The notes under the pieces: model-generated
What the model was told of the DNA's origin: nothing
Databases searched by the model: none
Seen by the model: the letters and a program-made list of their open reading frames with translations, nothing else
Shown here: positions 1 through 42,080 of the stretch, in pieces
How the letters are laid out: every line of letters starts with the position of its first letter
Numbering within the stretch: the first letter of the stretch is position 1
Program-made: the position numbers and the translations under genes
Source: Clostridiaceae bacterium
GTDB taxonomy: Bacteria; Bacillota; Clostridia; DSM-8532
Length of the DNA stretch: 42,080 nucleotides
Direction: 5' to 3'
Assembly: GCA_012839205.1 (NCBI GenBank)
Contig: DUNT01000005.1
Span: 1-42,080 of the forward strand

Positions 1-6
1 AACCAT

Positions 7-97
7 GGAGAGATGGTCGAGTTGGTTTAAGGCACCGGTCTTGAAAACCGGCGTAGGTGTGAGCCTACCGTGGGTTCGAATCCCACTCTCTCCGCCA
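7..97 (+). tRNA. tRNA-Ser (UGA anticodon)
   Basis: Seven-base acceptor arms GGAGAGA and TCTCTCC pair and are followed by the discriminator G and an encoded CCA. The anticodon loop reads CTTGAAA with TGA as anticodon, flanked by a perfect stem (CCGGT/ACCGG). A long variable arm typical of class II serine tRNAs and the GGTTCGAATCC T-loop are present. It reads UCN serine codons. Confidence 0.97.
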
Positions 98-120
98 TAT
101 AGATATAAAATATAAATTAT

Positions 121-212
121 GGAGAAGTACCCAAGCAGGTCGAAGGGGACGGTTTGCTAAACCGTTAGGTCGGGTAACTGGCGCCGGGGTTCGAATCCCC
201 GCTTCTCCGCCA
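121..212 (+). tRNA. tRNA-Ser (GCU anticodon)
   Basis: Acceptor arm GGAGAAG pairs with CTTCTCC, followed by G and an encoded CCA. The anticodon loop TTGCTAA gives GCT. The long variable arm marks a class II serine tRNA, and the T-loop GGTTCGAATCC is intact. It lies 23 bases after the other serine tRNA, so the pair probably share one transcript and together decode UCN and AGY. Confidence 0.97.
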
Positions 213-213
213 A

Positions 214-252
214 AAAAGCCGCTTTCAAGTATTCACTTGAAGGCGGCTTTAT
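214..252. terminator. Bidirectional terminator between tRNA pair and feo operon
   Basis: A long hairpin with arms around GCCGC-TTCAAGT and ACTTGAA-GGCGGC lies directly after the second tRNA. On the minus strand it is followed by a run of six T, and on the plus strand by TTTATCTTT. It can therefore end both the tRNA transcript and the convergent iron-uptake operon. Confidence 0.8.
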
Positions 253-276
253 CTTTAAGTTTATATATTCTGACTG

Positions 277-444
277 CTATTTATGGCATTCTCCCGACAT
301 AGGACAACCGGAGCATCCTGCGGCGCAGGAGCTTTTATGATTTTTCTTATCCCGGATAAGTTTTATTAAAACAGCTCCGACTATTATAAATACTATGGCT
401 CCGACTATTATGGAGGAAAGATTGTTTTCTATAAAATTTAACAT
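277..444 (-). CDS. FeoB-associated Cys-rich membrane protein
   Basis: A 55-residue protein with one membrane helix (about residues 10-31), a short basic stretch, and a Cys-rich tail containing CAAGCSGCP and a final GEC. This is the layout of the FeoB-associated Cys-rich family found beside clostridial feoB genes. I place the start at the ATG at 444, because AAGGAG lies 10 bases upstream; a longer reading from a TTG at 468 has no ribosome site. That ATG overlaps the feoB stop codon by seven bases, so the two genes are probably translationally coupled. The Cys tail may bind iron or accept it from FeoB; this role is inferred. Confidence 0.85.
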   Translation of the reverse strand: MLNFIENNLSSIIVGAIVFIIVGAVLIKLIRDKKNHKSSCAAGCSGCPMSGECHK

Positions 445-2609
445 TGGGCATTCACTCCTTTCAGACAATTAAGGGAGGTTTCATATTTATTTTTTCTGAA
501 AATCAGATAGAGCATAATTGCCAAAACACCTAAGGCGGCAGCTGTTCCGGCAGTAAAACCATTGCCCCCGAAGAACATTCCCAACTGATATACGATAATT
601 GATACCGAATATGCAAAGACGCACAAATAACCGATTGCATACCATGTCCATTTCGGATCGTTCATCTCACGCTTGATAGCACCGATAGCTGCAAAACATG
701 GAGCACATAATAAATTAAATATCAGGAAACTAAATCCAGCCAGAGGTGTAAAATGAGCAGCTATAGGGGAAAGACTGCCTATAGCACCTTCTTCAACTAA
801 TGCCAGTGCATCTCCGCTAACTCCGTACAATACACCAAAGACACCTACTACTTCTTCTTTTGCAACCAGACCCATTATAGTAGCAACAGCTGACTGCCAG
901 TTTCCGAAACCAAGCGGAGCAAAAACAGGGGCAATTAACCCTCCTAATGCTGCTAAAATACTGAGGTTCATATCATCAACAAGGCCGAAGGTTCCTTCGA
1001 TAATTCCAAAGTTACTTAAGAACCATATAAATACGCTTGCCGCCAGAATAACTGTACCTGCACGCTTTATAAACGACCAGCTTCGCTCCGTTGTTGTTCT
1101 AAATACGTTTTTGGCAGAAGGAATATGGTATGCCGGAAGTTCCATAATGAAAGGAGAGGGGTCTCCGGCAAAGGCTTTGGTTTTCTTTAGAATAATTCCG
1201 GAGATAAATACAGCTAAAACACCGATAAAATATGCTGTAGGGGCAACCCACCATGCTCCGCCGAATAATGCACCTGCTATGAGGCCGACTATAGGCATTT
1301 TGGCGCCGCAAGGTATAAAGGATGTGGTCATAATTGTCATTCTACGCTCTTTTTCATTTTCTATTGTACGTGAGGCCATGATTCCCGGAACAGAACAACC
1401 TGACCCAATCAGCATTGATATATATGACTTGCCTGAAAGGCCGAATCTTCTGAATATTCTGTCCATAATAAATGCAACACGTGCCATATAACCGCATTCC
1501 TCAAGTATTGAAAGCAGCAGGAATAAGATAGCCATCTGAGGAACAAAACCCAGAACAGCTCCTACGCCGCCGATGATACCATCCACGATAAGGCCCACCA
1601 GCCAGCCTACAACTCCTATGTCTGCCAGCCAGGTGGAGAGGGGCGGAATTATCCACTCTCCAAAGAGGGTATCATTAGTAAAATCGGTTACTATAGCGCC
1701 TACCGTTGTTACCGAAATATAATAGACAATAAACATAACCAGCGCAAAAATTGGAAGAGCCAGCCACTTGTTAGTTAAAACAAGATCAATTTTATCTGAA
1801 GTTCGCAATTTCGATGTATTCTTTTTCTCAACGAAATCTTTTGCAAGTTTATTTATATATGAATATCGCTGATCTGTAATAATGCTTTCTGAATCATCAT
1901 CAAGCTCCTGCTCACACTCGGATATATGTAACTCAATATGCTCCATTGTCTCAGAGTCAAGGTTCAGCTCTTCTATTACTTCTTTATCCCGTTCAAATAG
2001 TTTAATTGAATACCAACGGCGTTGGGTATCCCTTATTATTCCTTCAATTTCTTCTTCTATATGGGCAAGAGCATGCTCTACAGGGCCATCAAATGTATGT
2101 TTGGGCTCCATTGCTTTCTTAGCCCTGGCAAGCTGGGCGGCTTTTTCAGCCACCTCCTTTGATCCGATGCCTTTTAAAGCTGAAACTTCTACAACTTCAC
2201 ATCCGAAGGCTTTGGATATCTTATCGGAGTGAATTACGTCCCCGTTTTTTCTTACAATATCAATCATGTTAAGGGCAATAACCATCGGGATTCCAAGCTC
2301 AGCCAGCTGAGTTGTTAAATACAGGTTTCTTTCCAGGTTTGTACTGTCTACAATATTAATAATTGCGTCAGGCTTTTCATTAATAAGATAGTTTCTGGCA
2401 ACTACTTCTTCCATGCTATAAGGTGAAAGGGAGTAAATACCGGGAAGATCCTGAATAATTACATCAGGACTGCCTTTCAGTTTACCCTCCTTTTTCTCAA
2501 CTGTCACGCCGGGCCAGTTACCAACATATTGATTACTCCCTGTCAGGTCATTAAACATTGTTGTTTTTCCCGAATTGGGATTGCCGGCTAATGCTATTTT
2601 TATCTCCAT
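438..2609 (-). CDS. feoB: Ferrous iron transport protein B (FeoB)
   Basis: FeoB is the GTPase-linked membrane permease for Fe(II) uptake. The N-terminal G domain shows G1 GNPNSGKT (residues 9-16), G3 DLPG (54-57), G4 NMID (114-117) and G5 SALKG (143-147). An acidic spacer follows (about 160-260), then a polytopic membrane part with Gate-type repeats. These include the GSGCSVPG and SFIPCGAKMP stretches and a second GAIKRE-containing repeat. At 723 residues it is full length for the clostridial type. The start ATG has GGAGG at a good distance. It follows two feoA genes and is followed by the small Cys-rich partner. A palindromic operator-like box lies just upstream. Confidence 0.97.
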   Translation of the reverse strand: MEIKIALAGNPNSGKTTMFNDLTGSNQYVGNWPGVTVEKKEGKLKGSPDVIIQDLPGIYSLSPYSMEEVVARNYLINEKPDAIINIVDSTNLERNLYLTTQLAELGIPMVIALNMIDIVRKNGDVIHSDKISKAFGCEVVEVSALKGIGSKEVAEKAAQLARAKKAMEPKHTFDGPVEHALAHIEEEIEGIIRDTQRRWYSIKLFERDKEVIEELNLDSETMEHIELHISECEQELDDDSESIITDQRYSYINKLAKDFVEKKNTSKLRTSDKIDLVLTNKWLALPIFALVMFIVYYISVTTVGAIVTDFTNDTLFGEWIIPPLSTWLADIGVVGWLVGLIVDGIIGGVGAVLGFVPQMAILFLLLSILEECGYMARVAFIMDRIFRRFGLSGKSYISMLIGSGCSVPGIMASRTIENEKERRMTIMTTSFIPCGAKMPIVGLIAGALFGGAWWVAPTAYFIGVLAVFISGIILKKTKAFAGDPSPFIMELPAYHIPSAKNVFRTTTERSWSFIKRAGTVILAASVFIWFLSNFGIIEGTFGLVDDMNLSILAALGGLIAPVFAPLGFGNWQSAVATIMGLVAKEEVVGVFGVLYGVSGDALALVEEGAIGSLSPIAAHFTPLAGFSFLIFNLLCAPCFAAIGAIKREMNDPKWTWYAIGYLCVFAYSVSIIVYQLGMFFGGNGFTAGTAAALGVLAIMLYLIFRKNKYETSLNCLKGVNAQC

Positions 2610-2629
2610 GTTTACCTCCGAAAAATTGA

Positions 2630-2645
2630 GTTAGATGCATCTAAC
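2630..2645. promoter_or_regulatory. Putative iron-repressor box between feoA and feoB
   Basis: The 16-base sequence GTTAGATGCATCTAAC is a perfect palindrome located 20 bases before the feoB start. It matches 13 of 16 positions of the box overlapping the feo promoter and shares both GTTAG/CTAAC arms with a third box downstream of it. A DtxR-family regulator is encoded next door. Binding by that protein is an inference. Confidence 0.6.
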
Positions 2646-2660
2646 CGCAGTGTAAAAAAA

Positions 2661-2888
2661 TTATTTCTCTTCAACCTCTATTAATTCAGCATCGCTTTTT
2701 CTTATTGCAAGTTCATAACCAAGAACGTTAATCTCCATAGGATCACCTAAGGGCGCCTCTTTTCTGAAATATACCTCTGTGCCCCTGGTTATGCCCATAT
2801 CCATAAACCTTCTCTTTAAAGCTCCGGTTCCATGTATCTTTTTTATAGTGGCAGTTTTGCCTATTTCAATATCACGCAGTGTTTTCAT
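2661..2888 (-). CDS. feoA: Ferrous iron transport protein A (FeoA)
   Basis: A 75-residue cytoplasmic SH3-like protein of the FeoA family. The sequence carries the hallmark order: the opening TLRDIEIGKTATIKKI strand, the RRFMDMGITRGTEV turn, a strand ending in EINVLGYELAIRKSDAELI, and a short acidic tail. FeoA partners FeoB during Fe(II) uptake. It is the second of two tandem feoA genes, 17 bases after the first, in the same operon as feoB. Confidence 0.95.
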   Translation of the reverse strand: MKTLRDIEIGKTATIKKIHGTGALKRRFMDMGITRGTEVYFRKEAPLGDPMEINVLGYELAIRKSDAELIEVEEK

Positions 2889-2905
2889 ATGTACTTTTCC
2901 TCCTG

Positions 2906-3115
2906 CTATATCATAATCCGGTTTGCCATGCTTTTATCAAGCGCAATTCGGCTGTTTTTTATTGAGAGTATCATATTACCGTTCATTTGGCTTATAACAG
3001 TGACAGGTTCACCTATAACAAAACCCAGATTTTCCAGGTGGCGACGGACTTGATCTTTTCCAATGATTTTTCGAATATAATTAGTTTCGCCAGCACCTGC
3101 CATACTTAGCGGCAT
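2906..3115 (-). CDS. feoA: FeoA-family protein, first of tandem pair
   Basis: A 69-residue SH3-like FeoA protein with the RRHLENLGFVIGEPVTVIS turn and the NSRIALDKSMANRIMI end that match the family pattern. It is divergent in sequence from the second FeoA, so the pair are not recent copies. The start ATG follows AAGGGGGG by six bases. It is the first gene of the iron operon, reading from a consensus promoter about 50 bases upstream that overlaps an operator-like box. Confidence 0.93.
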   Translation of the reverse strand: MPLSMAGAGETNYIRKIIGKDQVRRHLENLGFVIGEPVTVISQMNGNMILSIKNSRIALDKSMANRIMI

Positions 3116-3134
3116 ATGTATCCCCCCTTCGTGA

Positions 3135-3150
3135 GTTAGTTACTTCTAAC
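3135..3150. promoter_or_regulatory. Putative iron-repressor box in feoA leader
   Basis: GTTAG and CTAAC arms enclose six bases, giving the same 16-base spacing as the perfect palindrome before feoB. It lies about 20 bases downstream of the -10 hexamer of the feo promoter, where a bound repressor would block elongation. Confidence 0.5.
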
Positions 3151-3165
3151 TAGTCCTTCAACTAT

Positions 3166-3194
3166 AGTTTAATGCGTCTAACTTACTGTGTCAA
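3166..3194 (-). promoter_or_regulatory. feo operon promoter with overlapping operator
   Basis: On the minus strand, TTGACA (3189-3194) and TAAACT (3166-3171) are separated by exactly 17 bases, a strong sigma-A layout. Positions 3167-3182 read GTTTAATGCGTCTAAC on the plus strand, which is 13/16 identical to the perfect palindrome near feoB and covers the -10 box. A metal-loaded repressor there would exclude RNA polymerase. Confidence 0.75.
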
Positions 3195-3270
3195 TATATT
3201 TTTTTCAGTAAAATAAGCAAAAATATTTATTGCTTACCAAAATAAAGCAACCAGCCTTGCTAAAAATGTT

Positions 3271-3294
3271 CATGGATGATACCATGATTATAAA
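3271..3294 (+). promoter_or_regulatory. Inverted repeat and -10-like box before the DtxR-like gene
   Basis: CATGG and CCATG arms enclose six bases (3271-3286) and are followed at once by TATAAA (3289-3294). No good -35 hexamer is present. The repeat could be an operator for the gene starting at 3369, but it does not resemble the feo boxes. Confidence 0.3.
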
Positions 3295-3368
3295 TAACAT
3301 TACCATATAACATGAATACTGGAGGTAGTTTTTGCACTGATTGCAATACTCATGTATAAGGAGCTGTA

Positions 3369-3740
3369 ATGATGCAGGTAAACGAATCTCTTGAGAATTA
3401 TCTGGAGATGATATTAATACTGCAAAACAAGAATGGGTATGCCCGTTCAATAGATATCGCCACAGAACTCGGTGTGACTAAGCCGAGTGTTAGCCATGCA
3501 ATGAAGCTGCTCCGGGAAAACAAATATATTATTATGAAGCCTGATGGAGCTATAACGCTAACCAAGCCAGGAGCAGAAATTGCTGAGAGGATGTATGAAC
3601 GGCACAGAACGCTGGCAAAATTTCTTATGTCTCTTGGGGTTGACGAGGAAACCGCTTTTGAGGATGCCTGTAAAATTGAGCACGATATCAGTGACCAGAG
3701 TTTTGAAGCTATATGCAGGCATATAAAACAAGGGCTTTAG
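3369..3740 (+). CDS. DtxR/MntR-family metal-dependent transcriptional regulator
   Basis: A 123-residue winged-helix regulator with the helix-turn-helix RSIDIATELGVTKPSVSHAMKLL and a dimerisation/metal domain. Metal-ligand positions known from DtxR are visible: N-terminal Glu residues in NESLENYLEMI, a His in the YERHRTLA helix, and the CKIEH pattern equivalent to DtxR Cys102-Glu105-His106. The SH3-like third domain of DtxR is absent, as in MntR-type proteins. AAGGAG lies five bases before the ATG. It is divergent from the feo operon and likely its iron-responsive repressor. Its 3' end overlaps the convergent ttcA-like gene by four bases. Confidence 0.9.
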   Translation: MMQVNESLENYLEMILILQNKNGYARSIDIATELGVTKPSVSHAMKLLRENKYIIMKPDGAITLTKPGAEIAERMYERHRTLAKFLMSLGVDEETAFEDACKIEHDISDQSFEAICRHIKQGL

Positions 3741-4468
3741 TTTGATCTTCCGTTACCTGGCTTCCAGCCACAAATTTCTGCACGCTGGATGGCGCCAAAG
3801 AGATTGGACTTAAGATGTGGATTCTCTTTAGACATTTCTTCTATCAGTTCTTTTATTTTCTGTCGTTTAGTAGTTCCGTCCGATGGACACCCGCTGCCAA
3901 CAGAATTTAAACCCAAAGTTTTTACAGTTTCATATATAAAACTTTCCTTAATATATATCATAGGACGTATCAGTATTATATTTTTACGATCCAGATGCGT
4001 AACCGGAGAAAAGGTATGGATACGCCCCTCATAAAGCTGGGACATCATGAATGTTTCGATAACATCATCCATGTGGTGGGCGAAAGCCGCTTTATTACAA
4101 GCTAGCTTTACTGCAGAATTATAAAGGGCACCTCTTTTCATATTGGAGCATAAAGCACAGGGATGTTGCTCATTTCTGGCTTCAAAAACTACCTGAGAGA
4201 TATTTGTTTTTTCTATATGATACTCCACATTAATACTATTGTAGAAACTTAATAAAGAATCTCTGTCAAAATTTTCGAAGCCCAGGTCTATTGTGATGGC
4301 CACAAACTCAAATTTTTGAGGTAAAAACTTTTGTAAATCCCTGAATGCAAGCAATAAAAGCTGACTGTCCTTGCCGCCGGATACGCCTACGGCAATCTTA
4401 TCGCCATCTTTTATCATATGATAATCTTCTATAGCCCTGCGCATCCGCGCCAGTATTTTTTGGAGCAT
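3737..4468 (-). CDS. TtcA-type tRNA 2-thiolation PP-loop ATPase
   Basis: A 243-residue adenine nucleotide alpha hydrolase. The PP-loop SGGKDS is at residues 30-35. A CALC pair (Cys104, Cys107) followed by Cys194 in GSGCPSDG matches the three cysteines that hold the [4Fe-4S] cluster in TtcA, which makes 2-thiocytidine at tRNA position 32. The HHMDD helix also fits. The protein is shorter than E. coli TtcA, as in many Firmicutes homologues. It could also belong to the related TilS/CTU1 branches, but the cysteine pattern favours TtcA. Confidence 0.82.
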   Translation of the reverse strand: MLQKILARMRRAIEDYHMIKDGDKIAVGVSGGKDSQLLLLAFRDLQKFLPQKFEFVAITIDLGFENFDRDSLLSFYNSINVEYHIEKTNISQVVFEARNEQHPCALCSNMKRGALYNSAVKLACNKAAFAHHMDDVIETFMMSQLYEGRIHTFSPVTHLDRKNIILIRPMIYIKESFIYETVKTLGLNSVGSGCPSDGTTKRQKIKELIEEMSKENPHLKSNLFGAIQRAEICGWKPGNGRSN

Positions 4469-4630
4469 TAAACTTTCCAGCCTTTCATTTACCCGATGTG
4501 CTTAATAAACATATTACAGACAAAGATTGTCCGCCAAATATAAGGTAAGATTATTATATGCTATAAGCCGGTCAATACGCAACAAAATAGCCAGCATTGC
4601 TCTTGCCGGGCTCTTATGCTATTATTGGCG

Positions 4631-4636
4631 TATAAT
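4631..4636 (+). promoter_or_regulatory. -10 hexamer for the MFS gene
   Basis: A perfect TATAAT lies 33 bases before the ATG of the MFS gene. No consensus -35 hexamer is found 16-18 bases upstream, so the promoter may need an activator. Confidence 0.45.
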
Positions 4637-4668
4637 CTGGGTACACTATTAAAACTTAGGAGATACAT

Positions 4669-5949
4669 ATGTGGCAGAGATTTAAGAGACTAAAAATCGT
4701 ACAGTCTTTTTGCATCCTAAAGGGGAATACAAGGACCTCGGTTATCTGTGAACCATTATGGGGAATTCCGTATACAATTTTTATTTTTTATTTCAGTCTA
4801 TACCTTATGGAAATGGGAATAACAGAACAGCAGCTTGGAATAATCACAGCAGTGGGTTTTTTATCCGGCGCATTTTTTTCATTCTTTGCAGGAAGTATCA
4901 CAGACTTTTTGGGAAGGAAAAAGACTTGTCTTATTTTTGATCTGATAGGATGGTCTTTCGCATTGTTTCTGTTTCTTATTTCCAGAAGCCTCACAATGTT
5001 TATAATAGCTACGATTGTTAATAATGCTACGAAGGTTACCGGGGTATCGTGGAACCTTATGGTGATTGAAGATGCTGACTCAGAGCAGCGCAAATCAGCG
5101 TTTAATCTATTGAATATTATAAATATATCCCTGGGAATCATTACTCCCATAGGTGGTCTGGTAGTGGCCAGATGTGGCATTGTAAGAGCAGAACGATATT
5201 TTATAATATTTGCAATATTAAGTATGACAGCAATGTTTTTTATACGAAACAGTAAATATGTCGAAACAAAGGTTGGTCAACAGATTCTTAACGAGCATAA
5301 AGGTTTTGATTTTAAAGAACGGCTAAAAAAAGGGATATATAAGGGCACATTTAAGCAGCTTGCCTCCAACAAGCGGCTGAGGATAGCTATGGTCGTGCAG
5401 ATACTGTTTAATCTGATAATACCTCTAGGTGCATATAACAGCATGTATTTTCTTCCTTACATGACCGATTACTTGGGGATAGATAAAGCTGCAGCATCAA
5501 TTCTGGGCGGTGTGTACGCCGGAGTTATGCTCATTGTGTTTTTATTTATAACACCAAGTACAGCAAGAAAGAATATACATGCGTCTATTTTGACAGGATT
5601 GTTTCTTCAGACAGCCGCATTTTTCTGGATCACAATGCTTCCCCATGGTATTATGATATACGCAGTATTGGCAGTAGGAATTTATTCTTTTGGTCATGGA
5701 ATATTTATGCCCTTTTTCAGCACTTTGCTGGCAGATATTTCGGAGGGCAAGGAGCGGGCAGGTATTTACTCGCTTCTTAATACTGTTACAGCAATTTTAA
5801 GTGCAATTATCGGAAGTGTTTCAGGTTTTATTTATGCGGCAGATCCCCGTTATGTTTTCTATCTGACAGCTTTTATCACAGCACTTTGTTTTATTGGAAT
5901 GATTATGTTCATTGTATATGATAAAAAGCAGGTAAGTGCTGAGAATTAA
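4669..5949 (+). CDS. Major facilitator superfamily transporter
   Basis: A 426-residue protein with about 12 predicted membrane helices in two halves, split by a charged central loop (residues 190-235). The conserved loop between helices 2 and 3 reads GSITDFLGRKKT, close to the MFS GxxxDRxGRRK motif. The ATG follows AGGAG by six bases. It is monocistronic, flanked by an oppositely oriented thiolation enzyme and a tRNA. The substrate cannot be told from sequence; drug or metabolite export is common for proteins of this size. Confidence 0.88.
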   Translation: MWQRFKRLKIVQSFCILKGNTRTSVICEPLWGIPYTIFIFYFSLYLMEMGITEQQLGIITAVGFLSGAFFSFFAGSITDFLGRKKTCLIFDLIGWSFALFLFLISRSLTMFIIATIVNNATKVTGVSWNLMVIEDADSEQRKSAFNLLNIINISLGIITPIGGLVVARCGIVRAERYFIIFAILSMTAMFFIRNSKYVETKVGQQILNEHKGFDFKERLKKGIYKGTFKQLASNKRLRIAMVVQILFNLIIPLGAYNSMYFLPYMTDYLGIDKAAASILGGVYAGVMLIVFLFITPSTARKNIHASILTGLFLQTAAFFWITMLPHGIMIYAVLAVGIYSFGHGIFMPFFSTLLADISEGKERAGIYSLLNTVTAILSAIIGSVSGFIYAADPRYVFYLTAFITALCFIGMIMFIVYDKKQVSAEN

Positions 5950-6013
5950 ACAAAACAGCTCGTTGAGAGTGAATAAAGCTCTTGTACTGAAACAAATGGT
6001 TGAAAATTAATGC

Positions 6014-6042
6014 TTGAAATACATCTCTAAACAATGTATAAT
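6014..6042 (+). promoter_or_regulatory. Consensus promoter for tRNA-Pro
   Basis: TTGAAA and TATAAT are separated by exactly 17 bases and lie about 43 bases before the tRNA 5' end, as expected for a strong stable-RNA promoter. Confidence 0.85.
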
Positions 6043-6084
6043 AGACACTGCTGCGAAAGCAGAGAGCATAAAGTCTTTATACGT

Positions 6085-6160
6085 CGAGGTGTAGCGCAGC
6101 TGGTAGCGCGCTTGGTTTGGGACCAAGATGCCGGGGGTTCAAGTCCTCTCACCTCGACCA
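6085..6160 (+). tRNA. tRNA-Pro (UGG anticodon)
   Basis: Acceptor arm CGAGGTG pairs with CACCTCG, followed by A and an encoded CCA. The anticodon arm CTTGG-TTTGGGA-CCAAG gives TGG. The D-loop GTAGCGCAGCTGGTAGCGC and T-loop GGTTCAAGTCC are canonical. Total length is 76 bases. Confidence 0.97.
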
Positions 6161-6166
6161 CTTATA

Positions 6167-6203
6167 ACAAAAGGATTTGAATTTTCAAGTCCTTTTGTTT
6201 TAG
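6167..6203 (+). terminator. Terminator after tRNA-Pro
   Basis: Arms AAAAGGA-TTTGA and TCAAG-TCCTTTT form a long hairpin with a small loop, followed by GTTTT, directly after the tRNA. Confidence 0.8.
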
Positions 6204-6247
6204 GCTTTTTTAAAAATCCTATCCTATAAGAGCACTCGAACATGTTT

Positions 6248-6447
6248 CTATTTCATTGTTGTCAATTTATGAAATCCATTCATTAATGTATCTTGTGCCA
6301 CTTCCATATCTTTATTAATTGTTGGTAATCGAAACCATCGCATTCTTTAGAAGCATAAAAACCATACATTGTATCAAGCCATGCATCTGGTGATAAATAA
6401 ATGTCATTTTGAAGGGAAGTAGAATACACGACACTTAATTTTACAGC
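6248..6447 (-). pseudogene. Frameshifted gene remnant of unknown family
   Basis: On the minus strand the stretch reads as a protein-like segment (KLSVVYSTSLQNDIYL, then SPDAWLDTMYGFYASKE) that runs into a stop. A one-base frame change near 6320 lets it continue as NKDMEVAQDTLMNGF to a TAG at 6248. There is no start codon or ribosome site at its upstream end, where the frame is closed by TAA. I do not recognise the family. It fills most of the gap between tRNA-Pro and the GntR regulator, a common landing zone for inserted DNA. Confidence 0.4.
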
Positions 6448-6464
6448 TTACATACGAGAATTTA

Positions 6465-6479
6465 ATTGGTATTACCAAT
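6465..6479. promoter_or_regulatory. FadR/GntR-type operator before the regulator gene
   Basis: The 15-base palindrome ATTGGTATTACCAAT fits the TTGGT-N3-ACCAA pattern bound by several FCD-type GntR regulators. It sits just upstream of a TATGAT -10 hexamer (6497-6502), at the -35 position of the regulator's own promoter. Two related sites precede the downstream operon, so autoregulation is likely. Confidence 0.7.
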
Positions 6480-6538
6480 AGACAAAAAACCAAACCTATG
6501 ATATCGTTAAACTAAGTACACTAATGTAGGAGGCACAA

Positions 6539-7234
6539 ATGCTAAAACCATTGAAGAAAACAAGGTTATATGAAGAAATTATCAAGCAGCTAACTGATTT
6601 AATAAATAATGGATCCCTAAAGCCTGGTGACAAACTTCCGACTGAAAGGGATCTGGCAGTTCAACTGAATGTGAGCAGGACGGCAATTCGCGAGGCGCTT
6701 AGGTCTCTAGAAATGATGGGGTTTATAGAATCAAAAGTAGGAGAAGGGACTTTTGTTAAAGAAATAACACTGAATAATGTGATTGACCCTTTTTCCAGCA
6801 TTTTAAGTAAAGATAAAAAGCTAGTAGCAGAACTTATTGAAGTGAGAATACTACTTGAATCTGAAATAGCGAGACTTGCAGCGGCCAGGATAAATGACGA
6901 TAAAGCTGCCGAAATTGAGAGGTGTCTTGATTTAATGGCGAGAGAGATTGCGGAAGGCGGTATTGGGATAAAGGGGGATAATCAATTTCACAATGCATTA
7001 GCCAAAGCAGCGGAGAATACTGCAATGTCAAAGATATTAAATATGTGCGGTGATTTGCTTAACTCCTCGAGGGAAGTGGCACTTAAAAGCATGAAAGACA
7101 CTAGAATAGGACTTAAACATCACAGAGATATTTTTGAGGCAGTAAAAGCCGGCGACGAAAAAAAGGCTTCAGAATTAATGAGAAATCATCTTGAAGAAGC
7201 ATCCAAAAACGTTCAAGGTATTGAAGATAAATAA
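6539..7234 (+). CDS. FadR-type GntR-family transcriptional regulator (FCD domain)
   Basis: A 231-residue regulator. The N-terminal winged helix (residues about 8-75) has the GntR signature KPGDKLPTERDLA followed by VSRTAIREALRSLE and GEGTFV. The C-terminal all-helical FCD ligand domain carries the spaced Asp/His residues (FHNALAKAAEN, HHRDIFEAVKAGD, MRNHLEEA) that usually bind a metal near the effector. AGGAGG precedes the ATG by six bases. FCD regulators typically sense carboxylic acids such as lactate, pyruvate or gluconate. It precedes the acyloin-type operon and probably represses it until the substrate or a product is present. Confidence 0.9.
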   Translation: MLKPLKKTRLYEEIIKQLTDLINNGSLKPGDKLPTERDLAVQLNVSRTAIREALRSLEMMGFIESKVGEGTFVKEITLNNVIDPFSSILSKDKKLVAELIEVRILLESEIARLAAARINDDKAAEIERCLDLMAREIAEGGIGIKGDNQFHNALAKAAENTAMSKILNMCGDLLNSSREVALKSMKDTRIGLKHHRDIFEAVKAGDEKKASELMRNHLEEASKNVQGIEDK

Positions 7235-7278
7235 TTTTTATAAGATACATTGAATGATAAAAGATTTTAGACCATAAC

Positions 7279-7322
7279 TGGTATGACCATATTATAATAA
7301 TACAAGATAAATGGGAATACCA
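7279..7322. promoter_or_regulatory. Two operator sites and -10 box of the acyloin-type operon
   Basis: TGGTATGACCA at 7279-7289 matches TGGT-N3-ACCA exactly. A second, one-mismatch copy, TGGTATTCCCA, lies on the opposite strand at 7312-7322. A perfect TATAAT (7293-7298) falls between them, while the -35 region is poor. The layout suits a repressor that occupies both sides of the promoter core. Confidence 0.65.
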
Positions 7323-7363
7323 GTGCTCAACATAATAAAAAAATAATAAAAGGAGTGGTCGGA

Positions 7364-8728
7364 ATGGATAATAAGGGATTTATTAGTGAATTAGTAGCCA
7401 AAGCAAGAGTTGCCCAAAAGGAATTTGAGAAATTTAATCAGCAGCAGGTAGATGAAGTGGTGAAGGCAATTGCCAAAGTAGTTTACGACAATGCAGTTGA
7501 CTTGGCAAGATTAGCGGTTGATGAGACTCGAATGGGTGTTTTCGAGGATAAGATCAAGAAAAATCAGGGTAAAGCTAAAATTATATGGAACAGTCTGAAA
7601 ACTAAAAAGTCAGTAGGTATTATTAACTATAATGAAAAAACAGGAGTGGTGGAAGTTGCAAAACCAATGGGTGTCGTAGGTGTTGTTACACCTTGTACTA
7701 ACCCAATTGTGACGCCAATGTGTAATGTAATGTTTGCGCTTAAGGGCAGGAATTCAATTATTATTGCCCCACATCCCAGAGCGAAAAAATGTGCGCGACG
7801 TGTAGTAGATCTTTTTAACCAGGCCATAAGCCAATACAATGTACCCGAAAACCTTATACAGTTGATAGATGAACCAAGTGTTGAAATAACCGGTGAGTTG
7901 ATGAAGGCTGTAGATGTGACTGTAGCTACAGGAGGAATGGGAATGGTCAAGGCAGCCTATAGCAGTGGAAAACCGGCTTATGGTGTAGGTGCAGGGAATG
8001 TTCAGTGTATTATAGATCGGAATGTAAATATAAAAGAAGCTATTCCCAAAATTGTAGCAGGTAGAATTTTTGATAATGGAATTATTTGTTCAGGTGAGCA
8101 GACCATTATTATGCATGAAGACGACTACGATATAATCATTTCAGAGTTGAAAGCAAATGGTGCCTATTACATAGAGGATGCAGCAGAGAAGGATAAACTT
8201 CGAAAAGTGATGTTTATTGACGGGGTCATGAATAGGGACGTGGTAGGACAGCCGATTACGAAAGTTGCAGAACTTGCCGGAATCAAAATTCCTGACGGGA
8301 CAAAACTTATTGCTGTAAAGGCGGATGGGATTGGAAGGGAAGACGTTTTCTGCAGAGAAAAGATGTGTTCTGTAATAGCGATCTTCACATATAAGACATT
8401 TGAGCAGGCAGTTGAAATTGCCAATGCAAACCTTGAAGTGGAGGGTAAAGGACACTCCATTAGTATTCATTCGGATAATAAAGATAATATTGAATATGCT
8501 GCAAACACAGTTCCTGTAAGCAGAGTACTAATTAATCAGATATGCTCGACCATGAATGGTGGGAGCTTTTTTAATGGATTTGCACCTACTACCACTCTTG
8601 GCTGCGGTTCTTGGGGAAACAACAGCATATCAGAAAACCTGGACTATAAACATCTAATTAATATTACAAGGATAGGCTACTTTATGAAGGACGCAAAAGT
8701 TCCAACAGATGAAGAAATGTGGGGTTGA
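7364..8728 (+). CDS. CoA-acylating aldehyde dehydrogenase (SucD/EutE type)
   Basis: It catalyses NAD(P)-dependent oxidation of an aldehyde to acyl-CoA (reversible). The 454-residue protein has the catalytic Cys at about position 242 in NGIICSGEQ and the AYGVGAGN nucleotide-site strand. Its TTTLGCGSWGNNSISENL tail is typical of clostridial CoA-dependent succinate-semialdehyde dehydrogenase and related EutE/AdhE-N enzymes. I start it at the ATG at 7364, eight bases after AGGAG, rather than at the upstream GTG. It is the first gene of the operon, six bases before the CoA ligase beta subunit. Acetaldehyde released by an acetoin dehydrogenase would be a logical substrate. Succinate semialdehyde is the alternative that its closest recognisable relatives suggest. 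Confidence 0.88.
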   Translation: MDNKGFISELVAKARVAQKEFEKFNQQQVDEVVKAIAKVVYDNAVDLARLAVDETRMGVFEDKIKKNQGKAKIIWNSLKTKKSVGIINYNEKTGVVEVAKPMGVVGVVTPCTNPIVTPMCNVMFALKGRNSIIIAPHPRAKKCARRVVDLFNQAISQYNVPENLIQLIDEPSVEITGELMKAVDVTVATGGMGMVKAAYSSGKPAYGVGAGNVQCIIDRNVNIKEAIPKIVAGRIFDNGIICSGEQTIIMHEDDYDIIISELKANGAYYIEDAAEKDKLRKVMFIDGVMNRDVVGQPITKVAELAGIKIPDGTKLIAVKADGIGREDVFCREKMCSVIAIFTYKTFEQAVEIANANLEVEGKGHSISIHSDNKDNIEYAANTVPVSRVLINQICSTMNGGSFFNGFAPTTTLGCGSWGNNSISENLDYKHLINITRIGYFMKDAKVPTDEEMWG

Positions 8729-8734
8729 GTAGCG

Positions 8735-9883
8735 ATGGATTTAATGGAATATAAAGCAAAGGAACTCTTTGATAAATATGAGATACCTACGCAAAAAGGG
8801 ATCGTTATAGAGGATGTTAGTGATTTGGCTTCAAAGGCTTTAAATTTGACGTTTCCGCTGGTTGCAAAAGCACAGGTACAAATAGGCGGAAGAGGAAAGG
8901 CTGGAGGAATAAAGTTTGCAAGCAACACAGATGAGTTGCTTGAAGTCAGTAAAAGTATTTTGGGAATGGATATCAAGGGGCATATTGTAAAAAAACTGTT
9001 GATCGTGGAGAAAGCTGAGGTAAGTAAGGAGCTTTATTTAAGCATCATGTTGGACCGACTTTCCAAGAAGCCAATGATTATATTTAGCTCAGAGGGTGGC
9101 GTTGATATTGAAGAGGTCGCCAGGCTGACACCCGAAAAGGTTATGAAGGTCAGTATTGATCCCTTGATCGGTATAAAGGATTATATTATCCGTTATCTTA
9201 TCAGCAAGAGCGGACTGAATAATTCGCTCTATGAGCAAATGTTTGATATCGTCAAAAAACTATATACCTTGTTCTGTGAATACGATTGTATGTTAACGGA
9301 GATTAATCCTCTAGTCATTACAGCAGAAAACAAGATTCTTGCACTGGACGGAAAAGTATCGATAGATGATAATGCGTTAAGCAGACAACCTGATATTTTA
9401 GAATTCAGGGATTCTCTTACAGAAGATGAGTTGGTTCTAGAGGCAAGAAAGTTTAATTTTCTTTATATCCCATGTGAAGTGGATGGTAATATTGCTGTCA
9501 TGAGCAATGGCTCAGGTATGATTATGTCCTGTATCGACCTTATTTCAAAGCAGGGAATGAAGGTAGGGGTAGGTTTTGATCTTGGTGGTGGTGCCACTGC
9601 GGAGAGAATTGCCGAAGCTGTGCGAATAGTACTTTCAAATAAAAATATAAAAGCCTTGTTTATTACCATATTCGGAGGAATTACTCGCTGTGACGAGGTT
9701 GCTACGGGTATAAAAATGGCTATGGAAAAGCATGAAGAAGATAAATTACTTGTGGTTCGTGTTGAAGGTACGAATAAAGAAAAGGGACTGGAGATTATTA
9801 ACAGTATCAAGGGTCAAATCATTTCGGTGGATAATATCAGAGAAGGCGTTTCAGTGCTGGCTGCAAGGAGGGAGCTAAAATGA
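8735..9883 (+). CDS. SucC-like ADP-forming CoA ligase, beta subunit
   Basis: A 382-residue ATP-grasp plus CoA-ligase protein that matches SucC along its length. Visible marks are the opening MEYKAKELFDKYEIP, GGRGKAGGIKFAS (ATP-grasp lid), EINPLV and LDGKVS (Mg2+ site), FDLGGGATAERI and IFGGITRCDEVATG. It phosphorylates ADP using acyl-CoA together with the alpha subunit encoded next, with which it overlaps by four bases (ATGA). The operon setting suggests ATP formation from an acyl-CoA made by the neighbouring dehydrogenases, rather than a TCA-cycle role. Confidence 0.9.
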   Translation: MDLMEYKAKELFDKYEIPTQKGIVIEDVSDLASKALNLTFPLVAKAQVQIGGRGKAGGIKFASNTDELLEVSKSILGMDIKGHIVKKLLIVEKAEVSKELYLSIMLDRLSKKPMIIFSSEGGVDIEEVARLTPEKVMKVSIDPLIGIKDYIIRYLISKSGLNNSLYEQMFDIVKKLYTLFCEYDCMLTEINPLVITAENKILALDGKVSIDDNALSRQPDILEFRDSLTEDELVLEARKFNFLYIPCEVDGNIAVMSNGSGMIMSCIDLISKQGMKVGVGFDLGGGATAERIAEAVRIVLSNKNIKALFITIFGGITRCDEVATGIKMAMEKHEEDKLLVVRVEGTNKEKGLEIINSIKGQIISVDNIREGVSVLAARRELK

Positions 9884-10749
9884 GCATATTAATTGATGAA
9901 AACACCAGATTAATTGTACAGGGCATCACCGGAAGAGAGGGTACTTTTCACACAGAACAGATGCTTGCCTACGGTACAAAGGTAGTAGCTGGTGTTACTC
10001 CGGGTAAAGGTGGACAGACAGTATTTGGTGTTCCTGTTTTCAATACGGTTAAAGAAGCAATTGAAGCAACGGATGCCAATGCATCGGTAATTTTCGTTCC
10101 TGCAAAGTACACCGCAGCAGGCGTATATGAAGCAATGGATGCCGGATTGAAACTTATACTTACCATTGCAGAGCATGTTCCCGTTCACGACATGATGGGT
10201 GTTTACCACATTGCAAAGAAGAAGGGATGCAGGGTTATAGGTCCGAATTCCTTTGGCGTGATCTCTCCGGGCAAAGCAAAATCAGGATTTATGGCTCATA
10301 AAATATTTACTAAAGGCAGTGTGGGAATAATGTCAAGAAGTGCAACCAACTGTTATGAGACTGTCTTTATGATGAGTAATAAGGGAATAGGCCAATCAAC
10401 TTGTGTTGGGAATGGTGGAGATATGATACCAGGATCTACATTTGTAGATTTGCTTCCTTTATTTGAGGCTGATCCGGAAACAAAAGCTATTGTGATTATT
10501 GGTGAGATCGGTGGAAGTGAAGAAGAACTGGCCGCCGAATATATTAAAGAGTATGTAAAAAAGCCGGTTGTAGCTCTGATTGCAGGTAAAAATGCACCAA
10601 AGGGCAGAAGTATGGGCCATGCGGGGGCTATTGTTTCAGCAGATGGCACCGGTAGTGCTGAGAGTAAGGAAAAAAAATTAAGGGATGCTGGGGTCCATAT
10701 TGCTGATAGCACTGCGAACATAGTTGAGATTCTTGAAAAAATATTATAG
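9880..10749 (+). CDS. SucD-like ADP-forming CoA ligase, alpha subunit
   Basis: A 289-residue CoA-binding/ligase subunit, the same length as E. coli SucD. The CoA-binding Rossmann part has QGITGREGTFHTEQML and GVTPGKGG. The phosphorylated histidine is His247 in MGHAGAI, and GIGQSTCVGNGGD and GEIGGSEEE are also typical. Two normally invariant loops differ: the family PNCPG reads PNSFG (Ser124), and SRSGT reads SRSAT. These lie near the CoA thioester and carboxylate site, so the acyl substrate may not be succinate. It overlaps the beta subunit by four bases. Confidence 0.9.
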   Translation: MSILIDENTRLIVQGITGREGTFHTEQMLAYGTKVVAGVTPGKGGQTVFGVPVFNTVKEAIEATDANASVIFVPAKYTAAGVYEAMDAGLKLILTIAEHVPVHDMMGVYHIAKKKGCRVIGPNSFGVISPGKAKSGFMAHKIFTKGSVGIMSRSATNCYETVFMMSNKGIGQSTCVGNGGDMIPGSTFVDLLPLFEADPETKAIVIIGEIGGSEEELAAEYIKEYVKKPVVALIAGKNAPKGRSMGHAGAIVSADGTGSAESKEKKLRDAGVHIADSTANIVEILEKIL

Positions 10750-10756
10750 GTAGTTT

Positions 10757-10790
10757 GCAAAAGGGCATTCCTCTCAGAGGAGTGTGGTAA
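10757..10790 (+). repeat. Intercistronic element, copy A
   Basis: A CAAAAGGGCATTCCTC block followed by TCAGAGGA. The block CAAAA...ATTCC-C...TCAGA also occurs at 12805-12832 and 14709-14735, each time in a gap of the same operon. Here CCTCT-C-AGAGG is a short palindrome. The function is unknown. Confidence 0.35.
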
Positions 10791-10832
10791 AAAAAGGGCG
10801 AGTCCGTTTACATTATTGCGGGAGGTGTAACA

Positions 10833-11798
10833 ATGATAGAAAAAGAACGTATGATACATATATTTAAGACTATGAACAAAATTAGAAAGTTTGAAGAAAA
10901 GGCACTGCAATTGTTTGAGCAAAACAAACTCAGAGGATCAGTTCATCTTTGCATTGGACAAGAAGCAATTCCAGCCACTGTTTGCTCCCTTTTAAGGGAT
11001 GTTGATTATATAACAAGTACACACAGGGGACATGGAGATTGCATTGCAAAAGGTGCAGAACTTGGCAGGGCTATGGCGGAACTGATGGGGAAAGCCACTG
11101 GATATTGCAAAGGTAGAGGTGGCTCCATGCATATTGCGGATTTTACCAAAGGAAATCTTGGTGCAAATGCCATTGTGGGAGGTGGATTGCCAATTGCCGT
11201 GGGAGGTGCTTTAGCTGCCAAGCTAAAAGGTACCGATCAAGTTGCTGTTGCATTTTTTGGTGATGGGGCATCAAATATAGGTACTTTCCACGAATCACTT
11301 AACCTTGCTTCTGTATGGAAACTGCCTGTTATATTTGTTTGTGTGAATAATCTATATGGGATATCTTGTCATGTATCTGAGAGTACATCGGTTGTGGACA
11401 TTGGGACAAGCCGTGCACAAGGCTATAATATGCCTGGTTATAGTATTGATGGTAATGATGTTATAACTATAAACGATGTTATGGAAAAAGCGATTGCACG
11501 GGCTAAAGCAGGAGAAGGACCATCACTGGTGGAGTGTAAAACATATCGATGGTTTGGGCATTGGACTGGGGATCCACAGGTTTACCGGACAAGGCAGGAA
11601 GTGGAGGACTGGAAGCAGAAATGTCCAATAAAGAGATTTAAAGAATATTTGATAACCAATAATATATTGACAAATGCAGAATGCGTTGAAATTGAAGAGG
11701 ATGCTTTTAATCAGGTGGAGGCAGCAACTAAGTTCGCATTGGAGAGTCCAGAACCGGATACTTCTAAAGTAATGGAAGACGTTTTCTGTGAAAATTAA
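10833..11798 (+). CDS. acoA: Acetoin dehydrogenase-type E1 component, alpha subunit
   Basis: A 321-residue thiamine diphosphate-dependent E1 alpha subunit. The TPP motif starts with GDGAS at residues 143-147 and ends with NN at 172-173. SMHIAD, THRGHGD and the YRWFGHWTGDPQVYR segment are characteristic of acetoin/branched-chain-type E1 alpha proteins of this compact size. With E1 beta it would cleave a diketone or acyloin bond and pass the acyl group to the lipoyl arm of E2. GGGAGG lies six bases before the ATG. Acetoin is the favoured substrate because of length, motif and operon partners, but pyruvate or another 2-oxo acid cannot be excluded from sequence. Confidence 0.85.
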   Translation: MIEKERMIHIFKTMNKIRKFEEKALQLFEQNKLRGSVHLCIGQEAIPATVCSLLRDVDYITSTHRGHGDCIAKGAELGRAMAELMGKATGYCKGRGGSMHIADFTKGNLGANAIVGGGLPIAVGGALAAKLKGTDQVAVAFFGDGASNIGTFHESLNLASVWKLPVIFVCVNNLYGISCHVSESTSVVDIGTSRAQGYNMPGYSIDGNDVITINDVMEKAIARAKAGEGPSLVECKTYRWFGHWTGDPQVYRTRQEVEDWKQKCPIKRFKEYLITNNILTNAECVEIEEDAFNQVEAATKFALESPEPDTSKVMEDVFCEN

Positions 11799-11817
11799 CG
11801 AAAGGAGGAATCTAAGA

Positions 11818-12798
11818 ATGAGTATAAAAACTTATGCCCAGGCAATTAGAGATGTAATTGCTGAAGAAATGAGAAAAAATGATAAGGTTTTTATAATGGG
11901 TGAAGATATTGCAAAACAGGGTGGAATTTTTGGCTGTACAAGAGGCCTGTTAGATGAGTTCGGATCGGAAAGAGTAAGAAATACACCAATATCAGAAGCA
12001 GGTTTTGTGGGTGCAGGTATTGGCGCAGCTTGTGCAGGAATGAGACCTATTGTGGAATTGATGTATATGGATTTTACATATGTATCAATGGATCAGTTAT
12101 TAAATCAGGCAGCAAAAATCAGATACATGTTTGGCGGAAAAGCTACCGTTCCCATGGTAATCAGAGGACAACAGGGTATAGGAAGAGGGAATGGTGGCCA
12201 GCATTCCCAATGCGTGGAGCAATTCTTTATGCACATTCCAGGTATGAAGGTGGCTATGCCGTCTAGTCCATCAGATGCAGCCGGTCTTTTAAGAACAGCC
12301 ATCAGAGATAATAACCCTGTGATGTTTTTTGAACACAAAGCACTGTATGCAACAAAGGGTGAAGTACCAGATGACCCTGAATTTGCTATACCTTTTGGTA
12401 AGGCTAATGTATTAAAAGAAGGCAAAGATGTTACCATCATAGGTACGCATTTGTACGCAAGCAAGGCCATGAATGTTGCAAAGACACTTGAGGCAGAAGG
12501 AATCGATGTTGAGGTGATTGACCCAAGGACTCTGGTGCCGATGGACACTGAAACCATGATCAATTCAGTGAAGAAGACTGGAAGAGCTGTAGTTGTGCAT
12601 GAAGCCCATAGAACTGGCGGCCCCGGAGCTGAAATTGCTTCGATTATTACAGAGGGAGCTTTCAAATATTTAGATGCGCCTGTCATCAGGCTTGGTGCAA
12701 AACAGTGTACGCTGCCGTTTAATCTTGGCCTTGAAAATGCAGTTGTTCCACAAGAAGATGATATAATCAGGGCGGTTAAGGCAGTACTATATCAATAA
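11818..12798 (+). CDS. acoB: Acetoin dehydrogenase-type E1 component, beta subunit
   Basis: A 326-residue transketolase-like beta subunit that completes the E1 active site. PISEAGFVGAGIG holds the glutamate that activates TPP. IRGQQGIGRGNGGQHSQ has the active-site His-Ser-Gln, and EAHRTGGPGAEIAS begins the C-terminal domain. I choose the ATG at 11818, preceded by AAAGGAGG at nine bases. An in-frame GTG at 11788 would overlap the alpha gene and lacks a ribosome site. The stop of the alpha subunit is 19 bases upstream, so the two are co-translated. Confidence 0.88.
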   Translation: MSIKTYAQAIRDVIAEEMRKNDKVFIMGEDIAKQGGIFGCTRGLLDEFGSERVRNTPISEAGFVGAGIGAACAGMRPIVELMYMDFTYVSMDQLLNQAAKIRYMFGGKATVPMVIRGQQGIGRGNGGQHSQCVEQFFMHIPGMKVAMPSSPSDAAGLLRTAIRDNNPVMFFEHKALYATKGEVPDDPEFAIPFGKANVLKEGKDVTIIGTHLYASKAMNVAKTLEAEGIDVEVIDPRTLVPMDTETMINSVKKTGRAVVVHEAHRTGGPGAEIASIITEGAFKYLDAPVIRLGAKQCTLPFNLGLENAVVPQEDDIIRAVKAVLYQ

Positions 12799-12804
12799 AT
12801 AAAT

Positions 12805-12838
12805 CAAAAAAATATTCCACATATTTCAGAGGATTACA
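12805..12838 (+). repeat. Intercistronic element, copy C
   Basis: CAAAAAAATATTCCAC followed by ATATTTCAGAGGA resembles the elements at 10757 and 14709. Here an AATAT/ATATT pairing brackets the TTCCAC core. It lies between the E1 beta stop and the hydrolase start. Confidence 0.3.
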
Positions 12839-12887
12839 GTATCAGTTGTTTTGTACTTATTATTTAGAAATAGGAGGAGGCAAAAAT

Positions 12888-13667
12888 ATGTATTTTTTGA
12901 ACAAAGTCATGAATTGCAGACCCACAGGAGGAGAAATAGCAATCTTTTGGCTTGGTCAGGCTGGCTTTATTATAAAATATGACGAAGATAAAGTTATAGC
13001 AATAGACCCGTATCTTTCAAACTGCGTTGAAAGGATATGGGGATTCAAGCGAATTATGATGCCAATAATTTCACCCATGGATATTGAAGCTGATATATTG
13101 CTTGTAACACACCATCATGAGGACCATCTTGACGTAGATTCGATCCCTTTCTTAATGGAATGCAAAAAAACGAAACTGTATGGTCCTAATACTGTGATAG
13201 AAATATGTAAAGGAATGAAAATACCTGAAGATAGACTGACCAAAATGGCAATAGGAGATGAAATAACTGCAGGCAATGTAACAATAAAGGCTTTGTACGC
13301 AGACCATGGTGAGCTTGCTCCAGATGCAATAGGCATGCTTTTAACAATAAAGGGTATTAAAATTTACATAACAGGGGATACGGCATACAGGCCAGAATAT
13401 ATGCAAGATGCAAAGCAAGCAAAGCCAGATATAATCATAATGCCTATTAATGGTGCGTTTGGTAATCTTGGCCCTGAAAGTGCTGCAAAGATGGCACGGG
13501 ATTTCGAGGCTAAAGTAGCAATACCTGGACACTACTGGATGTTTAAAGAACATAATGGTAATCCGCAAGAATTTGAAAACAAAATGAAGGAGTATGCACC
13601 TAAGTGTATGATAAAATTCATGTGTCAGGGAGAGGAATATAGATATGAAAGCACTAGTCAAATATGA
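12888..13667 (+). CDS. UlaG-like metallo-beta-lactamase-fold hydrolase
   Basis: A 259-residue metallo-hydrolase. The metal motif HxHxDH is at residues 75-80 within THHHEDH. Later metal ligands are likely in YADHGE, ITGDTAYRPEY and the final PGHYWMF. The order and length match the UlaG/UPF0173 group, whose best-known member hydrolyses the lactone ring of ascorbate 6-phosphate. The ATG at 12888 follows GGAGGAGG; an upstream TTG reading is unsupported. It sits between E1 beta and an alcohol dehydrogenase, overlapping the latter by 23 bases, which ties it to the same pathway. No known acetoin pathway needs such an enzyme, so its substrate is open. Confidence 0.82.
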   Translation: MYFLNKVMNCRPTGGEIAIFWLGQAGFIIKYDEDKVIAIDPYLSNCVERIWGFKRIMMPIISPMDIEADILLVTHHHEDHLDVDSIPFLMECKKTKLYGPNTVIEICKGMKIPEDRLTKMAIGDEITAGNVTIKALYADHGELAPDAIGMLLTIKGIKIYITGDTAYRPEYMQDAKQAKPDIIIMPINGAFGNLGPESAAKMARDFEAKVAIPGHYWMFKEHNGNPQEFENKMKEYAPKCMIKFMCQGEEYRYESTSQI

Positions 13668-14676
13668 AAATGGATTAGGCAAGATGGAGATAAGAGAAGT
13701 GCCTGTACCAGAGCCGGAATACAATGAAGTTCTGATAAAGGTTAAGGCCGTTGGCATATGTGGAACCGATTTAAAGATATATGACGATAAATTTACATCA
13801 TATCCTCCTGTTATTGTTGGACACGAATTCGCTGGAGAAGTAGTAAAACTTGGGGAAGGGGTAAAGTCTGCAAAAATTGGGGATAGGGTTGTAAGTGAGC
13901 AGCACACCAAGACTTGCGGAGTATGTGAGTACTGCTTGACAGGAAAAAGACACCTTTGCCCCGAAAAAAGAGCTCCAGGGTATGGTATTGATGGAGCATT
14001 TGCACAATACATAAAAATCCCTGAGTCACTGTTGCATATGATACCGGATGGAGTGAGCTATGAAGAGGCCGCCCTTGTTGAACCAATGGCTATAGCAGCT
14101 TACGGTATACTGGATAAAACTAAGATACATCCTGAAGACACTGTAGTAATACTGGGTTGTGGGGCAATTGCAATACTTGCGCTCCAGATGATAAAAGCTC
14201 AAGGGGCATCAAAAGTAATAATGACGGGAATAGATGTGGACGAAAAGAAAAGATTTAATATTGCCAAAGGCTTTGGAGCGGACGTAGTAATAAATTCACA
14301 GAGGGAAGATCCTGTTAAAGTTGTTTTAAATGAAACAAACAAAATGGGTGTGGATGTTGTAATAGATCTATCTGGAGCACCACAGGCAATATTGCAGGGA
14401 TTCGATATGCTAAAGAAGGATGGGCGTTTTTGTGCCATTGGGCTGCCCAATGGGGAAGTAGCGGTACCATGGATGAAGCTTGCTTTAAAAGCCTCCACTA
14501 TTTATTTTAGCTATAGTTCAAATTATATAAGCTGGGAAAGATGTTTGTCCATGATATGCAAGGGCAAGGTAAAGTTAAAGCAGTTTACTGAAGATATTTA
14601 CGCGCTTGACAAGTGGGAAGATGCTTTTAATAGGGCTAGAAGTGGTGAAGCACTCAAGGTTATTATTAAACCATAA
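13645..14676 (+). CDS. Zinc-dependent alcohol/polyol dehydrogenase
   Basis: A 343-residue medium-chain dehydrogenase. Catalytic zinc ligands are Cys39 in GICGTD, His60-Glu61 in GHEFAG, and Glu146 nearby. The structural zinc site is Cys91-x2-Cys94-x2-Cys97-x7-Cys105. The NAD-binding GCGAIA turn is at 171-176. The family includes 2,3-butanediol, sorbitol, threonine and galactitol-phosphate dehydrogenases. In this operon oxidation of 2,3-butanediol to acetoin would feed the E1 complex. The overlap with the UlaG-like hydrolase instead hints at a polyol or sugar-acid substrate. Confidence 0.87.
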   Translation: MKALVKYENGLGKMEIREVPVPEPEYNEVLIKVKAVGICGTDLKIYDDKFTSYPPVIVGHEFAGEVVKLGEGVKSAKIGDRVVSEQHTKTCGVCEYCLTGKRHLCPEKRAPGYGIDGAFAQYIKIPESLLHMIPDGVSYEEAALVEPMAIAAYGILDKTKIHPEDTVVILGCGAIAILALQMIKAQGASKVIMTGIDVDEKKRFNIAKGFGADVVINSQREDPVKVVLNETNKMGVDVVIDLSGAPQAILQGFDMLKKDGRFCAIGLPNGEVAVPWMKLALKASTIYFSYSSNYISWERCLSMICKGKVKLKQFTEDIYALDKWEDAFNRARSGEALKVIIKP

Positions 14677-14708
14677 GCTCTAAGTTTTTAAGGTATGATC
14701 CAGGTATT

Positions 14709-14740
14709 CAAAAGAGGACATTCCTCATACTTCAGAAAAT
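14709..14740 (+). repeat. Intercistronic element, copy B
   Basis: CAAAAGAGGACATTCCTC followed by ATACTTCAGAAAA resembles the two other intercistronic elements of this operon. GAGGA-CAT-TCCTC forms a perfect five-base hairpin. Confidence 0.35.
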
Positions 14741-14776
14741 CGCCGATAAAAGAGGTTCAGTAAAGGAGGTATTTAG

Positions 14777-16111
14777 ATGGCTACAAAAGTAATTATGCCA
14801 AAGCAAGGACTCCAAATGACAGAAGGTATGATCACAAGATGGCTTATAGCCGAAGGGGAAAATGTTGAGGTGGGACAACCTCTGTTTGAAATGGAAACTG
14901 ACAAGTTGACTATACAAATTGAAGCGAATGTATCGGGAACACTATTAAAGATCATTAAAGATGCCGGAGAAGTTGTACCTATTACTGAAATCATTGCAAT
15001 CATTGGTGAACAAGGAGAAGATATATCAGATTTTTTTTCAACAGATAAGCCTGCCGATGACGAAAAGGCTTCAAAGGGTATTGAACTGAAAGTGGATACT
15101 CCGATAGAGGAAGTTAAAGCAGTAAAAGGTAAAAGAAATAGGGATGAAAGAATATTTATAACTCCAAGAGCAAAAATGATTGCCGGTGATAAAGGATTAA
15201 ATTATCTTGATATTGAAGGCACTGGGCCGGAAGGTTTGATCATTGAAAAAGATGTTTTGAACTATATAGAGAAAATGCCTGCGGTGCAAAAGTCAACTCC
15301 ATTGGCTGCAAGGGTTGCAATGCAGAATGACATTGAGCTCTCTGAAGTTAGCGGTAGTGGAGCAAGAGGTAAAGTAATGAAGGCGGACGTTGAAGCAGCG
15401 ATTGCAGCAAGAAAGAGCCAAACTGCGACGGAAAGCAGGAATGGTAATATTATTCCATTTGAAGGTATAAGAAAAGTTATATCTACTAAAATGATGCAGA
15501 GCCTTCATGAGATGGCGCAGGCCAATCACAAAATGAGCGTGGACATGAGCGAGATTATCCGGTTTAGAGAGAAACTAAAGTCCAGCAATATCAAGGTATC
15601 ATATACAGATATTATGGTGAAAGTTGTATCAAAAGCGTTGATGGATTTTCCAATTATGAATTCATCTTTAATAGAGGAAGGAATCCTTTTAAAAGATTAT
15701 GTTAATATGGGTTTGGCTGTTGCTGTTGAAAGTGGGCTTATCGTGCCTGTTATTAAGAACGCGCACCTGATGACTCTGGAAGAGATTTCAACTGTATCAG
15801 CGGAGCTTATAGATAAAGCCCAAAAAGGCGGCTTATTGCCGAATGAATATTCCGACGGAACGTTTACCATCACCAATCTAGGAATGTATGATATTGATGA
15901 GTTTACTGCCATAATCAATCCACCTGAAAGCGCTATACTAGCTATAGGAAAAATTAATAGAATTCCTGTTGTCGAAGGAGACAATATCGTGATTAGGCCG
16001 GTCATGATGTTAAGTCTTACTTATGACCACAGAATTATCGATGGAGCGCCTGCAGCTAAATTTCTACAAAGAGTAAAGCAAATTATGATGAATCCGTATT
16101 TATTGATATAG
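14777..16111 (+). CDS. acoC: Dihydrolipoamide acetyltransferase (E2) with two binding domains
   Basis: A 444-residue E2 acyltransferase that accepts the acyl group from E1 and transfers it to CoA. An N-terminal lipoyl domain (residues 2-77) carries the lipoylated Lys43 in ETDKLTI. A charged linker follows. Next come two successive peripheral subunit-binding-like segments: about 128-165 (TPRAKMIAGDKG to EKDVLNYI) and about 174-211 (TPLAARVAMQND to KADVEAAI). One such domain is the norm. The C-terminal catalytic domain (225-444) ends with the active-site DHRIIDG (His418, Asp422). AAAGGAGG precedes the ATG. It would form the core of the complex with the E1 and E3 genes around it. Confidence 0.9.
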   Translation: MATKVIMPKQGLQMTEGMITRWLIAEGENVEVGQPLFEMETDKLTIQIEANVSGTLLKIIKDAGEVVPITEIIAIIGEQGEDISDFFSTDKPADDEKASKGIELKVDTPIEEVKAVKGKRNRDERIFITPRAKMIAGDKGLNYLDIEGTGPEGLIIEKDVLNYIEKMPAVQKSTPLAARVAMQNDIELSEVSGSGARGKVMKADVEAAIAARKSQTATESRNGNIIPFEGIRKVISTKMMQSLHEMAQANHKMSVDMSEIIRFREKLKSSNIKVSYTDIMVKVVSKALMDFPIMNSSLIEEGILLKDYVNMGLAVAVESGLIVPVIKNAHLMTLEEISTVSAELIDKAQKGGLLPNEYSDGTFTITNLGMYDIDEFTAIINPPESAILAIGKINRIPVVEGDNIVIRPVMMLSLTYDHRIIDGAPAAKFLQRVKQIMMNPYLLI

Positions 16112-16158
16112 GTCAGTGCAATAACTTTACACTAACTTATAAGATAGAAGGGGAAATT

Positions 16159-17550
16159 ATGAATAACAAATTTGATCTAACAATTATTGGCGGGGGACCT
16201 GGTGGGTATGTGGCTGCTATACGTGCGGCACAATTAGGCTTAAAGGTTGCGATTGTCGAAGAAAGAGAAATGGGGGGAACCTGTCTGAACCGGGGATGCA
16301 TACCTACCAAGTCCCTCTTACATTCAGCAGAATTATATCATACTGCAAAAAACAGCGCTGATTCGGGTATTTACATAGATAATGTTCATTTTGAATATTC
16401 CAAAATTGTTAGTAAGAAAGATGCAGTTGTAAAAAAACTAAGATCTGGCGTCGAATATCTAGTGAAAAGTAATGGTGTCACTATCCTAAAAGGAAGAGGG
16501 TTCATTCTAGACAAAAACACAATTGAGGTTACTGGAAAAGAGAAACAAATTATTCATGCAGACAAGATTATCATTGCAACAGGTTCTAGACCATTAAAGC
16601 CACCTATCGATGGAATTGATGGGGATAAAGTACTAGACAGTGATGACGTCTTGAGTTTAGATTTCTGTCCCGACAAAGTTGTTATTATCGGAGGAGGCGT
16701 TATTGGAGTCGAATTTGCAACGATATATAATTCTCTTGGAAAAGATGTTGTAATCATTGAAATGATGAGTAATATCCTTCCTGGTATTGATGATGAGATT
16801 ACCCAAGCCCTCAGAAAATCACTTGAAAAGAAAGGTATCAAAATATTCACTTCATCCAAAGTTATATCTATTCAATCAGGTGATAAGGCTGTTTGTACTT
16901 TTGAGAATAATGGAAAAGAACAAAGTGTGGACGGGGATATTGCCATAGTTGCTATAGGAAGAAAACCCAATAGCGAAAACATAGGTCTTGAAAATGTTAA
17001 GATTGATTTGGAGAGAGGTTTTATAAAAGTTAATGAAAGCATGGAAACTTCGATAAAAGGTATTTATGCCATAGGGGATGTTACAGGGAAAGTATTGCTT
17101 GCACATGTTGCCTCTGAACAGGGTTTGGTGGCTGCTGCCAATTCCGCTGGTAAGTATAAAAAAATGGACTATTCGGTTATTCCCGGATGCATTTATACCA
17201 ACCCTGAAGTTGCAACAGTTGGATTATCAGAAGCTGAGGCTATAAAAAAAGGATATCAATTGAAAATTGGGAGGTTTCCTATAAGTGCCAATGGTAAATC
17301 CATGATCATGGGCGAGAAGGAAGGTTTTGTGAAAATCATAACCGATAAAGCCACAGGAGAAATTCTGGGAACACATATCATGGGACCAAGAGCTACAGAT
17401 ATGATTTCTGAGATGTGTGTAGCAATGAAACTGGAATCTACTATCGAAGAGATTGCCGATACAATACACCCCCATCCTACAGTCAGTGAAATAGTGATGG
17501 AAGCTGCTCATGATGTTGAAGGGATTTGTATACACAAGTCCAAAAAATAA
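16159..17550 (+). CDS. lpdA: Dihydrolipoyl dehydrogenase (E3)
   Basis: A 463-residue FAD-dependent disulfide oxidoreductase that reoxidises the lipoyl arm and makes NADH. The FAD site GGGPGG is at residues 11-16 and the redox disulfide at Cys42/Cys47 in GGTCLNRGCIPTK. The NAD-binding motif is GGGVIGVEFA, the second FAD motif is YAIGDVTG, and the catalytic base is in HPHPTVSE near the C-terminus. No extra lipoyl domain is fused at the N-terminus. It is the last gene of the operon and follows the E2 gene by 47 bases with no terminator between. Confidence 0.95.
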   Translation: MNNKFDLTIIGGGPGGYVAAIRAAQLGLKVAIVEEREMGGTCLNRGCIPTKSLLHSAELYHTAKNSADSGIYIDNVHFEYSKIVSKKDAVVKKLRSGVEYLVKSNGVTILKGRGFILDKNTIEVTGKEKQIIHADKIIIATGSRPLKPPIDGIDGDKVLDSDDVLSLDFCPDKVVIIGGGVIGVEFATIYNSLGKDVVIIEMMSNILPGIDDEITQALRKSLEKKGIKIFTSSKVISIQSGDKAVCTFENNGKEQSVDGDIAIVAIGRKPNSENIGLENVKIDLERGFIKVNESMETSIKGIYAIGDVTGKVLLAHVASEQGLVAAANSAGKYKKMDYSVIPGCIYTNPEVATVGLSEAEAIKKGYQLKIGRFPISANGKSMIMGEKEGFVKIITDKATGEILGTHIMGPRATDMISEMCVAMKLESTIEEIADTIHPHPTVSEIVMEAAHDVEGICIHKSKK

Positions 17551-17659
17551 AGGAGTAAAGATGGGCATGAAAAAGTAATACCAATGCCAAGAAGGCGGCA
17601 TAATGTTGCAATTTATTAGCATTTTCGAGCTATTTCGAGCAATCTATATTAGAAATGTA

Positions 17660-17689
17660 TTGACATGCCTAGGATATCCATGCTAATCT
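17660..17689 (+). promoter_or_regulatory. Promoter of the GEMM riboswitch transcript
   Basis: A perfect TTGACA (17660-17665) is followed after 18 bases by TAATCT with a TG one base upstream, an extended -10 arrangement. Transcription would start near 17696, about 20 bases before the riboswitch, so the RNA need not come from the acyloin operon. Confidence 0.5.
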
Positions 17690-17715
17690 GGTTAGGATCA
17701 TATTTGCGTAATTAA

Positions 17716-17795
17716 AAAGGGCAAAGCTGATGAAAATCAGTGGCGCAAAGCTAGAGGGTCTAAGTCCTGCAAAGGATATGACAGCCAGTTGCCAT
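17716..17795 (+). promoter_or_regulatory. Cyclic di-GMP-I (GEMM) riboswitch aptamer
   Basis: The sequence follows the GEMM-I layout: GGGCAAAGC, a small GAAA-type hairpin, GGCGCAAAGCTA, GAGGGTCTAAG, a second hairpin, then ATGACAGCCAGTTGCC closing the basal stem with GGCAA. These blocks, their order and their spacing match clostridial c-di-GMP-I riboswitches. The 3' strand GCC of the basal stem is also the first three bases of the following terminator hairpin. Ligand binding should therefore prevent termination (an ON switch). No gene follows on the plus strand. Confidence 0.88.
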
Positions 17796-17821
17796 TATTC
17801 TTTATGGATAATGGCTTCTTT
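17791..17821 (+). terminator. Riboswitch expression-platform terminator
   Basis: GCCATTAT and ATAATGGC are perfect complementary arms around a nine-base loop, followed by TTCTTT. The 5' arm shares GCC with the aptamer's closing stem. A second pairing, CTTCTTT with AAAGAAG at 17836-17842, could compete with the T-rich tail. Confidence 0.7.
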
Positions 17822-17876
17822 GTGAAAACAACGCTAAAGAAGTTCTGAATTATTATGTATATTTTATTGGGGTAAA

Positions 17877-17911
17877 AAAGCCTGCTGGGTAAATCCAACA
17901 GGCTTTAATTA
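17877..17911. terminator. Terminator of the hydrogenase gene
   Basis: Arms AAAGCCTG and CAGGCTTT form a stem with a partly paired TGG/CCA interior. On the minus strand it is followed by TTTTTTA, a strong terminator 30 bases after the hydrogenase stop. It could also stop read-through from the riboswitch side. Confidence 0.8.
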
Positions 17912-17941
17912 TATCAGCAACATTTCCATGGGCATGTGCTA

Positions 17942-20900
17942 CTATTTCAGATTATGTGAAAGATCCTCAAGATTTGAGGCGTCAATACGCTTTCCGTCAA
18001 GTGTGATATATATGTCCTGGCCATTGTGGGTTTCCTTTAGGCGGATTGTATTAACCTCAACAAAAGTATCCATTTTAAGCTTTTTCACTTGCTCAAGGGT
18101 GGAAGCATAAAGCTCTTTGGACCCCTTGGCTGAACATGCATCACAGGTGCAGAAAGTAAGCTGACGGGTTACAAAGGCAGAATCAGCCTTCTTGCGAACA
18201 GTACCGCAGCGGATATCGCCATTGACGGCATGATAGCGGGTATGTAACAGTTTATGAGCCAAGGATGAATTAGCTTCACCATAGAAATCATGGTACAGAT
18301 TCAGAATGTCGGGATTTTCCTGTGATTTACGGTAGGTGGAGGTTTTATCAATATCAACCAACACCTTCTGACGTTGTTCAAGGGTACCCACTTTCTCCGG
18401 AACAGGATGACCGGCACCGCAAATACAGCCTCCAGGGCAAGCCATAACTTCAATCAAATCATAGCCCACATCCACACCTTGAATAATCTTTTCCACGATA
18501 GGCTCCACATTATGCAGACCACTGATAACAGCTACGTGAACAGTTGTGTCATCGGTTTCGACAGTTGATTCCTTCAAACCGGCAAAACCGCGGACTTCTT
18601 TGAAATCCAGATGGTCGGTCATGACTTTACCGGTCAACTTCTCAACTGCCATACGAAGAGCAGCTTCTGCCACACCCCCCGATGCTCCGAAAAGAATGCC
18701 GGCTCCGGTGACCTGTCTGTAAGGCTCATCAAATTCCTGGGGCTCAATGATTGATGTATCAATGCGCTTAAGCTCAGCCATACTCATCATATCGGTAGAG
18801 GTCAGAACCGCATCCACATCACGGATTCCATCAGGTGCAAATTCAGGACGAGCAGCCTCGTATTTTTTGGCAATACAAGGAACGATGGAAACCACGTACA
18901 AATCTTCTTTATTGAGACCTGCCAGCTGGGCATAATGGTTTTTCACAGTAGCACCCATCATCTGCTGTGGTGATTTACAGGTAGACAGATGGGGAATAAG
19001 CTCCGGATAACGCCGCTCAACGAAATTGACCCATCCCGGACAGCAAGAGGTAAACTGGGGCATAACACCCTTATTTGCTACACGGTTTAAAAATTCGGTG
19101 GTTTCCTCCACAATGGTTAAGTCAGCAGCGAAGGAGAAATCAAAGACCTTATCAAAACCGAGCTTTTTGAGAAGACCCGCCATGAATCCGGAAGCCTTAT
19201 CAAATGGAATACCGTAATGGGAAGAAACTACGCTTCGTACAGCGGGTGCGACAAAGGCAACCACAGTCTTAGAGGGATCATTGATAGCTCTGAACACCTT
19301 GCCTTTTTCACTCTTTACCTCTAATGCGCCACAGGGACAAGCATTCACACACTGCCCGCAGCTGACGCAATCGGTTTCATGAAGAGGAAGACCACTTCTT
19401 GTTCCCACCAACTGACGGCCATGCTTCATGTAAAAAGCCAGAACGTCGGGGCCCTCAACCTCTGCACAAGCTGCAATACAACGACCGCAGGAAATACATT
19501 TATTGTGATCCCTGACAATGAAGGGATGATCCTCAACAATTGGGATATAAGGCCTTTCATGAATTGGTTTCTCATACATAATATTATGGTCAGAAGCCTC
19601 ATTTCTCAAATCACAATTATATTGCTTGTTACATCCACATCTCAGACAGCGGCGTGATTCCTCGCGAGCAGCTTCTTCAGATAACCCCAACTCGACTTCC
19701 TTAAAGTTACCTTCTCTCGCTTTAAGGTCAATGGAAGGCATCTTAGCACGCTCCAGCCTGGGGAAATGTTCAAAATCCCATTTTGGGAGGTCCTCCATGG
19801 AGCCTCTGCTGCAGCTGTAGTCCATATGACTCTCCGGAACGTACCCCTTCATGAGAAAGCTGTCTATAGCTTCGGCAGCGCGGCGACCAGCGGCAACAGC
19901 CTGAATGACTGTAGCAGGACCTGTGACACAGTCCCCGCCAGCAAAAATATTTAATTCAGAGGTCTGGGAGGTCTTACCGTTAATCTCAATATCGCCCCAT
20001 TTGTTCAGCTTGACGGGGAGATCGTTATAGAGAAATTGTGTATTCGTACTTTGACCAATTGCACCAATTATGGTATCTGCCTCAATTTCAAAATTGCTTC
20101 CTTCAATAGGCACAGGGCGGCGACGACCTGAGCGATCAGGTTCTCCGAGCTCCATCCTGATGCATTGCAGTTTCTTCTTGCCATCCTCAGAAACGATGCT
20201 GGTAGGCGCCATCAAAAAAAGCATTTCAACCCCTTCATGAAGGGCTTCTTCAACTTCATAGGATTCAGCGGGCATTTCCTCCCGGGTTCTGCGGTAAATC
20301 AGTTTAACCGACTTAGCACCCTTTCTTAATGCAACGCGGGCACAGTCAATAGCTGTGTTACCACCGCCAATGACTACAACATTTTCACCCAGCTGAATAT
20401 CAGCTTGCTTGGTGACCTGTTCAAGAAATTGAATACCAAGCCATACACCTGGGAGGTTCTCACCTTCAATATGCATAGGTGTAGCGTTCCATGAGCCAAT
20501 AGCCAGATAGACGGCATCAAAATCATCCTGGAGATCTTCAAGACGGATGTGAGTACCAAGGGCCTTTTTAGTCATAATCTTGACGCCAAGATTCCTGATT
20601 ATGTCGATTTCCTTCTCAAGAGTGTCTTTTGGCAGACGATACTCGGGAATTCCATAACGCATCATACCCCCGGCATAGTGCTGGCGTTCAAATACTGTAA
20701 CGTCGTGGCCGCTGATGGCACTATAATAAGCGCAAGTAAGTCCTGACGGTCCGGCGCCCACAATAGCGATTCTCTTTCCGGTTGAATCTTGCTTTTTGGG
20801 CATCCAAGGCTCATCCTGAGCCATATCCCAGTCAGCGATGTAACGCTTAACGTGATTAATGGCAACGGGAGAATCCACCATATTACGGCGACATTGAGCC

Positions 20901-21382
20901 TCACAGGGATGTGGGCATACACGGCCACAGGTCACAGGGAAGGGATTACGTTCTTTGATGACCTGGAGAGCAGCGCTGAAATTACCGTTTGCTGCATGAT
21001 GCAGATAAGCCTGGATATCGATATTGGCCGGACAGGTCATAACACATGGGGCGACACAGTCCGCGTTGTGATCCGACAAAATTTGCTCCAGACGAACCTT
21101 GCGATAGCTTTTTAACTTGGGACTGTTGGTGGTGATAACCATACCCTCCCGGACAGGCGTCTGGCATGCTTTTACATCTCTTTTTTGCTCACCTTCGCCT
21201 ACTTCTACCACGCATAATCCACAGTTTCCATTTGAACGCTCAAGACGGATATCATAACAAAGATGGGGTATATGTATATCCTCTTGGAGTAAGGCCTGGA
21301 GGATAGTCAGATTATCGTAGACTTCAATTTCCCGGCCGTTTACAATTACTTTGATTCGTTTGTTTTTTGTAATGATTTTCAT
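17942..21382 (-). CDS. Multidomain [FeFe] hydrogenase with GltD-like flavoprotein module
   Basis: A 1146-residue iron-only hydrogenase. Residues 1-85 form a [2Fe-2S] ferredoxin domain (Cys42, 54, 57, 73). Residues 105-165 form a Cys-rich GltD-type iron-sulfur segment. Residues 203-515 form an FAD/NAD(P)H oxidoreductase like glutamate synthase small subunit (GAGPSGLT, then GGGNTAIDCARVA). Residues 620-690 hold two [4Fe-4S] clusters. The H-cluster domain has TSCCPGW (778), VPCIAKKYE (834) and ACPGGCICGAGHP (981). The tail (1060-1146) has CTCDACSAKGS, resembling NuoE-type [2Fe-2S] motifs. It should couple NAD(P)H and possibly ferredoxin to H2. AAGGAG lies six bases before the ATG. It resembles the glutamate-synthase-linked hydrogenase class. 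Confidence 0.93.
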   Translation of the reverse strand: MKIITKNKRIKVIVNGREIEVYDNLTILQALLQEDIHIPHLCYDIRLERSNGNCGLCVVEVGEGEQKRDVKACQTPVREGMVITTNSPKLKSYRKVRLEQILSDHNADCVAPCVMTCPANIDIQAYLHHAANGNFSAALQVIKERNPFPVTCGRVCPHPCEAQCRRNMVDSPVAINHVKRYIADWDMAQDEPWMPKKQDSTGKRIAIVGAGPSGLTCAYYSAISGHDVTVFERQHYAGGMMRYGIPEYRLPKDTLEKEIDIIRNLGVKIMTKKALGTHIRLEDLQDDFDAVYLAIGSWNATPMHIEGENLPGVWLGIQFLEQVTKQADIQLGENVVVIGGGNTAIDCARVALRKGAKSVKLIYRRTREEMPAESYEVEEALHEGVEMLFLMAPTSIVSEDGKKKLQCIRMELGEPDRSGRRRPVPIEGSNFEIEADTIIGAIGQSTNTQFLYNDLPVKLNKWGDIEINGKTSQTSELNIFAGGDCVTGPATVIQAVAAGRRAAEAIDSFLMKGYVPESHMDYSCSRGSMEDLPKWDFEHFPRLERAKMPSIDLKAREGNFKEVELGLSEEAAREESRRCLRCGCNKQYNCDLRNEASDHNIMYEKPIHERPYIPIVEDHPFIVRDHNKCISCGRCIAACAEVEGPDVLAFYMKHGRQLVGTRSGLPLHETDCVSCGQCVNACPCGALEVKSEKGKVFRAINDPSKTVVAFVAPAVRSVVSSHYGIPFDKASGFMAGLLKKLGFDKVFDFSFAADLTIVEETTEFLNRVANKGVMPQFTSCCPGWVNFVERRYPELIPHLSTCKSPQQMMGATVKNHYAQLAGLNKEDLYVVSIVPCIAKKYEAARPEFAPDGIRDVDAVLTSTDMMSMAELKRIDTSIIEPQEFDEPYRQVTGAGILFGASGGVAEAALRMAVEKLTGKVMTDHLDFKEVRGFAGLKESTVETDDTTVHVAVISGLHNVEPIVEKIIQGVDVGYDLIEVMACPGGCICGAGHPVPEKVGTLEQRQKVLVDIDKTSTYRKSQENPDILNLYHDFYGEANSSLAHKLLHTRYHAVNGDIRCGTVRKKADSAFVTRQLTFCTCDACSAKGSKELYASTLEQVKKLKMDTFVEVNTIRLKETHNGQDIYITLDGKRIDASNLEDLSHNLK

Positions 21383-21779
21383 TGCGAACTCCTTTTATTG
21401 ATGTGTGATATGAATTTTATGGAACCTTATCAATTATACCAAAAATGTTGTTCTTGGCCACTACTTTAAGCCCATTAAAACACTTTTTTGATAAGAATTT
21501 TTGTCAATATTAATACTGCTCTGCTGGTTTCATTATTAAAGGATCGTAGGGATAAAATACGAAGAAATTTTATTATGTTATTGTGGTATACCCAATGTTG
21601 TTCATAAGCAATATTTATCAGTTATTGGTTGAGGATATAGGAACATTGAATCAGTTAATACTCAATAGATGATGAGTTTTTTATTTACTAATTGTATAAT
21701 TTTGAGTATATATAAAATAAGATGATTTATGTTGAATTGCACAGTATAATTAGATTAATATCGCTTAAAGGGAGTATAT
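21383..21779. other. Divergent intergenic region, hydrogenase and acyltransferase
   Basis: This 397-base AT-rich gap holds both promoters but no gene. A TATAAT on the minus strand (21433-21438) lies about 50 bases before the hydrogenase start, without a clear -35. Plus-strand TATAAT hexamers occur twice before the acyltransferase, also without good -35 boxes. TGGTATACCCA at 21584-21594 resembles the weaker operator of the acyloin-type operon. Confidence 0.4.
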
Positions 21780-23051
21780 ATGGATATATTAAAATTTGAC
21801 AGATTTGATATGCTGAAAAAACCTATTAGACAGCGACATTTTTTAAGGCCAATTACATGGCTGTTGAGTTATCCTGCTGTTTGGGCTCACAGGGTTAAAA
21901 TAATAAAAGTAGGGATGAAGGGCCTTAAACCACCATACCTGTTACTATGCAACCATAATTCCTTTATAGATTTTAAGGTAACAACTGCGGCCATATTTCC
22001 TCACCGTGCAAATTATATAGTGGCGATAGATGGCTTTATCGGCCGGGAGTGGCTTTTAAGAAACGTGGGATGTATCTGTAAGCGTAAGTTTACAAATGAT
22101 ACGGTTATGGTTCGGCATATGAAAAAGGTTGCTAACAATGGAGATGTAATTGTGCTTTACCCGGAAGCCAGATATTCGTTATGCGGGACTAATGCAGTCC
22201 TGCCGGAATCGCTGGGGAAATTGGCTAAGCTGCTTAAGATACCGGTTGTAACATTAATAATGCATGGACATCATGTTAATTCACCTTTTTGGAATCTCAA
22301 AAACAGAAAGGTGAAATCAATGGAGGCTGTATTAACTCATTTGATAACAAAAGAGGAAGTTACCACACTGGATTATAAAGAAATTAATGAAAGAATAAAC
22401 ACAGCGTTCAAATATGATGATTTTGCATGGCAAAAGGATCGCAAAATTCGAATAAGCTCTCCCGACAGAGCAAAGGGACTGCATAAGGTGCTTTATCATT
22501 GCCCCAATTGCTATGCCCAGTATCATATGATGTCTGGTGAAAACAGACTTTGGTGTAACAGTTGCAAAAAGGAGTGGCAGATGTCCGAGTACGGCGAACT
22601 GTCTGCAGTAACCGGAAAAACAGAGTTTACCCATATTCCGGATTGGTATGAATGGGAGCGGGAACAAGTTCGCAAGGAAATTGAGAGGGGTACATACAGG
22701 TTTGAATCCGAGGTTAATGTCGATACTTTGCCCAATGCCAAAGGCTTTATAAATCTGGGAAAAGGCAAACTGATCCATGATATTAACGGGTTTTTATTAG
22801 AGGGCGAATACCAGGGAAAGCCATACTCTGTGTCAATCAGCGGTAAGTCATTGTATTCATGCCACATTGAATACAATTATCTTGGCAAATATGGCGACTG
22901 TATAGATCTTAATACTTTAACCGACACATACTATATTTATCCGCAGTGCAACCATTTCTCGGTAACAAAAATTGCTCTTGCCACCGAGGAAATTTATAAG
23001 ATATGGCGAACCAGCCATGTAAAAGTAATTCTTTCACAGCAGAACGCTTAA
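21780..23051 (+). CDS. PlsC-type lysophospholipid acyltransferase with zinc ribbon
   Basis: A 423-residue protein. The N-terminal half is a glycerolipid acyltransferase domain with the catalytic HX4D motif (His59 to Asp64 in NHNSFID), YPEARYS as the substrate loop, and PVVTLIMHGHH. It would acylate lysophosphatidic acid or a related lipid at the membrane. The second half starts with a zinc ribbon (CPNCYAQYHMMSG to WCNSCKKEW). An uncharacterised beta-rich region follows, about 180 residues longer than a plain PlsC. GGGAG precedes the ATG by six bases. It is monocistronic and convergent with pyrophosphatase. Confidence 0.82.
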   Translation: MDILKFDRFDMLKKPIRQRHFLRPITWLLSYPAVWAHRVKIIKVGMKGLKPPYLLLCNHNSFIDFKVTTAAIFPHRANYIVAIDGFIGREWLLRNVGCICKRKFTNDTVMVRHMKKVANNGDVIVLYPEARYSLCGTNAVLPESLGKLAKLLKIPVVTLIMHGHHVNSPFWNLKNRKVKSMEAVLTHLITKEEVTTLDYKEINERINTAFKYDDFAWQKDRKIRISSPDRAKGLHKVLYHCPNCYAQYHMMSGENRLWCNSCKKEWQMSEYGELSAVTGKTEFTHIPDWYEWEREQVRKEIERGTYRFESEVNVDTLPNAKGFINLGKGKLIHDINGFLLEGEYQGKPYSVSISGKSLYSCHIEYNYLGKYGDCIDLNTLTDTYYIYPQCNHFSVTKIALATEEIYKIWRTSHVKVILSQQNA

Positions 23052-23053
23052 TC

Positions 23054-23101
23054 GTGATATGCTTTGTTTTAGCTAATAAAGCATGATTGTCACTCAATCA
23101 C
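23054..23101. terminator. Weak bidirectional hairpin between convergent genes
   Basis: ATGCTTT (23059-23065) pairs with AAAGCAT (23078-23084) and an outer CGTGAT pairs with ATCACG at the pyrophosphatase end. There is no good T run on either strand. Confidence 0.4.
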
Positions 23102-23631
23102 GAGCTGCCGAACACTTCGTTATACTTTTCAATCTCTTTTTGGATTGTTAGTATAGCTTTTTCCCGCCCTTCAACTTCCGTAACCTCTGTTTCTACCTCT
23201 TCCAATTCCTTATACACACTAAAAAAGTGAGTCATCTCAAGGAAAATATGTTTGGGTAGTTCCGAAACATCTGTATAACCGTTATAGCTGGGATCAGTAA
23301 AAGGAATAGCTATAATCTTAGAATCCTTTCTGCCGTTATCAATCATAGAGAATACCCCAATGGGGTAGCACCGGACCAGGGTCATTGGCACAATAGGCTC
23401 TGAGCACAGTATTAATACATCCAAAGGATCATTATCATCCCCGTATGTACGGGGAATGAATCCATAATTAGCGGGATAATGGGTGGAGGTTGACAGAATA
23501 CGGTCAAGAATTAGCATACCTGTTTCCTTATCAAGCTCATACTTTGTTTTGGAGCCCTTCTGTATCTCAACTACCGCAAAAAAATCTTCCGAATTGATTC
23601 GCTTTGAGCAAATATCATGCCAAATATTCAT
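23098..23631 (-). CDS. ppa: Inorganic pyrophosphatase (family I)
   Basis: It hydrolyses pyrophosphate to two phosphates in the cytoplasm. The 177-residue protein has the family I signature DDNDPLDVL with its metal-binding aspartates. A YPANYGFIPRTYG strand precedes it, and the KYELDKETG/DRILSTST segment lies near the N-terminus. I place the start at the ATG at 23631, six bases after AAAGGA. A longer reading to 23679 has no ribosome site and adds residues absent from the family. It is a single gene with no obvious link to its neighbours. Confidence 0.93.
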   Translation of the reverse strand: MNIWHDICSKRINSEDFFAVVEIQKGSKTKYELDKETGMLILDRILSTSTHYPANYGFIPRTYGDDNDPLDVLILCSEPIVPMTLVRCYPIGVFSMIDNGRKDSKIIAIPFTDPSYNGYTDVSELPKHIFLEMTHFFSVYKELEEVETEVTEVEGREKAILTIQKEIEKYNEVFGSS

Positions 23632-23758
23632 AGTAAATCCTTTCGTTTTTTTATCAATTATACCATAATCATGCTGCAAAACATCTCACGTCTCACATCC
23701 CATCTCTTACTTCCAGTATATTGACATCCCTCACGGCACCTTTTAATGTTAATACAAA

Positions 23759-23834
23759 GATCCTTCGACTTCGCTGACGCTTCGCTCAGGATGACACAAG
23801 AGAGTGTGCTGCGCGGCACTCAGGATGATACGAC
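23759..23834. repeat. GC-rich palindromic intergenic repeat
   Basis: A block of higher GC than its surroundings begins GATCCTTCGACTTCGCTGAC and contains ATCCT...AGGAT arms and two copies of CTCAGGATGA (near 23786 and 23819). This type of TTCGCTCAGGATGAC sequence is a dispersed intergenic repeat in many Bacillota. Only one region of it is visible here. Confidence 0.5.
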
Positions 23835-23915
23835 CGGCTAGGAGCCATTGCTGTCGATAATACTATTGTTTGAAAAAAAGAATAATCAATTCATAATAAA
23901 ATTTTCCCCCTGAGA

Positions 23916-23944
23916 TTGACAGTACAATATAATGGTAATATAAT
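23916..23944 (+). promoter_or_regulatory. Consensus promoter of the NAD-salvage operon
   Basis: TTGACA and TATAAT, both perfect, are separated by exactly 17 bases. The -10 box ends one base before the palindromic operator. Confidence 0.9.
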
Positions 23945-23967
23945 GATATTATCAATTTGATAATATC
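23945..23967. promoter_or_regulatory. Predicted NrtR operator, 23-base perfect palindrome
   Basis: Arms GATATTATCAA and TTGATAATATC are exact reverse complements around a single central T. The palindrome covers the expected transcription start directly after the -10 box. A further half-like sequence AACGATAAT follows at 23970. NrtR is encoded immediately downstream, so it is the likely ligand-sensitive repressor. Confidence 0.8.
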
Positions 23968-24010
23968 AAAACGATAATAACATTAGTAATTTAAGTCGGA
24001 AGGTGATGCA

Positions 24011-24922
24011 ATGTCGAATAAGGTATTAAGAAATAAACAGGGCCTTACCGAAGAGGAGTTTTTGGAAGAATATAATACTGATGCATATGAAAGACCTTCG
24101 GTTACCGTAGATATGCTGATTTTTACAGTAACTGATGAAGAAAGCAATAACTATAGAAAACTTCCTGAAAAAGTTTTGAAATTACTTATGATAAAAAGAG
24201 GAGATCACCCGTGTATGGGACAATGGGCGCTTCCGGGCGGGTTTGTACAAATGGACGAAAGCCTGGAAGAGGCAGCTTTAAGGGAATTAAAAGAGGAAAC
24301 CAATATCGACAATATATATATGGAGCAGCTTTATACCTGGGGGGATGTGGACAGAGACCCGCGTACAAGAATAATCAGTGTTTCCTTCATGTCTCTGGTA
24401 GACAGCAGGACTCTTGATATCAAAGCCAGTGATGACGCAGATGATGCAAAATGGTTTACGGTTTCCTGCAAATTATATCAGGAACAAAAGACGGTAATAG
24501 AAAAGGGATATATTCTGCAAAGGCTGTATAGATTAAGTTTAACCAATGAGGAAAATAATCTTTCGGCAACAATAAAAGTTACAAAAACCGTTGAGGGCAA
24601 AGTAACAAAAGTAGAAAGAAAAATAGTTGAATCTAACGGGATAGCCTTTGACCATGCAAAAGTTATAGAATATGGCATTGACAGATTACGGAACAAAATC
24701 ATATACACAGATATTGCATTTAATCTGATGCCGGAACTATTCACTCTTACAGAGCTACAGAAGGTATTCGAAGTCATTCTTGATACCAGGTTGTTAAAAG
24801 CAAACTTCAGAAGGAAGGTCGCACATATGGTAATCGAAACCGATGAGTATACTAAGGACTTAGGCCATAGACCTTCAAAATTATTTAAATTTAACTCGGG
24901 CTGGGACTATGTTTCTGATTAA
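24011..24922 (+). CDS. nrtR: NrtR-type Nudix transcriptional regulator of NAD metabolism
   Basis: A 303-residue protein with an N-terminal Nudix domain and a C-terminal winged helix, the NrtR architecture. The Nudix box spans residues 77-99 (GFVQMDE, then seven residues, then RELKEETNI). It keeps the catalytic glutamates; only the final Gly is replaced by Asn. The DNA-binding part (about 215-300) has LTELQKVFEVIL and NFRRKV, typical of NrtR. These repressors release DNA when an NAD-related metabolite such as ADP-ribose binds. AAGGTGAT precedes the ATG. It heads an operon with pncA and pncB. Confidence 0.92.
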   Translation: MSNKVLRNKQGLTEEEFLEEYNTDAYERPSVTVDMLIFTVTDEESNNYRKLPEKVLKLLMIKRGDHPCMGQWALPGGFVQMDESLEEAALRELKEETNIDNIYMEQLYTWGDVDRDPRTRIISVSFMSLVDSRTLDIKASDDADDAKWFTVSCKLYQEQKTVIEKGYILQRLYRLSLTNEENNLSATIKVTKTVEGKVTKVERKIVESNGIAFDHAKVIEYGIDRLRNKIIYTDIAFNLMPELFTLTELQKVFEVILDTRLLKANFRRKVAHMVIETDEYTKDLGHRPSKLFKFNSGWDYVSD

Positions 24923-24934
24923 AATGCGGCGAAA

Positions 24935-24967
24935 CCCGGTAGCTTAGAAACAAAGGTTTCTGCTGGG
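24935..24967 (+). promoter_or_regulatory. Hairpin between nrtR and pncA
   Basis: AGAAAC pairs with GTTTCT around an AAAG loop, extended by AGC/GCT and CCC/GGG with small bulges. No T run follows, so this is not a simple terminator. It may tune stability or expression between the regulator and the enzymes. Confidence 0.35.
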
Positions 24968-25019
24968 GATATCCTTAACGAAGCAGTTAAGAAAACAAAA
25001 AAAGAGAGGGGAACCTGGA

Positions 25020-25688
25020 ATGATTATTAATAAAAATGAATTTTTAAAAAAGAGCAACGAAACTCTTGGAGAAATATTTGATATGCTGGCAGGACTGCCT
25101 TCTATACCGCTAAAGGATTTGAAACCAGAACAGACTGCCCTTGTAATAGTTGATATGATAAACGGTTTTGTCAGGGAAGGTGCTTTAGCCAGCAATAGAG
25201 CTGAAAAGGCAATACCGGCAATAGCAAGTTTATCAAAGAAATGTGATGAACTTAATATCAAAAAGTTAGCATTTGCAGACACCCATACAGATGCATCGCC
25301 TGAATTTGGCGCTTATCCTGAACATTGCTTAGCTGGCAGTAGTGAAAGTGAAGTGGTTGACGAGTTGAAGGAAATCGGAGGCTACAAACTAATTCCGAAG
25401 AACTCCACCAATGGCTTTCATGAAGAAGAATTCCAGAAATGGCTTAAAGAAAACAATCAAATAAATACTTTTATTGTTACAGGAGTCTGTACCAACATTT
25501 GCGTGGAACAATTTGCCCTGACGTTAAAAACATTCTTTAATAAGCAAAACAAGAAATCAAGAATAATAGTTCCTGTAAACACAGTTGACACCTATGATCT
25601 GGGCATCCATGACGGGGACTTAATGAATATAATGGCACTTTATAATATGATAGTAAACGGGATTGAAGTAGTTGCGGGGGCGAAATAA
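25020..25688 (+). CDS. pncA: Nicotinamidase (isochorismatase family)
   Basis: It deamidates nicotinamide to nicotinate, the first step of NAD salvage. The 222-residue protein has the catalytic triad Asp45 (VIVDMINGF), Lys127 (IPKNST) and Cys161 (VCTNICVE). The AFADTHTDASPEF segment provides the metal-site residues. AGAGGGG precedes the ATG. The stop codon is directly followed by the pncB start, which shows tight co-translation with the next enzyme in the pathway. Confidence 0.92.
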   Translation: MIINKNEFLKKSNETLGEIFDMLAGLPSIPLKDLKPEQTALVIVDMINGFVREGALASNRAEKAIPAIASLSKKCDELNIKKLAFADTHTDASPEFGAYPEHCLAGSSESEVVDELKEIGGYKLIPKNSTNGFHEEEFQKWLKENNQINTFIVTGVCTNICVEQFALTLKTFFNKQNKKSRIIVPVNTVDTYDLGIHDGDLMNIMALYNMIVNGIEVVAGAK

Positions 25689-27131
25689 ATGAATAAGAGA
25701 AACTTAGCCTTATTAACAGATTTTTATGAGCTTACCATGGCAAATGGATATTTTAAGCATGGACTGAAGGATGAGGTAGCATATTTTGATATGTTTTTCA
25801 GAAAAATTCCTGACGATGGCGGCTTTGCAATTATGGCGGGTTTGGAGCAGCTTATAGAGTATCTTAATAATCTTAGATTTAATGATGAAGATATCGAATT
25901 TTTAAGAAATAAAGAGATGTTCTCTGAGGAATTCTTGCAATATCTTAAGAACTTTAAGTTCAGCTGTGATGTATGGGCTATACCGGAAGGCACCCCAATA
26001 TTCCCCAATGAACCTATACTGACGGTTATAGGCCCTGTTATTGAGGCTCAGTTTATTGAAACAATGGTTCTCTTAACAATAAATCATCAAAGCCTTATAG
26101 CAACAAAAGCAAACCGTATTGTCAGGGCGGCACAGGGCAGGAGTGTAATGGAATTTGGTTCAAGAAGGGCTCAGGGATATGATGGAGCCATTTATGGAGC
26201 AAGAGCTGCATATATTGGCGGATGTGTTGGAACAGCGTGTACAATCTCAGATAAATATTTCGGGGTTCCGGCACTTGGTACTATGGCCCACAGCTGGATT
26301 CAAATATTTCCGACAGAACTGGATGCTTTCCGGGCTTATGCACAGACATACCCCGATAATTGCACTTTACTGGTAGACACATATAATACATTGAAATCGG
26401 GGGTCCCAAACGCAATCAAAATATTCAATGAAGAAATCCTGCCCAGAGGTTTCAGGCCGAAGGGAATAAGAATTGACAGCGGAGATATTGCGTATCTTTC
26501 TAAAGAGGCCAGAAAAATGCTTGATGAGGCGGGGTTTAATGACTGTAAAATTGTTGCCTCAAATGCCCTTGATGAAACTATTATCAGAGATTTGCTGATA
26601 GAAGGTGCAAAGGTGGATTTATTCGGTGTGGGCGAACGCCTGATTACTTCGAGGTCTGAGCCGGTTTTCGGAGGTGTTTACAAGCTGGTAGCTGTAAAAG
26701 AGAACGGCAAAATTATCCCTAAAATAAAACTCAGTGATCATGCGGGGAAGGTTACCAATCCGGGATATAAACAAGTATGGAGACTCTTTGACAATAGGAG
26801 CGGAAAAGCAATTGCGGATTTGATTACCCTGAATGATGAGGTTATAGATGAAAGCAAGCCATACGAACTTTTTGACCCAGAGTTTACCTGGAAAAGAAAG
26901 ACGGTAAAAAATTTCATCGCCAGAAAGCTTCATGTTAAAATTTTTGACAAAGGCAACTGTATATATAAAAGACCTGATATTGATCAGATCAGAAACTATT
27001 GTAAACAGCAAATAGATACATTGTGGGATGAGGTGAAAAGATTTGAAAATCCACATAAATACTATGTGGATTTGTCATTGCCCTTATGGGAGCTTAGAGA
27101 AAGCCTGCTGAGGGAATATTCAATAGAGTAG
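25689..27131 (+). CDS. pncB: Nicotinate phosphoribosyltransferase
   Basis: It joins nicotinate to PRPP to make nicotinate mononucleotide, consuming the product of the preceding nicotinamidase. The 480-residue protein opens with LLTDFYELTMANGYF and has YFDMFFRKIPDDGGFAIMAG. It also has FGSRRAQGYDGAIYGARAAYIGG (substrate site), GTMAHSWIQ, and RIDSGDIAYLSKEARKML near the phosphoribosyl site. It begins on the base after the pncA stop. The gene ends 15 bases before a convergent lipoprotein gene with no terminator visible between them. Confidence 0.95.
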   Translation: MNKRNLALLTDFYELTMANGYFKHGLKDEVAYFDMFFRKIPDDGGFAIMAGLEQLIEYLNNLRFNDEDIEFLRNKEMFSEEFLQYLKNFKFSCDVWAIPEGTPIFPNEPILTVIGPVIEAQFIETMVLLTINHQSLIATKANRIVRAAQGRSVMEFGSRRAQGYDGAIYGARAAYIGGCVGTACTISDKYFGVPALGTMAHSWIQIFPTELDAFRAYAQTYPDNCTLLVDTYNTLKSGVPNAIKIFNEEILPRGFRPKGIRIDSGDIAYLSKEARKMLDEAGFNDCKIVASNALDETIIRDLLIEGAKVDLFGVGERLITSRSEPVFGGVYKLVAVKENGKIIPKIKLSDHAGKVTNPGYKQVWRLFDNRSGKAIADLITLNDEVIDESKPYELFDPEFTWKRKTVKNFIARKLHVKIFDKGNCIYKRPDIDQIRNYCKQQIDTLWDEVKRFENPHKYYVDLSLPLWELRESLLREYSIE

Positions 27132-27146
27132 AGAAAGCTCTGGCAG

Positions 27147-28682
27147 TTAATAATCCCAACTATCATCATCCCAACTATCATCATCCCAGCTATCATCGTC
27201 CCAATTGTCGGGATTACTAAGCTGTTCCCTATAACCCATGGTAATATTCCAGGTTTCATGAAAGTCTGAAATGGTAAGAGAGTTTTCTTCCTCTTCTTCA
27301 TCGGGTGGGAAGAGAATACTTACGGTACCTCCCCCTTCTAAGGTTTGGGTAATCTTATTGCCTTCCAGTGTTACTCCTTCTAAATCACCGAGAGGATTAT
27401 CTGCTTTCGGAGGAAGATTGTCCGGTTTGCCCGGGAAATAGCTCTTTGCGGGATCAGTGGCCTGACCGGGATTGGCAGGGGAGCTTTTTTCCATACCGAA
27501 AAACCTGCCCTTAAGTTCAACAGGGCCTAAGAATAGATTAACAAAGCGAACAGTAGCCTCCGCACCCTTTATTCTTATGGTTATAGGAGCTTCCCATAAA
27601 TCCCAGCCGCCTTCCACAACTGCTGCTCCCAATCCTGCATCACCCTGCACGGTCAATTTAGCATTTCCCCAACCGATATATCCATCGAATACGGGCAATT
27701 CAAATTCGGTTAGAGAAACAATACTAATGCCGTCCTTTTGAGCAACAACCTTTGGTGCCCCTTTTTTAAATTTTGGGATTATTGTCAGTTTTAGGTTATT
27801 ATCAGCAGTGTACAGTAAAAATGCTAAAGGTACTTCTTCATCGCCAAACTCACCTTTTTCTTTAGCTATCATGAACTGATTTATATACATGGCACCGCGA
27901 TAGAATCTGGGGATATTATATATATTTGACAACTTCTCTCTTGCCCGTCCTGAATCAGCATAAATATAATAGGATTCATCCAGACTCTCAAGTTCCAAGA
28001 TATTGTTGGCACGTATTTCATGGCCTTCGGCTTCAATACGCCAAATGTAACTTTGCTTGGTATAAAAATCATATTCTATTTCTTCTATTGGTTTCTCTCG
28101 ATTAAAAGGATTATAAAAGACGCCATAGGCTGAAAAGCTGTCTACCTGCGTCATCAATCCATATAATCCGTCTGAGGTTTCAAGCCGCACGCATGAGAGA
28201 GGCCAGATTTCTTTTAAATCATCTGAATAGCCTGCTATATAGGCGTCTTCGGGCAAAGGCTCCTGCTGCCAGTATGTAATAACTGCAGGTGCAGAGAGCA
28301 TTAAATGCTCGCCTGGTTTTGCTTTATCCTCACACAGGAATCCGGGGCAGAGATTTCCTTCGGGAGAGCCCGTCAGGACAGCTACATTTAACTGAGATAT
28401 ACCGGGAAGCGCCCCTTGTGGTATACTCACACTCATCATGCCCATGCCTGAGATAACCGCAAACTCTGTACTGGCTCCAGTTTCCACAGAAACTTCTTCA
28501 GTCAGCTCATCACCTCCCCTGGCTATTTCTTCGCCGGGACCTGATGAAGTAATATTGGCGGTTATATTGGAAGTATCAGTTGCCTTTGCAGGGGTATCTG
28601 TTTCATTGCCTTTTGTTGCAACTCTTGAACAGCCTGAGAAGAGTATGAATACAATAGAGGAAATTAACATAATTTTTTTCAT
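27147..28682 (-). CDS. Secreted lipoprotein with C-terminal SWDDD repeat
   Basis: A 511-residue protein with a lipoprotein signal (MKKIMLISSIVFILFSGC), so it is anchored outside the membrane. Residues about 70-190 read VSIPQGALPGISQLNVAVL, then a VDSFSAYGVFY end. This pattern resembles the ZU5-like beta domains of secreted bacterial proteins. The middle has no family I recognise. The last 18 residues repeat WDDDS units, giving a strongly acidic aromatic tail. Its promoter is visible at 28717-28745. Function is unknown; binding of cations or a cell-surface partner by the tail is speculation. Confidence 0.85.
   Translation of the reverse strand: MKKIMLISSIVFILFSGCSRVATKGNETDTPAKATDTSNITANITSSGPGEEIARGGDELTEEVSVETGASTEFAVISGMGMMSVSIPQGALPGISQLNVAVLTGSPEGNLCPGFLCEDKAKPGEHLMLSAPAVITYWQQEPLPEDAYIAGYSDDLKEIWPLSCVRLETSDGLYGLMTQVDSFSAYGVFYNPFNREKPIEEIEYDFYTKQSYIWRIEAEGHEIRANNILELESLDESYYIYADSGRAREKLSNIYNIPRFYRGAMYINQFMIAKEKGEFGDEEVPLAFLLYTADNNLKLTIIPKFKKGAPKVVAQKDGISIVSLTEFELPVFDGYIGWGNAKLTVQGDAGLGAAVVEGGWDLWEAPITIRIKGAEATVRFVNLFLGPVELKGRFFGMEKSSPANPGQATDPAKSYFPGKPDNLPPKADNPLGDLEGVTLEGNKITQTLEGGGTVSILFPPDEEEEENSLTISDFHETWNITMGYREQLSNPDNWDDDSWDDDSWDDDSWDY
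27153..27211. repeat. 15-base tandem repeat at the 3' end of the lipoprotein gene
   Basis: Units of TCATCATCCCAACTA or close variants occur about three and a half times. They encode SWDDD on the minus strand. The unit is a multiple of three, so copy-number change would alter tail length without frameshift. Confidence 0.8.
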
Positions 28683-28716
28683 ATTAACTCAGCTCCGACC
28701 ACTTGCTTACAGTAAA

Positions 28717-28745
28717 ATTATCCCATATATCTTATTACTTTACAA
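28717..28745 (-). promoter_or_regulatory. Promoter of the lipoprotein gene
   Basis: On the minus strand TTGTAA and GATAAT are separated by exactly 17 bases and lie about 35 bases before the ATG. Confidence 0.7.
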
Positions 28746-28802
28746 GCAAAACTTCCCAACCAATCTGACCGTCTTGTTCTGATTTTTGTGCACAATACTA
28801 TC

Positions 28803-28943
28803 AATACCGAAGCATTTCCAAATGATGTAAATATCTTAGGCAAAGAAACCATGACAGGCCGCGGGTGCGGCAAGTACAGCTACCGAAATGAAGCAGGGGC
28901 TGAGGCTGAGACTTTTTTACGGGAAAAGTTATCGCAAAATTAG
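28803..28943 (+). pseudogene. 3' fragment of a lost gene
   Basis: The plus strand encodes a protein-like tail that includes FPNDVNILGKETMTG, GCGKYSYRNEAGAEA and ETFLREKLSQN, ending with TAG. There is no start codon with a ribosome site. The GKYxYxNE pattern followed by a FLREKL helix recalls the C-terminus of spore-photoproduct-lyase-like radical SAM proteins, but I cannot confirm that. It is probably a remnant left after a deletion. Confidence 0.35.
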
Positions 28944-28977
28944 GAACTCTTCCAATTTGGTATAGTTCATAGCATAA

Positions 28978-29015
28978 ATGGCCGAAGAAATCTTTAATCT
29001 TCGGCCATCTTATTA
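28978..29015. terminator. Terminator downstream of the cupin gene
   Basis: ATGGCCGAAGA and TCTTCGGCCAT are perfect arms around a short loop, 44 bases after the cupin stop on the minus strand. On the plus strand it is followed by CTTATTATATTTT, so it can also act in that direction. Confidence 0.75.
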
Positions 29016-29051
29016 TATTTTAAGCATTTTAAGTTTGTATCCATCATTTTT

Positions 29052-29639
29052 TTAACGGAAATTATTATGCTCAGCAGCCTCTGCATCTGCTTTTGTTATG
29101 TGGACTGTGCCGTGGGGATGCTGAGGAGGTGCATAAATAGAGTATAGTTTCAGAGGTATATTACCGGTATTTATTATGTTATGCCATTTTCCAGCAGGTA
29201 TTATGATAATATAATCATCCTCTACATTAGCCTGAAAATCCATTCTGTCCATTCTGTCACCCATTAAAGCCAGCCCCTGTCCCTGCTCAATACGTATAAA
29301 CTGATCAAGGTTCGGATGGTTCTCTAATCCGATGTCCTCACCAACATTAATGCTCATTAAGGTTAGCTGCAGATGGTTACCGGTCCATAAGGCAGTTCTG
29401 AAGTTAGTGTTTTGCTTTGTTGCGTCCTCGATATTAACTGAAAAAGGCGCAGGTCCGTAATCAGTCAAAGGAATTTGATTGCCGTATTGATTCGAAATAG
29501 ACATTTGATTAAAACTTTGTATATTGGAGCCGTAAGGATATTGATAATAATTGTACGGATCATATGTATTGTAACCGGGGCCAAAGATGGGTGCGCCGGC
29601 ATAATAAGAAGATGAATAAGTATTATAATAATTGTTCAA
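29052..29639 (-). CDS. Cupin-domain protein with Tyr-rich N-terminus
   Basis: A 195-residue protein. The first 55 residues are dominated by Tyr, Asn, Gly, Pro and Ser with YY pairs, resembling spore-coat and other structural proteins prone to cross-linking. Residues about 75-180 form a cupin barrel: ENHPNLDQFIRIEQGQG holds the first metal-motif His and Glu. PAGKWHNIINTG supplies the second-motif His. The start is a TTG about ten bases after GAAGGGAA; the nearby ATG is in another frame. A spore-coat role is suggested by composition and by the spore genes in this region, not by proof. Confidence 0.78.
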   Translation of the reverse strand: MNNYYNTYSSSYYAGAPIFGPGYNTYDPYNYYQYPYGSNIQSFNQMSISNQYGNQIPLTDYGPAPFSVNIEDATKQNTNFRTALWTGNHLQLTLMSINVGEDIGLENHPNLDQFIRIEQGQGLALMGDRMDRMDFQANVEDDYIIIIPAGKWHNIINTGNIPLKLYSIYAPPQHPHGTVHITKADAEAAEHNNFR

Positions 29640-29744
29640 AAAAGTCCATTCCCTTCTTAAGCTTATCCAATTTATACTATGATGTTAAACAAGCCGGTGT
29701 TCTTACTGTGGGAATGCAATACAAGTAAAAGGTGACCAAAAGAA

Positions 29745-29774
29745 TGTAATCCTGAGCATTGGCGCAGGATTACA
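29745..29774. terminator. Terminator after the SDR gene
   Basis: TGTAATCCTG and CAGGATTACA are perfect ten-base arms around a ten-base loop, located 38 bases beyond the SDR stop. The minus-strand tail ATTCTTTTGG is only moderately T-rich. Confidence 0.65.
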
Positions 29775-29812
29775 TATAAAAAAACTATCTATATTTTACA
29801 GACAAAATATAA

Positions 29813-30571
29813 TTAGACAGAGGTATATCCACCATCTACTTTTATATTCTGTCCGGTAATGTAGGAAGCCTCATCACTGGCCAGGAAAACAGCCGCAGCA
29901 TTTAATTCTCCTTCACGACCATAACGACCCAGAGGAACAGATACTTCCATAAATTTGGTAAAAGATTCTGTTCTTAAAGTATCAGCTGTTAGCTCGGTTT
30001 CAAAATAACCGGGGCTGATGGTATTGCAGGTAATGTTATATTTAGCCAATTCAGCAGCAACAGCTCTTGTAAAGTTTACAACTCCGCCTTTAGAAGAGTG
30101 ATAGGCAACGGTATCCATGGCCGTATTACCAACTTGCCCGTATATAGAAGCAATATTTATTATTCTTCCGTATTTCTTTTCAACCATGTATTTTGCAAAT
30201 GCTCTGGTAACCTTAAAAACACTTGTCAAGTCTGCATCAAGCGTAAATTGCCAGTCTTCGTCAGTCATATCAAGTACGCCAGCATTTCTTGATGCACCAG
30301 CATTATTAACAAGAATATCAATTTGTCCGTAAAACTTGTATGCTTTTTCAGCTGCTTTGTTAACCGCTTCTGTATCAGTAACATCACATTGTATTGGCAG
30401 ACATCTGACACCATAAGCTCTGATGTCTTCTGCAACCTTCTCAAGTTTTTCAATTCTCCTTGCCAGAATAACCAGGTCCGCTCCCTGCTTGGCAAAGCCT
30501 TTCGCCATTTGGGCTCCTAATCCTGATGAAGCGCCTGTAACTACTGCTACGCGTCCGTGTAAATCAAACAT
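29813..30571 (-). CDS. Short-chain dehydrogenase/reductase
   Basis: A 252-residue SDR with the cofactor motif TGASSGLG, NNAG, the catalytic Ser in NIASIYG and the Tyr-x3-Lys pair in YHSSKGG. The end SYITGQNIKVDGGYTSV is typical of gluconate 5-dehydrogenase/3-oxoacyl-ACP reductase-like members. I choose the ATG at 30571, seven bases after GGGGGG, over an upstream ATG at 30586 that overlaps this ribosome site. Opening FDLHGRVAVVTGASSGLG resembles proteins annotated as gluconate 5-dehydrogenase, but the substrate is not determined. A TTGACA-N17-TAATAT promoter precedes it. Confidence 0.88.
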   Translation of the reverse strand: MFDLHGRVAVVTGASSGLGAQMAKGFAKQGADLVILARRIEKLEKVAEDIRAYGVRCLPIQCDVTDTEAVNKAAEKAYKFYGQIDILVNNAGASRNAGVLDMTDEDWQFTLDADLTSVFKVTRAFAKYMVEKKYGRIINIASIYGQVGNTAMDTVAYHSSKGGVVNFTRAVAAELAKYNITCNTISPGYFETELTADTLRTESFTKFMEVSVPLGRYGREGELNAAAVFLASDEASYITGQNIKVDGGYTSV

Positions 30572-30626
30572 AAATCGTCCCCCCATTTAATGTCATTACT
30601 AGATTGTTATTTATTTAACAACTCCA

Positions 30627-30655
30627 ATATTAACAAATTCATTTCGTTCTGTCAA
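30627..30655 (-). promoter_or_regulatory. Promoter of the SDR gene
   Basis: On the minus strand TTGACA and TAATAT are separated by exactly 17 bases, about 55 bases before the chosen start. Confidence 0.75.
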
Positions 30656-30825
30656 GTATACAAAATACAGAATACAATCATAAACCACATATTATTGTAT
30701 TTCCAGAATCGATAATTTTATTATGCCAGATTAGCTTTCATAATAACCGTGATAAAGTTACAAAAATGCAAAACTTACCATGAAAAATTGCACAGCAGGG
30801 ATACCAATCCTGTTATTTATCCTGG

Positions 30826-31827
30826 CTATGCGGGTAGATGTGTATATGGTTTTTCAATATAATCTTTAATCTTTTCAATGGTATCAAAACTACCCATTGC
30901 TATCATAGTCTTGGCAACCAGAGTTTCGGTATTGAAATCACCGGCAATTATTATTTTATTGCGGGGAAGCAGGCTTCCAACTTCGTAAATGCCATACTCC
31001 ACACCCTCTTCCATACATTGGGTGGTAAGAACCACAATGATGCCTGCTTCTATTAGTTCGTTAATCTTTCTTGCTATACCCTGTTCAGTGTCGGGGATTC
31101 CACCCAGGCCGAAACTTTCTATTATAACGCCTTTATAGTGCTCTTTTATAAAATCAAATATATCTGTATGCATGCCTGGAATTAATTTAAGAACCAGGAT
31201 ACGGTCATTATATTTTGTACGGATTAAAAGGGGATTATTATTCTCTTTTTGCGGGAATTGATCTTTTACACGTGCGTCATATATAACTTTATGGTGTTTA
31301 ATATTCGCAACAACCGGAAAATTTACACTTTCAAATGCATCATAAGACTTAGTTTTTATTTTGGTTGCTCTCGTTCCGGCAATAAGGTCTCCGTCAAAGC
31401 AGATAAACACTCCGGCTATACTTTCCATAGCAAAATAAACTGCTTCGGTAAGATTTTGTATACCATCGGTATAGAATTCGGTAATGGGGTACTGGGAGCC
31501 TGTAATTATAACCGGTTTGTTCAGATTATGAAAGATATATGTCAAGGCTGCAGCTGTGTAGGCCATGGTATCGGTTCCATGGGTAATAACAAAACCATCA
31601 AACTTTTGGTAGTGTTCTTTTATATGATTTGCAATAACAAACCATTTATCCGGTGTCATATTAGTGCTGTCAATATTCATGATGTTCATACCCTCGAGAC
31701 TACAAATACCTTCGGGTATATTAATGAGTTTTATAAGTTCGTCAATTTCCAGCTCAGGTCTAAGACCCAGGTTATGTTTTTTTGATGCTATTGTGCCTCC
31801 TGTTCCAAGTATTAACACCTTTTTCAT
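30826..31827 (-). CDS. ansA: L-asparaginase (type I, cytoplasmic)
   Basis: It hydrolyses asparagine to aspartate and ammonia. The 333-residue protein carries both active-site threonine motifs, GTGGTIAS (Thr12) and ITHGTDTMAYTA (Thr82 with Asp85). TGSQYP follows, then ESFGLGGIPD in the C-terminal domain. No signal peptide is present, so it is the cytoplasmic type. AGAGGTG precedes the ATG. It is divergent from the germination permease and appears monocistronic. Confidence 0.93.
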   Translation of the reverse strand: MKKVLILGTGGTIASKKHNLGLRPELEIDELIKLINIPEGICSLEGMNIMNIDSTNMTPDKWFVIANHIKEHYQKFDGFVITHGTDTMAYTAAALTYIFHNLNKPVIITGSQYPITEFYTDGIQNLTEAVYFAMESIAGVFICFDGDLIAGTRATKIKTKSYDAFESVNFPVVANIKHHKVIYDARVKDQFPQKENNNPLLIRTKYNDRILVLKLIPGMHTDIFDFIKEHYKGVIIESFGLGGIPDTEQGIARKINELIEAGIIVVLTTQCMEEGVEYGIYEVGSLLPRNKIIIAGDFNTETLVAKTMIAMGSFDTIEKIKDYIEKPYTHLPA

Positions 31828-31884
31828 GTTGCACCTCTGTTTTATATCTTATTTGATAATATTTTAGCATAAACAACCAATTAA

Positions 31885-31914
31885 TAATATTTTTAAAGCT
31901 CACAGGCAATAATA
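31885..31914 (+). promoter_or_regulatory. Forespore-type promoter before the GerAB gene
   Basis: GGCAATAATA (31905-31914) fits the sigma-F -10 pattern GGnnAnAnTR. TAATA lies 15 bases upstream as a partial -35. The surrounding 50 bases are nearly the same as those before the GerAA-like gene at the right edge, where the -35 match is better. Forespore sigma factors F and G normally drive germinant receptors. Confidence 0.5.
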
Positions 31915-31931
31915 AGGAACTGTATATATTA

Positions 31932-32123
31932 ATGAAAACAATAGGAATCTATCGCTTGCCTTTGAAACTATCAATTTACAAAAGGAGGAGAGTCCTATTC
32001 ATCAAAATAAGAATGGACAGACTTCTTTCAGTGGTACTTTTGGTGAATGCCTTGATAATGCCGCCACTCATCGGTTTAATAGTTAAAATACCCATTCCAC
32101 CTGATTATATAGAAAAACAGTAA
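31932..32123 (+). CDS. Small hydrophobic peptide upstream of GerAB
   Basis: Up to 63 residues; from the internal ATG at 32013 it would be 36 residues: MDRLLSVVLLVNALIMPPLI, then a short polar tail. A hydrophobic helical stretch is broken by a PP pair. AAAGGAGG at 31981-31988 lies too far before the internal ATG and inside the longer frame, so the start is unsettled. Small membrane D subunits accompany some GerA receptors, which makes a role beside the permease possible. I rate it as only weakly supported. Confidence 0.35.
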   Translation: MKTIGIYRLPLKLSIYKRRRVLFIKIRMDRLLSVVLLVNALIMPPLIGLIVKIPIPPDYIEKQ

Positions 32124-32167
32124 CCTTTAATTTTCGGACTGGAGTTAATTATGGAGGAATTGTTTTA

Positions 32168-33310
32168 TTGGAGAAGGAAGTTATAAGTCAAAAACAGGCT
32201 ATTATCATAATGTCTACCTTTATTATCGGGAGTACTGCCATCCTGGGTATAGGAACACACGCTAAACAGGATATATGGATAGCAACCATTATTGCTATGG
32301 TAATGACAAGTTTAATATTTGCTGTATATGGAAGGATATCCAGTCTTTTTCCGGGAAAAAGCATATATGAAATACTGGATTTGCTTTTTGGAAAAGTGTT
32401 TGGTAAAGTATTTTTACTGTTTTTTGTATTTTATTCTTTTACTTTGGGTGCTCTTGTAATCAGAGATTTTGGTGAATTTGTAAAGATTGCTTCTCTTCCG
32501 GAAACCCCTTTATGCATTTTTGCATTTTTCGCTGTTGTTCTTATCATATGGGCAGTCAGGGAAGGCATAGAGCTTCTGGGAAGATTCCTTGCTATTTTCT
32601 TTCCTATATATGTTTTTATGATATCCATAGTTACTTTATTATCAATTCCTCTTTTCGATTTTAGTAATTTAAAGCCTGTTCTGTATGATGGACTAAATCC
32701 TGTGTTAACAGATTCATTTGGCATTTTTACATTTCCTTTCGCCGAGGTAGTGGTATTCTTATGTTTAATGGGCAGTCTCAGGAAAAACAGCAGTGTATAC
32801 AAAGTGTATTATAATTCACTGTTAATTTCGGGTACTCTCTTAATAATAATTGCACTTAGATCAATTCTGGTACTAGGTATGCCCGGAAGATTAATACAGA
32901 ATTTTCCGCCTTATGCATCGACCCGGATAATCAGAATAGGAGCCTTTCTTCAAAGAATAGAAGCTTCGATTGCTATAATTTTTATGTTAAGCGGATTTAC
33001 AAAGACTACAGTATGTCTGTATGCAACAACAAAAGGTATTGCCCATTTATTCAATATAAAAGGATACCGTAAGCTGGCTGCTCCATTAGGAATATTGACG
33101 GCATTATACTCACTGATAATGTATGAGGACGCGGCAAAAATGTTTGAGTGGACTTCAAAAATATATCCATATTACGCTATCCCACATCAGATTATTTTTC
33201 CCACCCTGGCATGGATTGTTGCTGAAGTTAAAACCCGGACATCAAAAAAAAATAATGCAATCAAAGCTGAAGAAACAGATAGCACCGCATTGCCTGAATC
33301 GCATAATTAA
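32168..33310 (+). CDS. GerAB/GerKB-type spore germinant permease subunit
   Basis: A 380-residue membrane protein of the endospore germination permease family, related to amino-acid/polyamine transporters. It has about ten helices: QAIIIMSTFIIGSTAILGIG opens the first, with GKSIYEILDLLFGKVFGK and EVVVFLCLMGSL further on. The start is a TTG with GGAGG ten bases upstream. In the spore inner membrane the B subunit forms the ligand-binding part of a germinant receptor with A and C subunits. Here no A or C gene is adjacent; a GerAA-type gene lies 8 kb downstream beyond a transport cassette. Confidence 0.9.
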   Translation: MEKEVISQKQAIIIMSTFIIGSTAILGIGTHAKQDIWIATIIAMVMTSLIFAVYGRISSLFPGKSIYEILDLLFGKVFGKVFLLFFVFYSFTLGALVIRDFGEFVKIASLPETPLCIFAFFAVVLIIWAVREGIELLGRFLAIFFPIYVFMISIVTLLSIPLFDFSNLKPVLYDGLNPVLTDSFGIFTFPFAEVVVFLCLMGSLRKNSSVYKVYYNSLLISGTLLIIIALRSILVLGMPGRLIQNFPPYASTRIIRIGAFLQRIEASIAIIFMLSGFTKTTVCLYATTKGIAHLFNIKGYRKLAAPLGILTALYSLIMYEDAAKMFEWTSKIYPYYAIPHQIIFPTLAWIVAEVKTRTSKKNNAIKAEETDSTALPESHN

Positions 33311-33405
33311 TGACGAAAATCAATTATTTGGCAACGTCCTATTGTCAGCATGGAAATTGCTAAGAGAATTGAAGTGTGTTATATTACTATAGTAGTTGTA
33401 AAGGA

Positions 33406-33419
33406 GGTTTCGCGAAACC
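33406..33419. promoter_or_regulatory. Perfect palindrome GGTTTCGCGAAACC
   Basis: A 14-base perfect palindrome with a central CG, the style of LacI-family operators. It lies between the GerAB gene and the sensor kinase. No promoter hexamers are clear around it, and no LacI-type gene is in the window. Confidence 0.4.
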
Positions 33420-33536
33420 AATTTTACAAGGTGCGATATTAAAAAAGTTATCCCTAGGGGAAAAGGGTAAGATTGGAACTGACTAGCTTTTTAGTAATCT
33501 TAAATCAACTTACTGACTTCTAATTGAGTGGTGCTT

Positions 33537-35324
33537 ATGTCAAAATTGCGATGGTATAATAGCATAAGATTTAAAATGCCTATTGTTTTGTTGCTGATTA
33601 TTGTTATACCAATTCTCACTTTTTGGCAATTTAACTATAATGCTTTGTTGGACAATGTTAAAGAGAGCTCCGCAAAAATCATTGAAGCCAAACTGGCAAA
33701 TATCTCGTTACATATAGAATATGTTATGGACAATATAATAGACTTCGTCTATGAAAACTATTCGGGCATAGAAAGTGAAACACTAATAAAGAACTATATT
33801 GACAGTACCGGTGCAGAAAGGTCTTTACAAAGAAGCAAACTTACATTATACGCATTTACAAGTGCTGTAAAAAATCGTTTTATTGATTCTATTTATTTTT
33901 TGGTGGAGGGCAACGATGAAATTATCACCACGATACATAATCAAAAAGAGATACCTGTGTCTTCTGAACTTGGTGTTGCCATAAATAAAGAGTTTTATCC
34001 AATGCATGCTAATGGAAAATCCGGGTGGATACCTGTTAAATTGCCTCAGAATCAAGATTCATCAATTTCGTATGTCAAATCCCTGACGGTTATTGATAAT
34101 AATGGGAATTCTCGCATATGTTCCATTGCAATCAATCTTTATACGGATACTTTTAATAAAATCTTTGATATGAAAGATTTTAGCGATTCAAGTATTATCA
34201 TCAGTGATTACTCAGGAACGGCTATGCTTGGAACAAATGAAAGTCTTATCAATACTTCACTCAAACAGTACTCTCTTTATGAGGAAGCCTATAAATCTAA
34301 CAAAACCATCGGAACGTATTACGTGACTCAGAATGATGTCGATTATATGATTGTTTACTACACGTCATTGGCGACAAATTCTAAGTATATAGAGGTAGTA
34401 CCTATTAGTACACTTTATGGAAGTGTCGATATACATTCAAAAATGTTGGTAATTATTCTGTTTATCGGTATTGGTATTGCACTGTTTGGTTCGTACGCTT
34501 TGGTGAGATATGTAACCATGCCGATTGATAATCTAATCAAGGGTATGGATGAGCTTGCGGTAGGCAATCTTGTTGACGCTAAAGAAACAGATAGAAATGA
34601 TGAGCTTGGGCTCATGCTGAAAGGCTATAATGTTACTGTGAAGAAATTAAGAAAGCTGATTGATGAGGTTTATGTACAGAAACTTTTGCGCCGGGAAGCT
34701 CAATTAATTATGTTCCAGTCACAGATGGATGAGCATTTCCTTTATAATACCTTAAATTCGATATATTGCACTGCGACAAAAGAAAAAGCAATCCAGACAG
34801 CGGATATGGTTTATATGCTTTCGAGATTTTTCAGGTTCAGCCTGGCCAAGGGAAAGGTTATGATAACTGTCGGTGAGGTCGAACAAACAATTAAATTATA
34901 CTTATCAATACAAAAGATTCGTTTTAATGATCGACTGGATTATCATATACATGTGGACAATGGAGCTAAGAATGTGCTTGTAAACAAGTATATCTTCCAG
35001 CCCATAGTAGAAAATGCGATTATACACGGAATCGAGGGGAAAAAAGGGAAGGGTCATGTCGACATCTCATTTAAATATGATGATGATTTCTTATATTTTC
35101 AAGTTACAGATAATGGAGTTGGTATGAGTACCGATAAGCTTCAAAAGCTGCTTGGCCATATTAATAATTACAATATGGTTGAAGGGGAAAACTTTGCGCT
35201 CAAGAATATTAGTGAACAAATACGAATTATGTATGGAGAAGAATACAAGATAACGATAACTAGTGAAATTGACAAAGGAACGACTGTCAGTTTTAAAATA
35301 CCTGCCAAAAGCAGACCTTCCTGA
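33537..35324 (+). CDS. YesM-type sensor histidine kinase
   Basis: A 595-residue membrane kinase. The first helix spans about residues 14-30, and an extracellular sensor domain (35-300) with a dCache-like pattern follows. The second helix (303-325) leads into HAMP (325-380). Phosphorylated His400 is in the QMDEHFLYNTLNSIYC signature of the His_kinase/LytS-YesM family. The ATPase domain has VENAIIHGIEG and DNGVGM. The start is probably the ATG at 33537; a GTG nine bases upstream is possible. It pairs with the AraC-type response regulator encoded next and likely senses a saccharide or its binding protein. Confidence 0.92.
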   Translation: MSKLRWYNSIRFKMPIVLLLIIVIPILTFWQFNYNALLDNVKESSAKIIEAKLANISLHIEYVMDNIIDFVYENYSGIESETLIKNYIDSTGAERSLQRSKLTLYAFTSAVKNRFIDSIYFLVEGNDEIITTIHNQKEIPVSSELGVAINKEFYPMHANGKSGWIPVKLPQNQDSSISYVKSLTVIDNNGNSRICSIAINLYTDTFNKIFDMKDFSDSSIIISDYSGTAMLGTNESLINTSLKQYSLYEEAYKSNKTIGTYYVTQNDVDYMIVYYTSLATNSKYIEVVPISTLYGSVDIHSKMLVIILFIGIGIALFGSYALVRYVTMPIDNLIKGMDELAVGNLVDAKETDRNDELGLMLKGYNVTVKKLRKLIDEVYVQKLLRREAQLIMFQSQMDEHFLYNTLNSIYCTATKEKAIQTADMVYMLSRFFRFSLAKGKVMITVGEVEQTIKLYLSIQKIRFNDRLDYHIHVDNGAKNVLVNKYIFQPIVENAIIHGIEGKKGKGHVDISFKYDDDFLYFQVTDNGVGMSTDKLQKLLGHINNYNMVEGENFALKNISEQIRIMYGEEYKITITSEIDKGTTVSFKIPAKSRPS

Positions 35325-35722
35325 GCACAGTTAAAGAGTGAAGGTATCAAAAAACAGGACAAAATATGATACCAAATGTAAATCTTTGGGGTCTTATGTA
35401 AATGAATAAATTTTGATAAAATAGTATTATATAACTAGTTTTTTACACTAAAAATCTAATAGTAGAGAGTTTATTCAAGGTGAGATGTTAAGAAAAAACA
35501 ATAAGTTATAATCGGAAGGCTTTTTAATGCGGGGGGATTAATACAAGAATTTTTTACGGTTAGATTTTGGTAATATGAATATTTATCCTGTACAATTAAT
35601 GGGCATGAAAGTCTCGCCAAGAAGCATTTCACATAAGAACAAAACCATGTTCCTGATAATTTTCACTCAAATATTAAAACACTCTTAAACAACTATTATG
35701 TATTAATCGATGGGGGATTAAA
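35325..35722 (+). other. Gap between kinase and response regulator
   Basis: This 398-base AT-rich stretch contains no convincing gene. GGTATC (35343-35348) and GATACC (35368-35373) form a spaced inverted repeat soon after the kinase stop. Several TATA-rich hexamers occur but none with a consensus partner. The gap is unusually long for a kinase-regulator pair and may hold the regulator's own promoter. Confidence 0.4.
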
Positions 35723-37264
35723 TTGGCCGAAGAGATGGAAAAGATGAATCGGTATTCGGTGCTGGTAGTTGATGATGAGCACCTGGCAAGAGAACACATT
35801 TTGAATACCGTTGAATGGGACAAACTTAATATCAGTACCTTATTCGAAGCTTCAAATGGTTATGATGCGCTTGATATCATTAGAGAACATCATCCGGAGA
35901 TTATTGTTCTTGATATTAAAATGCCCGGAATTAATGGCGTCGAGGTTCTCGCTCTCATGCAACAGGAAGGGCTGAGTGCAAAGGTAATCATATCCAGTGG
36001 TTATAGTGATTTTGAAGCTGCACAAAAAATGCTTTCTATCGGTAATGTTGTTGAATATATATTAAAACCGGTGAATGAAGATCAAATTGTAGAGGCTGTT
36101 ATAAAGTGTATTATAAAAATTGATGAGGAACGCAAAATCAGCGAATTGAACAGGACTTTAAAAAGTGCCCGTGAAATTATCCGCAAACGCGAACTTTTTG
36201 ATTTAATCTTTGGGCAAGCAAACGATGTGACAAAATCTAAATATAATCATATCGAAGATTATATCCAAATTGCTGTTGCCAGAAGCCAACATGGCGAAAA
36301 TGAGGTTGTCGGTTTTTGCAAAACATTACAGACAAAATATGAGTGTTTAAGAGAGATATTTATCGACAGCCGGCTGAGTTTTGTTGTTCTTTATTTTTCA
36401 AGCCATAAAAAGCAAGGCCTTGATAAAGTATTTACTATCTGCCAGGAATTAAATGATAACATTGATTGCAAGATAGGTATTGGGCGAGTATTTTCAAGCC
36501 TATATGATGCAAATCTATCTTATCGGGAAGCGACTGTAGCATATGATGTGGGATTATTGGAAGATGTCCCAATAATGTCATTTAAAAATGTGCGGACCAA
36601 GCTGAATCAGACGCCCATATTTAATCAGATAATAGAAGACCTAAAGCAAGCATTAATTAATAACCGGAAAGAAGAGATTGACCGGCTCATTTCGGAAATC
36701 ACAACATCTATATTAAACAGTTACTTGAACAGTGAAATCCCACCAACAGCCGACAGGCTAAGTAACCTTAAGGTTGTTTTTATGCATTGCCTTGAGAGCG
36801 TGATGCCTAAGCAAGCTATAAACCTGAATTTGAATTCGTTACTTGGGTGTATAAATACAGATGAGTTATATCATACTGTGAAGAAAATTCTAATACAGGG
36901 ATGCCATTATTATTCTAAAAAAAATATTTCAAATAAGGTCGAGTTGGTAAACGCTGCAAAAAAGAGTATTGAAGAGAACTATGCTGACAATATTTCTTTA
37001 AATTCGGTGGCAGCAGATGTGATGATTACGCCTTCATATTTATCAAGGCTTTTTACCGAGATAGAAGGCCAAACCTTTTCTGACTATGTGTTGCATGTGA
37101 GAATGAATAAGGCAAAGGAACTTCTTTCAGACCGCAGTATGAAGATTTATGAGATAGCCGAGATGGTGGGATACAGGGGCACAAAACATTTTTTAAAAGT
37201 GTTTAAAGAAAAAGAGGGACTTACACCATCCCAGTACAGGAACAACATTTTATTGGAAAACTGA
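35723..37264 (+). CDS. YesN-type response regulator with AraC DNA-binding domain
   Basis: A 513-residue regulator. The N-terminal receiver has acidic Asp17-Asp18, phosphorylated Asp64 (IIVLDIKMPG) and Lys115 in YILKPVN. The middle (135-400) is the poorly conserved linker typical of YesN proteins. The C-terminal AraC domain has two helix-turn-helix units, SLNSVAADVMITPSYLSRLF and KIYEIAEMVGYRGTKHFLKV. The start is a TTG with GGGGG seven bases upstream. It is expected to activate the sugar ABC transporter genes that follow. Confidence 0.93.
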   Translation: MAEEMEKMNRYSVLVVDDEHLAREHILNTVEWDKLNISTLFEASNGYDALDIIREHHPEIIVLDIKMPGINGVEVLALMQQEGLSAKVIISSGYSDFEAAQKMLSIGNVVEYILKPVNEDQIVEAVIKCIIKIDEERKISELNRTLKSAREIIRKRELFDLIFGQANDVTKSKYNHIEDYIQIAVARSQHGENEVVGFCKTLQTKYECLREIFIDSRLSFVVLYFSSHKKQGLDKVFTICQELNDNIDCKIGIGRVFSSLYDANLSYREATVAYDVGLLEDVPIMSFKNVRTKLNQTPIFNQIIEDLKQALINNRKEEIDRLISEITTSILNSYLNSEIPPTADRLSNLKVVFMHCLESVMPKQAINLNLNSLLGCINTDELYHTVKKILIQGCHYYSKKNISNKVELVNAAKKSIEENYADNISLNSVAADVMITPSYLSRLFTEIEGQTFSDYVLHVRMNKAKELLSDRSMKIYEIAEMVGYRGTKHFLKVFKEKEGLTPSQYRNNILLEN

Positions 37265-37301
37265 ACAAGATAGCATACCAAAGTAAATGAAAGGACCCTT
37301 T

Positions 37302-37362
37302 TTTAGTTAATTTGCCTATGCTACCATTAAATCGGGCAGGCTTTTAATGCAAATTAACTAAA
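37302..37362 (+). promoter_or_regulatory. Long inverted repeat in the binding-protein leader
   Basis: TTTAGTTAATTTGC (37302-37315) and GCAAATTAACTAAA (37349-37362) are perfect 14-base complements with a 33-base loop that itself has GCCT/AGGC pairing. It lies 48 bases before the binding-protein start. It could be an RNA hairpin protecting or attenuating the mRNA, or an operator pair for the AraC regulator. Confidence 0.55.
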
Positions 37363-37409
37363 GCCATTTTCAATAAGGTGCCCCAAGATAATTTAAGGAG
37401 GAAAATTGA

Positions 37410-38414
37410 ATGAAAAAATTGGTAGCAATGCTTCTTGTACTCTCTATGGTATTCATGTTTGTTGGTTGCGGATCATCTGCACCGGCAAATAGCCCTACGG
37501 GCGGTGCATCTGATTCTGGAAAAGAACCGTACTTAATAGGGGTTTCTGTACCAACGGTCGAGATGACATTTTTTGCCAAGATGCAGACAGAACTCAAGGC
37601 TAAATATCCGAACGAGAGAGTGGTTGTGGAATTCTTTAACTCTGCTGACAACCAGGAAAAACAGAACAAAGACGTAGAGGATATGATCGCTAAGGGTATG
37701 GATGGTATCGTTATAATACCAATTACTGTTGAAGGAGCAGTTCCTGCTATTCAATATGCCAACGAGAAAAATGTACCGGTTATTACAGTCGACAGACAAA
37801 TAACCGAGGATGCCGATTGTGAAGTTTTAGGATTTGTTGGATCCGACCATAAACCTATGGGTGTAGGTTGTGCAGAGCTGTTGGTTGAAGGCCTTGAGAA
37901 AATGTATCCTAACGAACCCGAATGGATTGTTGTTGAACTTACAGGTACACCCGGATCTTCTGCTGCTATAGATAGAGGAGCTGGAATTCATGAAGTTCTT
38001 GATCCAATTGATAAAGTTACTGTTAAGACTTTTAATGGTGAGTTCTTGACAACTACAGCAACAAATATTGCAGCTGACGTTTTAATCTCAGGTGTTGACG
38101 GAAAACCTGTTCACGCTTTTGCTTGTCACAATGATATGATGGCTGAAGGTGTGTATCAGGCGCTGGTCAATGCGAAAATGCTTGATAAAGTAGTAGTAAC
38201 AGGTATTGATGGTCAGATGTCAACAGTTCAAAAAGTTGCAGATGGAGAGATTGCAGGTACAGTATTACAGTATCCCGCAATGGTTACTCTCGGAGTCGAA
38301 CTTATTTGTGATCACCTTGATGGAAAAGAAGTTGATAAAATTAATTTCTACGAAACAACCAAGGTTAGCAAAGACAATGCTCAGAGTTTAATTGATGACG
38401 GAAGTGCATATTAA
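37410..38414 (+). CDS. Sugar ABC transporter substrate-binding lipoprotein
   Basis: A 334-residue RbsB-like periplasmic-binding-type protein. The lipoprotein signal ends in FMFVGC (Cys20), followed by a Ser/Gly/Pro linker. The two-lobed binding domain shows NSADNQEKQNKDVEDMIAKG, GIVIIPITVEGAV and VPVITVDRQI, the typical pattern of ribose/galactose-type proteins. AAGGAGG precedes the ATG. It is followed by the ATPase and permease of the same importer. The ligand is not identifiable; a sugar or small polyol is likely. Confidence 0.93.
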   Translation: MKKLVAMLLVLSMVFMFVGCGSSAPANSPTGGASDSGKEPYLIGVSVPTVEMTFFAKMQTELKAKYPNERVVVEFFNSADNQEKQNKDVEDMIAKGMDGIVIIPITVEGAVPAIQYANEKNVPVITVDRQITEDADCEVLGFVGSDHKPMGVGCAELLVEGLEKMYPNEPEWIVVELTGTPGSSAAIDRGAGIHEVLDPIDKVTVKTFNGEFLTTTATNIAADVLISGVDGKPVHAFACHNDMMAEGVYQALVNAKMLDKVVVTGIDGQMSTVQKVADGEIAGTVLQYPAMVTLGVELICDHLDGKEVDKINFYETTKVSKDNAQSLIDDGSAY

Positions 38415-38428
38415 TTCAATTTTTGTTG

Positions 38429-38454
38429 TGCCAGGCAGTAAAAACTGCCTGGCA
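38429..38454 (+). terminator. Hairpin after the binding-protein gene
   Basis: TGCCAGGCAGT and ACTGCCTGGCA are perfect 11-base arms around an AAAA loop. The tail ATATAAAAATT is not a T run, so partial termination or 3' protection of the binding-protein mRNA is more likely than full stop. This would favour excess binding protein. Confidence 0.7.
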
Positions 38455-38483
38455 TATAAAAATTATAATTTACCGGGGATAAA

Positions 38484-38543
38484 ATGAATTGGATGACAGA
38501 TATTTTTTCAAGTAGTGAAATGGGTTTTGAATATGAATTATAA
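38484..38543 (+). CDS. Possible 19-residue leader peptide before the ABC ATPase
   Basis: An ATG three bases after GGGGAT starts the peptide MNWMTDIFSSSEMGFEYEL, whose stop overlaps the start of the ATPase gene by 11 bases. The ATPase start itself has only a weak ribosome site, so translation of this peptide could deliver ribosomes to it. Coding is suggested only by the arrangement. Confidence 0.3.
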   Translation: MNWMTDIFSSSEMGFEYEL

Positions 38544-40053
38544 TGATTTTGCATTAGTAGCCAAAAGTATAACAAAAGATTATGGGGCCAACAGGGCTTT
38601 GGATAATGTTGACTTGTTTCTGGATTATAACGGAGTCCATGCATTATTAGGAGCTAATGGGGCGGGTAAAAGTACGCTTATGAAAGTACTTGCCGGTATC
38701 GTTAATGAGTATGAAGGTCAAATCTATTTAAACGGTAAGGAAATAAAGCTGACAAGTCCTCATGCTGCAATGGCTCATGGTATCGGGATGGTACATCAAG
38801 AGTTGTCAGTACTGCCTAATATCACTGTAGCGGAAAATGTATATTTAAACAGATTTCCCAAGACAAAACTGGGAACTGTTGACTGGAATAAGTTATATGA
38901 TGATTGCACTAAAATACTTGAGTCTTTAGGGCTGAGTATTGATCCAAGAATGATGCTGGGTAAACTCACTGTTGCTGACAGACAGATGGTTGAGATTGCA
39001 AAGGTGCTATCGATGAATCCGCGGATTATTCTGCTGGACGAGCCCACATCTGCGCTTAGCGAAATGGAAATACAGCGCTTGCTTGAGCTGATTAGAACAC
39101 TTAAAAAGAACCATAGCATTGTATTTATTACGCATAAACTGGACGAAATGCTGGCAGTGTCAGATAAAATTACCATACTGCGTGATGGAAAGCTCCTTGA
39201 TACAATTGATGTTGTTGATAAAACCAATCCATCGGAGAAGGAATTAGTTTCAAAAATGATTGGTGTATCAAGTGGAGATTTAAGCGAAATGTTCCCGCAA
39301 AAAAGTAAAGAGACCGGAGAAGTCATTCTCGAGGTGGAAGGGTTAACAAACAAAGGCGTATACGAAGATATTAGCTTTAATGTAAAAAAAGGTGAGGTTG
39401 TTGTTTTTACTGGCCTGAAAGGTGCTAAGCGTACAGAAGTTATGCGCGCCGTGTTTGGAGCTGATCCTTTTACTCATGGAACAATTAAAGTTCGCGGGGA
39501 AAAACTTAAAACAGTAACAATACAGAATGCGGTCAAAAGCGGTATGGCGATGGTGACGGAGGACAGAAAGGGCGAGGGGATTGTTCCACTTATGATGGTC
39601 AAGGATCATATTTCTATGTCGACAATCAGCGAAAGCGCCCGTGCCGGTTTTATCAATAAAGAAAAACTGGGTGAAAAAGCGAAAACATATGTTGATAAAC
39701 TTAAAATAAAGGTTCACAGCATTAATGATTTAATCACTTCGCTTAGCGGAGGAAATCAACAAAAAGTTGTTTTGGCGAAATGGTTAGCCGCAAATCCGGA
39801 TATTTTGATTTTGGATGAACCTACACGCGGTATAGATGTAGGGGCAAAAATTGAGATATATAAATTGATTCGACAAGTGGCTGACGAAGGTACGGCAGTT
39901 TTGGTTGTAACCTCGGAATTACCGGAGGCAATAGGCTTGGCTGATCGGTTGTATGTGATGTTTGAGGGGAAAATGATTGGCGAGCTAAGTGAGAAAGACA
40001 TTGATACGGATAAGATTATGCATATGATGTTTGGTCAAAGGATAGGAGAGTAA
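38533..40053 (+). CDS. Sugar ABC transporter, tandem ATP-binding protein
   Basis: A 506-residue RbsA/MglA-type protein with two nucleotide-binding domains. The first has Walker A GANGAGKST (residues 40-48) and Walker B IILLDEPTSAL, but a degenerate signature (LTVADRQ in place of LSxGQ). The second has a degenerate Walker A (GLKGAKRTE), an intact SLSGGNQQK signature and Walker B ILILDEPTRGID. This asymmetry is normal for the family. I choose the ATG at 38533 over an upstream GTG at 38515. It powers uptake through the permease encoded four bases downstream. Confidence 0.93.
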   Translation: MNYNDFALVAKSITKDYGANRALDNVDLFLDYNGVHALLGANGAGKSTLMKVLAGIVNEYEGQIYLNGKEIKLTSPHAAMAHGIGMVHQELSVLPNITVAENVYLNRFPKTKLGTVDWNKLYDDCTKILESLGLSIDPRMMLGKLTVADRQMVEIAKVLSMNPRIILLDEPTSALSEMEIQRLLELIRTLKKNHSIVFITHKLDEMLAVSDKITILRDGKLLDTIDVVDKTNPSEKELVSKMIGVSSGDLSEMFPQKSKETGEVILEVEGLTNKGVYEDISFNVKKGEVVVFTGLKGAKRTEVMRAVFGADPFTHGTIKVRGEKLKTVTIQNAVKSGMAMVTEDRKGEGIVPLMMVKDHISMSTISESARAGFINKEKLGEKAKTYVDKLKIKVHSINDLITSLSGGNQQKVVLAKWLAANPDILILDEPTRGIDVGAKIEIYKLIRQVADEGTAVLVVTSELPEAIGLADRLYVMFEGKMIGELSEKDIDTDKIMHMMFGQRIGE

Positions 40054-40057
40054 CGAG

Positions 40058-41032
40058 ATGAAGACAAACGCAGCAAAAAGGAATAAAATAGATATTGTGG
40101 CAATTACGCCTGTGTTGTTTCTACTTGTATTGGTTATATTTTATTCGGTATCTACGAATAATTTTTTCTCCATTACAAACTTAATCAACATTGGGCGTCA
40201 AATATCGATTACGGGAATCATGGCTATTGGGGTAACGTTTGTTATTCTGCTCGGAGAGATTGATTTATCGCTTGCAGTAATTTTGTCATTCAGCGGAATG
40301 ATTGTATCAGGACTATCGCTGGGTCGATACTTCGGGATGAATCCAATGCCAGTTTGGTTATGTATAATTATAACGCTTATTATTGGCGCTTTACTGGGAG
40401 CTATTGCAGGTTTTGCAAATGCGAAACTTAGAATACCCGGGTTTATGGCAACATTGGCCATTATGTATATGTCAAAAGGCTTAATGCTAATGCTGACAGA
40501 TGCACAGCCATTATTCGGTTTGCCTAAGCAACTTACATATTGGGGGAGTGGTTACTTATTTGATTCCATACCCGTTATCATTGTAGTGTTCCTGATTGTA
40601 TTCGTAGCTGCGTCAATCGTACTCAAGCATACTGTATTTGGAAGAAATATATATGCGATTGGCGGTAATGCCGTTGCAGCCAGGATGTCTGGTATTAATG
40701 TTGTCAAATACAAAATCATCGCTTTTGTAATATGTACAACATTAAGTGCTCTTGCTGGGATTCTTATGGTAGGACGTATAGGTTCGGGACAGGTTACAGC
40801 CGGAGAAGGATTGGACATGCAGCCGATTGCTGCAGCTGTTCTGGGGGGGACTTCTCTGATGGGCGGTAAAGGTACCGTGTGGGGTACGTTGCTCGGAGTT
40901 CTTATTATGGGTGTCCTTGTTAACGGCTTGAATATGCTGGGGGCAGGTACAGAGGTGCAATCCTTGGCAACGGGTTTTGTACTTTTCGCAGCGGTTGCAT
41001 TTAATATGGCAGTGTCGAAGAAGAATGCATAA
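40058..41032 (+). CDS. Sugar ABC transporter permease
   Basis: A 324-residue RbsC-like integral membrane protein with about eight to ten helices. The family signature is visible: ITGIMAIGVTFVILLGEIDLSLAVIL near the N-terminus, FANAKLRIPGFMATLAIMYM in the middle, and GGTSLMGGKGTVWGTLLGVLIMGVLVNGLNML near the end. AGGAG precedes the ATG by nine bases. It is the only permease, so it probably forms a homodimer. The operon ends with a strong terminator. Confidence 0.93.
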   Translation: MKTNAAKRNKIDIVAITPVLFLLVLVIFYSVSTNNFFSITNLINIGRQISITGIMAIGVTFVILLGEIDLSLAVILSFSGMIVSGLSLGRYFGMNPMPVWLCIIITLIIGALLGAIAGFANAKLRIPGFMATLAIMYMSKGLMLMLTDAQPLFGLPKQLTYWGSGYLFDSIPVIIVVFLIVFVAASIVLKHTVFGRNIYAIGGNAVAARMSGINVVKYKIIAFVICTTLSALAGILMVGRIGSGQVTAGEGLDMQPIAAAVLGGTSLMGGKGTVWGTLLGVLIMGVLVNGLNMLGAGTEVQSLATGFVLFAAVAFNMAVSKKNA

Positions 41033-41118
41033 GATTCTTCATCAATAGCATTAAGTTTTTAGGAACAGATATTCTCCATGACTGTATTAGATAAAATGGG
41101 TATTCTGAGGGACCATGG

Positions 41119-41150
41119 GAAGCGATCTTCAAAGATCGCTTCTTTATTTT
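41119..41150 (+). terminator. Terminator of the sugar ABC operon
   Basis: GAAGCGATCTT and AAGATCGCTTC are perfect 11-base arms around a two-base CA spacer, followed by TTTATTTTTAT. Confidence 0.9.
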
Positions 41151-41191
41151 TATGTCTTACTGATAATTTTTTAATCTAAACAACCTATTAT

Positions 41192-41221
41192 TTATATTTT
41201 CACAGTCCTCAGGCAATAATA
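41192..41221 (+). promoter_or_regulatory. Forespore-type promoter before the GerAA-like gene
   Basis: TTATA and GGCAATAATA are separated by 15 bases, close to the sigma-F pattern GYWTA-N15-GGnnAnAnTR. The block CAGGCAATAATAAG plus the following AACTG(C/T)ATATAT also precedes the GerAB gene near 31.9 kb, as does the TAAACAACC upstream of it. Confidence 0.55.
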
Positions 41222-41265
41222 AGAAACTGCATATATGAACAAGAAAACTGTTTAAAAGTTGGCGG

Positions 41266-42080
41266 GTGAAAATAATAAAAGACATAATGAAAAAGCCAAG
41301 ACTCAGAAATGAAAGTATAAATTCGCAAAAAGAACTTGGTAAATCCCTAAAAGATAATGTTAATATTTTCATGGAGTTTTTTCAAGGGGACGACACTGTT
41401 ACCGTAAGATATTTTTCTAACCAGGAGCAGGGTAAAATCAAGTTTTGTGTTATTTACATTGATGGCATGGTAGATGTGGAAACAGCTAACAGAAACATTC
41501 TCCAGCCTATAATTCAAAGTACCTTTCCGAAGAATTTCGAAGGAAACATGGACGTGATATTGGAACAGGTAGTTTTGTCCAACCATGCAGAAAAACTATG
41601 TAATGTTGATGAGCTTGTAATGAGAATCATACGCGGTGAAAGCGTACTATTAATGGATAAAAGCGATGAGGCTATTGCTGTATGCACTAAAGGCTGGAAA
41701 TCAAGGTCTATAACAGAACCTGAAAATGAAAAGGTTCAAAGGGGGTCCAGAGAAGGTTTTGTAGAGCCATTACTTGTAAATTTGTCACTAATTCGAAGAA
41801 GACTCCCAACACCCAATTTAAAAATTAAAAAATTGGTTCTGGGTGTTCAATCTAAAACAGATGTATGCGTTTGTTATTTAGAGAACATAGTAAATAAGCA
41901 AATTCTTAATGAACTCCTTAAAAGATTAAAAAACATCAGTTACGATGGCGTTGTTGCTTCGGGTATTATTGGTGAACTGATACAGGATTCCCCTTATTCA
42001 CTTTTTGATACACTTGGCAGCACCGAAAGGCCGGATGTTGCAGCTTCATTAATGCTTACCGGACGTATAATTATTCTGGT
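41266..42080 (+). CDS. GerAA/GerKA-type spore germination protein, 5' part
   Basis: An open frame runs off the right edge after about 271 codons. It starts KIIKDIMKKPRLRNE and shows the soluble N-terminal domain of the GerA A subunit. Marks are LCNVDELVMRIIRGESVLLMD, then the strongly conserved GSREGFVEPLLVNLSLIRRR, then VCVCYLENIVNKQILNEL. The membrane half is beyond the window. The start is uncertain: GTG at 41266 or ATG at 41287, neither with a strong ribosome site. A and C subunits usually form one operon, so a GerAC gene may follow outside the window. Confidence 0.85.
   Translation, partial: MKIIKDIMKKPRLRNESINSQKELGKSLKDNVNIFMEFFQGDDTVTVRYFSNQEQGKIKFCVIYIDGMVDVETANRNILQPIIQSTFPKNFEGNMDVILEQVVLSNHAEKLCNVDELVMRIIRGESVLLMDKSDEAIAVCTKGWKSRSITEPENEKVQRGSREGFVEPLLVNLSLIRRRLPTPNLKIKKLVLGVQSKTDVCVCYLENIVNKQILNELLKRLKNISYDGVVASGIIGELIQDSPYSLFDTLGSTERPDVAASLMLTGRIIIL

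Follow-up and report, generated by a model that had tools for sequence, protein, structure and literature searches.

GEMM-I riboswitches that lack an evident target gene have been described previously. In C. difficile 630, five of the 12 class I switches lack a coding sequence downstream and were called possibly nonfunctional or not cis-acting, with the RNAs of these gene-less examples showing very low expression (PMC6200980). A further gene-less GEMM-I RNA, the merRNA of Bdellovibrio bacteriovorus, has been proposed to serve as a store of c-di-GMP (PMC3627812), and reports of riboswitches as terminators at the 3′ ends of genes are cited in the same article. Riboswitches may also face a neighbouring gene, with a convergent gene within 500 nt being the criterion applied to antisense-acting examples; in a survey of antisense-oriented riboswitches, c-di-GMP switches were the most enriched (152 antisense vs 2,554 sense, P 4.55e-62; PMC9943018), and the cited precedent is an S-box antisense RNA opposite the ubiG operon in C. 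acetobutylicum. With regard to successive terminators, the ligand opens the first terminator of Bc1 from Bacillus thuringiensis, whilst the second may still stop transcription (PMC11218506).

The window analysed here, a stretch of 42,080 nt from a Clostridiaceae bacterium (contig DUNT01000005.1), harbours the only GEMM-I copy of a 2.3 Mb Clostridia MAG that is a draft of 133 contigs (Table 1). The aptamer matches RF01051 over its full length (model positions 1–87 of 87) at 80.7 bits (E 1.8e-14), well above the gathering score of 35 bits, and ranks 28th amongst 117 GEMM-I matches from this genome and 98 relatives, which argues that it has not decayed. Comparison with an alignment of 24 sequences reveals that every invariant column is kept and that the conserved core (GGGCAAA, GAAA and GCGCAAAGC) is present, with a nearly invariant C–G pair of P2 appearing as G–U, such that pairing is retained. 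The G preceding CAAA in this core presumably predicts a preference for c-di-GMP over cGAMP, and c-di-GMP is the ligand that we infer. Enzymes for c-di-GMP turnover are encoded in the genome (eight clear GGDEF matches plus fragments, and five EAL matches); one EAL domain frame (G000:C22:7633-8325) is broken by a single TGA, and is possibly a decaying phosphodiesterase. A search for the second c-di-GMP riboswitch class, performed without a positive control, returned no match.

Upstream of the aptamer lies a promoter-like site in which a perfect −35 element is separated by 18 nt from the −10 hexamer, TAATCT, itself preceded by TG. The hexamer is weak, sharing three of six positions with TATAAT, and the site is therefore unlisted by a consensus promoter scan requiring four of six; its use as a promoter is nonetheless plausible. 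On the opposite side of the aptamer, the hairpin of the first terminator, T1 (GCCATTATTCTTTATGGATAATGGC, 17791-17815), has a stem of 10 bp followed by the tail TTCTTTGT, and folds with a z of −4.8, with none of 200 shuffles being equally stable. In total, two terminator-like sites occur in the aptamer region, vs 0.2 in shuffles. As the 5′ arm of T1 (17791-17800) includes the 3′ strand of P1 (17794-17798), T1 and the ligand-bound aptamer are mutually exclusive, and a transcriptional switch that is turned ON by its ligand is thus predicted. The free fold containing T1 reaches −39.2 kcal/mol vs −25.6 kcal/mol when P1 is forced, such that in the absence of ligand T1 is favoured by 13.6 kcal/mol of secondary-structure energy, a value that excludes ligand and tertiary energy. 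As synthesis of T1 is completed only after the aptamer has been transcribed, the switching decision would be kinetic. The original prediction of a complete aptamer with an overlapping terminator indicative of an ON switch is therefore upheld, whilst the extended −10 promoter that it proposed is plausible, with a perfect −35 and a weak hexamer.

Table 1. Features of the GEMM-I locus and its surroundings, with positions counted from the first letter of the window
Feature	Positions	Strand	Description or basis
tRNA-Pro, left edge of species-specific block	6085..6157	+	Synteny with nearest relative ends here
Upstream operon	6539..17550	+	Ends 159 nt before aptamer
Putative promoter	17660..17689	+	−35 TTGACA 17660-17665; extended −10 TGCTAATCT 17681-17689; start expected near 17696
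P1 stem	17708-17712 (GTAAT) with 17794-17798 (ATTAT)	+	5 A/U-rich pairs, from complementarity
GEMM-I (c-di-GMP-I, RF01051) aptamer, complete, GAAA tetraloop	17710..17796	+	Covariance-model match
T1 intrinsic terminator	17791..17823	+	GCCATTATTC-TTTAT-GGATAATGGC stem-loop 17791-17815, tail TTCTTTGT
Short hairpin after T1	17815..17842	+	CTTCTTTGTGAAAACAACGCTAAAGAAG; −7.2 kcal/mol, z −2.7
Possible stump of lost target gene	17822..17875	+	GTG start, VKTTLKKF*IIMYILLG, 18 codons
T2 bidirectional terminator, hydrogenase's own	17877..17906	both	Same hairpin in relatives; folds
Fused GltD-like/[FeFe]-hydrogenase, convergent	17942..21382	−	1146 aa; Pfam Fe_hyd_lg_C E 2.9e-84

From 17797 to the stop of the hydrogenase gene (17942), no coding sequence was found on the + strand, leaving this GEMM-I, as the original prediction had it, an orphan without the same-orientation downstream gene that marks a cis-acting riboswitch. 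Two short reading frames considered as targets, one of 14 codons inside T1 and one of six codons after the aptamer, were rejected, as neither has a ribosome-binding site. A third stretch, the possible stump, has one in-frame stop and likewise no ribosome-binding site, and encodes basic then hydrophobic residues that resemble the start of an exported protein. Only 12 of 2000 shuffles are equally signal-peptide-like, in a test designed post hoc once the sequence had been seen, and AT-rich DNA favours residues of this type; the stretch is thus no more than a hint of a lost target gene. The DNA following the aptamer has no displaced copy elsewhere in the genome, and the aptamer's flanks on either side resemble none of the 116 other GEMM-I loci and no other part of the genome. 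Amongst phages, viral contigs and plasmids, the search for the riboswitch unit returned only a 73-base aptamer-like match on one Paenibacillus plasmid.

Nearly all of the 116 other GEMM-I matches from relatives are followed by a gene on the same strand. The clear exceptions comprise a locus in G093 and two copies of one element, in G014 and G056. In the former (L331, aptamer at 1526 in oriented coordinates), the GEMM-I is likewise an orphan; a convergent gene of the TetR family lies 65 nt from it and possesses its own terminator-like hairpin. The two copies (L048 and L296) share the GEMM-I and its surrounding DNA, 1,087 bases in all, at 99.8% identity in genomes of different families, which is probably a mobile element; here the GEMM-I faces a convergent HTH_3 regulator, making this pair a better candidate than the GEMM-I of the window for an antisense-acting c-di-GMP riboswitch. 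Six further loci that a simple ORF caller presented as convergent (L064, L280, L305, L270, L055 and L068) proved to be artefacts, with a same-strand gene following on inspection.

Beyond T1, the next landmark is a second hairpin, T2, which begins 61 bases past the T1 stem and is stable on both strands (z −3.6 on the + strand, −7.2 on the − strand), being stronger in the direction of the hydrogenase (−19.4 vs −15.6 kcal/mol). The same hairpin is located at the 3′ end of the hydrogenase gene in at least seven relatives (G013, G009, G003 and the named relatives L176, L181, L187 and L225), and none of these seven loci adjoins a GEMM-I. T2 therefore belongs to the hydrogenase, not to the riboswitch; the original prediction was correct in placing a second terminator after about 60 bases. 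Orthologues of the hydrogenase within the genus are 83–96% identical, and the closest named relatives by this protein are Clostridiaceae MAGs. In its architecture, a GltD-like NAD(P)-binding half is fused to an [FeFe]-hydrogenase, with homologues in Clostridia, Actinomycetota, Verrucomicrobiota, Spirochaetota and others, a spread that suggests wide transfer.

Of the genomes compared, only that of this species contains the block that extends from tRNA-Pro to the hydrogenase terminator and has the GEMM-I as its final element. In the nearest relative, G011, the DNA is 84% identical to the left flank up to tRNA-Pro, the hydrogenase protein is 96% identical, and the same acyltransferase and pyrophosphatase lie beside it, such that both outer flanks occur in the same order. 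The interval between them in G011 holds instead an ECF-type transporter and two SAM hydroxide adenosyltransferases, with two contigs (C89/C316) meeting at tRNA-Pro through an identical overlap of about 141 bases, and no GEMM-I is present anywhere in that genome. This interval therefore carries wholly different genes in sister species, and is likely a turnover hotspot. No att-like repeat of the tRNA-Pro 3′ end (12 to 16 bases) was found at the right edge of the block, and a DNA search of 31 other genomes of the family recovered nothing of the riboswitch unit beyond matches to the aptamer or to the hydrogenase terminator. The operon filling most of the block encodes a GntR regulator, an acylating aldehyde DH, an ADP-forming SucCD-like ligase, E1 alpha/beta, a metallo-hydrolase, a TDH-like ADH, E2 and E3. 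It looks like a pathway for acetoin/2,3-butanediol breakdown to acetate, with ATP gained, and adjoins the hydrogenase. For its E2, no match in the rest of the genus passes E 1e-60, the best full-length homologues in the class being about 44% identical, and a search by its last gene returned no close homologues of the operon.

Taken together, these observations are best explained by an ordinary ligand-ON GEMM-I riboswitch that has been separated from its target gene, with the hydrogenase as a chance neighbour, a reading that we consider fairly probable. Transcription would begin near 17696. In the absence of c-di-GMP, T1 would form and the RNA would end at about 120 to 130 nt; in its presence, P1 would be held and T1 blocked, such that RNA polymerase would proceed to T2 and produce a non-coding RNA of about 215 nt. 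As the species-specific block was put together between tRNA-Pro and T2, the target gene would have been lost or never carried along. Most probably, the switch still functions and has no target of its own, and the block that contains it was formed recently. A lost gene had been named as the simpler option at the outset and is supported here as a likely event. A gene lost at the same site was sought in relatives; as the block of G011 is unrelated and devoid of GEMM-I, a deletion of the target cannot be seen there. Against this reading, the ancestral gene is preserved in no relative and its possible stump is weak; in addition, neither the aptamer nor T1 shows decay, an observation that is also compatible with a function, or just with a recent event.

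The best functional rival arises because no strong terminator precedes the aptamer. If the dehydrogenase operon includes the GEMM-I in its 3′ region, its terminators would be T1 and T2, and c-di-GMP would shift its 3′ end by about 90 nt, which might alter operon stability. The gap between operon and aptamer contains only one weak terminator-like site (17595-17609, 6 pairs) and is no more stably folded than shuffles (z −0.9), the species-specific block includes both operon and GEMM-I, and riboswitch terminators at gene 3′ ends are on record, as cited above. Nevertheless, the GEMM-I has a promoter-like site of its own immediately upstream, and the searches revealed no homologous operon followed by a GEMM-I, even the closest E2 of full length being as distant as already described; we therefore regard a conditional operon 3′ end as unlikely.

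Somewhat less likely again is a merRNA-like, free-standing small RNA that binds c-di-GMP, serving either as a sink or as a regulator in trans whose length the ligand would shift from about 120 to 215 nt. The locus does constitute a complete transcription unit, with promoter-like site, aptamer and terminators, and merRNA itself demonstrates that gene-less GEMM-I RNAs exist (PMC3627812). Conversely, the unit is conserved in no relative, a sink requires massive expression whilst the −10 here is weak, and the gene-less RNAs of C. difficile are scarcely expressed (PMC6200980).

More doubtful still is an antisense role, whereby c-di-GMP would promote read-through past T2 that interferes with the convergent hydrogenase gene. 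The hydrogenase stop is 146 nt from the aptamer end, and so within the 500 nt used in PMC9943018, where c-di-GMP switches display the strongest antisense tendency; the S-box/ubiG pair is a cited precedent. The conserved bidirectional T2 intervenes, however, and as it precedes the stop codon (17942-17944), + strand read-through should end near 17912, about 35 nt short of it. The riboswitch and hydrogenase RNAs are thus predicted to overlap little beyond T2 itself. Moreover, none of the 79 loci with hydrogenase homologues in the genome collection has a GEMM-I nearby, in a search that recovered the window and two control loci, and the arrangement exists in one species only. Comparative support for control of the hydrogenase by c-di-GMP is therefore removed, and the link to hydrogen metabolism suggested in the original prediction is not supported. 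A misassembly joining a GEMM-I leader to the hydrogenase flank, with the real gene following elsewhere, is highly improbable: the genome is a fragmented draft and the junction occurs in no other strain, but the outer flanks keep their order in G011, whose contigs overlap at tRNA-Pro, and the post-aptamer DNA exists nowhere else in the genome.

Overall, there is only a slender chance that the locus encodes a working c-di-GMP-dependent non-coding RNA whose ligand-bound 215-nt form acts in trans, on the hydrogenase or at the point where the acetoin-type operon ends, with c-di-GMP tuning fermentative hydrogen metabolism. If the RNA were functional, it would represent a rare c-di-GMP riboswitch that acts without a gene in cis.

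Amongst known systems, the GEMM-I of the window resembles RF01051 riboswitches in its full-length match, conserved positions and a terminator platform that competes with P1, but differs in having no downstream coding sequence. As in Bc1 (PMC11218506), two successive terminators follow the GEMM-I; Bc1, however, has downstream genes and a second terminator of its own, whereas T2 here is that of the convergent gene. The locus shares with antisense-acting riboswitches (PMC9943018; S-box/ubiG) a switch aimed at a convergent gene within 500 nt, yet a conserved bidirectional terminator separates the two here and the arrangement does not recur. Counts of antisense-acting riboswitches made on orientation alone may include stranded cases such as this one, and a useful check before any such assignment is whether an apparent second terminator is, as here, the neighbour's own. 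With merRNA (PMC3627812) there is in common a GEMM-I aptamer in a non-coding transcript with no conserved ORF downstream, although merRNA is 445 nt in length, shows massive expression and is also conserved in a second strain, whereas the RNA predicted here is not conserved. Within Clostridia, the locus resembles Cdi-1-4, -5, -6, -7 and -10 of C. difficile 630 (PMC6200980), in which the aptamer similarly has no detectable downstream coding sequence. Two gene-less switches of C. difficile reside in duplicated prophage regions (PMC3649979), whereas the host here is an uncultured bacterium and its GEMM-I closes a metabolic block bounded by a tRNA; this GEMM-I would provide an example of a riboswitch stranded by genome rearrangement.
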